Assembly (NCBI GenBank): GCA_903845065.1
Contig: CAIMWH010000162.1
Span: forward strand, 1 to 39,966
DNA length: 39,966 bases
Source of the DNA: an uncultured Rhodospirillales bacterium
GTDB lineage: Bacteria; Pseudomonadota; Alphaproteobacteria; Acetobacterales; Acetobacteraceae
Reading direction: 5' to 3'
Below the pieces are notes generated by a model. That model was given only the letters and a program-made list of their open reading frames with translations, was not told the DNA's origin and did not search any database. Shown here one piece after another: positions 1 through 39,966 of this stretch; position 1 is the first letter of the stretch, and each line of letters starts with the position of its first letter. Both the position numbers and the translations under genes were made by a program.

Positions 1-975
<975 letters not shown>

Positions 976-1065
976 CTCTGATGTCCCTAACTCAGGCGAC
1001 TGCAAAACGAGGCGGTGCGTTGTGTCCCTGCCAGGAGGCAACACAAACCCTACCCTCGGCTCATG

Positions 1066-1094
1066 ACATGGTGAATGATCAATCCCATCTCAAG
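1066..1094 (-). promoter_or_regulatory. Candidate sigma-32 (RpoH) heat-shock promoter for clpB
   Basis: On the minus strand CTTGAGA (1094-1088) is followed after 14 nt by CACCATGT (1073-1066). The RpoH consensus is CTTGAAA, 13-15 nt, CCCCATNT, so each box has one mismatch. A start near 1058 would give a leader of roughly 80 nt before the clpB ATG at 975. The gene identity fits, because clpB is a classic RpoH target. This is a visual match only. Confidence 0.6.
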
Positions 1095-1113
1095 GGGAAG
1101 CCGAGGAGAACCC

Positions 1114-1872
1114 ATGCGCATCGATCGTCTCTACCGCTATCCCGTGAAGGGCCTGTCCGCCGAGGCGATCGAGAGTGCGGGGGTGGAGGTCGGCGGGGCG
1201 ATCCCGTGGGACCGGGCGTTCGCACTGGCGCAGGGGGATGCCGGGTTCGATCCGGCGGCGCCGACCTGGTTGCCGAAGACGAATTTCATGTGCCTGCGCT
1301 CCAACGCCAAGATCGCGCTGCTGCGGGCGAGCTTCGATGACCGCACCGGGCGGCTGGCCCTGCTGGCGCCCGATGGCGGCAGCATCGAGCAGAACGTGCT
1401 GTCCGAACCCGGGCGGGCGCGGATCGGGGCCTGGCTGACGGACTATCTGGGGCCCGATGCGCGGGGCACACCGGCGTTCCACCATGTGCCTGGCCACGTG
1501 TTCGGGGATCAGCGGACGCCGGTGCTGAGCCTTATCAACGAGGCCAGCCGTGCCGATCTTGAGGCGCAGGTGGGTAGCCGGCGGCATCGGCGGCGGTTTC
1601 GCGCCAATATCTGGTTCAGCGGCGCGCCGGCCTGGAGCGAGTTGGAGTGGGTGGGGCGCGAACTGCTGATCGGCGGGGCGCGCCTGCGGGTGACCAAGCG
1701 GACGGTGCGCTGCCCGGCGACCGAGGTGAACCCCGAGACCGGCGAGCGGGATGCCAATCCGGTGGCGGAACTGCGCGCCACGTATGGCCATGCGGACCTG
1801 GGCATCCACGCCGAGGTGATCGAGGGCGGGCGGATCGAGCTTGGGGATTCGATCGAACTCATCCAGGAGTAG
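1114..1872 (+). CDS. MOSC domain-containing protein
   Basis: This 252-residue protein has an N-terminal MOSC_N beta-barrel (starting MRIDRLYRYPVKGLS, residues 1-15) and a C-terminal MOSC domain. The characteristic MOSC segment RCPATEVNPETGERD is at 199-213, and Cys200 is the candidate molybdenum-cofactor sulfur ligand. MOSC proteins handle sulfur on the molybdenum cofactor or act as Mo-enzymes such as YcbX and YiiM; the substrate here is unknown. The start at 1114 is preceded by GAGGAG; an in-frame codon at 1075 would add 13 non-homologous residues and was rejected. It is divergent from clpB. The window also holds mobB, moaD and moaE, so the organism makes the cofactor. Confidence 0.88.
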   Translation: MRIDRLYRYPVKGLSAEAIESAGVEVGGAIPWDRAFALAQGDAGFDPAAPTWLPKTNFMCLRSNAKIALLRASFDDRTGRLALLAPDGGSIEQNVLSEPGRARIGAWLTDYLGPDARGTPAFHHVPGHVFGDQRTPVLSLINEASRADLEAQVGSRRHRRRFRANIWFSGAPAWSELEWVGRELLIGGARLRVTKRTVRCPATEVNPETGERDANPVAELRATYGHADLGIHAEVIEGGRIELGDSIELIQE

Positions 1873-1959
1873 AAAAAAGCGAGGGGCTTGGGCCGGGCGC
1901 ATCCAACCGGCCCACGCCCGCGTATCGCCGCAAAACAGCCGTCAACAGGGGAGACCGCC

Positions 1960-2358
1960 ATGACCGCCACCGCCGATCTCGTCCAGACCCTCTACGCCGC
2001 CTTCGGCCGCGGCGACCTGCCGGCGCTGCTCGACCACTGCGACCCCGCGGTGACCTGGGGTTCCAATGGCGATGCGGCGCGCGTGCCGTGGGGCGGCACG
2101 CGGCATGGGCGCGAGGGCGTGCAGGGGTTCTTCACCGCCCTGCTTGGCGCGCTTGAATTCGAAGTTTTCGAGCCTGGCCGCTTCATCGTCCAGGGGGATG
2201 TCGCGGTTGTGCTCGGCCACACCCGCGCCCGCTTCAAGGCCGGCGGCGGCGTGGTGTCCAGCGACTGGGTCCATGTGTTCACGGTGCGGGACGGCAAGCT
2301 GCTCCGTTTCGAGGAGTACTACGACACGGCGGCGATCGAACGTGCCCAGGCCGTTTGA
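1960..2358 (+). CDS. NTF2-like / SnoaL-like family protein
   Basis: This is a 132-residue single-domain protein of the NTF2-like cone fold. The opening TADLVQTLYAAFGRGDLPAL is the typical first helix, DPAVTWG follows it, and WVHVFTVRDGKLLRFEEYYD is the typical final strands. Family members include ketosteroid-isomerase-like enzymes and small-ligand binding proteins, and the sequence does not fix a substrate. The start was placed at 1960, with AGGGGAG 5-10 nt upstream. The reading frame open from 1888 has no homologous content before this ATG. It converges on the Crp/Fnr gene, whose stop is 3 nt past its own. Confidence 0.85.
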   Translation: MTATADLVQTLYAAFGRGDLPALLDHCDPAVTWGSNGDAARVPWGGTRHGREGVQGFFTALLGALEFEVFEPGRFIVQGDVAVVLGHTRARFKAGGGVVSSDWVHVFTVRDGKLLRFEEYYDTAAIERAQAV

Positions 2359-2361
2359 CCG

Positions 2362-3066
2362 CTAGCCCACCAGCGCCCGCAGGCTGTCCTGCTTGAGCAC
2401 CACGAGGTGGCCGTCGACGAGATCGATGATGCCGCTGTCGCGCCAGACCTTGAGCTGCTTGTTGACGCTTTCGCGCGTGCTGGCGACCAGGTTGGAGAGG
2501 TCGCGCTGGGAGAGTTTCATGGCGATGCGCACGCCCTCGCCGTCCGGGCGGCCGTAGTCCGCGGCGAGCTTGATCAGCATGCGGGCGAGCCTGGCCGGCA
2601 GGTCGAACAGGGCGATTTCCTCGAGCGCGCCGCTGGTGCGGCGGAGGCGGTCACACAGGACCACCAGGAGGCGCTCCACCAGGGTGTCATGGCGGTACAG
2701 GAAGGGCAGGAAATCGCGCCGTTCCACCACCAGCACCGTGGTGTCCTCGGTGGCGACCACGTCCGCGCTGCGGGTCTTGCCGTCGAGGAGGGCGATTTCG
2801 CCGACGATTTCGCCGGGGCCGATGACGTTGAGGGTGACTTCCTTGCCCTCGGCCGAGACGTTGCCGATGCGCAGGCGGCCGGCGAGGACGGCCATCATGC
2901 TGCTGCCCGGGTCGCCCTTGGAGACCAGGGTGGCGCCGCGCGGGAAGCGGCGCTCGACGGCGAAGGCGAGGATTTCGTCGATCTCCTCGGCGCGCATGGA
3001 GCGGAAGAAGGCGCTGCCGAGCAGCGCCTCCCGCTTGATGCTGACGTCGATCCGCGGTGTCCGCAT
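2362..3066 (-). CDS. Crp/Fnr family transcriptional regulator
   Basis: This 234-residue regulator has a cyclic-nucleotide-binding beta-barrel (about residues 30-122) and a C-terminal winged helix. The recognition region LSQRDLSNLVASTRESVNKQ lies at about 185-204. The phosphate-binding cassette region GEIALLDGKTRSADVVA keeps the Arg-Ser pair that contacts cAMP in CRP, so a cyclic nucleotide ligand is plausible. No FNR-type N-terminal cysteine cluster is present. A GTG at 3075 overlaps the stop of the upstream M28 gene (GTGA), but the GGAGG at 3080-3076 sits directly against it. The ATG at 3066 has a 9-nt spacing and was chosen. It is probably cotranscribed with the peptidase gene. Its targets are unknown; the adenylate cyclase at 27726-28742 could supply a ligand. 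Confidence 0.9.
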   Translation of the reverse strand: MRTPRIDVSIKREALLGSAFFRSMRAEEIDEILAFAVERRFPRGATLVSKGDPGSSMMAVLAGRLRIGNVSAEGKEVTLNVIGPGEIVGEIALLDGKTRSADVVATEDTTVLVVERRDFLPFLYRHDTLVERLLVVLCDRLRRTSGALEEIALFDLPARLARMLIKLAADYGRPDGEGVRIAMKLSQRDLSNLVASTRESVNKQLKVWRDSGIIDLVDGHLVVLKQDSLRALVG

Positions 3067-3071
3067 GGCGT

Positions 3072-4811
3072 TCACCCTCCCGCGATTGCGATGACACGCC
3101 GCGCGGCGGCGATGGCGGCGAGGAAGCGGTTCTGGCCGCGCATCAGTTCCACCAGCGCCACCCGGCGCAGATGGGGGTCCGTCATGTCGGGCAGGTCGGC
3201 CGCCACGGCCAGCGTGGGGAGGGGCTGGACGGTGTAGGCGGGATCATGACGGAAGCGGGGCTGCTGGGTGTAGTTGATCGGCACCAGGATGCGGGCCAGT
3301 TCGTGCAGGGCGGCGTTGCGGGCGGGGAGCGGGGCTTGCTCCAGGGTGGCCAGCGCGGCTTTCAGGCCGAGCACCGCGGCGCGGGACGGGGTGAGGTCGG
3401 CCAGGCCCTTCGCGGCGGCCTGGTAGGTGTCGATGGTTTCGAGGAATTCGTCGGCGGTGGCTGACCAGTCGAACGGGAGCACCTCGGCGTTGGCGACCCG
3501 GAGCGCGGAGAGCAGGTAGATCTTCATGTCGGTCAGCAGGTTGTCGCGATCGGCGATTTCCAGGGTGTCGTTCTCGGTGTGCCAGGCGATGTTCGCGCCG
3601 CAGCCGGAGACGTCGTAGTAGCCTTTCTCGTGGCGCAGGGCCTCCGGCATGGTGGAGGACAGCATGAAGAAGCTGGGCAGGCCGATGTTGTTGAACGAGT
3701 AGTCGCCGGCCTGGGGCGGGCGCATGGTCTTGATCACCGCGTCCGGCACGATGTCGCGGATGACGCCGCTGGCGATGTGGGCGCTTTCGGTGAAGGCGCG
3801 GGTCTCGTGGTAGCTGGTCGCCCAGCGGCAGCCGGGGCTGTCGCAGTTGATCTGGGCGAGGCAGTTCTCGTCGAGGTCCTGGGCGAAGGCGTCGGTGAAC
3901 CACGTGGAGCCGGCGTAGCGGCCGGTAGAGTGGCCCGGCCACCAGGCGATTTTCACCGAGCGCTTGAGCGAGGCACGGTTTTTCCACAGCACCCGGGCGA
4001 GTTCCATCATCGTGGCGTCACCGGTGGCGTTGTCGCCGACGCCGACTTCCCACGAGTCGTAGTGGCCGTGCACGAGGGCGTATTTTTCCGGCTCCTCGGT
4101 GCCGGGGATGGTGACGACCGGGACCTTCTGGACGAACCAACCTTCGAGCAGGTCGGTGCGGATGGTGCAGGCGCCGCCGGACTGGGCGAGGGCGATGAGT
4201 TTCTGGCCGTCCGGGTTGTTGACGGCGATGACCGGGATTTTCGGCTTGCGGGCCATGTCCTGCAGGTCGGGCGAGCCCCAGATGGTGGTGCAGGTGCCCC
4301 AGTGGATATCGATGCCGGGGTTGACCGCGATGAGGCCGACGCCGCCCCATTCCTCGATCAGGCTGGTGAGCGCCGGGTTGCCGAAGCCCTGCATCACCAC
4401 GATGTTGCCGCCGACGATGCGCTTGACCTCCTCAACGGAGGCGATGGAGCCGCCGAACAGCGTTTTGATGTCGCGGTTGTAGCTGCGCAGGGCTTTCGGA
4501 TTGGCCTTCAGGCTCACCAGCTTGCCGGTGACGCCATCCGGCGCGGGCAGCGAGGAGGAGGGCGGTTTGGCGCGGTAGGCCACGTTGTCGGCGGTGACGG
4601 AGGCGGAGAGCGGGATGGAGAGGTAGATCTCGGGGGCGTGGACATCGACCGGGATGCCGGCCGCGCGCAGGCGCCCGGCGATGACGTCGGCCGCGGCGTT
4701 GACCTGCTCGGGGCGCCAGCGGTGCATGGTGGCGAAGGTTTCCACCAGTGCCCAGGGCATATCGAGGCTGACGTCGTCCAGGAATCGCTGTTCCGTCGCG
4801 GTGATGGCCAT
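3072..4811 (-). CDS. M28 family peptidase homologue with altered active site
   Basis: This 579-residue protein resembles zinc M28 aminopeptidases and glutamate carboxypeptidases, with a protease-associated insert at about 90-235. The metal-ligand positions HGHYD (His250, Asp252), GVGDNATG (Asp260), INCDSPG (Asp324) and WHTENDT (His411) are retained. The usual Glu-Glu pair (catalytic base plus zinc ligand, normally in a W-G-E-E-x-G context) is replaced by His294-Ser295 in WWPGHSTGRYAGS. I recall related proteins with GHSHGRY at this site, so this is probably a subfamily trait rather than decay. No signal peptide is visible. The start at 4811 has GGAGG 6 nt upstream. It is divergent from a peptide transporter, which suggests it acts on imported peptides or related amides. 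Confidence 0.85.
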   Translation of the reverse strand: MAITATEQRFLDDVSLDMPWALVETFATMHRWRPEQVNAAADVIAGRLRAAGIPVDVHAPEIYLSIPLSASVTADNVAYRAKPPSSSLPAPDGVTGKLVSLKANPKALRSYNRDIKTLFGGSIASVEEVKRIVGGNIVVMQGFGNPALTSLIEEWGGVGLIAVNPGIDIHWGTCTTIWGSPDLQDMARKPKIPVIAVNNPDGQKLIALAQSGGACTIRTDLLEGWFVQKVPVVTIPGTEEPEKYALVHGHYDSWEVGVGDNATGDATMMELARVLWKNRASLKRSVKIAWWPGHSTGRYAGSTWFTDAFAQDLDENCLAQINCDSPGCRWATSYHETRAFTESAHIASGVIRDIVPDAVIKTMRPPQAGDYSFNNIGLPSFFMLSSTMPEALRHEKGYYDVSGCGANIAWHTENDTLEIADRDNLLTDMKIYLLSALRVANAEVLPFDWSATADEFLETIDTYQAAAKGLADLTPSRAAVLGLKAALATLEQAPLPARNAALHELARILVPINYTQQPRFRHDPAYTVQPLPTLAVAADLPDMTDPHLRRVALVELMRGQNRFLAAIAAARRVIAIAGG

Positions 4812-4980
4812 GTGGTCCTCCGGTGCTGCTGGTGCGATGGCAACACCGATGGGCGCGGGAAGCAAGGTCACGTTGCGGCGTGGCGCCGGCTGGGGCGGCG
4901 GACATCCGAAACCCTCTTGAACATCGTGGCGACTTGCCCGTTCAATGCCGGCCAACGATCAAAACACGGGGGCTCTGACA

Positions 4981-6645
4981 ATGTGGCGATACCTGCTCGC
5001 ACTGACGGCGGCTGCACTACCAAGCCTCGCGCACGCCCAGGCGGCGGGCGATCCTATTCGGCCGTTGACGCTGATCACGCAGCCGCAGGCGGCGGACCCG
5101 CGCGAATACCAGGCGGCGCAGATTGTCGCGGAGGCCTGGCGCAAGCTGGGGCTCACGGTGAATATCCGGCCGCTGCCGGGCCAGCAGTTCAGCCAAGTGG
5201 TGTGGTACGAGCGGCAGCGCTGGGACATGACGACGTGGCAGATGGTGGGGCGGCCGGAGCGCGGCGATCCGGACGAGTTGACCTACAACCTGTTCGTCTC
5301 GGCCAACGCGGCCAACGGGTACGATTTCGTGGGCTACATCAATCCCGACTACGACAAGCTCGCCCAGGCGCAGCGGCAGGAGCTTGATCTGGACAAGCGC
5401 CGCGCGCTGGTGTTGCAAGCGCAGGAGATGATCAACGCGGACCAGCCGTACGGGTTCCTGGTGCATCCGAAGAACGTGGTGGCGTTCAACAAGTCGGTTT
5501 GGGACCCCAACAGCTTCGTGGCGCAGGCGGGCATCGGCATCCGCTCGACCTGGTCGTGGCTCAATGTCGCGCCGCTGGGGGCGCAGAAGGATGTGATCCT
5601 GAATTCGGTGGCGCCGCCGACCAACCTCAATCCGTTCAATATTCCGGGCGCGCAGGGCTCGTGGGCGACGGAGATGGCGTGGGACCGGCTGATGCGGGTG
5701 GGGCCGGATGGGCTGCCCAAGCCGTGGGCGGCGGAGAAGGTGGAGCGGCCGGACCCGCTCACCGTCAACATCACGCTGCGCAAGGGGATGATGTGGTCGG
5801 ACGGCAAGCCGGTGACCATCGATGACGCGGTGTTCAGCCTCGAAGCGCCGGGCTTTGCCGACAAGTCTCCGATGTACAAGCCGTTCGTGCGCAACATCGC
5901 CTCGGTGACCGCGACGGGGCCGGATACGCTGACGATCAAGCTGCACAATCCGGACGCGGCGTTCCTGATTTCGTCGCTCGCCAAGCTGAACCTCGCGCCG
6001 AAGCACATCTGGGCGCCGATCTTCGAGGACCTCAAGAGCAAGCCGCAGACCACCGAGAGCATCCAGGAGGAAAAGCCGGTCGGGTCCGGGCCGTTCCGCA
6101 TCGTGCGCGCGGTGCTGAACCAGGAGATCGTGCTGGAGGCCAATCCGAACCACTGGTCCAAGCCGAAGGTCAATCGCTGGATCATGCGGATCATGCCCAA
6201 CGTGGAGGCCTCGCTTGGGGCGCTGAAGTCGGGCGAGATCAACTTCCTGGCGGACTACACCGGCGATCCGCAGATCCTGCGCGATCTCGCCAAGGCCAAT
6301 CCGAATATCGTGATTTCCGAGGCGCTGGATATCGGCTTCCGCTTCCTCGCGTACAACGAGCGGCGGCCGCCGTTCGACAACAAGGGGTTCCGCAAGGCGC
6401 TGTCCGCGATGATCGACCGGCAGTTGCTGGCCGAGGATGCGTGGGGCGGGGCGGCGGAACCGTCCAACTCGTGGGTGTCGCCGGCGCTTGAGACGTGGGC
6501 GGCGAAGGGCATCGTGGACCGGGTGCCGGGGGCGGGCAGCCTGGCCGCCGCGCAGGGGTTCCTCAAGGACGCCGGCTTCGTGATGGTGGGCGGCAAGCTG
6601 CACTATCCGGCGGGGGTGAAGGAGACCACCACGCCGTACAACTGA
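4981..6645 (+). CDS. Circularly permuted family 5 (Dpp/Opp-type) substrate-binding protein
   Basis: This periplasmic solute-binding protein belongs to a peptide-type ABC importer. It has 554 residues with a signal peptide MWRYLLALTAAALPSLAHA at 1-19. The order of parts is unusual. Residues about 27-195 match the normally C-terminal lobe: QIVAEAWRKLGLTVNI (47-62), a WQMVGRPERGDPDE stretch (86-99), INPDYDKL (120-127) and RRALVLQAQEMINADQPYG (140-158). Residues about 203-554 then match the normally N-terminal part: NLNPFN (215-220), LRKGMMWSDGKPVTIDDAVF (266-285), GSGPFRI (368-374), RPPFDNKGFRKALSAMIDR (462-480) and a final FLKDAGF (527-533). The chain ends where the usual protein would continue into its second lobe. 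The frame is intact. It is followed 8 nt later by permease genes. The ligand is unknown, with peptides or amides likely. Confidence 0.9.
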   Translation: MWRYLLALTAAALPSLAHAQAAGDPIRPLTLITQPQAADPREYQAAQIVAEAWRKLGLTVNIRPLPGQQFSQVVWYERQRWDMTTWQMVGRPERGDPDELTYNLFVSANAANGYDFVGYINPDYDKLAQAQRQELDLDKRRALVLQAQEMINADQPYGFLVHPKNVVAFNKSVWDPNSFVAQAGIGIRSTWSWLNVAPLGAQKDVILNSVAPPTNLNPFNIPGAQGSWATEMAWDRLMRVGPDGLPKPWAAEKVERPDPLTVNITLRKGMMWSDGKPVTIDDAVFSLEAPGFADKSPMYKPFVRNIASVTATGPDTLTIKLHNPDAAFLISSLAKLNLAPKHIWAPIFEDLKSKPQTTESIQEEKPVGSGPFRIVRAVLNQEIVLEANPNHWSKPKVNRWIMRIMPNVEASLGALKSGEINFLADYTGDPQILRDLAKANPNIVISEALDIGFRFLAYNERRPPFDNKGFRKALSAMIDRQLLAEDAWGGAAEPSNSWVSPALETWAAKGIVDRVPGAGSLAAAQGFLKDAGFVMVGGKLHYPAGVKETTTPYN

Positions 6646-6652
6646 GCCGGCG

Positions 6653-7633
6653 GTGACGCGGCTTCTCCTGGAACGGCTTGGCCACCTCCTGCTGGTTTTG
6701 TGGGTGGTGGCCAGCCTGACCTTCCTGATGTTCCGGCTGATGCCGGGCGACCCGACGCTGAACTTCCTCTCGCCGAGTTTCGACGAGGCGACGCGGACGG
6801 CGCTGATGCGCAACTTCGGGCTGGATAAGCCGTTGTGGGAGCAATACTTCATCTATATCGCCCAACTGCTGCACGGCGATTTCGGCATGTCCTTCCTCCA
6901 GGCGCAGCCGGTTTCGGTGCTGTTGTGGGACGCGTTGCCGAATACGGCGGTGCTGACTGTGGTGTCCCTGGTGCTGGCCTATGCGATCGGGATCGTGGCG
7001 GGGGCGTTCATCGCGTTCCGCCGGGGCTCGGCGCTGGAGGCGGCGGTGATCCCGACGGCGCTGGCCACCCGCTCGGCGCCCGAGTTCTGGCTCGGCATGC
7101 TGCTGCTCGCGGTGTTCGCGTTCCAGTTGGGTTGGTTCCCCACCGGCGGGGCGGTGAGCCCGGGCGGCACGATGGGATCGGTGGTGGATCGGCTGCTGTC
7201 GGGGGATTTCTGGTGGCATCTGTGCCTGCCGGCGCTGACGCTGACGCTGTTCCTGCAGGGGCTGCCGTTGCTGCTGATGCGGGCCACCATGCTGGAGGTG
7301 CTGAACGACGAGTTCATCACCATGGCGCGGATGAAGGGGCTGTCGCGCTGGTCCATCGTGATGCGGCATGCCGCGCGCAACGCGCTGCTGCCGGTGGTGA
7401 CGGCGTTCGCGCTGGGGCTGGGGGCGTCGATCGGCGGCAATGTGGTGATCGAGACGGTGTTTGCCTGGCCGGGTATCGGGCGGGTGCTGGTGAACGCGGT
7501 GCAGTCGGCGGATTATCCGCTGGCGCAGGGGGCGTTTATCATGATCGCCTTCGTGCTGGTGGTGATGAATACGGTGGCGGATCTTGCCTATGCCGCGCTT
7601 GACCCGAGGGTGAGTGTTGGTGCGCGCAAGTAG
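6653..7633 (+). CDS. ABC transporter permease, DppB/OppB family
   Basis: This is an inner-membrane subunit of a peptide-type importer (326 residues, about six membrane segments). The N-terminal signature LFRLMPGD-like stretch appears as MFRLMPGDPTLNF, the next periplasmic part has GLDKPLWEQY, and the EAA loop that docks on the ATPases reads EFITMARMKGLSRWSIVMRH (about 218-237). The start codon is GTG, 7 nt after the stop of the binding-protein gene, so the two are very probably cotranscribed. Its 3' end overlaps the next permease gene. Confidence 0.95.
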   Translation: MTRLLLERLGHLLLVLWVVASLTFLMFRLMPGDPTLNFLSPSFDEATRTALMRNFGLDKPLWEQYFIYIAQLLHGDFGMSFLQAQPVSVLLWDALPNTAVLTVVSLVLAYAIGIVAGAFIAFRRGSALEAAVIPTALATRSAPEFWLGMLLLAVFAFQLGWFPTGGAVSPGGTMGSVVDRLLSGDFWWHLCLPALTLTLFLQGLPLLLMRATMLEVLNDEFITMARMKGLSRWSIVMRHAARNALLPVVTAFALGLGASIGGNVVIETVFAWPGIGRVLVNAVQSADYPLAQGAFIMIAFVLVVMNTVADLAYAALDPRVSVGARK

Positions 7634-8477
7634 AATCCGCCGGTTCCTGGCGAGCGAGCCGTTCGCGGTGGTCGGTGTGGCGATCTACGCGGTGATCATC
7701 GCGGCGGCGCTGCTGGCGGACCGGATCGCGCCGCATGATCCGCGCGAGATCCTGCGCATCAACCGGCGCATCGCGCGGTATGCCCCGATGTCGGGCGATT
7801 TCTGGCTGGGGACCACGGCAGGCGGGGCGGATATCGCGAGCCAGTTGATCCATGGTGCCCGCGCGGCGCTGGAGGTGGGGCTGACGGCGGCGCTGGCGGT
7901 GGTGGCGATCGGCACGCTGCTGGGGCTGCTCGCGGGGTATCTGGGCGGCTGGGTGGACAAGGTGTTGACCAGGCTGGCCGATATTGTGCTTGGGCTGCCG
8001 TTCCTGCCCACCATGCTGGTGCTGGCGGCGTTGACGCGGCCGGGGGTGTGGACGGTGATTGTCACGGTATCGCTGTTGTTGTGGCCCAATACGGCGCGGG
8101 TGATCCGCTCGCAGGTGCTGTCACTGCGGGAGCGGGCGTGGGTGGAGGCGGCGCGGGTGACCGGCTGTTCCAATACCCGCATCATGTTCGTGCACATATT
8201 GCCGCAGGTGCTGCCGTTGGCGGCGCTGTATGGCTCGGTGGCGATCGGCTGGGCGATCCTGGCGGAGGCGGCGGCCTCGTTCCTGGGGTTTGGCGACCCG
8301 GACGTGGTGAGCTGGGGGGTGATGTTGCAGGATGCCTATGCCAACCAGGCGATGTCCCGCGGGGCGTGGAACTGGTTCGCGCCGCCGGGGGCCGCCATCC
8401 TGATGATGGTGCTGGCGGGGTTCATGATTTCGCGCGGCTCGGAAAAGCTGCTGTTCCCCAAGCTGGGGGACAAATGA
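7614..8477 (+). CDS. ABC transporter permease, DppC/OppC family
   Basis: This is the second membrane subunit of the importer (up to 287 residues). It has the N-terminal cytosolic helix and first membrane segment of DppC proteins, a DPREILRINR segment, FWLGTTAGGADIASQLIHGA (the conserved LGTD-G-D-x-x-S region), and an EAA loop ERAWVEAARVTGCSNTRIMF. Candidate starts are GTG 7614, TTG 7617 and GTG 7620. GAGGG at 7606-7610 gives the best spacing to 7620, so the protein may be two residues shorter. All overlap the 3' end of the upstream permease gene. The stop is 2 nt from the stop of a PEP-CTERM gene on the other strand, which separates this gene from its ATPases. Confidence 0.94.
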   Translation: MLVRASRIRRFLASEPFAVVGVAIYAVIIAAALLADRIAPHDPREILRINRRIARYAPMSGDFWLGTTAGGADIASQLIHGARAALEVGLTAALAVVAIGTLLGLLAGYLGGWVDKVLTRLADIVLGLPFLPTMLVLAALTRPGVWTVIVTVSLLLWPNTARVIRSQVLSLRERAWVEAARVTGCSNTRIMFVHILPQVLPLAALYGSVAIGWAILAEAAASFLGFGDPDVVSWGVMLQDAYANQAMSRGAWNWFAPPGAAILMMVLAGFMISRGSEKLLFPKLGDK

Positions 8478-8479
8478 GC

Positions 8480-9307
8480 CTACATCTTGGCCTTGCGCAG
8501 CAGGCGGCGGCGCCGGGCGAGCATGCCACCGCCGAGCAGCCCGGTGGCGAGCAGCGCCACGCTGGCCGGTTCCGGGGTGTCACTGGCGGAGAGCAGCGAG
8601 ATGTCATCGGTGGCGGCGGCGATGAGGTCGGGCGTGGTGCCGTAGGCGAAGCCGACATCGGTGATGCTGGTCAGGCTGAAGCCCACCGGCAGGCCGGACC
8701 AGGTGAAGACCACGCGGTCCTGTTCGAGGGGCACCCTGGCATCGCCATCGGCGCGGGCCACGTTGTAGCCGCTGCCGGCGATGGAGAATGCGACGCCATC
8801 GAGCGCCGGGACGCCGTAGAGGGCGGGGCCGCCGAAGGTGGAGATGGCGCCCGGGCCGAAATTTGGCACCACGCCGGTGTAGCCGATGGCGGCCACGCCA
8901 TATCGCGCCGGAGTGATCACCTTGCCGGAGAACCCGACCAGGGATTGCTGGTAGCCCCATTCGCCGCCCACGTTGGTGGTGATGGCGCCGCAGGCGAAGG
9001 GCAGGCAGCCGCCGGGGTTGATCACGCCGCCGGGTGCGAACGCCGATACCGGGGCGAGGGCCGGCGCGCCCACCACATCGAAGAACAGGCCGCTCAGCAG
9101 GTTGCCCGGTACGTAGCGGCGGTTGCTTGTGTCCGTGTTGACCAGTTCGAGCACCAGGTCCGTCCCGGTGACGCTGAAGGTCGCGGTTGCGCTCAGGGTT
9201 CCCATGGCGCCGTTGAAGACCACGGTCGCGTTGGCGATTCCGATGCCGATCGGCAGGGAAGCGGCAAGAACAGTGGCGTATTTTGCGATTTTATTAAAAT
9301 CAATCAT
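8480..9307 (-). CDS. PEP-CTERM sorting domain-containing exported protein
   Basis: This is a 275-residue secreted protein. It has a signal peptide (MIDFNKIAKYATVLAASLPI and on to about residue 26), a beta-rich middle (for example TATFSVTGTDLVLELVNTDT), and a C-terminal PEP-CTERM signal. That signal is PEPAS at 245-249, a hydrophobic stretch VALLATGLLGGGMLA, then ARRRRLLRKAK. Exosortase and its partners recognise this signal to anchor or process surface or exopolysaccharide-associated proteins; no exosortase gene is in the window. The function of the middle region is not recognised. AGGA lies about 9 nt before the ATG at 9307. The gene lies antiparallel inside an ABC transporter operon and has an AT-rich upstream region, which suggests insertion. 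Confidence 0.88.
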   Translation of the reverse strand: MIDFNKIAKYATVLAASLPIGIGIANATVVFNGAMGTLSATATFSVTGTDLVLELVNTDTSNRRYVPGNLLSGLFFDVVGAPALAPVSAFAPGGVINPGGCLPFACGAITTNVGGEWGYQQSLVGFSGKVITPARYGVAAIGYTGVVPNFGPGAISTFGGPALYGVPALDGVAFSIAGSGYNVARADGDARVPLEQDRVVFTWSGLPVGFSLTSITDVGFAYGTTPDLIAAATDDISLLSASDTPEPASVALLATGLLGGGMLARRRRLLRKAKM

Positions 9308-9600
9308 CGTAAATATCCTGTGCAGATCAAAAAATTGATCGCCGCGGGGCAGCCATGGAAAGTCGTTAAAACATCGTGCTCAAACAAATATGAGGCATAT
9401 TCTGGCGGACGGGTGGTAAATTCCAATAGAAATTTACGCATTGCTGCCACAAAAATCCACAAAAATTTCTGCGAACGTATTGAATCAACCGATGGTTGCA
9501 CAAAACCGGCCCAAAATTCGATCCAGGACGTACCGGCGGCGCCCATGCACGCGCCGCGCCTGACGGTTGCAGCGGACTCGCATGCCGGCGGGGGCGGGTG
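9308..9600. promoter_or_regulatory. AT-rich divergent intergenic region between PEP-CTERM gene and ATPase gene
   Basis: This 293-nt gap is much richer in A and T than its surroundings between about 9308 and 9530. It must hold promoters for the PEP-CTERM gene (leftward) and probably for the separated transporter ATPase and hydantoinase genes (rightward). It contains a perfect palindrome at 9325-9340 and an inverted repeat GTAAATT (9416-9422) / AATTTAC (9431-9437). I could not identify convincing -35/-10 pairs. Confidence 0.5.
9325..9340. promoter_or_regulatory. Palindrome, possible operator, upstream of PEP-CTERM gene
   Basis: GATCAA-AAAA-TTGATC is a perfect 6-bp inverted repeat with a 4-nt A-tract centre, ending 17 nt upstream of the PEP-CTERM start codon at 9307. 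It could be a repressor or activator site or a small mRNA-leader hairpin. No regulator can be assigned. Confidence 0.35.
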
Positions 9601-10590
9601 ATGCTGCTCTCGGTGCGTGATTTTGCGGTCCATTACCGCTCGGCCGCGGGGACGGTGCGGGCGGTGGATGGAGTCGACCTCGATGTGCCCGAGGGCTCCA
9701 TCACCGGGCTGGTGGGGGAGAGCGGGTGCGGCAAGTCCACTTTGGGGCGGGCGCTGATGGGGGTGTTGCCGGATGTGGCACGGATTGCGGGAGGCAGCGT
9801 GGTGTTCGAGGGGCGGGACATCATCCCGCTTTCGGAGCGCGACCGGCGGGCCATCCGGTGGCGGCGGATGGCGTTCATTCCGCAGACGGCGATGAACGCG
9901 CTCGATCCGGTGCAGCGGCTTGGGGCGCAGATGCTGGAGGTGTTGCGCGAGCGCGGCGGGCTGGGGCGCGCGCCGGCGCTGGCCCGCGCGGAGGATCTGT
10001 TCCGGCAGGTCGGGCTCGATCCGGCGCGGCTGTCGGATTATCCGCACCAGTTTTCCGGGGGCATGCGGCAGCGTGCGTCCATCGCGCTGGCGCTGGCGCT
10101 CAATCCGGCGCTGGTGATTGCCGACGAGCCGGTGACCGCGCTCGATGTGATCGTGCAGCGCCAGGTGCTGGATGTGATGCGGGACCTGCAGTCGCGGCTT
10201 GGCTTGGCGATGATCCTGGTGACGCATGACATGGCGGTGGTTGCCTATGCGTGCGACCGGGTGGCGGTGATGTATGCCGGGCGGATTGTGGAGGCGGGCA
10301 CGGCGGCGGAGGTGCTGGAGCGGCCGCGGCATCCTTATACGATGGGGCTGACCCATGCGTTTCCGGACGTTCATGGCGGGACCTCGGCGCTGGTGCCGAT
10401 CGAGGGGGCGCCGCCGATCCTGATCGATCTACATCCGGGGTGCCGGTTTGCGCCGCGCTGCCCGTTCGCGCAGGCGCGGTGCCGGAGCGAGACGCCTGGG
10501 CTGGTGGATGGTGTGGCGTGCTTCCGCGCCGGCGAGGCGGAGACGCTGCGCGATGCCGCCGCACGACCAGAAACCTGGGCCGCGCCATGA
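9601..10590 (+). CDS. Peptide-type ABC transporter ATP-binding protein, DppD/OppD family
   Basis: This is a cytosolic ATPase subunit (329 residues). Walker A GESGCGKST is at 39-47, the Q-loop region reads FIPQTAMNALDP (92-103), the signature is FSGGMRQR (151-158), Walker B is LVIADEP (171-177), and the switch histidine is in VTHD (207-210). The C-terminal extension of oligopeptide ATPases is present with its cysteine-rich GCRFAPRCPFAQARC. The ATG at 9601 directly follows the AT-rich region and lacks a strong ribosome site; a GTG immediately upstream (9598) is an alternative. It presumably serves the permeases at 6653-8477 although a PEP-CTERM gene now intervenes. Confidence 0.95.
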   Translation: MLLSVRDFAVHYRSAAGTVRAVDGVDLDVPEGSITGLVGESGCGKSTLGRALMGVLPDVARIAGGSVVFEGRDIIPLSERDRRAIRWRRMAFIPQTAMNALDPVQRLGAQMLEVLRERGGLGRAPALARAEDLFRQVGLDPARLSDYPHQFSGGMRQRASIALALALNPALVIADEPVTALDVIVQRQVLDVMRDLQSRLGLAMILVTHDMAVVAYACDRVAVMYAGRIVEAGTAAEVLERPRHPYTMGLTHAFPDVHGGTSALVPIEGAPPILIDLHPGCRFAPRCPFAQARCRSETPGLVDGVACFRAGEAETLRDAAARPETWAAP

Positions 10591-10631
10591 CGCACGCAGC
10601 CAGTCACACAGGCATGGATAAACGTTCTTGG

Positions 10632-10690
10632 CTCCCTTTTTTCAAAAAGGGAGTGCTGTTCTTTTTCGAAAAAAAGAACCAAAAAACTTT
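10632..10690. repeat. AT-tract double-hairpin repeat, family A copy 1
   Basis: Two adjacent hairpins occupy the 139-nt gap between the two transporter ATPase genes. The first is CTCCCTTTTT/AAAAAGGGAG (10632-10653) and the second GTTCTTTTT/AAAAAGAAC (10658-10679), followed by CAAAAAACTTTGATC. The second hairpin and its tail closely match the left arm of the element at 26986-27107 in the same orientation. The composition is sharply different from the flanking genes. I recall similar TTCTTTTTT-AAAAAAGAA elements scattered in Acetobacteraceae genomes. Neither hairpin has a clean T-tail, so a terminator role is uncertain. Confidence 0.75.
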
Positions 10691-10729
10691 GATCCGTTGT
10701 GTACTGGCCCCTGACCGGAACTCCCAAGG

Positions 10730-11683
10730 ATGAGCCAGGTGATTTCCGCGCAGAATCTTGGGAAGACGTTTCATGCGCATGGGCGCACCGTGCATGCGGT
10801 GCGGGATGTTTCGCTCAGCGTGGCGGCTGGGGAGGCGGTTGGGATCGTCGGGGAGAGCGGCTGCGGCAAGACCACGACCGCGCGGATGCTGCTGCGGCTG
10901 GAGGACCCCACGGCGGGGCGGATCGTGTTCGAGGGGGAGGATATCACCCATCGCCGGGGGGCCGCGCTGCTGCCGTTTCGGGCGCGGGCGCAGTTAGTAT
11001 TCCAGAACCCGTTCGATGCGCTCAACCCGCGCTTTACCATTCGCCGGGCCCTGGCCGAGCCGCTGGCCAATTTCGGGGTGCCGCGCGCCGAGCATGCCGG
11101 GCGGATCGAGGCGGTGATGCAGCGGGTGCGGCTGACGCCCTCGGCCTCGTGGCTGGACCGGCATCCGCATGAACTTTCGGGCGGGCAATTGCAGCGCGTG
11201 GTGCTGGCGCGGGCGCTGATCCCCGGGCCGCGGCTGATCGTGGCTGATGAGCCGGTTTCGATGCTCGATGTGTCCGTGCGGGCCGGCATCCTCAATCTGC
11301 TGCGGGCGGCGCGGGACGAGTTGGGGCTGGCGGCGGTTTATATCAGCCATGACCTCGCGCTGATCCGGTATGTCTGCGAGCGTACGCTGGTGATGTATCT
11401 TGGGGCGGTGGTGGAGGAAGGGCCGACGGTCGATCTGATCGAGCGGCCGCATCATCCCTATACGCGGGCGCTGGTGGCGGCCGTGCCGGTGCCGCGCATC
11501 GAACAGGACCGCGCGCCGCTGCCGATCAAGGGCGCGTTGTCGGATGCGCCGCTCGTCGGCCCCGGCTGTGCGTTTCGGGATCGTTGCCCCGCCGCCTTCG
11601 GGCGCTGCGCTGTTGAAACCCCGCCTTTGCGGGAATTGTCCGGGCGCCGCAAAGTCGCCTGCCACCTGGGAGACCCCGCATGA
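10730..11683 (+). CDS. Peptide-type ABC transporter ATP-binding protein, DppF/OppF family
   Basis: This is the second ATPase subunit (317 residues). Walker A GESGCGKTT is at 41-49, the Q-loop region LVFQNPFDALNP at 89-100 is typical of DppF, the signature is LSGGQLQR (149-156), and Walker B is LIVADEP (169-175). The C-terminal oligopeptide-ATPase domain has GCAFRDRCPAAFGRC. AAGGA lies just before the ATG at 10730, an unusually tight spacing. Its stop overlaps the hyuB-like start as ATGA (11680-11683), so uptake and the hydantoinase-type enzyme are translationally coupled. The repeat element just upstream separates it from the partner ATPase gene. Confidence 0.95.
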   Translation: MSQVISAQNLGKTFHAHGRTVHAVRDVSLSVAAGEAVGIVGESGCGKTTTARMLLRLEDPTAGRIVFEGEDITHRRGAALLPFRARAQLVFQNPFDALNPRFTIRRALAEPLANFGVPRAEHAGRIEAVMQRVRLTPSASWLDRHPHELSGGQLQRVVLARALIPGPRLIVADEPVSMLDVSVRAGILNLLRAARDELGLAAVYISHDLALIRYVCERTLVMYLGAVVEEGPTVDLIERPHHPYTRALVAAVPVPRIEQDRAPLPIKGALSDAPLVGPGCAFRDRCPAAFGRCAVETPPLRELSGRRKVACHLGDPA

Positions 11684-13437
11684 CCGCCTGCGACCCTGTG
11701 ACGCTGGAAATCATCCGTGGCGCCATCCGCGCCGCGCAGGCGGAGATGGAGGCGTTGATCGAACGCACCGCCATCTCCGCCTTCATCCGCGAGAAGAAGG
11801 ACTTCTATACCGCGCTGTTCGATGCGGACGGGGTGATGTGCGTGGGCTCGAACGTGCCGGTGTTCGGCGATATCTGCGGCCCGGTGTTCGCCAAGTTCCC
11901 CATCGAGACCATTCGGCCCGGGGACCTGTATTGGTACAACGACTGCTATGGCAGCCGGGGTGCGGTTTCGCATTCCAACGACCAGGTGTTCCTGGCGCCG
12001 GTGTTCCATGAGGGCGCGCGAGTGGCGTTCGTGATGGGGTGGGCGCATTTCGCCGATATCGGCGGCATCCGGCCGGGCTCGATCAGCCCCGATGCGACCG
12101 ATATTTTCCAGGAACGCATCATCATCCCGCCCACCAAGCTGATCGACCAGGGGGTGACCAACGAGGCGACGCTCGATATTTTCTATCGCAACTCGCGCTA
12201 TCCGGCGACGGCGCATGGCGATACCCGGGCGCTGATGGCGAGTGTGGAGCTTGGCATCCGGCGGATGGCCGAGATCGCCGGGCGGTTTGGGCCGGCGATC
12301 CTGGCGGATGCGCTGCACCAGTTGTTCGAGCGCACCCGCACGCTGGTGCGCAGCCGCCTGCGGGAGACGTTCCCGGTGGGCACCCATCGGTTCACCGACG
12401 CGCTCGATACCGACGGGCATGGCTCCGGGCCGGTTCACCTGCGGTTCGCGCTGACCCGCACGGCGGATGACCGGTTCATCCTCGATATGTCCGACAGCGA
12501 TGACCAGACCAAGGGGCCGGTGAACTTCCTGATGAACCGGGATATGCCGGGTATGGCGCTGGGGCTGTATTTCATCGGTGGCGATCCGGCGCAGGTGTGC
12601 AACGCGGGGGGGCCGCGCGCCATCGACGAGATCATCCTGCGGCCTGGTTCGGTGTTGCAGCCGAATTTTCCGGCGCCGCTGGGCATGCGGGGCATGACGA
12701 TGATGCGGGTGCTGGCGGCGCTGAACGGGCTGATCAATGTGGCGGGGACGCCGGCGCCGGCGGCGCATTCGGCCTATGTCATCATCCTGTTGCGTGGCAC
12801 GGCGGGCGGCAAGCCGTTCCTGATGTCGGACGGGATCGGCGTGGGGTATGGCGCGCGGCCGACGGCGGATGGCATCGATACGGTGTATTTCGTCGCGCAG
12901 GAGAACTATCCGGTCGAGTTCCTCGAACTCGGCTATCCGGTCCGGCTGACCACCTATGGGGTGAACCCCGACAGCGGCGGGCCGGGGCGGTATCGCGGCG
13001 GCTGCGGCATCGTGCGCGAGTATGAGGTGATGGCGGAGGAGGCGGTACTGGCGGTGCGCATCGACAGCGTGACCAATCCGCCGTGGGGGGTGGGCGGCGG
13101 GATGTCGGGGGGCGTGGGGCGGGCGGTGATCAACCCGGGGCAGGCGGATGAGCGGGTGCTGAAGCCGCTTTCGGACGGCAATGTGGTCCGGCGGGGCGAG
13201 ATCCTGCGCATCGAGACCGGCGGCGGCGGTGGCCATGGCCATCCGTTCGATCGGCCGGCCGGCGAGGTGTTGCGCGACGTGGCGGATGGGTTCGTGACCG
13301 CCGAGGCGGCCGCCACCCATTACGGCGTGATCATCCGCGACCATGCCGTCGACGAAGCCGCCACCCTGGCCCGCCGCACCGGCCGGCCCGCTGCCCGCGC
13401 CTTTCATCGCCTGGAGTATGTCGATGCCATCGCCTGA
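11680..13437 (+). CDS. Hydantoinase B / oxoprolinase family protein (HyuB-type subunit)
   Basis: This 585-residue protein is the B subunit of ATP-dependent hydantoinase / 5-oxoprolinase / acetone-carboxylase-like enzymes. It opens with DPVTLEIIRGAIRAAQAEME and contains RTAISAFIREKKDF, PGDLYWYNDCYGSRGAVSHS, and a glycine-rich GGGGGHGHPFDRP near the C-terminus, all typical of HyuB. Such enzymes use ATP to open cyclic amides such as 5-oxoproline or hydantoins. The substrate cannot be read from the sequence. It overlaps the ATPase gene upstream by 4 nt and the HyuA gene downstream by 14 nt, so the three are one operon. Confidence 0.93.
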   Translation: MTACDPVTLEIIRGAIRAAQAEMEALIERTAISAFIREKKDFYTALFDADGVMCVGSNVPVFGDICGPVFAKFPIETIRPGDLYWYNDCYGSRGAVSHSNDQVFLAPVFHEGARVAFVMGWAHFADIGGIRPGSISPDATDIFQERIIIPPTKLIDQGVTNEATLDIFYRNSRYPATAHGDTRALMASVELGIRRMAEIAGRFGPAILADALHQLFERTRTLVRSRLRETFPVGTHRFTDALDTDGHGSGPVHLRFALTRTADDRFILDMSDSDDQTKGPVNFLMNRDMPGMALGLYFIGGDPAQVCNAGGPRAIDEIILRPGSVLQPNFPAPLGMRGMTMMRVLAALNGLINVAGTPAPAAHSAYVIILLRGTAGGKPFLMSDGIGVGYGARPTADGIDTVYFVAQENYPVEFLELGYPVRLTTYGVNPDSGGPGRYRGGCGIVREYEVMAEEAVLAVRIDSVTNPPWGVGGGMSGGVGRAVINPGQADERVLKPLSDGNVVRRGEILRIETGGGGGHGHPFDRPAGEVLRDVADGFVTAEAAATHYGVIIRDHAVDEAATLARRTGRPAARAFHRLEYVDAIA

Positions 13438-15460
13438 CCCGCAGCTTATGTCCGTCGCCGTCGATATCGGCGGCACCTTTACCGACATCACCCTCCAGGA
13501 CCCGGCCAGCGGCCGCGCCTGGCGGGCCAAGACGCCGTCCACGCCGGCCGATCCGTCGCGGGCGTTCCTGACCGGGGTGCGGCTGGCGCTGGAAGCGGCG
13601 GGGGCCGCGGCGTCCGACATCGGGCGGGTGCTGCATGGGACGACGGTGGCGACGAACCTCATCCTGGAGGGCAAGGGGGCGCGGTCCGCGCTGATCACCA
13701 CGCAGGGGTTTCGCCATGTGCTGGATATCGGGCGGCAGGATATTCCGCGCCGCGCCAATCTGTATGCCTGGATCAAGCCGCTGCGGCCGGTGCCGCCGTC
13801 CCGCGTGCTGGAGGTGATCGAGCGGGTGGGGCCGGGCGGGACGGTGCTCACGGCGCTCGATGAGGCCAGCGTTGTTGCCGCCGCCGAGGCTTGCCGGCGG
13901 CTGGGAGTGCAGTCGGTGGCGATCTGCCTGCTGCATAGTTTCGCGCATCCGGCGCATGAGCGGCGGGTGGCCGAGATGCTGCGGGCGGCGCTGCCGGGGG
14001 TGGCCGTCACCGCGTCGGTGGATGTGTTGCCGGTGGCGCGGGAATACGAGCGGAGCCTGGTCACCATCCTCAATGCCTCGGTGATGCCGGCGATCTCGAC
14101 CTATGTGGCGCGGCTGGAGGATCGGCTGGCGGAGGCCGGGATCGCGGCGCCGCTGCTGCTGATGCAATCGAACGGCGGGGTGGCGGGGGCGGCGGCGATC
14201 CGCCGGGCGCCCGCGGTGACGGCGCTGTCAGGCCCGGCGGCCGGGGTGGTTGGCGCGCGCGAGGTGGCGCTGGCCGCCGGGATCGCCAATATCATCACGG
14301 TGGATATCGGCGGCACGTCGGCCGATATCTGCCTCATCAAGGATGGCCGGATCGGGCTGACGCAGCATGGCAAGGTGGGCGAGTGGCCGCTGTGCCTGCC
14401 GATGGTGGATATGGTGACGGTGGGTGCCGGTGGTGGCTCGATCGCCCGGGTGGGGGATGGGGCGCTGACGGTTGGGCCGGCCAGCGCGGGGGCGGAGCCG
14501 GGGCCGGCGTGCTATGGCCATGGCGGCACCGAGGCCACCGTGACGGACGCCCATATCGCGCTTGGCCATCTGCCCCCAGAACTGCTGGGCGGGCATATGC
14601 GGCTTGATCCACGGGCGGCGGAGGCGGCAATCCAGGCGCGGGTGGCGACGCCGCTCGGGCTGCCGCTGCATACCGCCGCGCGGGGTATCCTGGCGATCGC
14701 CGACAGCAACATGGTGGGCGCGATCCGGGTGGTGTCAGTGGAGCGCGGGCATGATCCGCGGGATTTCGCCCTGGTGCCGTTCGGCGGCGCGGGGCCGCTG
14801 CATGGTTGTGCGTTGGCGGAGTTGCTTGGCATCACCACGGTGCTGGTGCCGCCGGCGCCGGGGGTGCTGTGTGCCGAGGGGCTGCTGGCGGCCGATCTGC
14901 GGGCGGAGTTCCAGCGCGCGCTGCCGATCGCCGGGCGGCCGGATGCCGGGGCTGCCAGCGCCATTGTCGCGGCGCTGCGGCAGGAGGCGGAGGCGTGGTT
15001 CAACGAGGAGCGCGTGCCGGTGGCGGACCGGGCGTGCGAGGACATCGCGCTGATGCGCTACGAGGGCCAGGGCGGGGAACTCGCGGTGCCGTGGGATGGT
15101 GATGCGGATGCCGCGGTTGCGGCGTTCAATGCGGCGCACCAGGCGCTGTATGGGTTTGTGCTGGCCGCGCCGGTGGAACTGGTCACCCTGCGGGTGGAGG
15201 CGACGGGGCATCTGCCGCCGCCGGTGATCGCGGCGCCGGCAGCGATCGGCACGGCGGCGGCGGGCACGCGGATCATCCATTTTGCCAGCGGGCCGCGCGA
15301 GGCCGCGGTGCTGGATCGGGCCAGCATCGCGCCTGGCACGGTGCTGGCGGGCCCGGCGATCCTGACCCAGCTTGACGCCACCACGCTGATCACGCCGGGC
15401 TGGACCGCCGAGGTGCATCCCTCCGGCTCGTTGATCCTGCGGCGGGATCAGGCGGGATAG
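13424..15460 (+). CDS. Hydantoinase A / oxoprolinase family protein (HyuA-type subunit)
   Basis: This 678-residue protein is the ATP-binding subunit that pairs with HyuB. The N-terminal phosphate loop is VDIGGTFTD (13-21), followed by VLHGTTVATNLILEGKGA and a second actin-fold phosphate motif VDIGGTSADI, with the FGGAGPLHGCALAELLG segment towards the C-terminal third. The ATG at 13424 was chosen because GGAG at 13413-13416 lies 7 nt upstream. The ATG at 13418 is too close to that site, and 13448 remains possible. The length matches stand-alone HyuA proteins. It is coupled to hyuB by overlap, and its 3' end overlaps the convergent DapA-like gene by 13 nt. Confidence 0.94.
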   Translation: MPSPDPQLMSVAVDIGGTFTDITLQDPASGRAWRAKTPSTPADPSRAFLTGVRLALEAAGAAASDIGRVLHGTTVATNLILEGKGARSALITTQGFRHVLDIGRQDIPRRANLYAWIKPLRPVPPSRVLEVIERVGPGGTVLTALDEASVVAAAEACRRLGVQSVAICLLHSFAHPAHERRVAEMLRAALPGVAVTASVDVLPVAREYERSLVTILNASVMPAISTYVARLEDRLAEAGIAAPLLLMQSNGGVAGAAAIRRAPAVTALSGPAAGVVGAREVALAAGIANIITVDIGGTSADICLIKDGRIGLTQHGKVGEWPLCLPMVDMVTVGAGGGSIARVGDGALTVGPASAGAEPGPACYGHGGTEATVTDAHIALGHLPPELLGGHMRLDPRAAEAAIQARVATPLGLPLHTAARGILAIADSNMVGAIRVVSVERGHDPRDFALVPFGGAGPLHGCALAELLGITTVLVPPAPGVLCAEGLLAADLRAEFQRALPIAGRPDAGAASAIVAALRQEAEAWFNEERVPVADRACEDIALMRYEGQGGELAVPWDGDADAAVAAFNAAHQALYGFVLAAPVELVTLRVEATGHLPPPVIAAPAAIGTAAAGTRIIHFASGPREAAVLDRASIAPGTVLAGPAILTQLDATTLITPGWTAEVHPSGSLILRRDQAG

Positions 15461-16341
15461 GGGCCGAGCCGGGCGGCGAACCGCGCCACCGCCGCCGCGC
15501 CGAAGGCAGTGGGCGCGAGGGCGGGTGCGCGGTCGAACACCGGCGGGCCGCCCATACGGGCCGCGACGAGGCGCTTGCCGTAGCAGACCAGATGATCGAT
15601 GGACTGCATGACGAAGACGATGGCGGGCAGGATTTCGCAATAGAGCCGCTCGGCCTCGGCTTCATCGCCGCGTTCCATGGCGGCCCAGATTGCCACCTGG
15701 GCCTCGAAGCAGTCGGGCGCGGGGATGAGGCCGGCGCAGCCGGCGCGGAAGTTGTCGGGCAGTTCCAGGCCGCCGCGCCCGTTGAGCACGGCGAGGCCGC
15801 CGCCGGTTTCCTCCACCACGCGGCGGATCAGCACGGCCGGGCCCTCGCCTTTCAGGACGCGGAAATTGGCGTGGCGGCGGGCCAGCTCGGCGATGGCCGG
15901 GGGGGAGAGGCCGATGCCGAGATATTCGGGGGCGTTCTGGATCGCCATGGCGATCGGGGCGCGCTCCATCACGGTGCCGAAGAAGCGCATTAGCGCGTCC
16001 TCTCCCATGGATGGATCGCGCGGCGGCTGCAGCACGGCGAGGATGGCGCCGTGGGCCGCGGCGTGGGCGACGGCTTCGGACTGCTCGGCGGGGGTGGCGC
16101 CGAACACGGTGACCGCGAGGGGCAGGCGGCCGGCGAGGTCCTGCGCCGCCCACTCGACGACCTGGCGCCGTTCGGCCACCGAGAGCTTGGAGACCTCGGT
16201 GGCGAGGCCGAGCACGGCCATGCCGCGCGCGCCGCCGGCCACGCAGATTTCGGCCTGACGGCGCATCAGCGCGCGGTCCAGCCGGTTCTGCCCATCGAAG
16301 AATGCGTAGAGCATCGGCCATATGCCGCGGATCGTTTCCAT
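15448..16341 (-). CDS. DapA / N-acetylneuraminate lyase superfamily protein with altered motifs
   Basis: This is a 297-residue class I aldolase-fold protein. The Schiff-base lysine is visible as Lys164 in RVLKGEG. The G-T-T-G-E phosphate/carboxylate motif is changed to GLATE (45-49). The strand that normally carries the catalytic tyrosine (Y-N-x-P) reads AIQNAPEY (133-140), placing Gln135 where Tyr is expected. It is therefore probably not dihydrodipicolinate synthase. Related proteins cleave or form C-C bonds in 2-oxo acids. It is convergent with hyuA and may act on an unrelated substrate. No strong ribosome site precedes 16341; a G-run sits directly against the ATG. Confidence 0.85.
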   Translation of the reverse strand: METIRGIWPMLYAFFDGQNRLDRALMRRQAEICVAGGARGMAVLGLATEVSKLSVAERRQVVEWAAQDLAGRLPLAVTVFGATPAEQSEAVAHAAAHGAILAVLQPPRDPSMGEDALMRFFGTVMERAPIAMAIQNAPEYLGIGLSPPAIAELARRHANFRVLKGEGPAVLIRRVVEETGGGLAVLNGRGGLELPDNFRAGCAGLIPAPDCFEAQVAIWAAMERGDEAEAERLYCEILPAIVFVMQSIDHLVCYGKRLVAARMGGPPVFDRAPALAPTAFGAAAVARFAARLGPYPA

Positions 16342-16406
16342 CCCCCGAGCCTGCGCACGGCAGCACTCGGCGTCAACGGCTGACGGAAGCGTGATTCCGC
16401 GCTAGT

Positions 16407-16994
16407 ATGTCCGACATGCTGACCGATCTGCCCAACGTGCTCACCCTTTCACGCATCGCCGCCATCCCCGTGATGGTGGTGCTGGCGGCCATCCGCACCC
16501 CGGTGACGGACGCCGCGGCGATGATCGTGTTCTCGCTCGCCGGGATCACCGACTACTTCGACGGCAAGCTGGCGCGGGACCGGGCGCAGTTGTCCGATCT
16601 CGGGCGGATGCTCGATCCGATCGCGGACAAGCTGCTGGTGGCCGCCGCGCTGATGATGCTGGCTGGGCTGGGGCGGTTGAGCGCGGCCGGGCTGTATCCG
16701 GCGATCATCATCATGTTGCGTGAAATCCTGGTGAGCGGGCTGCGGGAATATCTCGCCGGTATCCGCGTGGGCCTGCCGGTGACGCGGCTGGCGAAGTGGA
16801 AGACCGGGTTCCAGATGGGGGCGCTGGGCACGCTGCTGGCCGGGGATACCGGTGCGGAGGTGCTGCATCTCGGCTGGCTGCCGGTGCCCGGGATTGGCGA
16901 GGGCATGCTGTGGGTGGCAGCATTGCTGACCCTGATGACCGGCTGGGACTATCTCGTCGCCGGCCTTCACCACGCCAGCACGCCGCGGGAGTAA
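16407..16994 (+). CDS. pgsA: CDP-diacylglycerol--glycerol-3-phosphate 3-phosphatidyltransferase
   Basis: This is an integral membrane enzyme (195 residues) making phosphatidylglycerol phosphate, the committed step to phosphatidylglycerol and cardiolipin. The CDP-alcohol phosphotransferase motif is complete: Asp49, Asp52-Gly53, Ala56-Arg57, Gly66, Asp70 and Asp74 (read from TDYFDGKLARD and LGRMLDPIADK). LPNVLTLSRIAAIP at 8-21 is the typical N-terminus. An internal ATG at 16416 (MLTDLPN) is an alternative start. It is the first of a plus-strand series with mobB 7 nt downstream. Confidence 0.95.
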   Translation: MSDMLTDLPNVLTLSRIAAIPVMVVLAAIRTPVTDAAAMIVFSLAGITDYFDGKLARDRAQLSDLGRMLDPIADKLLVAAALMMLAGLGRLSAAGLYPAIIIMLREILVSGLREYLAGIRVGLPVTRLAKWKTGFQMGALGTLLAGDTGAEVLHLGWLPVPGIGEGMLWVAALLTLMTGWDYLVAGLHHASTPRE

Positions 16995-17001
16995 CCGGCC
17001 C

Positions 17002-17517
17002 ATGCATATTCTCGGCCTCACCGGCTGGTCCGGCAGCGGCAAGACCACGCTGCTCACCGCGTTGCTGCCGGGTTTCATCGCCCGGGGGCTCAGCGTGTCC
17101 ACCATCAAGCACGCCCATCATGGCTTCGACCTCGACCAGCCCGGCAAGGACTCGTGGCGGCACCGGCAGGCTGGGGCTCGCGAAGTGATGATCTCGTCGG
17201 GGGTTCGCTGGGCGCTGATGCATGAGCTGGAGGGACCGGAGCCGGGGTTGCCCGAGTTGCTCGCCCGGCTTGCGCCGGTGGACCTGGTGCTGGTGGAGGG
17301 GTTCAAGGCCAATCCACACCTGAAAATCGAGGTTTTCCGCCCGGAACTGGCCCGTCCGCCGATCTGGCCGGGGCGGGCGGATATCATCGCCGTCGCGGCG
17401 GATGCGCCGGTGGAGGCGGAGGGGCGGCCGATCCTGCCGCTCAATGCGCCGGCGCGAATCGTTGACTGGGCCATGACGTATCTGCAATCGCATGCCGCAC
17501 TGCACACAGCACCTTGA
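17002..17517 (+). CDS. mobB: Molybdopterin-guanine dinucleotide biosynthesis adaptor protein MobB
   Basis: This is a 171-residue P-loop GTPase (GWSGSGKTT at 8-16) that assists MobA in attaching GMP to the molybdenum cofactor. STIKHAHHGFDLDQPGKDS and the later LVLVEGFKANPHLKIEVFR are hallmark MobB segments. It lies 7 nt after pgsA and upstream of moaD and moaE. A GC-rich hairpin directly after its stop separates it from the lipoprotein gene. No mobA was seen in the window. Confidence 0.94.
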   Translation: MHILGLTGWSGSGKTTLLTALLPGFIARGLSVSTIKHAHHGFDLDQPGKDSWRHRQAGAREVMISSGVRWALMHELEGPEPGLPELLARLAPVDLVLVEGFKANPHLKIEVFRPELARPPIWPGRADIIAVAADAPVEAEGRPILPLNAPARIVDWAMTYLQSHAALHTAP

Positions 17518-17518
17518 G

Positions 17519-17540
17519 TGTGCGCCCCCGCGGGGGCACA
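17519..17540 (+). terminator. GC-rich hairpin after mobB (weak terminator candidate)
   Basis: TGTG-CG-CCCCCGCGGGGG-CACA begins 1 nt after the mobB stop. It would form a 9-bp stem with a 2-nt bulge and almost no loop. There is no following T-run, so it may only attenuate or stabilise the transcript end before the lipoprotein gene. Confidence 0.35.
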
Positions 17541-17578
17541 TTGTGGTGCGCCGACCCTGCCATAAGGAACCTTTCTTG

Positions 17579-18169
17579 ATGCGGCCCTTCGCCATCCTAG
17601 GCCTGCTTGTCTCGCTCACCGCGTGCCAGTCGATCGGTGATACGGTTGGCGGCATCGTCGGAAATCCGGCCGACGGGCTGTTCGATCTGTTCGGCGACAC
17701 GATTTCCTTCAAGAGCAACCCGAACCGGCCGGTGCCTGAAAGCGACACCATCCGCCGTGCCATGGGCGAGGATGTGCAGTCCGAGCCGATGCTGTCCGAA
17801 GGTGGCAATATCTGGCCGGTGATGCCGCGCCAGGAGCCCACCATGCAGGACCTGCAGAAGGCGCCGCCGCCGGTGGGGCAGAAGCCCGCGCCGGTGCAGG
17901 GTTCGTCGACGCCGCCGGCGCCGATGCCGGTGGCACCCGTTGCCGCCGCCCCGGCCCCGGTGCCCAGCGTTGCGGCGCCCGCGATCATCGTGCCGGGCAC
18001 CGCGGTGGCCACGCCGAAGGGTAACGCCATCATCACCAACGGGCAGAACGGCATCATGAGCTACACCCTGCCGAGCGGCGCCACCGGCCGCGCCATCGAC
18101 AACGGCAATGGCACGATGACGCTGATCGGCGCCGACGGCCAGGTGATCTCCGTTCCCGCGCCGCGCTAG
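17579..18169 (+). CDS. Predicted lipoprotein of unknown function
   Basis: This is a 196-residue protein with a lipoprotein signal, MRPFAILGLLVSLTACQSIG, where LTAC gives Cys16 as the acylated residue. A middle region of about 65 residues is rich in Pro, Ala and Val (for example APMPVAPVAAAPAPVPS). The C-terminal part has short beta-like repeats such as GNAIITNGQNGIMSY and GNGTMTLIGADGQVI. No enzyme motif is seen. It is likely a periplasmic or outer-membrane anchored protein. AAGGAA lies about 10 nt before the ATG. It sits between mobB and moaD, with moaD starting 6 nt after its stop, but nothing ties it to cofactor synthesis. Confidence 0.85.
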   Translation: MRPFAILGLLVSLTACQSIGDTVGGIVGNPADGLFDLFGDTISFKSNPNRPVPESDTIRRAMGEDVQSEPMLSEGGNIWPVMPRQEPTMQDLQKAPPPVGQKPAPVQGSSTPPAPMPVAPVAAAPAPVPSVAAPAIIVPGTAVATPKGNAIITNGQNGIMSYTLPSGATGRAIDNGNGTMTLIGADGQVISVPAPR

Positions 18170-18175
18170 CCCGCC

Positions 18176-18439
18176 ATGGCAGGCACCATCCATGTGCTCT
18201 ACTTCGCCTGGCTGCGGGAGCGCGTCGGGAGGTCCGAGGAACGGCTGAGCCCGCCCGACTCGGTTTCCACCGTCGCCGGGCTCATCGACTGGCTCAAGAC
18301 CCTCAGCGATGGGCATGCCCGCGCGTTTGCCGCCGGGCCGCTGGTGCGTTGCGCGGTGAATCAGGATTTCGCCACGCCGGATGCCACGGTGAAGCCGGGC
18401 GATGAAGTGGCGTTTTTTCCCCCCGTGACCGGCGGCTGA
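18176..18439 (+). CDS. moaD: Molybdopterin synthase small subunit MoaD
   Basis: This 87-residue ubiquitin-fold sulfur carrier ends in Gly-Gly (PPVTGG), the terminus that is adenylated and thiocarboxylated before sulfur transfer to precursor Z. IHVLYFAWLRERVGRSEE at 5-22 is the typical MoaD start. The stop is 1 nt before the moaE ATG, so the two synthase subunits are coupled. Confidence 0.95.
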   Translation: MAGTIHVLYFAWLRERVGRSEERLSPPDSVSTVAGLIDWLKTLSDGHARAFAAGPLVRCAVNQDFATPDATVKPGDEVAFFPPVTGG

Positions 18440-18440
18440 C

Positions 18441-18905
18441 ATGGCGACGGTGCGGGTGCAGGAAGCGGATTTCGATATCACCGCCGAAGTGGCCGCGCTG
18501 GGGGCCGGGCGGGCGGATATCGGGGGGATCGGCAGTTTCATCGGCACTGTGCGGGACGTGGCGGGCGGGCGGACGATCACCGCGATGACGCTCGAACACT
18601 ATCCGGGGATGACCGAGCGTGCCCTGGCGCGGATTGCGGCGGAGGCGGAGGGGCGCTGGCCGCTGCTGGGCTGCACGCTCATCCATCGGGTGGGCCGGTT
18701 GCTGCCGGGGGAGAATATCGTGCTGGTGCTGGCCGCCTCGCCGCATCGCCATGCCGCGCTGGAGGCCACCGCGTTCCTGATCGACTGGCTGAAAACCGCC
18801 GCGCCGTTCTGGAAGAAAGAAAGCTTCGCCGATGGCAGCGAGGCGTGGGTGGATGCCCGCGAGGCCGACACGGCGGCGACCGAGCGGTGGGGACGTCCCG
18901 CCTAG
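18441..18905 (+). CDS. moaE: Molybdopterin synthase catalytic subunit MoaE
   Basis: This is a 154-residue subunit that converts precursor Z to molybdopterin with MoaD. Diagnostic segments are GSFIGTVRD, LEHYPGMTE, HRVGRLLPGENIVLVLAAS, and the catalytic-lysine stretch APFWKKESFADG. It follows moaD by 1 nt and is the last gene of the pgsA-to-moaE series. The downstream TPR gene starts 59 nt after its stop. Confidence 0.96.
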   Translation: MATVRVQEADFDITAEVAALGAGRADIGGIGSFIGTVRDVAGGRTITAMTLEHYPGMTERALARIAAEAEGRWPLLGCTLIHRVGRLLPGENIVLVLAASPHRHAALEATAFLIDWLKTAAPFWKKESFADGSEAWVDAREADTAATERWGRPA

Positions 18906-18964
18906 CGTTCATTTTGGGTTCATGAATGTGCGGCAGTGTTCCGGCGGTCACAAAAGGTGCCGCC

Positions 18965-20809
18965 ATGTCCGCAACCCTTCTCGCCGCTGATCCGTTCACC
19001 GATATCATCGCCCAGCTTACCGATGCCCTTGCCGCCCATCGGCGGGGGCGCTACCAGGCCGCCGAGGCCGGGTATCGAGCCGTGCTTGCCGAGGAGCCCT
19101 CGAACCCCACGGCGCTGCGCCTGCTCGGCATGCTGTATCTCGCCACCAATCGGGCCACGGCCGCGGTGATTGTGCTGGATACGGCGGTGGAGGCGCACCC
19201 GGAGGATGCGGATTCGCGGGTGGCGCTCGGGGATGCCTGTGCCGCGATCGGGGATACTGCGGCGGCGATCGGGCATTACCGCGCGGTGCTGGCGGATCTG
19301 CCGGGCCATCACGCCGCCCGCGTCAATCTCGCCAATGCGTTGCGGAGCGCCGGGGATCATAGTGGGGCCATCGCCGAATGCCGCCTGGCTTTGGCGACGG
19401 CGCCGCGGTTGATCGAGGCGCATATCACCCTCGGGGCGGCGCTGCTCAGTGCGGGGCGGATTGTCGAGGCGATCGGGGCGTTTCGTACTGCGGTGGGGAT
19501 TGACGGCACCTCCGGGCTGGCACGCTGCGGGTATGCGATGGCGTTGCTGCGCGATCGGCGGGCGGTGGATGCGCTCGATGCGGCGTTGCGGGCGATCGAG
19601 GCGGCGCCGATTTCGGCCGAGGCGTGGTTCATTCGCGGGGCGGCCGAGCGGGCGCTGAAGAAATATCCCGCCGCGCTGATTTCGCTCGATCACGCCACAC
19701 GCTGTGATCCGCGCCATGCGAAGGCGCGGCTGGCGCTGGGCAATACGCGGGCCGACCTGGATGATCTGGCGGGTGCGGAGGTTGATATCCGGGCAGCCAT
19801 TGCGGCCGATCCGGGCCTGCCGGAAGCCCATGCCAGCCTGGGGTTTGTCCTTACGGCGCTCGGGCGGGCGGGCGATGCCATCGCCGCGTGTGACGTCGCG
19901 ATTGCGCTGCGGCCGGATTTCGCGCGTGCCTACTGGAACCGCAGCACCGCCCATCTTCTGCTGGGGGATTTGCCCAGCGGGTTTGCCGATTATGAGGAGC
20001 GGCGGCGCGATCCGCAGTTCGCGGCGGATTTCGGGGCGATGACCGGGCCTGAGTGGAACGGCGAGCCGTTGGAAGGGCGCACCCTGCTGGTGATGGCCGA
20101 GCAGGGCTTGGGCGATACCATCCAGTTCGCCCGCTTCCTGCCCCATATCGCCGGCGGCCGGGTGATCCTGGCCTGTGCGGCGCCGCTGGTGCCCCTGTTG
20201 CGACCGCTGGGCGAGACCGTGCCGCGCGATATGCCGCTGCCGGCGCATGATCTGTTCGTGTTCCAGATGAGCCTGCCCCGCATCCTTGGCACCACGCTTG
20301 CCACTATTCCGTCGGCGGGGGGCTACCTGAGCGCCGATGCCGCGCGTGGCGCGCGCTGGGCCGTGGCGGCGGGGCGCCGGCGTATCGGTATCGCCTGGGC
20401 CGGTAATCCGGACCACAGCAATGATGCTCGCCGGTCCATTCCCACTGCCGCCCTCGCCCCGTTCGCGACGCAGGATGCCGACTGGATCAACCTCCAGCGC
20501 GGTGCCCGTGGGGCGGAACTTGCCATCATGCACCGGATGCCGGCGCCGCCGACGCGGATCGCCGATTTCGCCGATACCGCCGCGTTGATCGCGACGCTTG
20601 ACCTGGTGATCACCGTGGATACGGCGGTTGCCCATGTCGCGGGGGCACTGGGCAAGCCGGTGTGGGTTCTGCTGCCGCATGCGCCGGACTGGCGCTGGAT
20701 GCTGGAGCGGGCCGATTCGCCGTGGTACGCCAGCGCCCGGCTGTTCCGGCAGGACAGCCCGGGCGACTGGGACGGGGTGATCGCGCGCGCGGTGGCGGCG
20801 CTGCGGTAG
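18965..20809 (+). CDS. Tetratricopeptide-repeat protein with C-terminal glycosyltransferase-like domain
   Basis: This is a 614-residue protein. Residues about 10-365 form consecutive TPR units, for example RRGRYQAAEAGYRAVLAEEP and HYRAVLADLPGHHAARVNLA. Residues about 380-614 resemble the GT-B domain of heptosyltransferase/GT9-like proteins: MAEQGLGDTIQFARFLP, RIGIAWAGNPDHSND, and DTAVAHVAGALGKPVWVLLP. Such TPR-glycosyltransferase fusions are common in this group and are often annotated without a known acceptor. No signal peptide is visible, so it is likely cytosolic. The ATG at 18965 with AAAGGTG upstream was preferred over ATG 18926. It converges on the ureohydrolase gene with a 5-nt gap. 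Confidence 0.87.
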   Translation: MSATLLAADPFTDIIAQLTDALAAHRRGRYQAAEAGYRAVLAEEPSNPTALRLLGMLYLATNRATAAVIVLDTAVEAHPEDADSRVALGDACAAIGDTAAAIGHYRAVLADLPGHHAARVNLANALRSAGDHSGAIAECRLALATAPRLIEAHITLGAALLSAGRIVEAIGAFRTAVGIDGTSGLARCGYAMALLRDRRAVDALDAALRAIEAAPISAEAWFIRGAAERALKKYPAALISLDHATRCDPRHAKARLALGNTRADLDDLAGAEVDIRAAIAADPGLPEAHASLGFVLTALGRAGDAIAACDVAIALRPDFARAYWNRSTAHLLLGDLPSGFADYEERRRDPQFAADFGAMTGPEWNGEPLEGRTLLVMAEQGLGDTIQFARFLPHIAGGRVILACAAPLVPLLRPLGETVPRDMPLPAHDLFVFQMSLPRILGTTLATIPSAGGYLSADAARGARWAVAAGRRRIGIAWAGNPDHSNDARRSIPTAALAPFATQDADWINLQRGARGAELAIMHRMPAPPTRIADFADTAALIATLDLVITVDTAVAHVAGALGKPVWVLLPHAPDWRWMLERADSPWYASARLFRQDSPGDWDGVIARAVAALR

Positions 20810-20814
20810 GGCGG

Positions 20815-21789
20815 CTACTTCGGCTTGCGCGCGTCCCACGCCTCGGCGACCAGGCACAGGATTTCGAACAGCAGCGAGGCGCCGTTGAAGGCGGTGAGGG
20901 TGCCGGGGTCGAAACTGGGGGCGACTTCGACGAGGTCGGCGCCGACGAAATCGAGGCCGCGCAGGCCGCGCAAGAGGCGGATGGCTTCGAGCGCGGTGAG
21001 GCCACCGGCTTCGGGGGTGCCGGTGCCGGGGGCCTGGGCGGGGTCCAGGCTGTCGATGTCGTAGGTGAGGTAGACCGGGCCGTCACCGACGATGTGGCGG
21101 GCTTCGCGGACGGCGTGGGCCCAGCCGTTGTCATGGAATTCCTCCATGTCGAGCACGCGCATGCCGGAGTCGCGGCTGAAGCCCCACATGTCGGCATCGT
21201 TGGTGGTGCCGCGGATGCCGATCTGGATGGTGCGCTTGGGGTCGATCAGGCCCTCCTCGACGGCACGACGGAAGGGGGCGCCGTGGTGGAAGCGGGAGCC
21301 GAGATAGTCATCCCCGGTGTCGCAATGGGCGTCGATGTGGATGAGGCCGGCCGGGCGCTTGGCGGCGACGGCGCGCAGGATGGGCCAGGAGATCGAGTGG
21401 TCACCGCCGATGGAGACCGGGATGACGTTGGCTTCGACGATGGGGCGGAGGAAGGCCTCGATTTCGGCCAGCGCGCCGGTGAGTTCGAAGGGTTGCTCGA
21501 TCCAGCAATCGCCGAGATCGCGGATGCGGGCCAGTTCGAACGGCTTGATGCCGGTGGCGGCGTTGTAGCGGCGCAGGAGGGAGGATTGGTCACGCACCGC
21601 GCGGGGGCCGTGGCGGGCGCCGGTGCGGTTGGTGACGCCGCCATCGAAGGGGACGCCGATGAGGCCGATGTCCACGTCCGCCAGGGTTTCGGTGTGGGCG
21701 GTGCGGAAGAAGGTGGAGATCCCGGTGTAGCGCGGGCGGGCCTGGGGGTCGGCGAGGTCCGGGTAGCGGGCGGGCTGCTTGAGCGTCAC
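20815..21789 (-). CDS. speB: Ureohydrolase of the agmatinase / guanidino-acid hydrolase family
   Basis: This is a 324-residue binuclear manganese hydrolase that releases urea from a guanidino compound. The metal ligands are seen in GGDHS (His131), DAHCD (Asp153, His155, Asp157) and YDIDSLDP (Asp244, Asp246). RFHHGAPFRRAVEEGLID is close to guanidinopropionase and guanidinobutyrase as well as agmatinase, so the symbol is a family-level label. Translation starts at GTG 21789, overlapping the stop of the upstream AmpG-like permease gene as GTGA, so the two are coupled. That pairing suggests the permease may supply or export a related metabolite. Confidence 0.88.
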   Translation of the reverse strand: MTLKQPARYPDLADPQARPRYTGISTFFRTAHTETLADVDIGLIGVPFDGGVTNRTGARHGPRAVRDQSSLLRRYNAATGIKPFELARIRDLGDCWIEQPFELTGALAEIEAFLRPIVEANVIPVSIGGDHSISWPILRAVAAKRPAGLIHIDAHCDTGDDYLGSRFHHGAPFRRAVEEGLIDPKRTIQIGIRGTTNDADMWGFSRDSGMRVLDMEEFHDNGWAHAVREARHIVGDGPVYLTYDIDSLDPAQAPGTGTPEAGGLTALEAIRLLRGLRGLDFVGADLVEVAPSFDPGTLTAFNGASLLFEILCLVAEAWDARKPK

Positions 21790-23045
21790 GTCGGGGTCTC
21801 CTGCGGCGGATGGCGGCGAAGGATATGAAGCATCACCAGCATGCCCGGCAATGCGGCGGCCATGGCGATGGCGTAGAAAGCGGTCCAGCCGGTGGCGACG
21901 GCGAGGAAGCCGGAAAACCCGCCGACGGTGTGGGAGGCAATGGGGGCCACCGAGGTCAGCAACGCATACTGGGTGGCGGCGAATTCGCGCCGGCAGAGGC
22001 CGGAGAGGTAGGCGAGGAAGGCGGCGGAGGCCAGGCCCTGGACGAAGGCTTCGGTGACCACCGTGCCGTAGAGGACGGGGTGGTTGCCCGGCAGGGTGCT
22101 GAGCAGGACGTAGAGGCCCATGGCGCCCATCTGGACGAAGCCGGTGGAAATCAGCGCCCGTTGCAGGCCGATGCGGGAGACCAGCCAGCCGCCGGCGGCA
22201 ATGCCGGATAGCGTGGCCACCAATGAGAACGGGCCGATGGCGGCGGCCACGGCCGCGCGGTCAAAGCCGAGGAAACGGTAGAACGGGGCGAGCATCACGC
22301 CGGCCATCGCCTCGCCGAGGTTGAACAGGGCGACGTAGGCCAACACCGCGAAGGCGCCTGGGCGGCGCAGGAAATCGCCCAGCGGCGCGCGGACCGCCTG
22401 CACGCTGCGGGCAAGCCAGCCGCCCACCGTGCCCACCCGCGCCATCGCCGGGGGTTCGTCGGCCAGCACCGTGGCGCCCACGCCTAGGGCCGCCAGCCCG
22501 GTGACCACCCATAGCGCGCCATGCCAGCCGATCGATCCCGCCGCAGCGATCACCCCGGCGCCCGAGACCAGCATCGCTACCCGGTAGCCCCACACGTACA
22601 GAGCCAGCGCAGCGCCCTGGCGGCGAGGCTCGAACGCCTCGATGCGCCAAGCGTCGATCGCGATGTCCTGGGTGGCCGAGAAGAACGCGATGCAGGCGCC
22701 GGCCATGATCGCCAGCACCGGCACCGCCGCAGCGTCGCTCAGGGCCAGCCAGGCCACGCTTGCCACCAGGAACGGCTGCACCAGCAACAACCACCCCCGC
22801 CGTTGGCCAAACCGCGCCAGCCCGAAGGGCGGCCGTACCTCGTCCAGCACCGGCGCCCACAAGAACTTCAAGGTGTAGGACAACCCGATATTCGCGGTCA
22901 GCCCAATGGCCTCCAACGATACCCCGCCCTCAGTCAGCCACTGCCGCAAGGTAAACCCCGACAACGCCAACGGCAGCCCCGACACAAACCCAAACGCCGC
23001 CATGACAAGGAGGCGACGGTCCGAGAAAAAGGCGGGGGATTTCAC
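21786..23045 (-). CDS. AmpG-like major facilitator superfamily permease
   Basis: This is a 419-residue transporter with about 12 membrane segments. The N-terminal part DRRLLVMAAFGFVSGLPLAL followed by TLRQWLTEGGVSLEAIGLT, then LKFLWAPVLDEV and SATQDIAIDAWRIE, is the AmpG family pattern (inner-membrane importers of anhydromuropeptides). The open frame extends to 23141, but that part is repeat-derived. GTG 23045 was chosen because AAAGGA lies 7-8 nt upstream and the encoded protein then begins just before the family homology. It is coupled to a ureohydrolase gene, an unusual partner for a muropeptide permease, so the substrate is open. Confidence 0.87.
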   Translation of the reverse strand: MKSPAFFSDRRLLVMAAFGFVSGLPLALSGFTLRQWLTEGGVSLEAIGLTANIGLSYTLKFLWAPVLDEVRPPFGLARFGQRRGWLLLVQPFLVASVAWLALSDAAAVPVLAIMAGACIAFFSATQDIAIDAWRIEAFEPRRQGAALALYVWGYRVAMLVSGAGVIAAAGSIGWHGALWVVTGLAALGVGATVLADEPPAMARVGTVGGWLARSVQAVRAPLGDFLRRPGAFAVLAYVALFNLGEAMAGVMLAPFYRFLGFDRAAVAAAIGPFSLVATLSGIAAGGWLVSRIGLQRALISTGFVQMGAMGLYVLLSTLPGNHPVLYGTVVTEAFVQGLASAAFLAYLSGLCRREFAATQYALLTSVAPIASHTVGGFSGFLAVATGWTAFYAIAMAAALPGMLVMLHILRRHPPQETPT

Positions 23046-23156
23046 CCTCGGGTCCTTTGGTGAGGCGGGAGGGGTAAGAAGGAAGGCAAGGCCAGGGCTC
23101 TGCCCTGGACCCGCTGGGGGCGAGCGCCCCCAGACCCGCATCCGTTGAGATAAGAG

Positions 23157-23230
23157 TCTCCTGGACTGAGAGAGGGCGCCAACCCAGCCGTTGCCACGGC
23201 AGAGTAGGCGCCCTCTCTCAGTCCAGGAGA
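23157..23230. repeat. Perfect 24-bp inverted repeat with 26-nt loop
   Basis: The left arm 23157-23180 starts TCTCCTGGACTG and ends AGGGCGCC. The right arm 23207-23230 is its exact reverse complement. The 26-nt loop is 23181-23206. Arms this long are rare by chance and imply either a recent mobile hairpin element or a strong structured RNA. It is embedded in the cluster of shorter repeats. It could also terminate transcription from either side, although no T-run follows. Confidence 0.85.
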
Positions 23231-23277
23231 TATCCTTGCCTTAAAGGGAAGAGGTCCAGGGGCTCGGCCCCTGGTGG

Positions 23278-23311
23278 GGTCGAGGGGCAAAGCCCTCGCC
23301 TTGCTTCCCTT
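23278..23311 (-). repeat. GC-hairpin repeat, family B copy 1
   Basis: Read on the minus strand this begins GGGAAGCAAGGCGAGGGC and ends CCCTCGACCCC, forming the CGAGGG/CCCTCG hairpin. It matches 37024-37055 with only a few differences, all in or next to the loop. Confidence 0.75.
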
Positions 23312-23364
23312 CCTGCCCATCCCGCAGCACCAAGGGCCAGGGGGCGAACCCCCCGGCCTTTTTC

Positions 23365-25200
<1,836 letters not shown>

Positions 25201-25414
25201 CGGTGTTCCGAGCGTAATTGGTGCGGGATTTGCTGCGGCGCACACATAAGGGATGAACCGCGCCGAGGCGAGGGAAAACCGCGCGCCCGGCATGCAAGGC
25301 AGGCAGAACGGGGCCGATTTGCCGGGGCAGGTGCGGTTTGGCCGCCTTCCCCCCCTCGTCAGGGCCGGGAAACTGCGGCACGGTTCGGCCCTCCAACCGC
25401 GAAGGAACCTCGCC

Positions 25415-26980
25415 ATGAAGCGCCGCACCCTTCTTGCCGCCGCTGCCGTTGCCCCGCTGGCCCGCCCTGCTTTGGCACAGGGTTCGAACCGGGTGCTGCG
25501 GTTTGTGCCCCAGGCGGACCTCGCCAACCCCGATCCGGTATGGTCCACCACGGTGATCGCCGCCGAGCACGCCTACCTGGTGTGGGACAAGCTGTATGAC
25601 CTCGACGAGAAGCTGATCCCGCAGAAGCAGATGGTGGGGGCGGACGAAGTTTCCGCCGATGGGCTGACCTGGAAGCTGATGCTGCGCGAGGGGCTGAAGT
25701 TCACCGACGGGGCGCCGGTGCGCGCGCAGGACTGCATTCCCTCCATCATGCGCGCGGCGCGGCGGACGCCGATTGTCGAGAGCTTGATGGCGGCCACCAA
25801 CGAGTTGAGCGCGCCCGATGACCGCACGCTGCTGTTCCGGCTGAAGAAGCGCTACACGCTGCTGCCGTTTTCGCTCTCCAGCGCGTTCATCATGCCCGAG
25901 CGGATGGCCAAGACCGATGCGTTCACCATGATTTCCGAGCATGTCGGCAGCGGGCCGTACAAGTTCGTGCCTGCGGAGTGGAAAGCCGGCGCCGGGGCGC
26001 TGTATGTGCGCAACGAGGGCTATGTGCCGCGCGCCGAGCCCGCCAGCATGTGGGCGGGCGGCAAGGTGGCCCATTTCGACCGGATCGAGTGGCACACCAT
26101 CCCCGATCCCTCCACCGCGGCGGCGGCGTTGCAGCGCGGCGAGGTGGACTGGGTGGAGACGCCGCTGCTCGATCTGGTGCCGAGCCTGCGCAAGTCCCCG
26201 GGGGTGAAGGTGGCGACGTTCGACACGCTGGGCAGTTGGATGATGATGGCGTTCAACCACTACCAGGCGCCGTTCGACAACGTGAAGCTGCGGCGCGCGG
26301 TGCTGGCGGCGGTGAACCAGACCGATTTCGTCGATGCCGTGGTGGGGGACCAGGCCGACCTGGGGCATACCGGGGTGGGGTATTTCCCGCCGGCCTCGCC
26401 CTATTCCAGCACCGCCGCGATGCCGCCGCTGAACGGGCCGCGCGACCTGGCGGCGGCGCGCAAGATGGTGGCCGAGAGCGGCTACAAGGGCGAGCCGATC
26501 GTGCTGATGTCACCGTCGGACCAGCCGTCGATCCAGCAGAGCGCACAGATCGCCAACGCGCTGATGAAGTCGATAGGGCTCAACGTCCAATACACCAGCC
26601 TGGACTGGGCGACGATGCTGCAGCGGCGCAATTCCAAGGAGGCGCCGGAAAAGGGCGGGTGGTCGGCGTATTGCACGAGCTGGGTGGGGCTTTCGGTGGC
26701 GAGCCCGGCGACGCATCTGCCGTTGCGCGGGGACGGGTTCAAGTCCAACGCGTGGTGGCGGCCGATGAACGAGGCGATGGAGCATCTGCGCGACGCCTGG
26801 TTCGATGCGCCCGATCTCGCGGCGCAGCAGAAGATCTGCGAGGACATCCAGCGCATGGCGTTCAGCGAGGTGCCGTGCATTCCGCTCGGGCTGACCTTCC
26901 AGCCGACGGCGTTCCGCGACACGCTGTCGGGGTTCGCGCGGGCGCCCTATCCGGCGTTCTGGGGGGTGAAGAAGGGGTAG
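25415..26980 (+). CDS. Family 5 ABC transporter substrate-binding protein (orphan, normal domain order)
   Basis: This is a 521-residue periplasmic binding protein of the peptide/nickel type. The signal peptide MKRRTLLAAAAVAPLARPAL carries a twin-arginine-like RRTLL start, so Tat or Sec export is possible. Domain order is conventional: LMLREGLKFTDGAPVRAQDC early, GSGPYKFVPAEWKAG in the middle, APFDNVKLRRAVLAAVNQTD, then the second-lobe segment QSAQIANALMKSIGLNVQY. GAAGGA lies about 8 nt before the ATG at 25415. No permease or ATPase genes adjoin it, so it must share a transporter encoded elsewhere or have lost its partners. A repeat element follows directly. Confidence 0.92.
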   Translation: MKRRTLLAAAAVAPLARPALAQGSNRVLRFVPQADLANPDPVWSTTVIAAEHAYLVWDKLYDLDEKLIPQKQMVGADEVSADGLTWKLMLREGLKFTDGAPVRAQDCIPSIMRAARRTPIVESLMAATNELSAPDDRTLLFRLKKRYTLLPFSLSSAFIMPERMAKTDAFTMISEHVGSGPYKFVPAEWKAGAGALYVRNEGYVPRAEPASMWAGGKVAHFDRIEWHTIPDPSTAAAALQRGEVDWVETPLLDLVPSLRKSPGVKVATFDTLGSWMMMAFNHYQAPFDNVKLRRAVLAAVNQTDFVDAVVGDQADLGHTGVGYFPPASPYSSTAAMPPLNGPRDLAAARKMVAESGYKGEPIVLMSPSDQPSIQQSAQIANALMKSIGLNVQYTSLDWATMLQRRNSKEAPEKGGWSAYCTSWVGLSVASPATHLPLRGDGFKSNAWWRPMNEAMEHLRDAWFDAPDLAAQQKICEDIQRMAFSEVPCIPLGLTFQPTAFRDTLSGFARAPYPAFWGVKKG

Positions 26981-26985
26981 GCAGC

Positions 26986-27107
26986 GCTTCTTTTTGAAAA
27001 AAGAAGCAAAAACTTTTTTATCCAATGGCTTCGCCCCTCTCCCGCGGGAGGGGCGAAGCCATCGGGGAAAAGTTTTTTGGTTCTTTTTTTCAAAAAAGAA
27101 CCGCTTC
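26986..27107. repeat. Composite inverted AT-tract repeat, family A copy 2
   Basis: Two inverted copies of the family A repeat face each other across a near-perfect palindrome. The left copy has hairpin GCTTCTTTTT/AAAAAGAAGC (26986-27007) followed by AAAAACTTTTTTATCC. The centre 27025-27062 is ATGGCTTCGCCCC...GGGGCGAAGCCAT, broken only by one extra dinucleotide. The right copy has AAAAGTTTTTT then GGTTCTTTTTT/AAAAAAGAACC (27079-27102). It lies between convergent genes (binding protein and the Cys-rich membrane protein), where it could act as a two-way transcription stop. Confidence 0.82.
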
Positions 27108-27114
27108 GCTGGCA

Positions 27115-27693
27115 CTACCTGAGCTTCCCCCGCAACTCTTCCAGGCGCGCCCGATACGCCTCGGCGTCCCCGTAGTCGGTGAAGTCCTTGTAGCGGCTGT
27201 GCGACTGCCGCACCTGGGTGGCGTGGCGGATGGGGCACCAGTACTGCTCGGTGCGCGCCGCCACCTCGCGCGCGTAGGCGATCACGCCGTTGCCGTAGCC
27301 GCAGTAGACGCAGTTGATTTTCTCGATGGTGTTCAGATAGGGCAGCCGGTGACGGTCGATCACCACGTATTGGCTGCGGGTGGCCCGCGCGATGCCCCAG
27401 GCGCGGAAGCAGATGTGCTGGTAGATGAACAGGCTGAGGTCAAGCAGGGCGAACGGCACAACCATGCCGTAGATCACCGGCGCTACCAGGATGTTGAGCA
27501 GCGGCGCGCTGATGATGTAGCGCAGGCTGCTGGTGCGCAGGCGGCGCTGGGCCTGGGCGACGCCGGCATCGAAGATCGCGCGCCCCTTGGCGAGGCGGTA
27601 GTTCAACTGGGCGCGCTGGTTGTCGAGCTTGCCGGCGATCTCGTCTTCGAGGGCGTGGATCTGGGCGAACAGGCGATCGAGTTCTTCGTTCAC
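27115..27693 (-). CDS. Membrane protein of unknown function with CxxC...CxxxH cluster
   Basis: This is a 192-residue conserved-looking hypothetical. Residues about 1-55 are a charged, probably coiled-coil helix region. Residues about 58-100 hold one or two membrane segments (SAPLLNILVAPVIYGMVVPF and the following stretch). The C-terminal part carries INCVYCGYGNG (Cys128, Cys131) and YWCPIRH (Cys153, His157), which could ligate zinc or iron. I do not recognise a characterised family. The GTG start at 27693 has GGGAG 9 nt upstream. It is the last gene of the minus-strand run beginning at nadE, 32 nt after the cyclase gene. Confidence 0.78.
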   Translation of the reverse strand: MNEELDRLFAQIHALEDEIAGKLDNQRAQLNYRLAKGRAIFDAGVAQAQRRLRTSSLRYIISAPLLNILVAPVIYGMVVPFALLDLSLFIYQHICFRAWGIARATRSQYVVIDRHRLPYLNTIEKINCVYCGYGNGVIAYAREVAARTEQYWCPIRHATQVRQSHSRYKDFTDYGDAEAYRARLEELRGKLR

Positions 27694-27725
27694 GGCGCGG
27701 CGCTCCCGGGGATCAGGGCGGCAGG

Positions 27726-28742
27726 TTAACAGGTTCGCGCCTCCGGGCGGTGAACCGCGAACAGTTCCAGGGCGGCGGCCTTGCCGCGCAGTTCCACCAC
27801 GCCAAGGCTTTCGGCGGTGATGCCGGCGGGCAGGGTAAGCGCATGGATCACCTCGGCGGAGGCGATGATGTCCTGGCCGAAGCTGCGGCAGGCGTCCTCG
27901 ATGCGGGCGGTGGTGTTCATGGTGTCACCGAGCATGACGATCTCGCGCTTGAAATCGCCCATTTCGCCGATGATGAGGTGGCCGGCGTGCAGGGCGCTGC
28001 GCAGGCGCGGGGTGGCGCCGAACTGGCGCTGATAGTCGGGCGCCCGCTGCTCCAGGCGGGCGGCGATGGCGAGGACGCAGGTAAGGCAGGCGGCATCGCG
28101 CAGGCCGCGGGCGATCGGCCAGGTGACGATCACTTCGTCGCCGACGTAGCGGTAGATTTCGCCGCCGGCTTCCAGCACCGGGTCCGTGATGTCGAACAGC
28201 ACGCGGTTGACGAAGCGGTGAAAGGCGAGGTCCCCGAGGCGTTCGGCAAGCTGGGTGGAGCCGATGAGGTCCATGAAGAGCACGATGCGCTGCTCCGGCC
28301 GGGGGCGGTGGTAGCGGCCGATCAGCAGGGCGGCGAGGGTGCCGGGGCCGAGCAGGCGGCGCAGCACGAAGACCGCGTTGAACGCCAGCGACAGGCTGGC
28401 CAGCATGACCAAATTGCCGCCGGTGAGGGCGAGTTCGATGCGGCGGTCCTCGATGGTGAGCCAGAGCAGGCCGAGGAATATCGCGAGGTAGAGCGCCACC
28501 CGCAACGCCAGCGCCGCCAGCATGGGCAGGCGCCATAGCAGGGCGGCACCGGGGCCTTGCAGGGTGATTTCGAGCAGCGAGAGGCAGGTGCCGGCCAGCG
28601 CGGAGGTGACGATGCGGTCGGCAACGGACCCGGCGTCGAACAGGTTGGCGGTGAGGCCGCCCATCGCCGCGGACACCAGCGTGATCGCCAGCACCACGGC
28701 GATGCGCTGGACGGTGCGCGCGCGGAGGGGGCCTATCCGCAT
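27726..28742 (-). CDS. Membrane-anchored class III adenylate/guanylate cyclase
   Basis: This is a 338-residue protein. The N-terminal 140 residues contain about four hydrophobic segments. Residues about 150-330 form a class III nucleotide cyclase domain: FMDLIGST gives metal Asp158, RYVGDEVIVTW gives metal Asp202, and LGDTMNTTARIE gives the transition-state pair Asn276 and Arg280. The catalytic residues appear intact, so cAMP synthesis is expected. The sensory input is unknown. It starts 18 nt after the adenosine kinase gene. The Crp/Fnr protein at 2362-3066 is a possible receptor, by inference only. Confidence 0.9.
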   Translation of the reverse strand: MRIGPLRARTVQRIAVVLAITLVSAAMGGLTANLFDAGSVADRIVTSALAGTCLSLLEITLQGPGAALLWRLPMLAALALRVALYLAIFLGLLWLTIEDRRIELALTGGNLVMLASLSLAFNAVFVLRRLLGPGTLAALLIGRYHRPRPEQRIVLFMDLIGSTQLAERLGDLAFHRFVNRVLFDITDPVLEAGGEIYRYVGDEVIVTWPIARGLRDAACLTCVLAIAARLEQRAPDYQRQFGATPRLRSALHAGHLIIGEMGDFKREIVMLGDTMNTTARIEDACRSFGQDIIASAEVIHALTLPAGITAESLGVVELRGKAAALELFAVHRPEARTC

Positions 28743-28760
28743 GCGCGCACCGTGCGCGGT

Positions 28761-29735
28761 TCAGGCGACGCTGGGCAGATGGCCCTGCGGGCGGGCGCCG
28801 TAGTGGCTGATGACCTCGGCCGCGGCGACGCTGCCGAGATGGCCGCATTCGGCGAGGGATTTGCCGGCGGTGAGGCCGGCGAGGAAGCCCGCGGCGTAGG
28901 CATCGCCGGCGCCGGTGGTGTCGATCACCTCGGCGGGCACGGCGGCGACGTCGACGGTCTCGGCGCCCTGGATGATGACGCTGCCGGCCTCGCTGCGGGT
29001 GAGTGCGGCGAGGGCGACATCACGGCGGGCCCAGGCGGCGGCTTCGGCGAAGGTGTTGGTTTCGTAGAGCGCGGTGATCTCGGTCTCATTGGCGAACAGG
29101 ATATCGATGTGCCCCTCAACGAGTTCGCGGAAGGCGGCGCGATGGCGGTGGACGCAGAAGGCGTCGGACAGGGAGAGGGCAACCTGGCGCCCGGCGGCAT
29201 GGGCGGCTTCGGCGGCCTTGCGGAAGGCGGCCTGGGCCTCGGGGGGATCGAACAGGTAGCCTTCGAGGTAGGTGACGGCGGCATCGGCCACCAGGGCGGC
29301 ATCGACGTCGGCGGTGCCGAGGGTGACGCAGGCGCCGAGATAGGTGTTCATGGTGCGCTGCCCGTCGGGCGTCACCATGATGAGGCAGCGCGCGGTGGGG
29401 GCGCCGCCGTGCAGCGGCGCGGTGGGGAAATGGACGCCGACGGCGCCGATGTCGTGGCGGAACACGCGGCCCAACTGGTCGTCGGCGACTTTGCCGAGAT
29501 AGGCGACCTTGGCCCCCATCATGGCAGCGACGGCGCAGGTGTTGGCGGCCGAACCACCGGAGGTTTCGGCGGCCGGCGGCATGGCGGCGTAGAGCTTGTC
29601 GGCGGTAACGCTGTCGATCAGCGCCATGGCGCCCTTGTGCATATCATGGCGCGAGAGGAAGGACTCGTCCACGGGGGAGACCACGTCGACTATCGCGTTG
29701 CCGATGCCGAGGATGTGAAAACGGGGTTGGCTCAT
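28761..29735 (-). CDS. PfkB-family sugar kinase, adenosine-kinase type
   Basis: This is a 324-residue ribokinase-fold enzyme. The N-terminal substrate motif GGSAANT is at 60-66 and the ATP/catalytic motif DTTGAGDAYAAGF is at 272-284, with Asp278 as base. The opening HILGIGNAIVDVVSPVDESF resembles bacterial and eukaryotic adenosine kinases, which phosphorylate adenosine to AMP. Other nucleosides or sugars remain possible. GGAGA lies just before the ATG at 29735. It is in a run with nadE and an adenylate cyclase, all adenine-nucleotide enzymes. Confidence 0.88.
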   Translation of the reverse strand: MSQPRFHILGIGNAIVDVVSPVDESFLSRHDMHKGAMALIDSVTADKLYAAMPPAAETSGGSAANTCAVAAMMGAKVAYLGKVADDQLGRVFRHDIGAVGVHFPTAPLHGGAPTARCLIMVTPDGQRTMNTYLGACVTLGTADVDAALVADAAVTYLEGYLFDPPEAQAAFRKAAEAAHAAGRQVALSLSDAFCVHRHRAAFRELVEGHIDILFANETEITALYETNTFAEAAAWARRDVALAALTRSEAGSVIIQGAETVDVAAVPAEVIDTTGAGDAYAAGFLAGLTAGKSLAECGHLGSVAAAEVISHYGARPQGHLPSVA

Positions 29736-29747
29736 AATATCTCCGAT

Positions 29748-30113
29748 CTATTCTTCGTCTTCCTCGTCCGCGTCCTGGCGCGGATCGAGGCTGCGCCAGT
29801 TGCGCTCATCTCGGGTGGCGGGGGTATCGGCGAAGGCGGCGATGCTGGCGCCGCTGGTCCAGCCGACGTCGCCGGCGTCCACCACTTCGGCATCCTCGCC
29901 GAAGGCGAACCAGGCTTCGATGACATCCCGCCCGGCGAGGCCGGGGGCGCGGCAGAGTTCTACGCTGTCGCGCACATAGCGGCGGGCGAATTCGTTGGCC
30001 TGCATGATGGTGGGGAACCCGCCGATTTCCTCGGAGATGCCGTCTTCGGCGCCGCCCGAGTTGTCCTTGATGCGGACGCGCCAGCCCCCCTGGGGGGTGA
30101 ACAGGTCACTCAT
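29748..30113 (-). CDS. Conserved hypothetical acidic protein
   Basis: This is a 121-residue soluble protein without signal peptide or membrane segment. The first half, GGWRVRIKDNSGG followed by IMQANEFARRYVRDSVELC, looks like a small alpha/beta domain. The tail is very acidic (ADEEDEE). I do not recognise a family. Its ATG overlaps the nadE stop as ATGA and its stop is 12 nt from the adenosine kinase start, so it is translated as part of that operon and may work with nadE. Confidence 0.8.
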   Translation of the reverse strand: MSDLFTPQGGWRVRIKDNSGGAEDGISEEIGGFPTIMQANEFARRYVRDSVELCRAPGLAGRDVIEAWFAFGEDAEVVDAGDVGWTSGASIAAFADTPATRDERNWRSLDPRQDADEEDEE

Positions 30114-31789
30114 GAGATGAGGTTCGTGAAGCCGTTGGTGATCGGGTAGCGGCGATCGCGGCCAAAGGCGCGGGCGGTGATCTTCACCCCCGGCGGGGCC
30201 TGGCGGCGCTTGTATTCAGCGCGATCGAGCATGCGCCACACCCGCAGCACGGTGGCGCGGTCATACCCCTTGGCGACCAGGGCATCGACACTTTGCTCGC
30301 CCTCGACGAGCCCTTCGAGGATGGCATCGAGAATTTCGTACGGAGGCAGCGTGTCCTGGTCGGTCTGGTTGGGCTTGAGTTCGGCGCTGGGCGGCTTGGT
30401 GATGATGCGCTCGGGGATGACGCGGCCGTTGGGGCCGAGGGCGCCGTTGAAGTGGTTGGTGTTGCGCCAGTGGCACAGCGCGAACACCGTCATTTTGTAG
30501 ACGTCCTTCAGCACCGAGTAGCCGCCGCACATATCGCCGTAGAGGGTGGCGTAGCCGACGGACATTTCGGATTTGTTGCCGGTGGTCAGCACCATGTGGC
30601 CAAGCTTGTTCGAAATCGCCATCAGGATGAGGCCGCGAGCGCGGGACTGGATGTTTTCCTCGGTGATATCAGCCTGCCGGCCGGCGAAGATGGGGGCGAG
30701 GACGGAACCGAACGCCTCCATGGCGGGGGCGATGGGCACCGTTTCGCAGGAGATGCCGAGCAGCGCGGCGCATTCGGCCGCGTCATCCAGGCTTTCCTGG
30801 CTGGTGTAGGGGCTCGGCATCATGAAGGTACGCACCTGATCCGCACCCAGCGCATCGACGGCGACGGCGGCGGACAACGCACTGTCGATGCCGCCCGACA
30901 GCCCGAGGATGACGCCGGGGAAGCGGTTCTTGCGCACGTAGTCGCCGAGGCCGAGGACCATGGAGCGGTAGATGGATTCGAGGTGTTCCGGTTCGGCGGC
31001 GAGCTTCTGCGGGGTGCAGACCAGGTGTTCGCCGTGGCGGGTCCATTCGGTGAGGGTGACGTGTTCCTCGAAGAGCGGCATCTGCACGGCGAGGGAGCGG
31101 TCGGCGTTCAGCACGAAGCTGGCCCCCTCGAAGACGAGTTCGTCCTGGCCGCAGACCTGGGCGCAGAAGACGAACGGCAGGCCGGTTTCGACCACGCGGG
31201 TGACGGCAAGGTTGATGCGGGTGGACTGCTTGCCGGCCTCGTAGGGGGAGCCGTTGATGGAGAGCAGCAGTTCGGCGCCCGATTCGGCTAGGGTCTCGGC
31301 GACCGAGGGGAACCACCAGTCCTCGCAGACCATCACGCCGAGGCGGAAGCCGCGGAAGGCGACCGGGCCGGGGGCGGGGCCGGCGTCGAACACCCGCTTT
31401 TCGTCGAACACGCCGTAGTTCGGCAGTTCGTGCTTGGCGCGGCGGGCGAGGATTTTGCCGCCATCGAGGATGTAGGCGGCGTTGTAGAGCTTGTCGCCGT
31501 CCGGCCCGCCGGTGTGCAGCCAGGGGCCGCCGATGAGCACGCCGGGGCCGCCATCGGCGGTGTCGGCCGCGAGTTCGGCCAGGGCCGCCTCGCAGGCGGC
31601 GACGAAGGCCGGTTTGCGGATGAGGTCCTCGGTGGGGTAGCCGGCGATGAACATCTCGGGCGCCACCACGAGATCGGCGCCGAGGGCGGCGGCCTCGGCG
31701 CGGGCGGCGCGGATGCGGGCGAGGTTGTGCACGACCTGCCCGACATGCGGGTTGATCTGTGCCAGGGCGATTTTGAGCGTGTCGGACAT
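30110..31789 (-). CDS. nadE: Glutamine-dependent NAD(+) synthetase
   Basis: This is a 559-residue two-domain enzyme making NAD from deamido-NAD, ATP and glutamine. The N-terminal nitrilase-type glutaminase has the triad Glu45 (APEMFIAGYP), Lys119 (RRAKHELPNYG) and Cys155 (GVMVCEDWWFP). The C-terminal synthetase has the PP-loop SGGIDS at 298-303 and later KSEMSVGYATLYGDM. The length fits the family. It heads the minus-strand run of adenine-nucleotide genes. pncB, which feeds the same pathway from nicotinate, is at 34474-35634. Confidence 0.97.
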   Translation of the reverse strand: MSDTLKIALAQINPHVGQVVHNLARIRAARAEAAALGADLVVAPEMFIAGYPTEDLIRKPAFVAACEAALAELAADTADGGPGVLIGGPWLHTGGPDGDKLYNAAYILDGGKILARRAKHELPNYGVFDEKRVFDAGPAPGPVAFRGFRLGVMVCEDWWFPSVAETLAESGAELLLSINGSPYEAGKQSTRINLAVTRVVETGLPFVFCAQVCGQDELVFEGASFVLNADRSLAVQMPLFEEHVTLTEWTRHGEHLVCTPQKLAAEPEHLESIYRSMVLGLGDYVRKNRFPGVILGLSGGIDSALSAAVAVDALGADQVRTFMMPSPYTSQESLDDAAECAALLGISCETVPIAPAMEAFGSVLAPIFAGRQADITEENIQSRARGLILMAISNKLGHMVLTTGNKSEMSVGYATLYGDMCGGYSVLKDVYKMTVFALCHWRNTNHFNGALGPNGRVIPERIITKPPSAELKPNQTDQDTLPPYEILDAILEGLVEGEQSVDALVAKGYDRATVLRVWRMLDRAEYKRRQAPPGVKITARAFGRDRRYPITNGFTNLIS

Positions 31790-31872
31790 GGACGCAACCT
31801 AGATGGACGGCGCGCGGAGTTCAACGCGGGGCGATTGTTGCGCAAGCGGGGGCGCGGGATTAGCGTTCGCGG

Positions 31873-32175
31873 ATGATCCGGGCCACGACGATCGCGCTGA
31901 CGCTGATGGGTGGGGGCGCACTGGTGTCCATCGCGCCGGCGCTGCGGCATGACCGGTGCGCCGAGGCGCGAGCGGCGCATTTGCCTGATGCCGAGCAGAT
32001 CTGCGCGGCGCATGGCGGTTCGCATAGTGGCGGCGGTTGGTGGCACAGCAGTTCGGGATCGGGGCGTTCGGGCGGGATGGTGGCGACGGCGGCGGGCACG
32101 TCGGGCGTGAGTACTTCAGGGGTTTCGCGGGGCGGGTTCGGGGCGGCTGGCGCCCATGCCAGCGCGGGAAGCTGA
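31873..32175 (+). CDS. Small exported Gly/Ser-rich protein, DUF1190 (YgiB/YjfM)-like
   Basis: This is a 100-residue protein with an N-terminal signal-like segment (MIRATTIALTLMGGGALVSI). Two cysteines lie in DRCAEARAAHLPDAEQIC (Cys29, Cys44), then a His/Ser/Gly-rich middle HGGSHSGGGWWHSSS. The C-terminal region contains GVSRGGFGAAGA with RGGFG at 86-90. As I recall, E. coli YgiB has a similar RGGFG segment near its C-terminus; here the protein is less than half that length. The identification rests on this motif plus position: it sits 3 nt upstream of a YgiC-like ATP-grasp gene and then a DUF350 gene. No strong ribosome site precedes 31873. Confidence 0.68.
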   Translation: MIRATTIALTLMGGGALVSIAPALRHDRCAEARAAHLPDAEQICAAHGGSHSGGGWWHSSSGSGRSGGMVATAAGTSGVSTSGVSRGGFGAAGAHASAGS

Positions 32176-32178
32176 GCC

Positions 32179-33312
32179 ATGCGCCGACTTCAACGCACCC
32201 CTCGGGCGGATTGGCGGGAGCATGCGGCCCGTATCGGGTTCGATTTCGCCGAGATCGATGGCGCCGCCTACTGGGACGAAACCGCGTGCTGGCGCTTCGA
32301 GGCGGACGAGGTGGATGTGCTGGATGACGCTACGGCCGAGTTGTATCGGCTGTGCCTGGCGGCGGCGGAGCATGCGGTGCGGCATGATCGGTGCGAGACG
32401 CTGGGGATTCCGCGGGCGGTGTGGCCGCTGGTGGTGCGCAGTTGGGAGCGGCAGGAGCCGAGCCTGTATGGGCGGATGGATTTGCGGTGGGACGGCAGCG
32501 GGGCGCCGGTGCTGCTGGAATTCAACGCCGATACGCCGACGGCGCTGTTCGAGGCCTCGGTGGTGCAGTGGGAGTGGCTGACCTCAGTGATGCCGCACGC
32601 CGACCAGTTCAACGGTATCCATGAGGCGCTGCTGGCGGCGTGGCTGCATATCGAGGCGCCCGGTGGGGTGCATTTCGCCTGCCAGCGCGACAGCGTGGAG
32701 GATCGCTCCACGGTGGAATATCTGCGCGATACCGCGGTGCAGTCCGGGTTGGCGGCGCCGTTTTTGTATGTCGACGAGATCGGGTGGGATGGGCGGCGGT
32801 TTGTCGATCTGGCGGACCAGCCGATCCGCACGTTGTTCAAGCTGTATGCGTGGGAATGGCTGTTGCGCGACAGTTTCGGCAACAACATCGCGGGGGCGGA
32901 GACGCGGTGGCTGGAGCCGGCGTGGCGGATGCTGCTGTCAGGCAAGGGGGTGCTGGCGCTGTTGTGGGAGTTGTTCCCCGGGCATCCCAATCTGCTCCCC
33001 GCGTTCCGCGAGCCGGGGCGAACCGGCGGGGCCGAAATCCGCAAGCCGCTGTGGGGGCGCGAGGGGGCGAATATCGCCGCGCCGGGGCTGGCGACGCCGG
33101 GGCCCTATGGCGGCGAGGGGTTCGTGCATCAGCAATGGGCGGAATTGCCGTGCACCGATGGCCGCTATGCGGTGATCGGCAGTTGGCTGATCGAGGGTGT
33201 GCCGCGCGGCATCGGCATGCGCGAGGACAGCACGCCGATCACCCGCGACACCAGCCGCTTCGTGCCGCATTATTTTGATCCCCGACCTGACGAGACGGAG
33301 AGCGGCCGATGA
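32179..33312 (+). CDS. Glutathionylspermidine-synthase-like ATP-grasp ligase (YgiC/YjfC family)
   Basis: This is a 377-residue ATP-grasp amide ligase domain without the amidase domain of true Gsp synthetase. Visible motifs are RMDLRWDG (99-106), LEFNADTPTALFE (113-125), LFKLYAWEWLLRD, the LLSGKGVLALLWELFPGHPN block, and KPLWGREGANI for ATP binding. Known relatives form an amide bond to a peptide or polyamine; the acceptor for YgiC-type proteins is not established. Comparative work has suggested peptide tagging. It lies between the small DUF1190-like gene (3 nt upstream) and DUF350 (ATGA overlap downstream), the arrangement seen around yjfC. Confidence 0.9.
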   Translation: MRRLQRTPRADWREHAARIGFDFAEIDGAAYWDETACWRFEADEVDVLDDATAELYRLCLAAAEHAVRHDRCETLGIPRAVWPLVVRSWERQEPSLYGRMDLRWDGSGAPVLLEFNADTPTALFEASVVQWEWLTSVMPHADQFNGIHEALLAAWLHIEAPGGVHFACQRDSVEDRSTVEYLRDTAVQSGLAAPFLYVDEIGWDGRRFVDLADQPIRTLFKLYAWEWLLRDSFGNNIAGAETRWLEPAWRMLLSGKGVLALLWELFPGHPNLLPAFREPGRTGGAEIRKPLWGREGANIAAPGLATPGPYGGEGFVHQQWAELPCTDGRYAVIGSWLIEGVPRGIGMREDSTPITRDTSRFVPHYFDPRPDETESGR

Positions 33313-33701
33313 GCGTGCTGGCGAACCTGCCGAACTTCCTGGCGTATTTCGGGGCCTGCATCGTCCTGCTCGCCGCCTTCCTGGCGCTCTACACGCTGAT
33401 ATTGCCAGGCGACGAATGGGGCGAGATCCGGCGCGGCAACACCGCGGCGGCGCTGGCGCTGGGGGCGGCAATGCTGGGGTTCTGCCTGCCGATGGCGGCG
33501 GCGGTGGCACGATCGGACGATTTCGGCGAGATGGTGATCTGGGCGGCGGTGGCGCTGGTGGTGCAACTCGGCTGCTTCGGCGCGATGCGGCTGCTGCGGC
33601 GGGATGTGGCGGCGGCGATCGCGCGGGGGGATATGGCGGAGGCGACGCTGCTGGCGTTCGCGTCGGTTTCGACCGGGGTGTTGATCGCGGCGTGCGTTTG
33701 A
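33309..33701 (+). CDS. DUF350 (YjfL-type) membrane protein
   Basis: This is a 130-residue protein with four predicted membrane segments: about 10-32, 45-67, 75-92 and 108-128. The family-typical segment GDEWGEIRRGNTAAALALG lies between the first and second. Its ATG overlaps the stop of the ATP-grasp gene (ATGA). DUF350 genes commonly accompany YjfC/YgiC-type ligases and DUF1190 proteins, and their role is not established. A 12-bp stem hairpin follows its stop. Confidence 0.88.
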   Translation: MSVLANLPNFLAYFGACIVLLAAFLALYTLILPGDEWGEIRRGNTAAALALGAAMLGFCLPMAAAVARSDDFGEMVIWAAVALVVQLGCFGAMRLLRRDVAAAIARGDMAEATLLAFASVSTGVLIAACV

Positions 33702-33709
33702 ATGCACGA

Positions 33710-33738
33710 AGGGCGCCCGGAGGTGATCCGGACGCCCT
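33710..33738. terminator. Hairpin between convergent DUF350 and PEP-CTERM genes
   Basis: AGGGCG-C-CCGGA, loop GGTGA, TCCGG-A-CGCCCT forms a 12-position stem with one C/A mismatch. It starts 8 nt after the DUF350 stop and ends 33 nt before the PEP-CTERM stop, so it could serve both genes. No T-run follows on either strand, so intrinsic termination is likely but not assured. Confidence 0.5.
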
Positions 33739-33771
33739 GGTGCCGAGGAGCGAGGTCCTGGAGCGAGTGGT

Positions 33772-34272
33772 TTAGCGGCGGCGGCGGTAGAAGCCGAGGC
33801 CGGCGAGGCTGACGCCGAGGATGGCCATCGAGGCGGGCTCCGGCGCGGTGACTTCGGTCATGCCGGCGAAGCCCGAGGCTGCGTTGTAGGCCCAGCTGGC
33901 GTCCAGCGCGTCGGTCACGGTGTAGGTGCCGGCGTCCAGCATGAGGTTGATCCCGGCGTCCATCAGGTTGGCGTAGCCGCCGATGAGGCCGGGGCTGGTC
34001 GCGTCAAAGTACATGGTGGCGCCGCCATCCGGGGTGAGGCCGATGACATCAGTCGTGTTGGTGATATCGAGGTGGTAGGTGAAGATGTCGGTGATGTAGG
34101 TGGCGACGCCGAGGGTGAACATCACCGGGACGGGCGTGCCGCCCACGAAGGCCGCACCCGGGTCGATGTTGTTGAAGACGTCCCACGGGCCGAGATCGGC
34201 GCGGGCGGCGGTGGCGCCGAGCAGGCCGGTGGCGAAGGCGGCGGCGGCGATGGTGCGGATGGCGAGGTTCAT
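33772..34272 (-). CDS. PEP-CTERM sorting domain-containing exported protein
   Basis: This is a 166-residue secreted protein. The signal peptide is MNLAIRTIAAAAFATGLLGA ending near ARA-DLGPW. The mature part is beta-rich, for example YITDIFTYHLDITNTTDVIG. The C-terminal exosortase signal is PEPAS (144-148), hydrophobic MAILGVSLAGLGF, then YRRRR. The mature domain's role is not recognised. The ATG at 34272 has GGAG 6 nt upstream; the frame is open to 34446 but without homologous content. A TGGCAC-N5-TCGC sequence about 55 nt upstream suggests sigma-54 control, a link reported for some PEP-CTERM genes elsewhere. Confidence 0.87.
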   Translation of the reverse strand: MNLAIRTIAAAAFATGLLGATAARADLGPWDVFNNIDPGAAFVGGTPVPVMFTLGVATYITDIFTYHLDITNTTDVIGLTPDGGATMYFDATSPGLIGGYANLMDAGINLMLDAGTYTVTDALDASWAYNAASGFAGMTEVTAPEPASMAILGVSLAGLGFYRRRR

Positions 34273-34325
34273 TTTGAGCTCCAGGGGCATCGGCTTGTAA
34301 ACACGCCTTCCCGAAGCCGTCTGAT

Positions 34326-34340
34326 GCGAAATTTGTGCCA
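34326..34340 (-). promoter_or_regulatory. Candidate sigma-54 promoter for the second PEP-CTERM gene
   Basis: On the minus strand TGGCAC (34340-34335), 5 nt, TCGC (34329-34326) matches the RpoN -24/-12 consensus TGGCAC-N5-TTGC with one mismatch and the correct 10-nt spacing between GG and GC. A start near 34315 gives a leader of about 43 nt. It lies in an AT-rich gap (34273-34473) that is otherwise featureless to me, apart from a TTGTACAA palindrome at about 34375. Confidence 0.45.
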
Positions 34341-34473
34341 TTGCATACCGTTTGCGCCATATCATTGATACGATTGTACAAATGTATTGTCGCACTATAG
34401 CAACAACAACATGCAACGGAAATGTGTAAAAAATCCTGACAGTCATCAGGAACGCCAGGCGTGACGGCCCAGG

Positions 34474-35634
34474 CTATTCGCCGGCGGGGCGCTTACGCCC
34501 GCCATTGCGGCGCAGGAGGAATTCGCGGCCGACTTTGACCATCGGCACGCCGTCATACGAGACGATGTCGGCGGTGGCGTAGGTTTCGGTCCACACGTCG
34601 GGGATGAAGCTGCCGGTGCCGACGACGTCGATGGGGGCGCGAGCGTCGGCCATGACGCGGCATTTGTCGACGCCGAAGCCGGAGCTGGCGATAATGCGGA
34701 CCTTGGGGAAACCGGCTTCGTTCAACGCCTCGCGCATGCGCCAGATGGCGGCGGCGGATACGCCGGTGCCGACGAGATAGCGCAACTCGGTGTCCGAGCG
34801 GTAGCGGCGGATGGCGCCGGGGGCGTGGCGTTCGAGCATGGCGTAGCTCTCGGCGGGGTCGAGCCCTTCGAGGAAGCGGCCGCCGTGGGTATCGAGCCGC
34901 ACGGCCATGCGGCCGCTATGCGCGAGGTTGGCGAAGCGTTCGCAGACGGCGATGCCGTCGGTGATCTCGTGGCCGAAGTAGTCCACCAGCACCGTGAGCG
35001 CTTCTTCGGGGAAGGTTTCGTGGAACATCTCGGCGGCGCGCACGGTGGAGCCGGCGTAGCCGATGAGGGCGTGCGGCATGGTACCGCGGCCGCTGGCGGC
35101 GCCGAACCAGTGTGCGGTGCCGTCATTGGCGTTGCCGATGAAGCCGGTGGCGCCCTCGCGGCGGGCGGCGGCACTGCCGACGGAGGCGGCGTAGGCCATC
35201 ATCTCCTGCATTTCGCCGCCGGCGCAGTGGCGCGCTTCCATCGCCAGGAAAGCCACGCCGGGGAGGGCCAGGCACATCTGGTAGGCATTGTGGGCGGCGA
35301 CGCAGGCGGGGCCGATTTTCTGCAACGCGATGGTTTCGAGGTCGGCCAGTTCGGCCATGCTCCCGGTGATGTAGGCGAGCGGCTCGCCGGCGCCCACCCA
35401 GGCGCCTTCGGGGTGCGTCACGTCGATATCGAAGGCGGTGGCGCGTTCGGCGGCCACCGCCTTCAACCAGTCCAGCATGAGTCTCGGCGCCGAGATCACC
35501 GGGCGGCGCAGGAACACCGCGTAGGTCACGCGCTTGTCGCCGAAGCGCGTGACCACCTGGCGGGTGCGGTTGAAGTAGCTGTCCGTGCGAGCCGCGATAT
35601 CGAGCGACAGCGCGGACGGCGGCTTCTGGTCCAT
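34474..35634 (-). CDS. pncB: Nicotinate phosphoribosyltransferase family protein
   Basis: This is a 386-residue enzyme joining nicotinate and PRPP to give nicotinate mononucleotide in the Preiss-Handler route to NAD. Family features are DSYFNRTRQVV near the N-terminus, EARHCAGGEMQE, the GRGTMPHALIGYAGS segment, VRLDTHGG, and ASSGFGVDKCR with VVGTGSFIPD near the C-terminus. It starts 1 nt after the stop of the DAHP synthase gene, so the two are cotranscribed, an odd functional pairing. NadE is encoded about 3 kb away on the same strand. Confidence 0.9.
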   Translation of the reverse strand: MDQKPPSALSLDIAARTDSYFNRTRQVVTRFGDKRVTYAVFLRRPVISAPRLMLDWLKAVAAERATAFDIDVTHPEGAWVGAGEPLAYITGSMAELADLETIALQKIGPACVAAHNAYQMCLALPGVAFLAMEARHCAGGEMQEMMAYAASVGSAAARREGATGFIGNANDGTAHWFGAASGRGTMPHALIGYAGSTVRAAEMFHETFPEEALTVLVDYFGHEITDGIAVCERFANLAHSGRMAVRLDTHGGRFLEGLDPAESYAMLERHAPGAIRRYRSDTELRYLVGTGVSAAAIWRMREALNEAGFPKVRIIASSGFGVDKCRVMADARAPIDVVGTGSFIPDVWTETYATADIVSYDGVPMVKVGREFLLRRNGGRKRPAGE

Positions 35635-35635
35635 G

Positions 35636-37009
35636 CTACTCGGCCGCCGCGGCCTGCATCGGCGCGCGGCGGCGCTTCAGCTCTTCGGCGACCAGGAAGG
35701 CGAGTTCGAGCGACTGCTCGGCGTTGAGGCGCGGATCGACGAAGGTTTCGTAGCGCTTGGCGAGATCGGCCTCGGTGAGCATGTGTGCGCCGCCGACGCA
35801 CTCCGTCACCGGCTGGCCGGTCATCTCGACATGCACGCCGCCGGCCCAACTGCCTTCGGCGGCATGGACATCGAAGAAGCGGCGGACTTCGGAGAGGATG
35901 GCGTCGAAGCTGCGGGTCTTGTAGCCGTTCGAGGTGGTCGTGGTGTTGCCGTGCATCGGGTCACACAGCCAAACCACCTTGCGGCCTTCCTTCTGGATGG
36001 CGCGGACCAGCGGGGAGAGCATCTTTTCCACCTTCTCGGCGCCCATGCGGGCGATGAGGGTGAGGCGGCCGGCCTCGTTGGCGGGGTTCAGGGTATCGCA
36101 GATGCGCAGCAGGTCTTCGGCGGTGGTGGTGGGGCCAACCTTCATGCCAAGCGGGTTTTTGACGCCGCGGAGGAATTCGACGTGGGCGCCGTCCGGCTGG
36201 CGGGTGCGATCGCCGATCCACAGGAAGTGGGCCGAGCAGGCGTAGGGATCATTCGTCAGGCTGTCGATGCGGGTGAGGGCCTGCTCGTAGGGCAGCAGCA
36301 GCGCCTCGTGGCTGGTGTAGAAATCGGTCTCGCGGATCTGCGGGGTGCTGGCGGAGTTGATGCCGCAGGCGGCCATGAAGCGCAGGGTCTCGTCGATGCG
36401 ATGCGCCAGGTCCTGGTAGCGATCGGCGAGCGGCGAGCGGGCGACGAAGCCGAGGTTCCAGCGATGGACTTCGTGCAGGTCGGCATAGCCGCCCGAGGCG
36501 AAGGCGCGCAGCAGGTTCAGGGTGCCGGCGGACTGGAAGTAGCCGAACTCCATGCGGGCGGGATCGGGGATACGGGCCTCGGGGGTGAATTCGGGGCCGT
36601 TGACGATATCGCCGCGGTAGGACGGCAGGGTGACGCCATCGATGGTCTCGTTGTCCGACGAGCGGGGCTTGGCGAACTGGCCGGCCATGCGGCCGATTTT
36701 CACCACCGGCATGGAGGAGCCGAAGGTGAGTACCACGGCCATCTGCAACAGCACGCGGAAGGTGTCGCGGATGATGTTGGCGGTGAAATCCTGGAAGCTC
36801 TCGGCACAGTCCCCGCCTTGCAGGACGATGGCCTTGCCTTCGGCGACCTGCGCGAGGGCGGCCTTCAGGCGGCGGGCTTCGCCGGCGAAGACCAGCGGCG
36901 GATAGGCGCGCAGGCGATCCTCCTGGGCGGCGAGTTTGGCCGCGTCCGGGTAGGTGGGCTGCTGCTTGGCCGGGTGGTTGCGCCAGGAGTCGAGTGTCCA
37001 AGTGGTCAT
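35636..37009 (-). CDS. aroG: Class II 3-deoxy-7-phosphoheptulonate (DAHP) synthase
   Basis: This is a 457-residue enzyme, the first of the shikimate pathway, condensing phosphoenolpyruvate and erythrose 4-phosphate. Class II features are GGDCAESF with metal Cys68, [44 protein letters not shown], and [10 protein letters not shown] with a metal histidine. The N-terminal [20 protein letters not shown] fits bacterial type II enzymes. The ATG at 37009 was chosen because the upstream open frame is repeat-derived. It is the first gene of an operon with pncB. A family B repeat lies just upstream. Confidence 0.96.
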
Positions 37010-37023
37010 GGTGAGGCTCCAGA

Positions 37024-37077
37024 GGGAAGCAAGGCGAGGGCGAGGCCCTCGACCCGCCAAAGGCCGCCGGCCTTTGG
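37024..37077. repeat. GC-hairpin repeat, family B copy 2
   Basis: GGGAAGCAAGGCGAGGG with hairpin CGAGGGC/GCCCTCG (37035-37051) is followed by a second hairpin CCAAAGGCC-GCC-GGCCTTTGG (37057-37077). The first part matches the reverse complement of 23278-23311. It fills the gap upstream of the DAHP synthase gene; the rest of that gap (37078-37154) shows nothing recognisable. Confidence 0.75.
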
Positions 37078-37154
37078 AAACCGTTCACTCATTCCAGAAA
37101 GTTGACCGCTTGGCTACTGCCGCCAGGGCAACCAAGGGTTGAGCAGGGCGGCGG

Positions 37155-38504
37155 CTAGGTGGCGACGCGGGTTCGGGTGCGCATGGTGACGAATTCCTCG
37201 GCCGCGGTGGGGTGGATGCCGACGGTGCGGTCGAAGTCCGCCTTGGTGGCGCCGGCGTTGATGGCAATCGAGAGGCCCTGGAGGATTTCCGGGGCATCCT
37301 CGCCGAGCATGTGCGCGCCGACGACTTTCTGGCTGGCTTGGTCCACCACCAGTTTCATGATGGTCTTGCGGGTGCGGCCGCTGAGGGTGTGGCGCATGGG
37401 GGTGAACTTGGCCACGTAGATATCGGCCGGGCCGTTTTTCGCGGCTTCGGCCTCGGTAAGCCCCACCGTGCCGATCGGCGGCGAGGAAAACACGGCGGTG
37501 GCAACGCGGTCGAGGTCCCATTTGCGCGGACCCGGCCCGTAGAGGCGATCGGCGAGGGAGTGCCCTTCGGCAATGGCGACGGGGGTGAGGTTCAGGCGGT
37601 CCGTCACATCACCGATGGCGTAGATGTTTTCGGCCGAAGTCTGGCTCTCGGCGTTCACCGTGACGGCGCCGAAGCCGTTGGTTTCAACGCCGGCGGCATC
37701 GAGGCCGAGGCCCTGGGTATAGGCCTGGCGGCCGAGGGCGGAGAAGACGAGGTCCGCATCGATCATCGTGCCATCGGCGAGGTGGACGCGTTTGGTGGTG
37801 CCGATGGCTTCCACCGAGGCAACGGTCTTGCCGCGATGCAGGGTGATGCCCTGGGTTTCCATGGCTTCGGCGAGGCCCTCGCGCATGTCTTCGTCGAAGC
37901 CGCGCAGCGGGAGTTGCTGGCGGATCACCACGTCCACCTTGGCGCCGAGGCCGGCGAAGATGCCGGCGAATTCCACCGCGATATAGCCGCCGCCGAGGAC
38001 GACGATGCGCTGGGGGAGTTCAGGGAGGTAGAACGCGTCATCGGAGACGATGCAGTGTTCGGCGCCGGGGAAGGCGGGGCGGACGGGGCGGCCGCCGGTG
38101 GCGATGACGATGCGTTCGGCGGTGATGCGCTGGCCGCCGACATCGAGCGTATGCGCGTCGAGGAAGGTGGCGCGGGCATCGTAGCTGGTGCAGGTGGCCA
38201 TCAGACGGCGGTAGGCGCCGTTGAGGCGTTCGATCTCGGTGTTTTTCGCCGCGATGAGGCGGGGCCAGTCATGCCGGCCGGGCGCGACATCCCAGCCGAA
38301 ACCACGGCTGTCGGCGGCGGCGGCACCGTATTCGGCCGCCATGACGAGGAGTTTTTTCGGCACGCAGCCGATATTGACGCAGGTGCCGCCCCAGAAGCGT
38401 TCCTCGGCCACACCCACTTTCGCGCCGTGGCCGGCGGCCATCCGGGCGAAGCGGACGCCGCCGGAGCCGCCGCCGATGACGAAGACGTCGAAATCGTTGC
38501 TCAC
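37155..38504 (-). CDS. gor: Glutathione-disulfide reductase
   Basis: This is a 449-residue FAD-dependent disulfide oxidoreductase. FAD binding is seen in VIGGGSGGVRFARMAA, the redox disulfide in GGTCVNIGCVPKK (Cys42, Cys47), and the NAD(P) Rossmann motif in VLGGGYIAVEFAGIFAGLGA. Arginines in VIRQQLPLRGFDE favour NADPH. A FAD motif YAIGDVTDRLNLTPVA and the dimer active-site HPTAAEE near the C-terminus complete the pattern of glutathione reductase rather than lipoamide or mercuric reductase. Its ATG overlaps the stop of the upstream aldehyde dehydrogenase gene (ATGA), so they are cotranscribed. Confidence 0.95.
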   Translation of the reverse strand: MSNDFDVFVIGGGSGGVRFARMAAGHGAKVGVAEERFWGGTCVNIGCVPKKLLVMAAEYGAAAADSRGFGWDVAPGRHDWPRLIAAKNTEIERLNGAYRRLMATCTSYDARATFLDAHTLDVGGQRITAERIVIATGGRPVRPAFPGAEHCIVSDDAFYLPELPQRIVVLGGGYIAVEFAGIFAGLGAKVDVVIRQQLPLRGFDEDMREGLAEAMETQGITLHRGKTVASVEAIGTTKRVHLADGTMIDADLVFSALGRQAYTQGLGLDAAGVETNGFGAVTVNAESQTSAENIYAIGDVTDRLNLTPVAIAEGHSLADRLYGPGPRKWDLDRVATAVFSSPPIGTVGLTEAEAAKNGPADIYVAKFTPMRHTLSGRTRKTIMKLVVDQASQKVVGAHMLGEDAPEILQGLSIAINAGATKADFDRTVGIHPTAAEEFVTMRTRTRVAT

Positions 38505-39966
38505 GCGCCGATGCCTCCGAGGGCGAGGTATTTGATCTCGATGTATTCGTCGATGCCCTGGTGCGAGCCCTCGCGGCCGAGGCCGGAGGATTTCACCCCG
38601 CCGAAGGGAGCAACCTCGGTGGAGATGATGCCCTCGTTGATGCCGACCATGCCGTATTCAAGCGCCTCGGCGACGCGGAAGATGCGCCCGACATCGCGCG
38701 CGTAGAAATAGGAGGCAAGGCCGAACTCGGTATCGTTGGCCAGGCGGATGGCTTCCTCCTCGGTGTGGAAGCGGAACAGAGGGGCGACCGGGCCGAAGGT
38801 CTCCTCGCGGAAGATCATCGCGTCATGCGGCACGTTGGCGAGCAGGGTGGGCTGGAAGAAATTGCCGCCGCGGGCATGGCGCTGGCCGCCCGTCACAATG
38901 GTGGCACCGCGCGAGAGGGCGTCGGCGATGTGTTCCTCCACCTTGAGCACGGCATCGGCGTTGATGAGGGGCCCCTGGGTAACCCCAGGTTCCATGCCGT
39001 CACCCACCTTGAGCGCCTCGACGGCGGTTTTCAGTTTGGCGGCGAAGGCATCGTAGACGCCATCCTGAACCAGGATACGGTTGGCGCAGACGCAGGTTTG
39101 CCCGGTGTTGCGGTATTTGCTGGCCATCGCGCCAAGCACGGCCTGGTCGAGATCGGCATCATCGAAAACGATGAAGGGGGCGTTGCCGCCGAGTTCCATG
39201 CTCGTCTTCTTGATGGTCGGCGCGCACTGGGCAAGGAGCTTGGCGCCCACTTCGGTGGAGCCGGTGAAGGTGAGTTTGCGGATTTTGGGGTTGGAGGTGA
39301 GTTCGCCGCCAACCGGGCCGGAGGGGCCGGTGATGACGTTGCAGACGCCGGCGGGCATGCCGGCGCGTTCGGCGAGGACGGCGATGGCGAGGGCCGAGAA
39401 CGGGGTTTGGCTGGCGGGGCGGATGACGCCGGTGCAGCCCGCCGCCCAGCCTGGCCCGGTCTTGCGGGTGATCATGGCGGCCGGGAAGTTCCACGGCGTG
39501 ATGGCGGCGAAGACGCCGATGGGTTCCTTCTGGACGATGATGCGGCGGCCTTTGGCGTTCTGCGGGATGGTATCGCCGTAGACCCGCTTGGCTTCCTCGG
39601 CGAACCACTCGATGAACGAGGCGGCGTAGGCGATTTCGCCCTTGGATTCCGCCAGCGGCTTGCCCTGCTCGGCGGTCATGATGATGGCGAGATCATCGGT
39701 GTTGGCGAGCATGAGATCGAAGAGTTTGCGCAGGATAATGCTGCGTTCCTTGGCGAGGAGGGCACGCCAGACGGGCTGGGCGGCGTGGGCGGCCTCGATG
39801 GCGCGGCGGGTTTCGTCGGCGCCGAGGGCGGGGACTTCGCCGATGGCCTCGCCGGTGGCGGGGTTGCGGACGGTCAGGGTGCGGCCGGAGTCGGCCTGGA
39901 CCCATTTGCCGTCGATGTAGTTGGCCTGGCGGAAGAGGGTGGGATCTTTGAGAGGGAGGGGGGTGA
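38501..39966 (-). CDS. gabD: NAD(P)-dependent succinate-semialdehyde dehydrogenase (5' end outside window)
   Basis: This is an aldehyde dehydrogenase of the GabD type that oxidises succinate semialdehyde to succinate. About 487 residues are visible from TPLPLKDPTLFRQANYIDGK; only a few N-terminal residues, including the start, are missing. Motifs are FAAITPWNFPAAMITRK, SMELGGNAPFIVFDDADL with the general-base Glu, and GQTCVCANRILVQDG with the nucleophilic Cys. The C-terminal VAPFGGVKSSGLGREGSHQG is typical. One oddity is IRPASQTPFSA, where Arg (codon 39421-39419) replaces the Lys normally contacting the cofactor ribose in V-x-K-P-A-S-Q-T-P. Its stop overlaps the glutathione reductase start. 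Confidence 0.92.
   Translation of the reverse strand, partial: TPLPLKDPTLFRQANYIDGKWVQADSGRTLTVRNPATGEAIGEVPALGADETRRAIEAAHAAQPVWRALLAKERSIILRKLFDLMLANTDDLAIIMTAEQGKPLAESKGEIAYAASFIEWFAEEAKRVYGDTIPQNAKGRRIIVQKEPIGVFAAITPWNFPAAMITRKTGPGWAAGCTGVIRPASQTPFSALAIAVLAERAGMPAGVCNVITGPSGPVGGELTSNPKIRKLTFTGSTEVGAKLLAQCAPTIKKTSMELGGNAPFIVFDDADLDQAVLGAMASKYRNTGQTCVCANRILVQDGVYDAFAAKLKTAVEALKVGDGMEPGVTQGPLINADAVLKVEEHIADALSRGATIVTGGQRHARGGNFFQPTLLANVPHDAMIFREETFGPVAPLFRFHTEEEAIRLANDTEFGLASYFYARDVGRIFRVAEALEYGMVGINEGIISTEVAPFGGVKSSGLGREGSHQGIDEYIEIKYLALGGIGA

Follow-up and report, generated by a model that had tools for sequence, protein, structure and literature searches.

A naturally circularly permuted family 5 ABC substrate-binding protein in an uncultured Rhodospirillales bacterium, with relatives in several bacterial phyla and on haloarchaeal plasmids

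Introduction

A natural circular permutation of a two-lobed ABC binding protein has been described for the glucose-binding protein MglB-2 (Tp0684) of Treponema pallidum, which was designated "Type Ic / Cluster Bc" (PMC4990184). That report describes a cluster B sugar-binding fold in which the first three strands of the N-lobe are moved to the C-terminus, with a fourth hinge crossing. Ligand binding and a ligand-induced conformational change were reported there, and membrane tethering was raised as a possible reason for the topology. The permuted halves of a Thermotoga ribose-binding protein (PMC9815098) likewise represent a permutation within the periplasmic-binding-protein fold, although their structures were solved to study fold evolution, and they are not a natural family of the type considered here.

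The window analyzed in the present study is a stretch of 39,966 nucleotides from an uncultured Rhodospirillales bacterium, and it contains a substrate-binding protein (SBP) of family 5 (SBP_bac_5). Both MglB-2 and the window SBP are naturally circularly permuted ABC binding proteins, the latter two-lobed by prediction, and both are kept across several lineages. In contrast to MglB-2, the window SBP has a predicted fold of family 5 (cluster C), roughly one third of its chain is moved, and the break lies inside the C-lobe; it thus shares the circular permutation that characterizes Cluster Bc, but not the cluster B fold with N-lobe strands 1-3 moved. DppA, AppA, and OppA (SBP_bac_5, Cluster C) have their fold in common with the window SBP, as judged from sequence and prediction, and also the operon partners DppBCDF. 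On the other hand, the window SBP differs from these proteins in its rotated segments and in the residues at DppA positions R383 and D436, which are mostly Q and E in the permuted proteins and vary in normal SBPs too. The permuted systems are further distinguished by a DppB lineage of their own and by HyuAB and M28 genes near many members. No permuted family 5 SBP was found in the literature searched, which was mostly open-access with few subscription papers or preprints, and none was described at the matching passages of PMC2588589, PMC2265533, PMC10326533, PMC7701253, and PMC3454389. Natural permutation of two-lobed ABC SBPs is therefore already known in cluster B, whereas the family 5 case seems to be new in the literature searched.

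Results and Discussion

Segment order and predicted structure

The SBP gene (Table 1) was a single open frame, and its ATG was read directly at 4981. The encoded protein matched Pfam SBP_bac_5 (PF00496) with 215 bits (gathering score, 32.4). The best stretch comprised residues 246-547 at profile positions 2-288 of 368, and a second stretch was also present. Because the best stretch stopped at position 288, the normal C-terminal part was absent from the C-terminus of the protein. All aligned permuted members (55/55) matched SBP_bac_5, the only family listed for them. A normal-order profile of 532 positions, which was built in this analysis from loci taken as normal-order, matched residues about 202-535 at positions 42-366 (224 bits) and residues about 29-179 at positions 372-517 (64.5 bits, E 1e-20). 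The same swap was observed against B. subtilis AppA (PDB 1xoc), where residues 204-497 corresponded to chain positions 23-310, and residues 44-171 to 375-497. The canonical order of SBP_bac_5, N-lobe and then C-lobe, was thus absent according to the AppA alignment, the profile, and the rotation described below. The second SBP of the window (25415-26980), which the initial annotation had named as an internal control in standard order, indeed matched SBP_bac_5 positions 10-349 in one stretch.

When the window SBP was rotated in silico, its best single match to the normal-order profile rose from 224 bits over positions 43-366 to 297 bits over positions 44-517. The rotated sequence also scored higher in all 55 permuted homologues (median gain of 70 bits in the best single-domain score), whereas normal-order proteins rotated at 68% of their length scored lower in 57/57 cases and higher in 0/57. 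The permuted order was absent from the other SBP ORFs scored as controls (0/58), up to 25 of which had gone into the normal-order profile.

The chain from residue 27 to residue 554 (528 residues; alignment of 55 members) was predicted by AlphaFold2 with a pLDDT of 95.1, a pTM of 0.91, and no residue below 50, so that the structure prediction suggested as a check in the initial annotation gave one confident fold. Secondary structure assigned to the model by DSSP showed that the C-terminal segment ended with the FLKDAGF helix followed by two short predicted strands. An order-bound Foldseek search with the full model matched family 5 SBPs with E-values down to 6e-18, and the TMq was 0.42-0.51 over 314-397 columns (50 PDB matches listed). 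A low TMq is what an order-bound search should yield for a permuted chain, of which just one segment can be aligned in sequence order. The model therefore points to one confidently predicted fold, both parts of which match family 5 SBPs, the structural identity being indirect. The family profile matched 113 PDB sequences, and none of the best 60 spanned it in the permuted order; their best stretch lay within profile positions 169-517 of 523 and corresponded to an early or middle region of the chain.

Sequence comparison and structure prediction together confirm that the frame encodes a naturally circularly permuted family 5 (DppA/OppA-type) ABC binding protein with its C-terminal third first. 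The permutation and the uninterrupted frame proposed in the initial annotation are accordingly borne out, the former by domain order, rotation, structure prediction, homologues, and tree, and the coordinates were right.

Table 1. Features of the permuted SBP gene and its neighbors in the window
Feature	Coordinates	Strand	Basis
Circularly permuted family 5 (SBP_bac_5) SBP, 554 aa	4981..6645	+	Profile, PDB alignment, rotation, predicted structure
Putative export signal MWRYLLALTAAALPSLAHAQAA	4981..5046	+	By eye from translation
N-terminal segment, residues 27-198: second part of C-lobe and final tail of a normal SBP	5059..5574	+	Profile, DppA alignment, PDB matches
Short linker, about residues 196-204, from old C-terminus to old N-terminus	5566..5592	+	Inferred from DppA alignment
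C-terminal segment, residues 203-554: N-lobe and first part of C-lobe	5587..6642	+	Profile 42-366, DSSP of model
DppB-type permease, cognate, lineage of its own	6653..7633	+	Pfam BPD_transp_1
DppC-type permease, cognate, start codon uncertain	7614..8477	+	Pfam BPD_transp_1
DppD-type ATPase (ABC_tran and oligo_HPY), start codon inferred	9601..10590	+	Pfam, scanned from 9595
DppF-type ATPase (ABC_tran and oligo_HPY)	10730..11683	+	Pfam
HyuB / hydantoinase B-oxoprolinase-type subunit	11680..13437	+	Pfam Hydantoinase_B; best NCBIfam caprolactamase beta, below cut-off
HyuA-type subunit, start codon inferred	13448..15460	+	Best NCBIfam caprolactamase alpha, below cut-off; best PDB N-methylhydantoinase
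M28-family hydrolase, divergent to SBP gene, start codon inferred	3072..4823	-	Pfam Peptidase_M28

Position of the new and old termini

Alignment with E. coli DppA placed the new C-terminus after the helix that ends at about DppA precursor residue 368, and the new N-terminus at about residue 378, the N-terminal segment corresponding to DppA about 378-533. At the junction, residue 195 aligned with DppA 533, residue 199 with about DppA 25, and residue 210 with DppA 36, in agreement with the segments initially annotated (27-195, and then 203 onward). As DppA 533 directly precedes DppA 25-36 in the window SBP, a very short linker joins the old ends, and the alignment suggests that it has roughly ten residues or fewer. 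The domain limits of DppA place residues 368-378 inside the C-lobe, between a helix and a strand. The new ends therefore lie in the C-lobe and outside the hinge, and the hinge position that had been proposed for them is ruled out. The lobe assignment also had to be revised, because the N-terminal segment is only the second part of the C-lobe with the final tail, not the second lobe, and the C-terminal segment extends beyond the first lobe into the C-lobe. In terms of mechanism, the old N- and C-termini would have been joined by the short linker, and new termini would have opened in the helix-strand loop of the C-lobe. All permuted rows inspected in the alignments had the break at this one common loop.

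Three loci (L020, L021, and L204) represented a distant permuted subtype, in which the C-lobe segment is preceded by approximately 45 additional residues and the C-terminus is extended. An overlap of the kind left by tandem duplication was sought between the N-terminal extension and the C-termini of these loci, and no consistent signal was obtained: one of nine end comparisons was low (17/500 shuffles), and the other eight ranged from 145 to 353/500. The duplication route suggested in the initial annotation is conceivable, with no footprint of it claimed from these comparisons.

Distribution among genomes and plasmids

Among 60 genomes of relatives, all 4 of the same genus carried the permuted SBP (88-90% identity), as did four others of the same family (50-76% identity; one fragmented and one truncated at the end of its contig). 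Three more distant relatives matched over their full length at 28-30% identity, one of them in the same family and two elsewhere in the class. A junction-region query against one genome per species (84,980 species) retrieved at least 322 relatives, and among the best 80, which were examined, 77 were permuted and 3 had broken frames, the query itself selecting for the permuted order. According to record titles, these 80 loci belonged to Pseudomonadota (58), Chloroflexota (9), Bacillota (4), Thermomicrobiota (2), Spirochaetota (2), and Deinococcota, Actinomycetota, and Sysuimicrobiota (1 each), with 2 unassigned; numerous records are metagenome bins, and misbinning could account for some of the rarer taxa. 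The isolates Brevibacillus reuszeri and Neorhizobium galegae were among the permuted loci. Of 72,556 plasmid records, 20 had a match spanning 80% or more of the query, including six haloarchaeal ones, and the four genes checked for order (two haloarchaeal) were all permuted. Annotated plasmids with a permuted SBP came from Halalkalicoccus jeotgali, Natrononativus, Ketogulonicigenium, and Roseomonas, and the annotated plasmid records among the 20 matches label the proteins plainly as "ABC transporter substrate-binding protein." The homologue search that had been recommended thus recovered the same order in several bacterial phyla and on haloarchaeal plasmids.

Of 398 genomes sampled from the phylum, the own genome was the only one with a whole-junction match among the matches listed (listed by rank, with only 7 candidates scored in most genomes). 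The family therefore looks patchy, and a gene widespread in the phylum is ruled out within the matches listed. Permuted members were as low as 25-30% identical. Rows below 82% identity were kept for the alignments (55/87), and the broken-frame loci L076, L083, L111, and L133 were left out. These four frames and that of L016, all in draft records, may reflect sequencing errors or pseudogenes. Four metagenome bins titled Asaia bogorensis (L073, L075, L079, and L138) carried permuted SBPs with junctions 46 to 77% identical to that of the window SBP, and their species label therefore looks unreliable.

With the SBP as query, the own genome gave 108 matches at E<=0.001, some of which are pieces of one gene; 108 family 5 SBP matches in one genome is an unusually large number. 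One of them (L225, contig C81, 12291-15633) was a second permuted SBP, 90% identical and located beside an M28 gene. A permease relative was sought within about 8 kb of it and was not found; this copy may be an orphan SBP, a strain variant, or an assembly effect.

Operon neighbors and permease partners

The SBP gene was followed by genes for DppBCDF-type transporter components and HyuAB-type subunits, and an M28-family gene was located upstream in the opposite orientation (Table 1). The HyuAB-type neighbors resembled caprolactamase, N-methylhydantoinase, and 5-oxoprolinase-type enzymes (PMC6061476), with NCBIfam caprolactamase scores of 490.3 and 214.8 bits, below the cut-off of 1000 in each case. 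The M28 hydrolase had weak similarity to glutamate carboxypeptidases in the PDB. A gene for an exosortase-dependent surface protein (XDD4 family, 123.5 bits, cut-off 40; 8480-9307, minus strand) was located between dppC and dppD and splits the operon.

The 80 permuted loci contained relatives of the window's DppB (74), DppC (72), DppD (71), DppF (60), M28 (52), HyuB (39), and HyuA (32), as detected with the window's own genes, a choice of queries that favors near relatives. M28 was missing from some 28 and HyuB from 41 of these loci, several of which were short. The 20 best-ranked normal SBP places among the 108 matches of the own genome, many of them shorter than the test loci, served as controls; DppB and DppC relatives were each present in 14 of them, and M28, HyuA, and HyuB in none. 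Two haloarchaeal plasmid operons (L150 and L151) harbored genes for creatininase and M20-type proteins, or for amidohydrolase, RraA, and Rid-type proteins, instead of M28 and HyuB, a further pointer to cyclic amides.

The 30 top-ranked DppB loci from 299 family genomes comprised 28 with an SBP and two that showed none. All 28 SBPs fit the permuted type; 25 of these were scored, and the other three were partial and ended at the permuted C-terminus. DppB identity fell after these 30 loci from at least 58% to about 42% or less, and at the next-tier loci (about 40% identity; 20 of the next 22 listed) the SBP was permuted in 5, normal in 13, and absent in 2. Together with the DppB tree below, the 30 top-ranked loci indicate that the DppB permeases of permuted SBPs form a separate lineage that tracks the order of the SBP; the mixture of permuted and normal SBPs along the DppB scores of the next tier counts against this.

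Phylogeny and alternative explanations

In a tree of SBPs in which the permuted rows were rotated, 34 permuted proteins fell on one side of a branch and 44 normal proteins on the other (SH-aLRT 100). This tree used 34/57 permuted and 44/56 normal rows, the normal SBPs being a selected set, and it was computed by a quick method, the rotated rows having been aligned to a profile derived from normal SBPs. The permuted-system permeases were also on one side of a DppB tree (65 proteins, support 96), whereas they separated weakly in a DppC tree (64 proteins, support 40), in which one long-branched normal row stood beside the permuted rows; both permease trees were drawn from 65 hand-picked loci with a simpler model, and long branches meet in them. 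Since the permuted proteins cluster, as do their DppB permeases, a single origin of the permuted SBPs is probable; their patchy spread afterwards probably involved horizontal transfer across phyla. Among the alternatives, repeated permutation of different SBP lineages at a permissive loop retains the most weight, and it would be favored by the low identity between some members, by the L020/L021/L204 type with its N-terminal extension and longer C-terminus, by deep forks with support of 90, 90, and 89 inside the permuted group, and by the weak DppC branch. Nevertheless, all 34 permuted rows lie on the same side of the fully supported branch, the break is at one common loop in the rows inspected, and the DppB permeases group as well, which makes repeated origins improbable.

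The copy at L225, beside an M28 gene and with no permease relative within about 8 kb, would fit an SBP-like protein that has lost its transport function and acts as a sensor or chaperone instead. However, a DppB- or DppC-type ORF started just downstream of the SBP in 64 of the 75 loci with enough sequence, and the DppB lineage tracks SBP order; a non-transport role is thus quite unlikely, and a function in import is preferred.

Residues 27-195 could also be read as an additional or unrelated domain placed ahead of a complete SBP in normal order, given that the best single Pfam stretch covers residues 246-547 only. This stretch lacks the normal C-terminal part, though, the N-terminal segment matches the missing part, and rotated sequences give a single near-full-length match. 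When modelled alone, the N-terminal segment had a pLDDT of 89.7 and a pTM of 0.73, and all 12 PDB chains that it matched at E<=0.001 were family 5 SBPs (TMq 0.50-0.59). The reading as an unrelated domain, which the initial annotation had named as a possible refutation of permutation, is ruled out by these profile, rotation, and PDB results, and we regard it as very improbable. An error in the assembly (the other refutation named there) or in the binning of a single metagenome-assembled genome has a negligible chance, since the draft nature of the genome (380 contigs) is outweighed by the recurrence of the same order in 77/80 loci of other records, with isolates and annotated plasmids included, which rules it out.

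Ligand, export, and proposed function

In E. coli DppA, R383 and D436 hold the carboxyl and amino groups of the dipeptide, respectively, and meet the scoop loop of DppB (PMC12136057). The window SBP has Q36 and E93 at these positions, and the permuted rows have Q at the R383 position in 46/57 and E at the D436 position in 51/57. In the alignment, the DppB proteins of the permuted systems lacked the ER pair that E. coli DppB has in its scoop loop. Normal systems, too, often lack R383 and the ER pair, and therefore neither loss marks the permuted ones. Judged from these residues, the permuted SBP would not be a DppA in the strict sense. It scored 79.9 bits against the NCBIfam model for DppA (NF043070, cut-off 1005), whose canonical order also prevents a single continuous match to a rotated chain. 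A lipobox-like pattern was present in 13/91 permuted members; eight were judged real by eye, and five were upstream of the likely start. In the eight members, the lipobox would put the anchor next to the C-lobe.

On this evidence, the window gene very probably encodes the putatively exported, naturally circularly permuted SBP of a Dpp/Opp-type ABC importer (SBP-DppBCDF). The protein would close on its ligand and dock on DppB/DppC like DppA, in the manner of a Venus flytrap. With lower confidence, the M28 and HyuAB-type hydrolase genes at many loci suggest that the ligand may be a cyclic amide or an N-blocked amino-acid compound rather than a free dipeptide, which the M28 hydrolase and the HyuAB-type enzymes, related to ATP-dependent lactam hydrolases, might open or trim in the cytoplasm.

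A broader scenario is tentative, and we consider the balance to be somewhat against it as a whole. In this scenario, one ancient switch of topology would have given rise to a distinct importer lineage in bacteria and haloarchaea, in which the permuted SBP would have co-evolved with its own DppB/DppC. The move of the N-terminus to the C-lobe may have transferred the tether from one lobe to the other in lipid-anchored members, where the lipobox precedes the C-lobe, as well as the engagement of the DppB scoop loop, and the system might serve a cyclic-amide or N-blocked substrate opened by the HyuAB-type enzymes.

Reports of two-lobed binding proteins permuted as a whole in nature seem to be rare, the one example found belonging to cluster B. 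Routine annotation hides permuted SBPs, as the labels of the plasmid records show. The recurrence of HyuAB-type and M28 genes offers a clue, amenable to testing, that Dpp-type importers may handle a new class of substrates. Furthermore, the permuted family 5 set, which extends over several phyla and haloarchaea, represents a natural experiment on how chain order relates to domain closure, export, lipid tethering, and permease docking.
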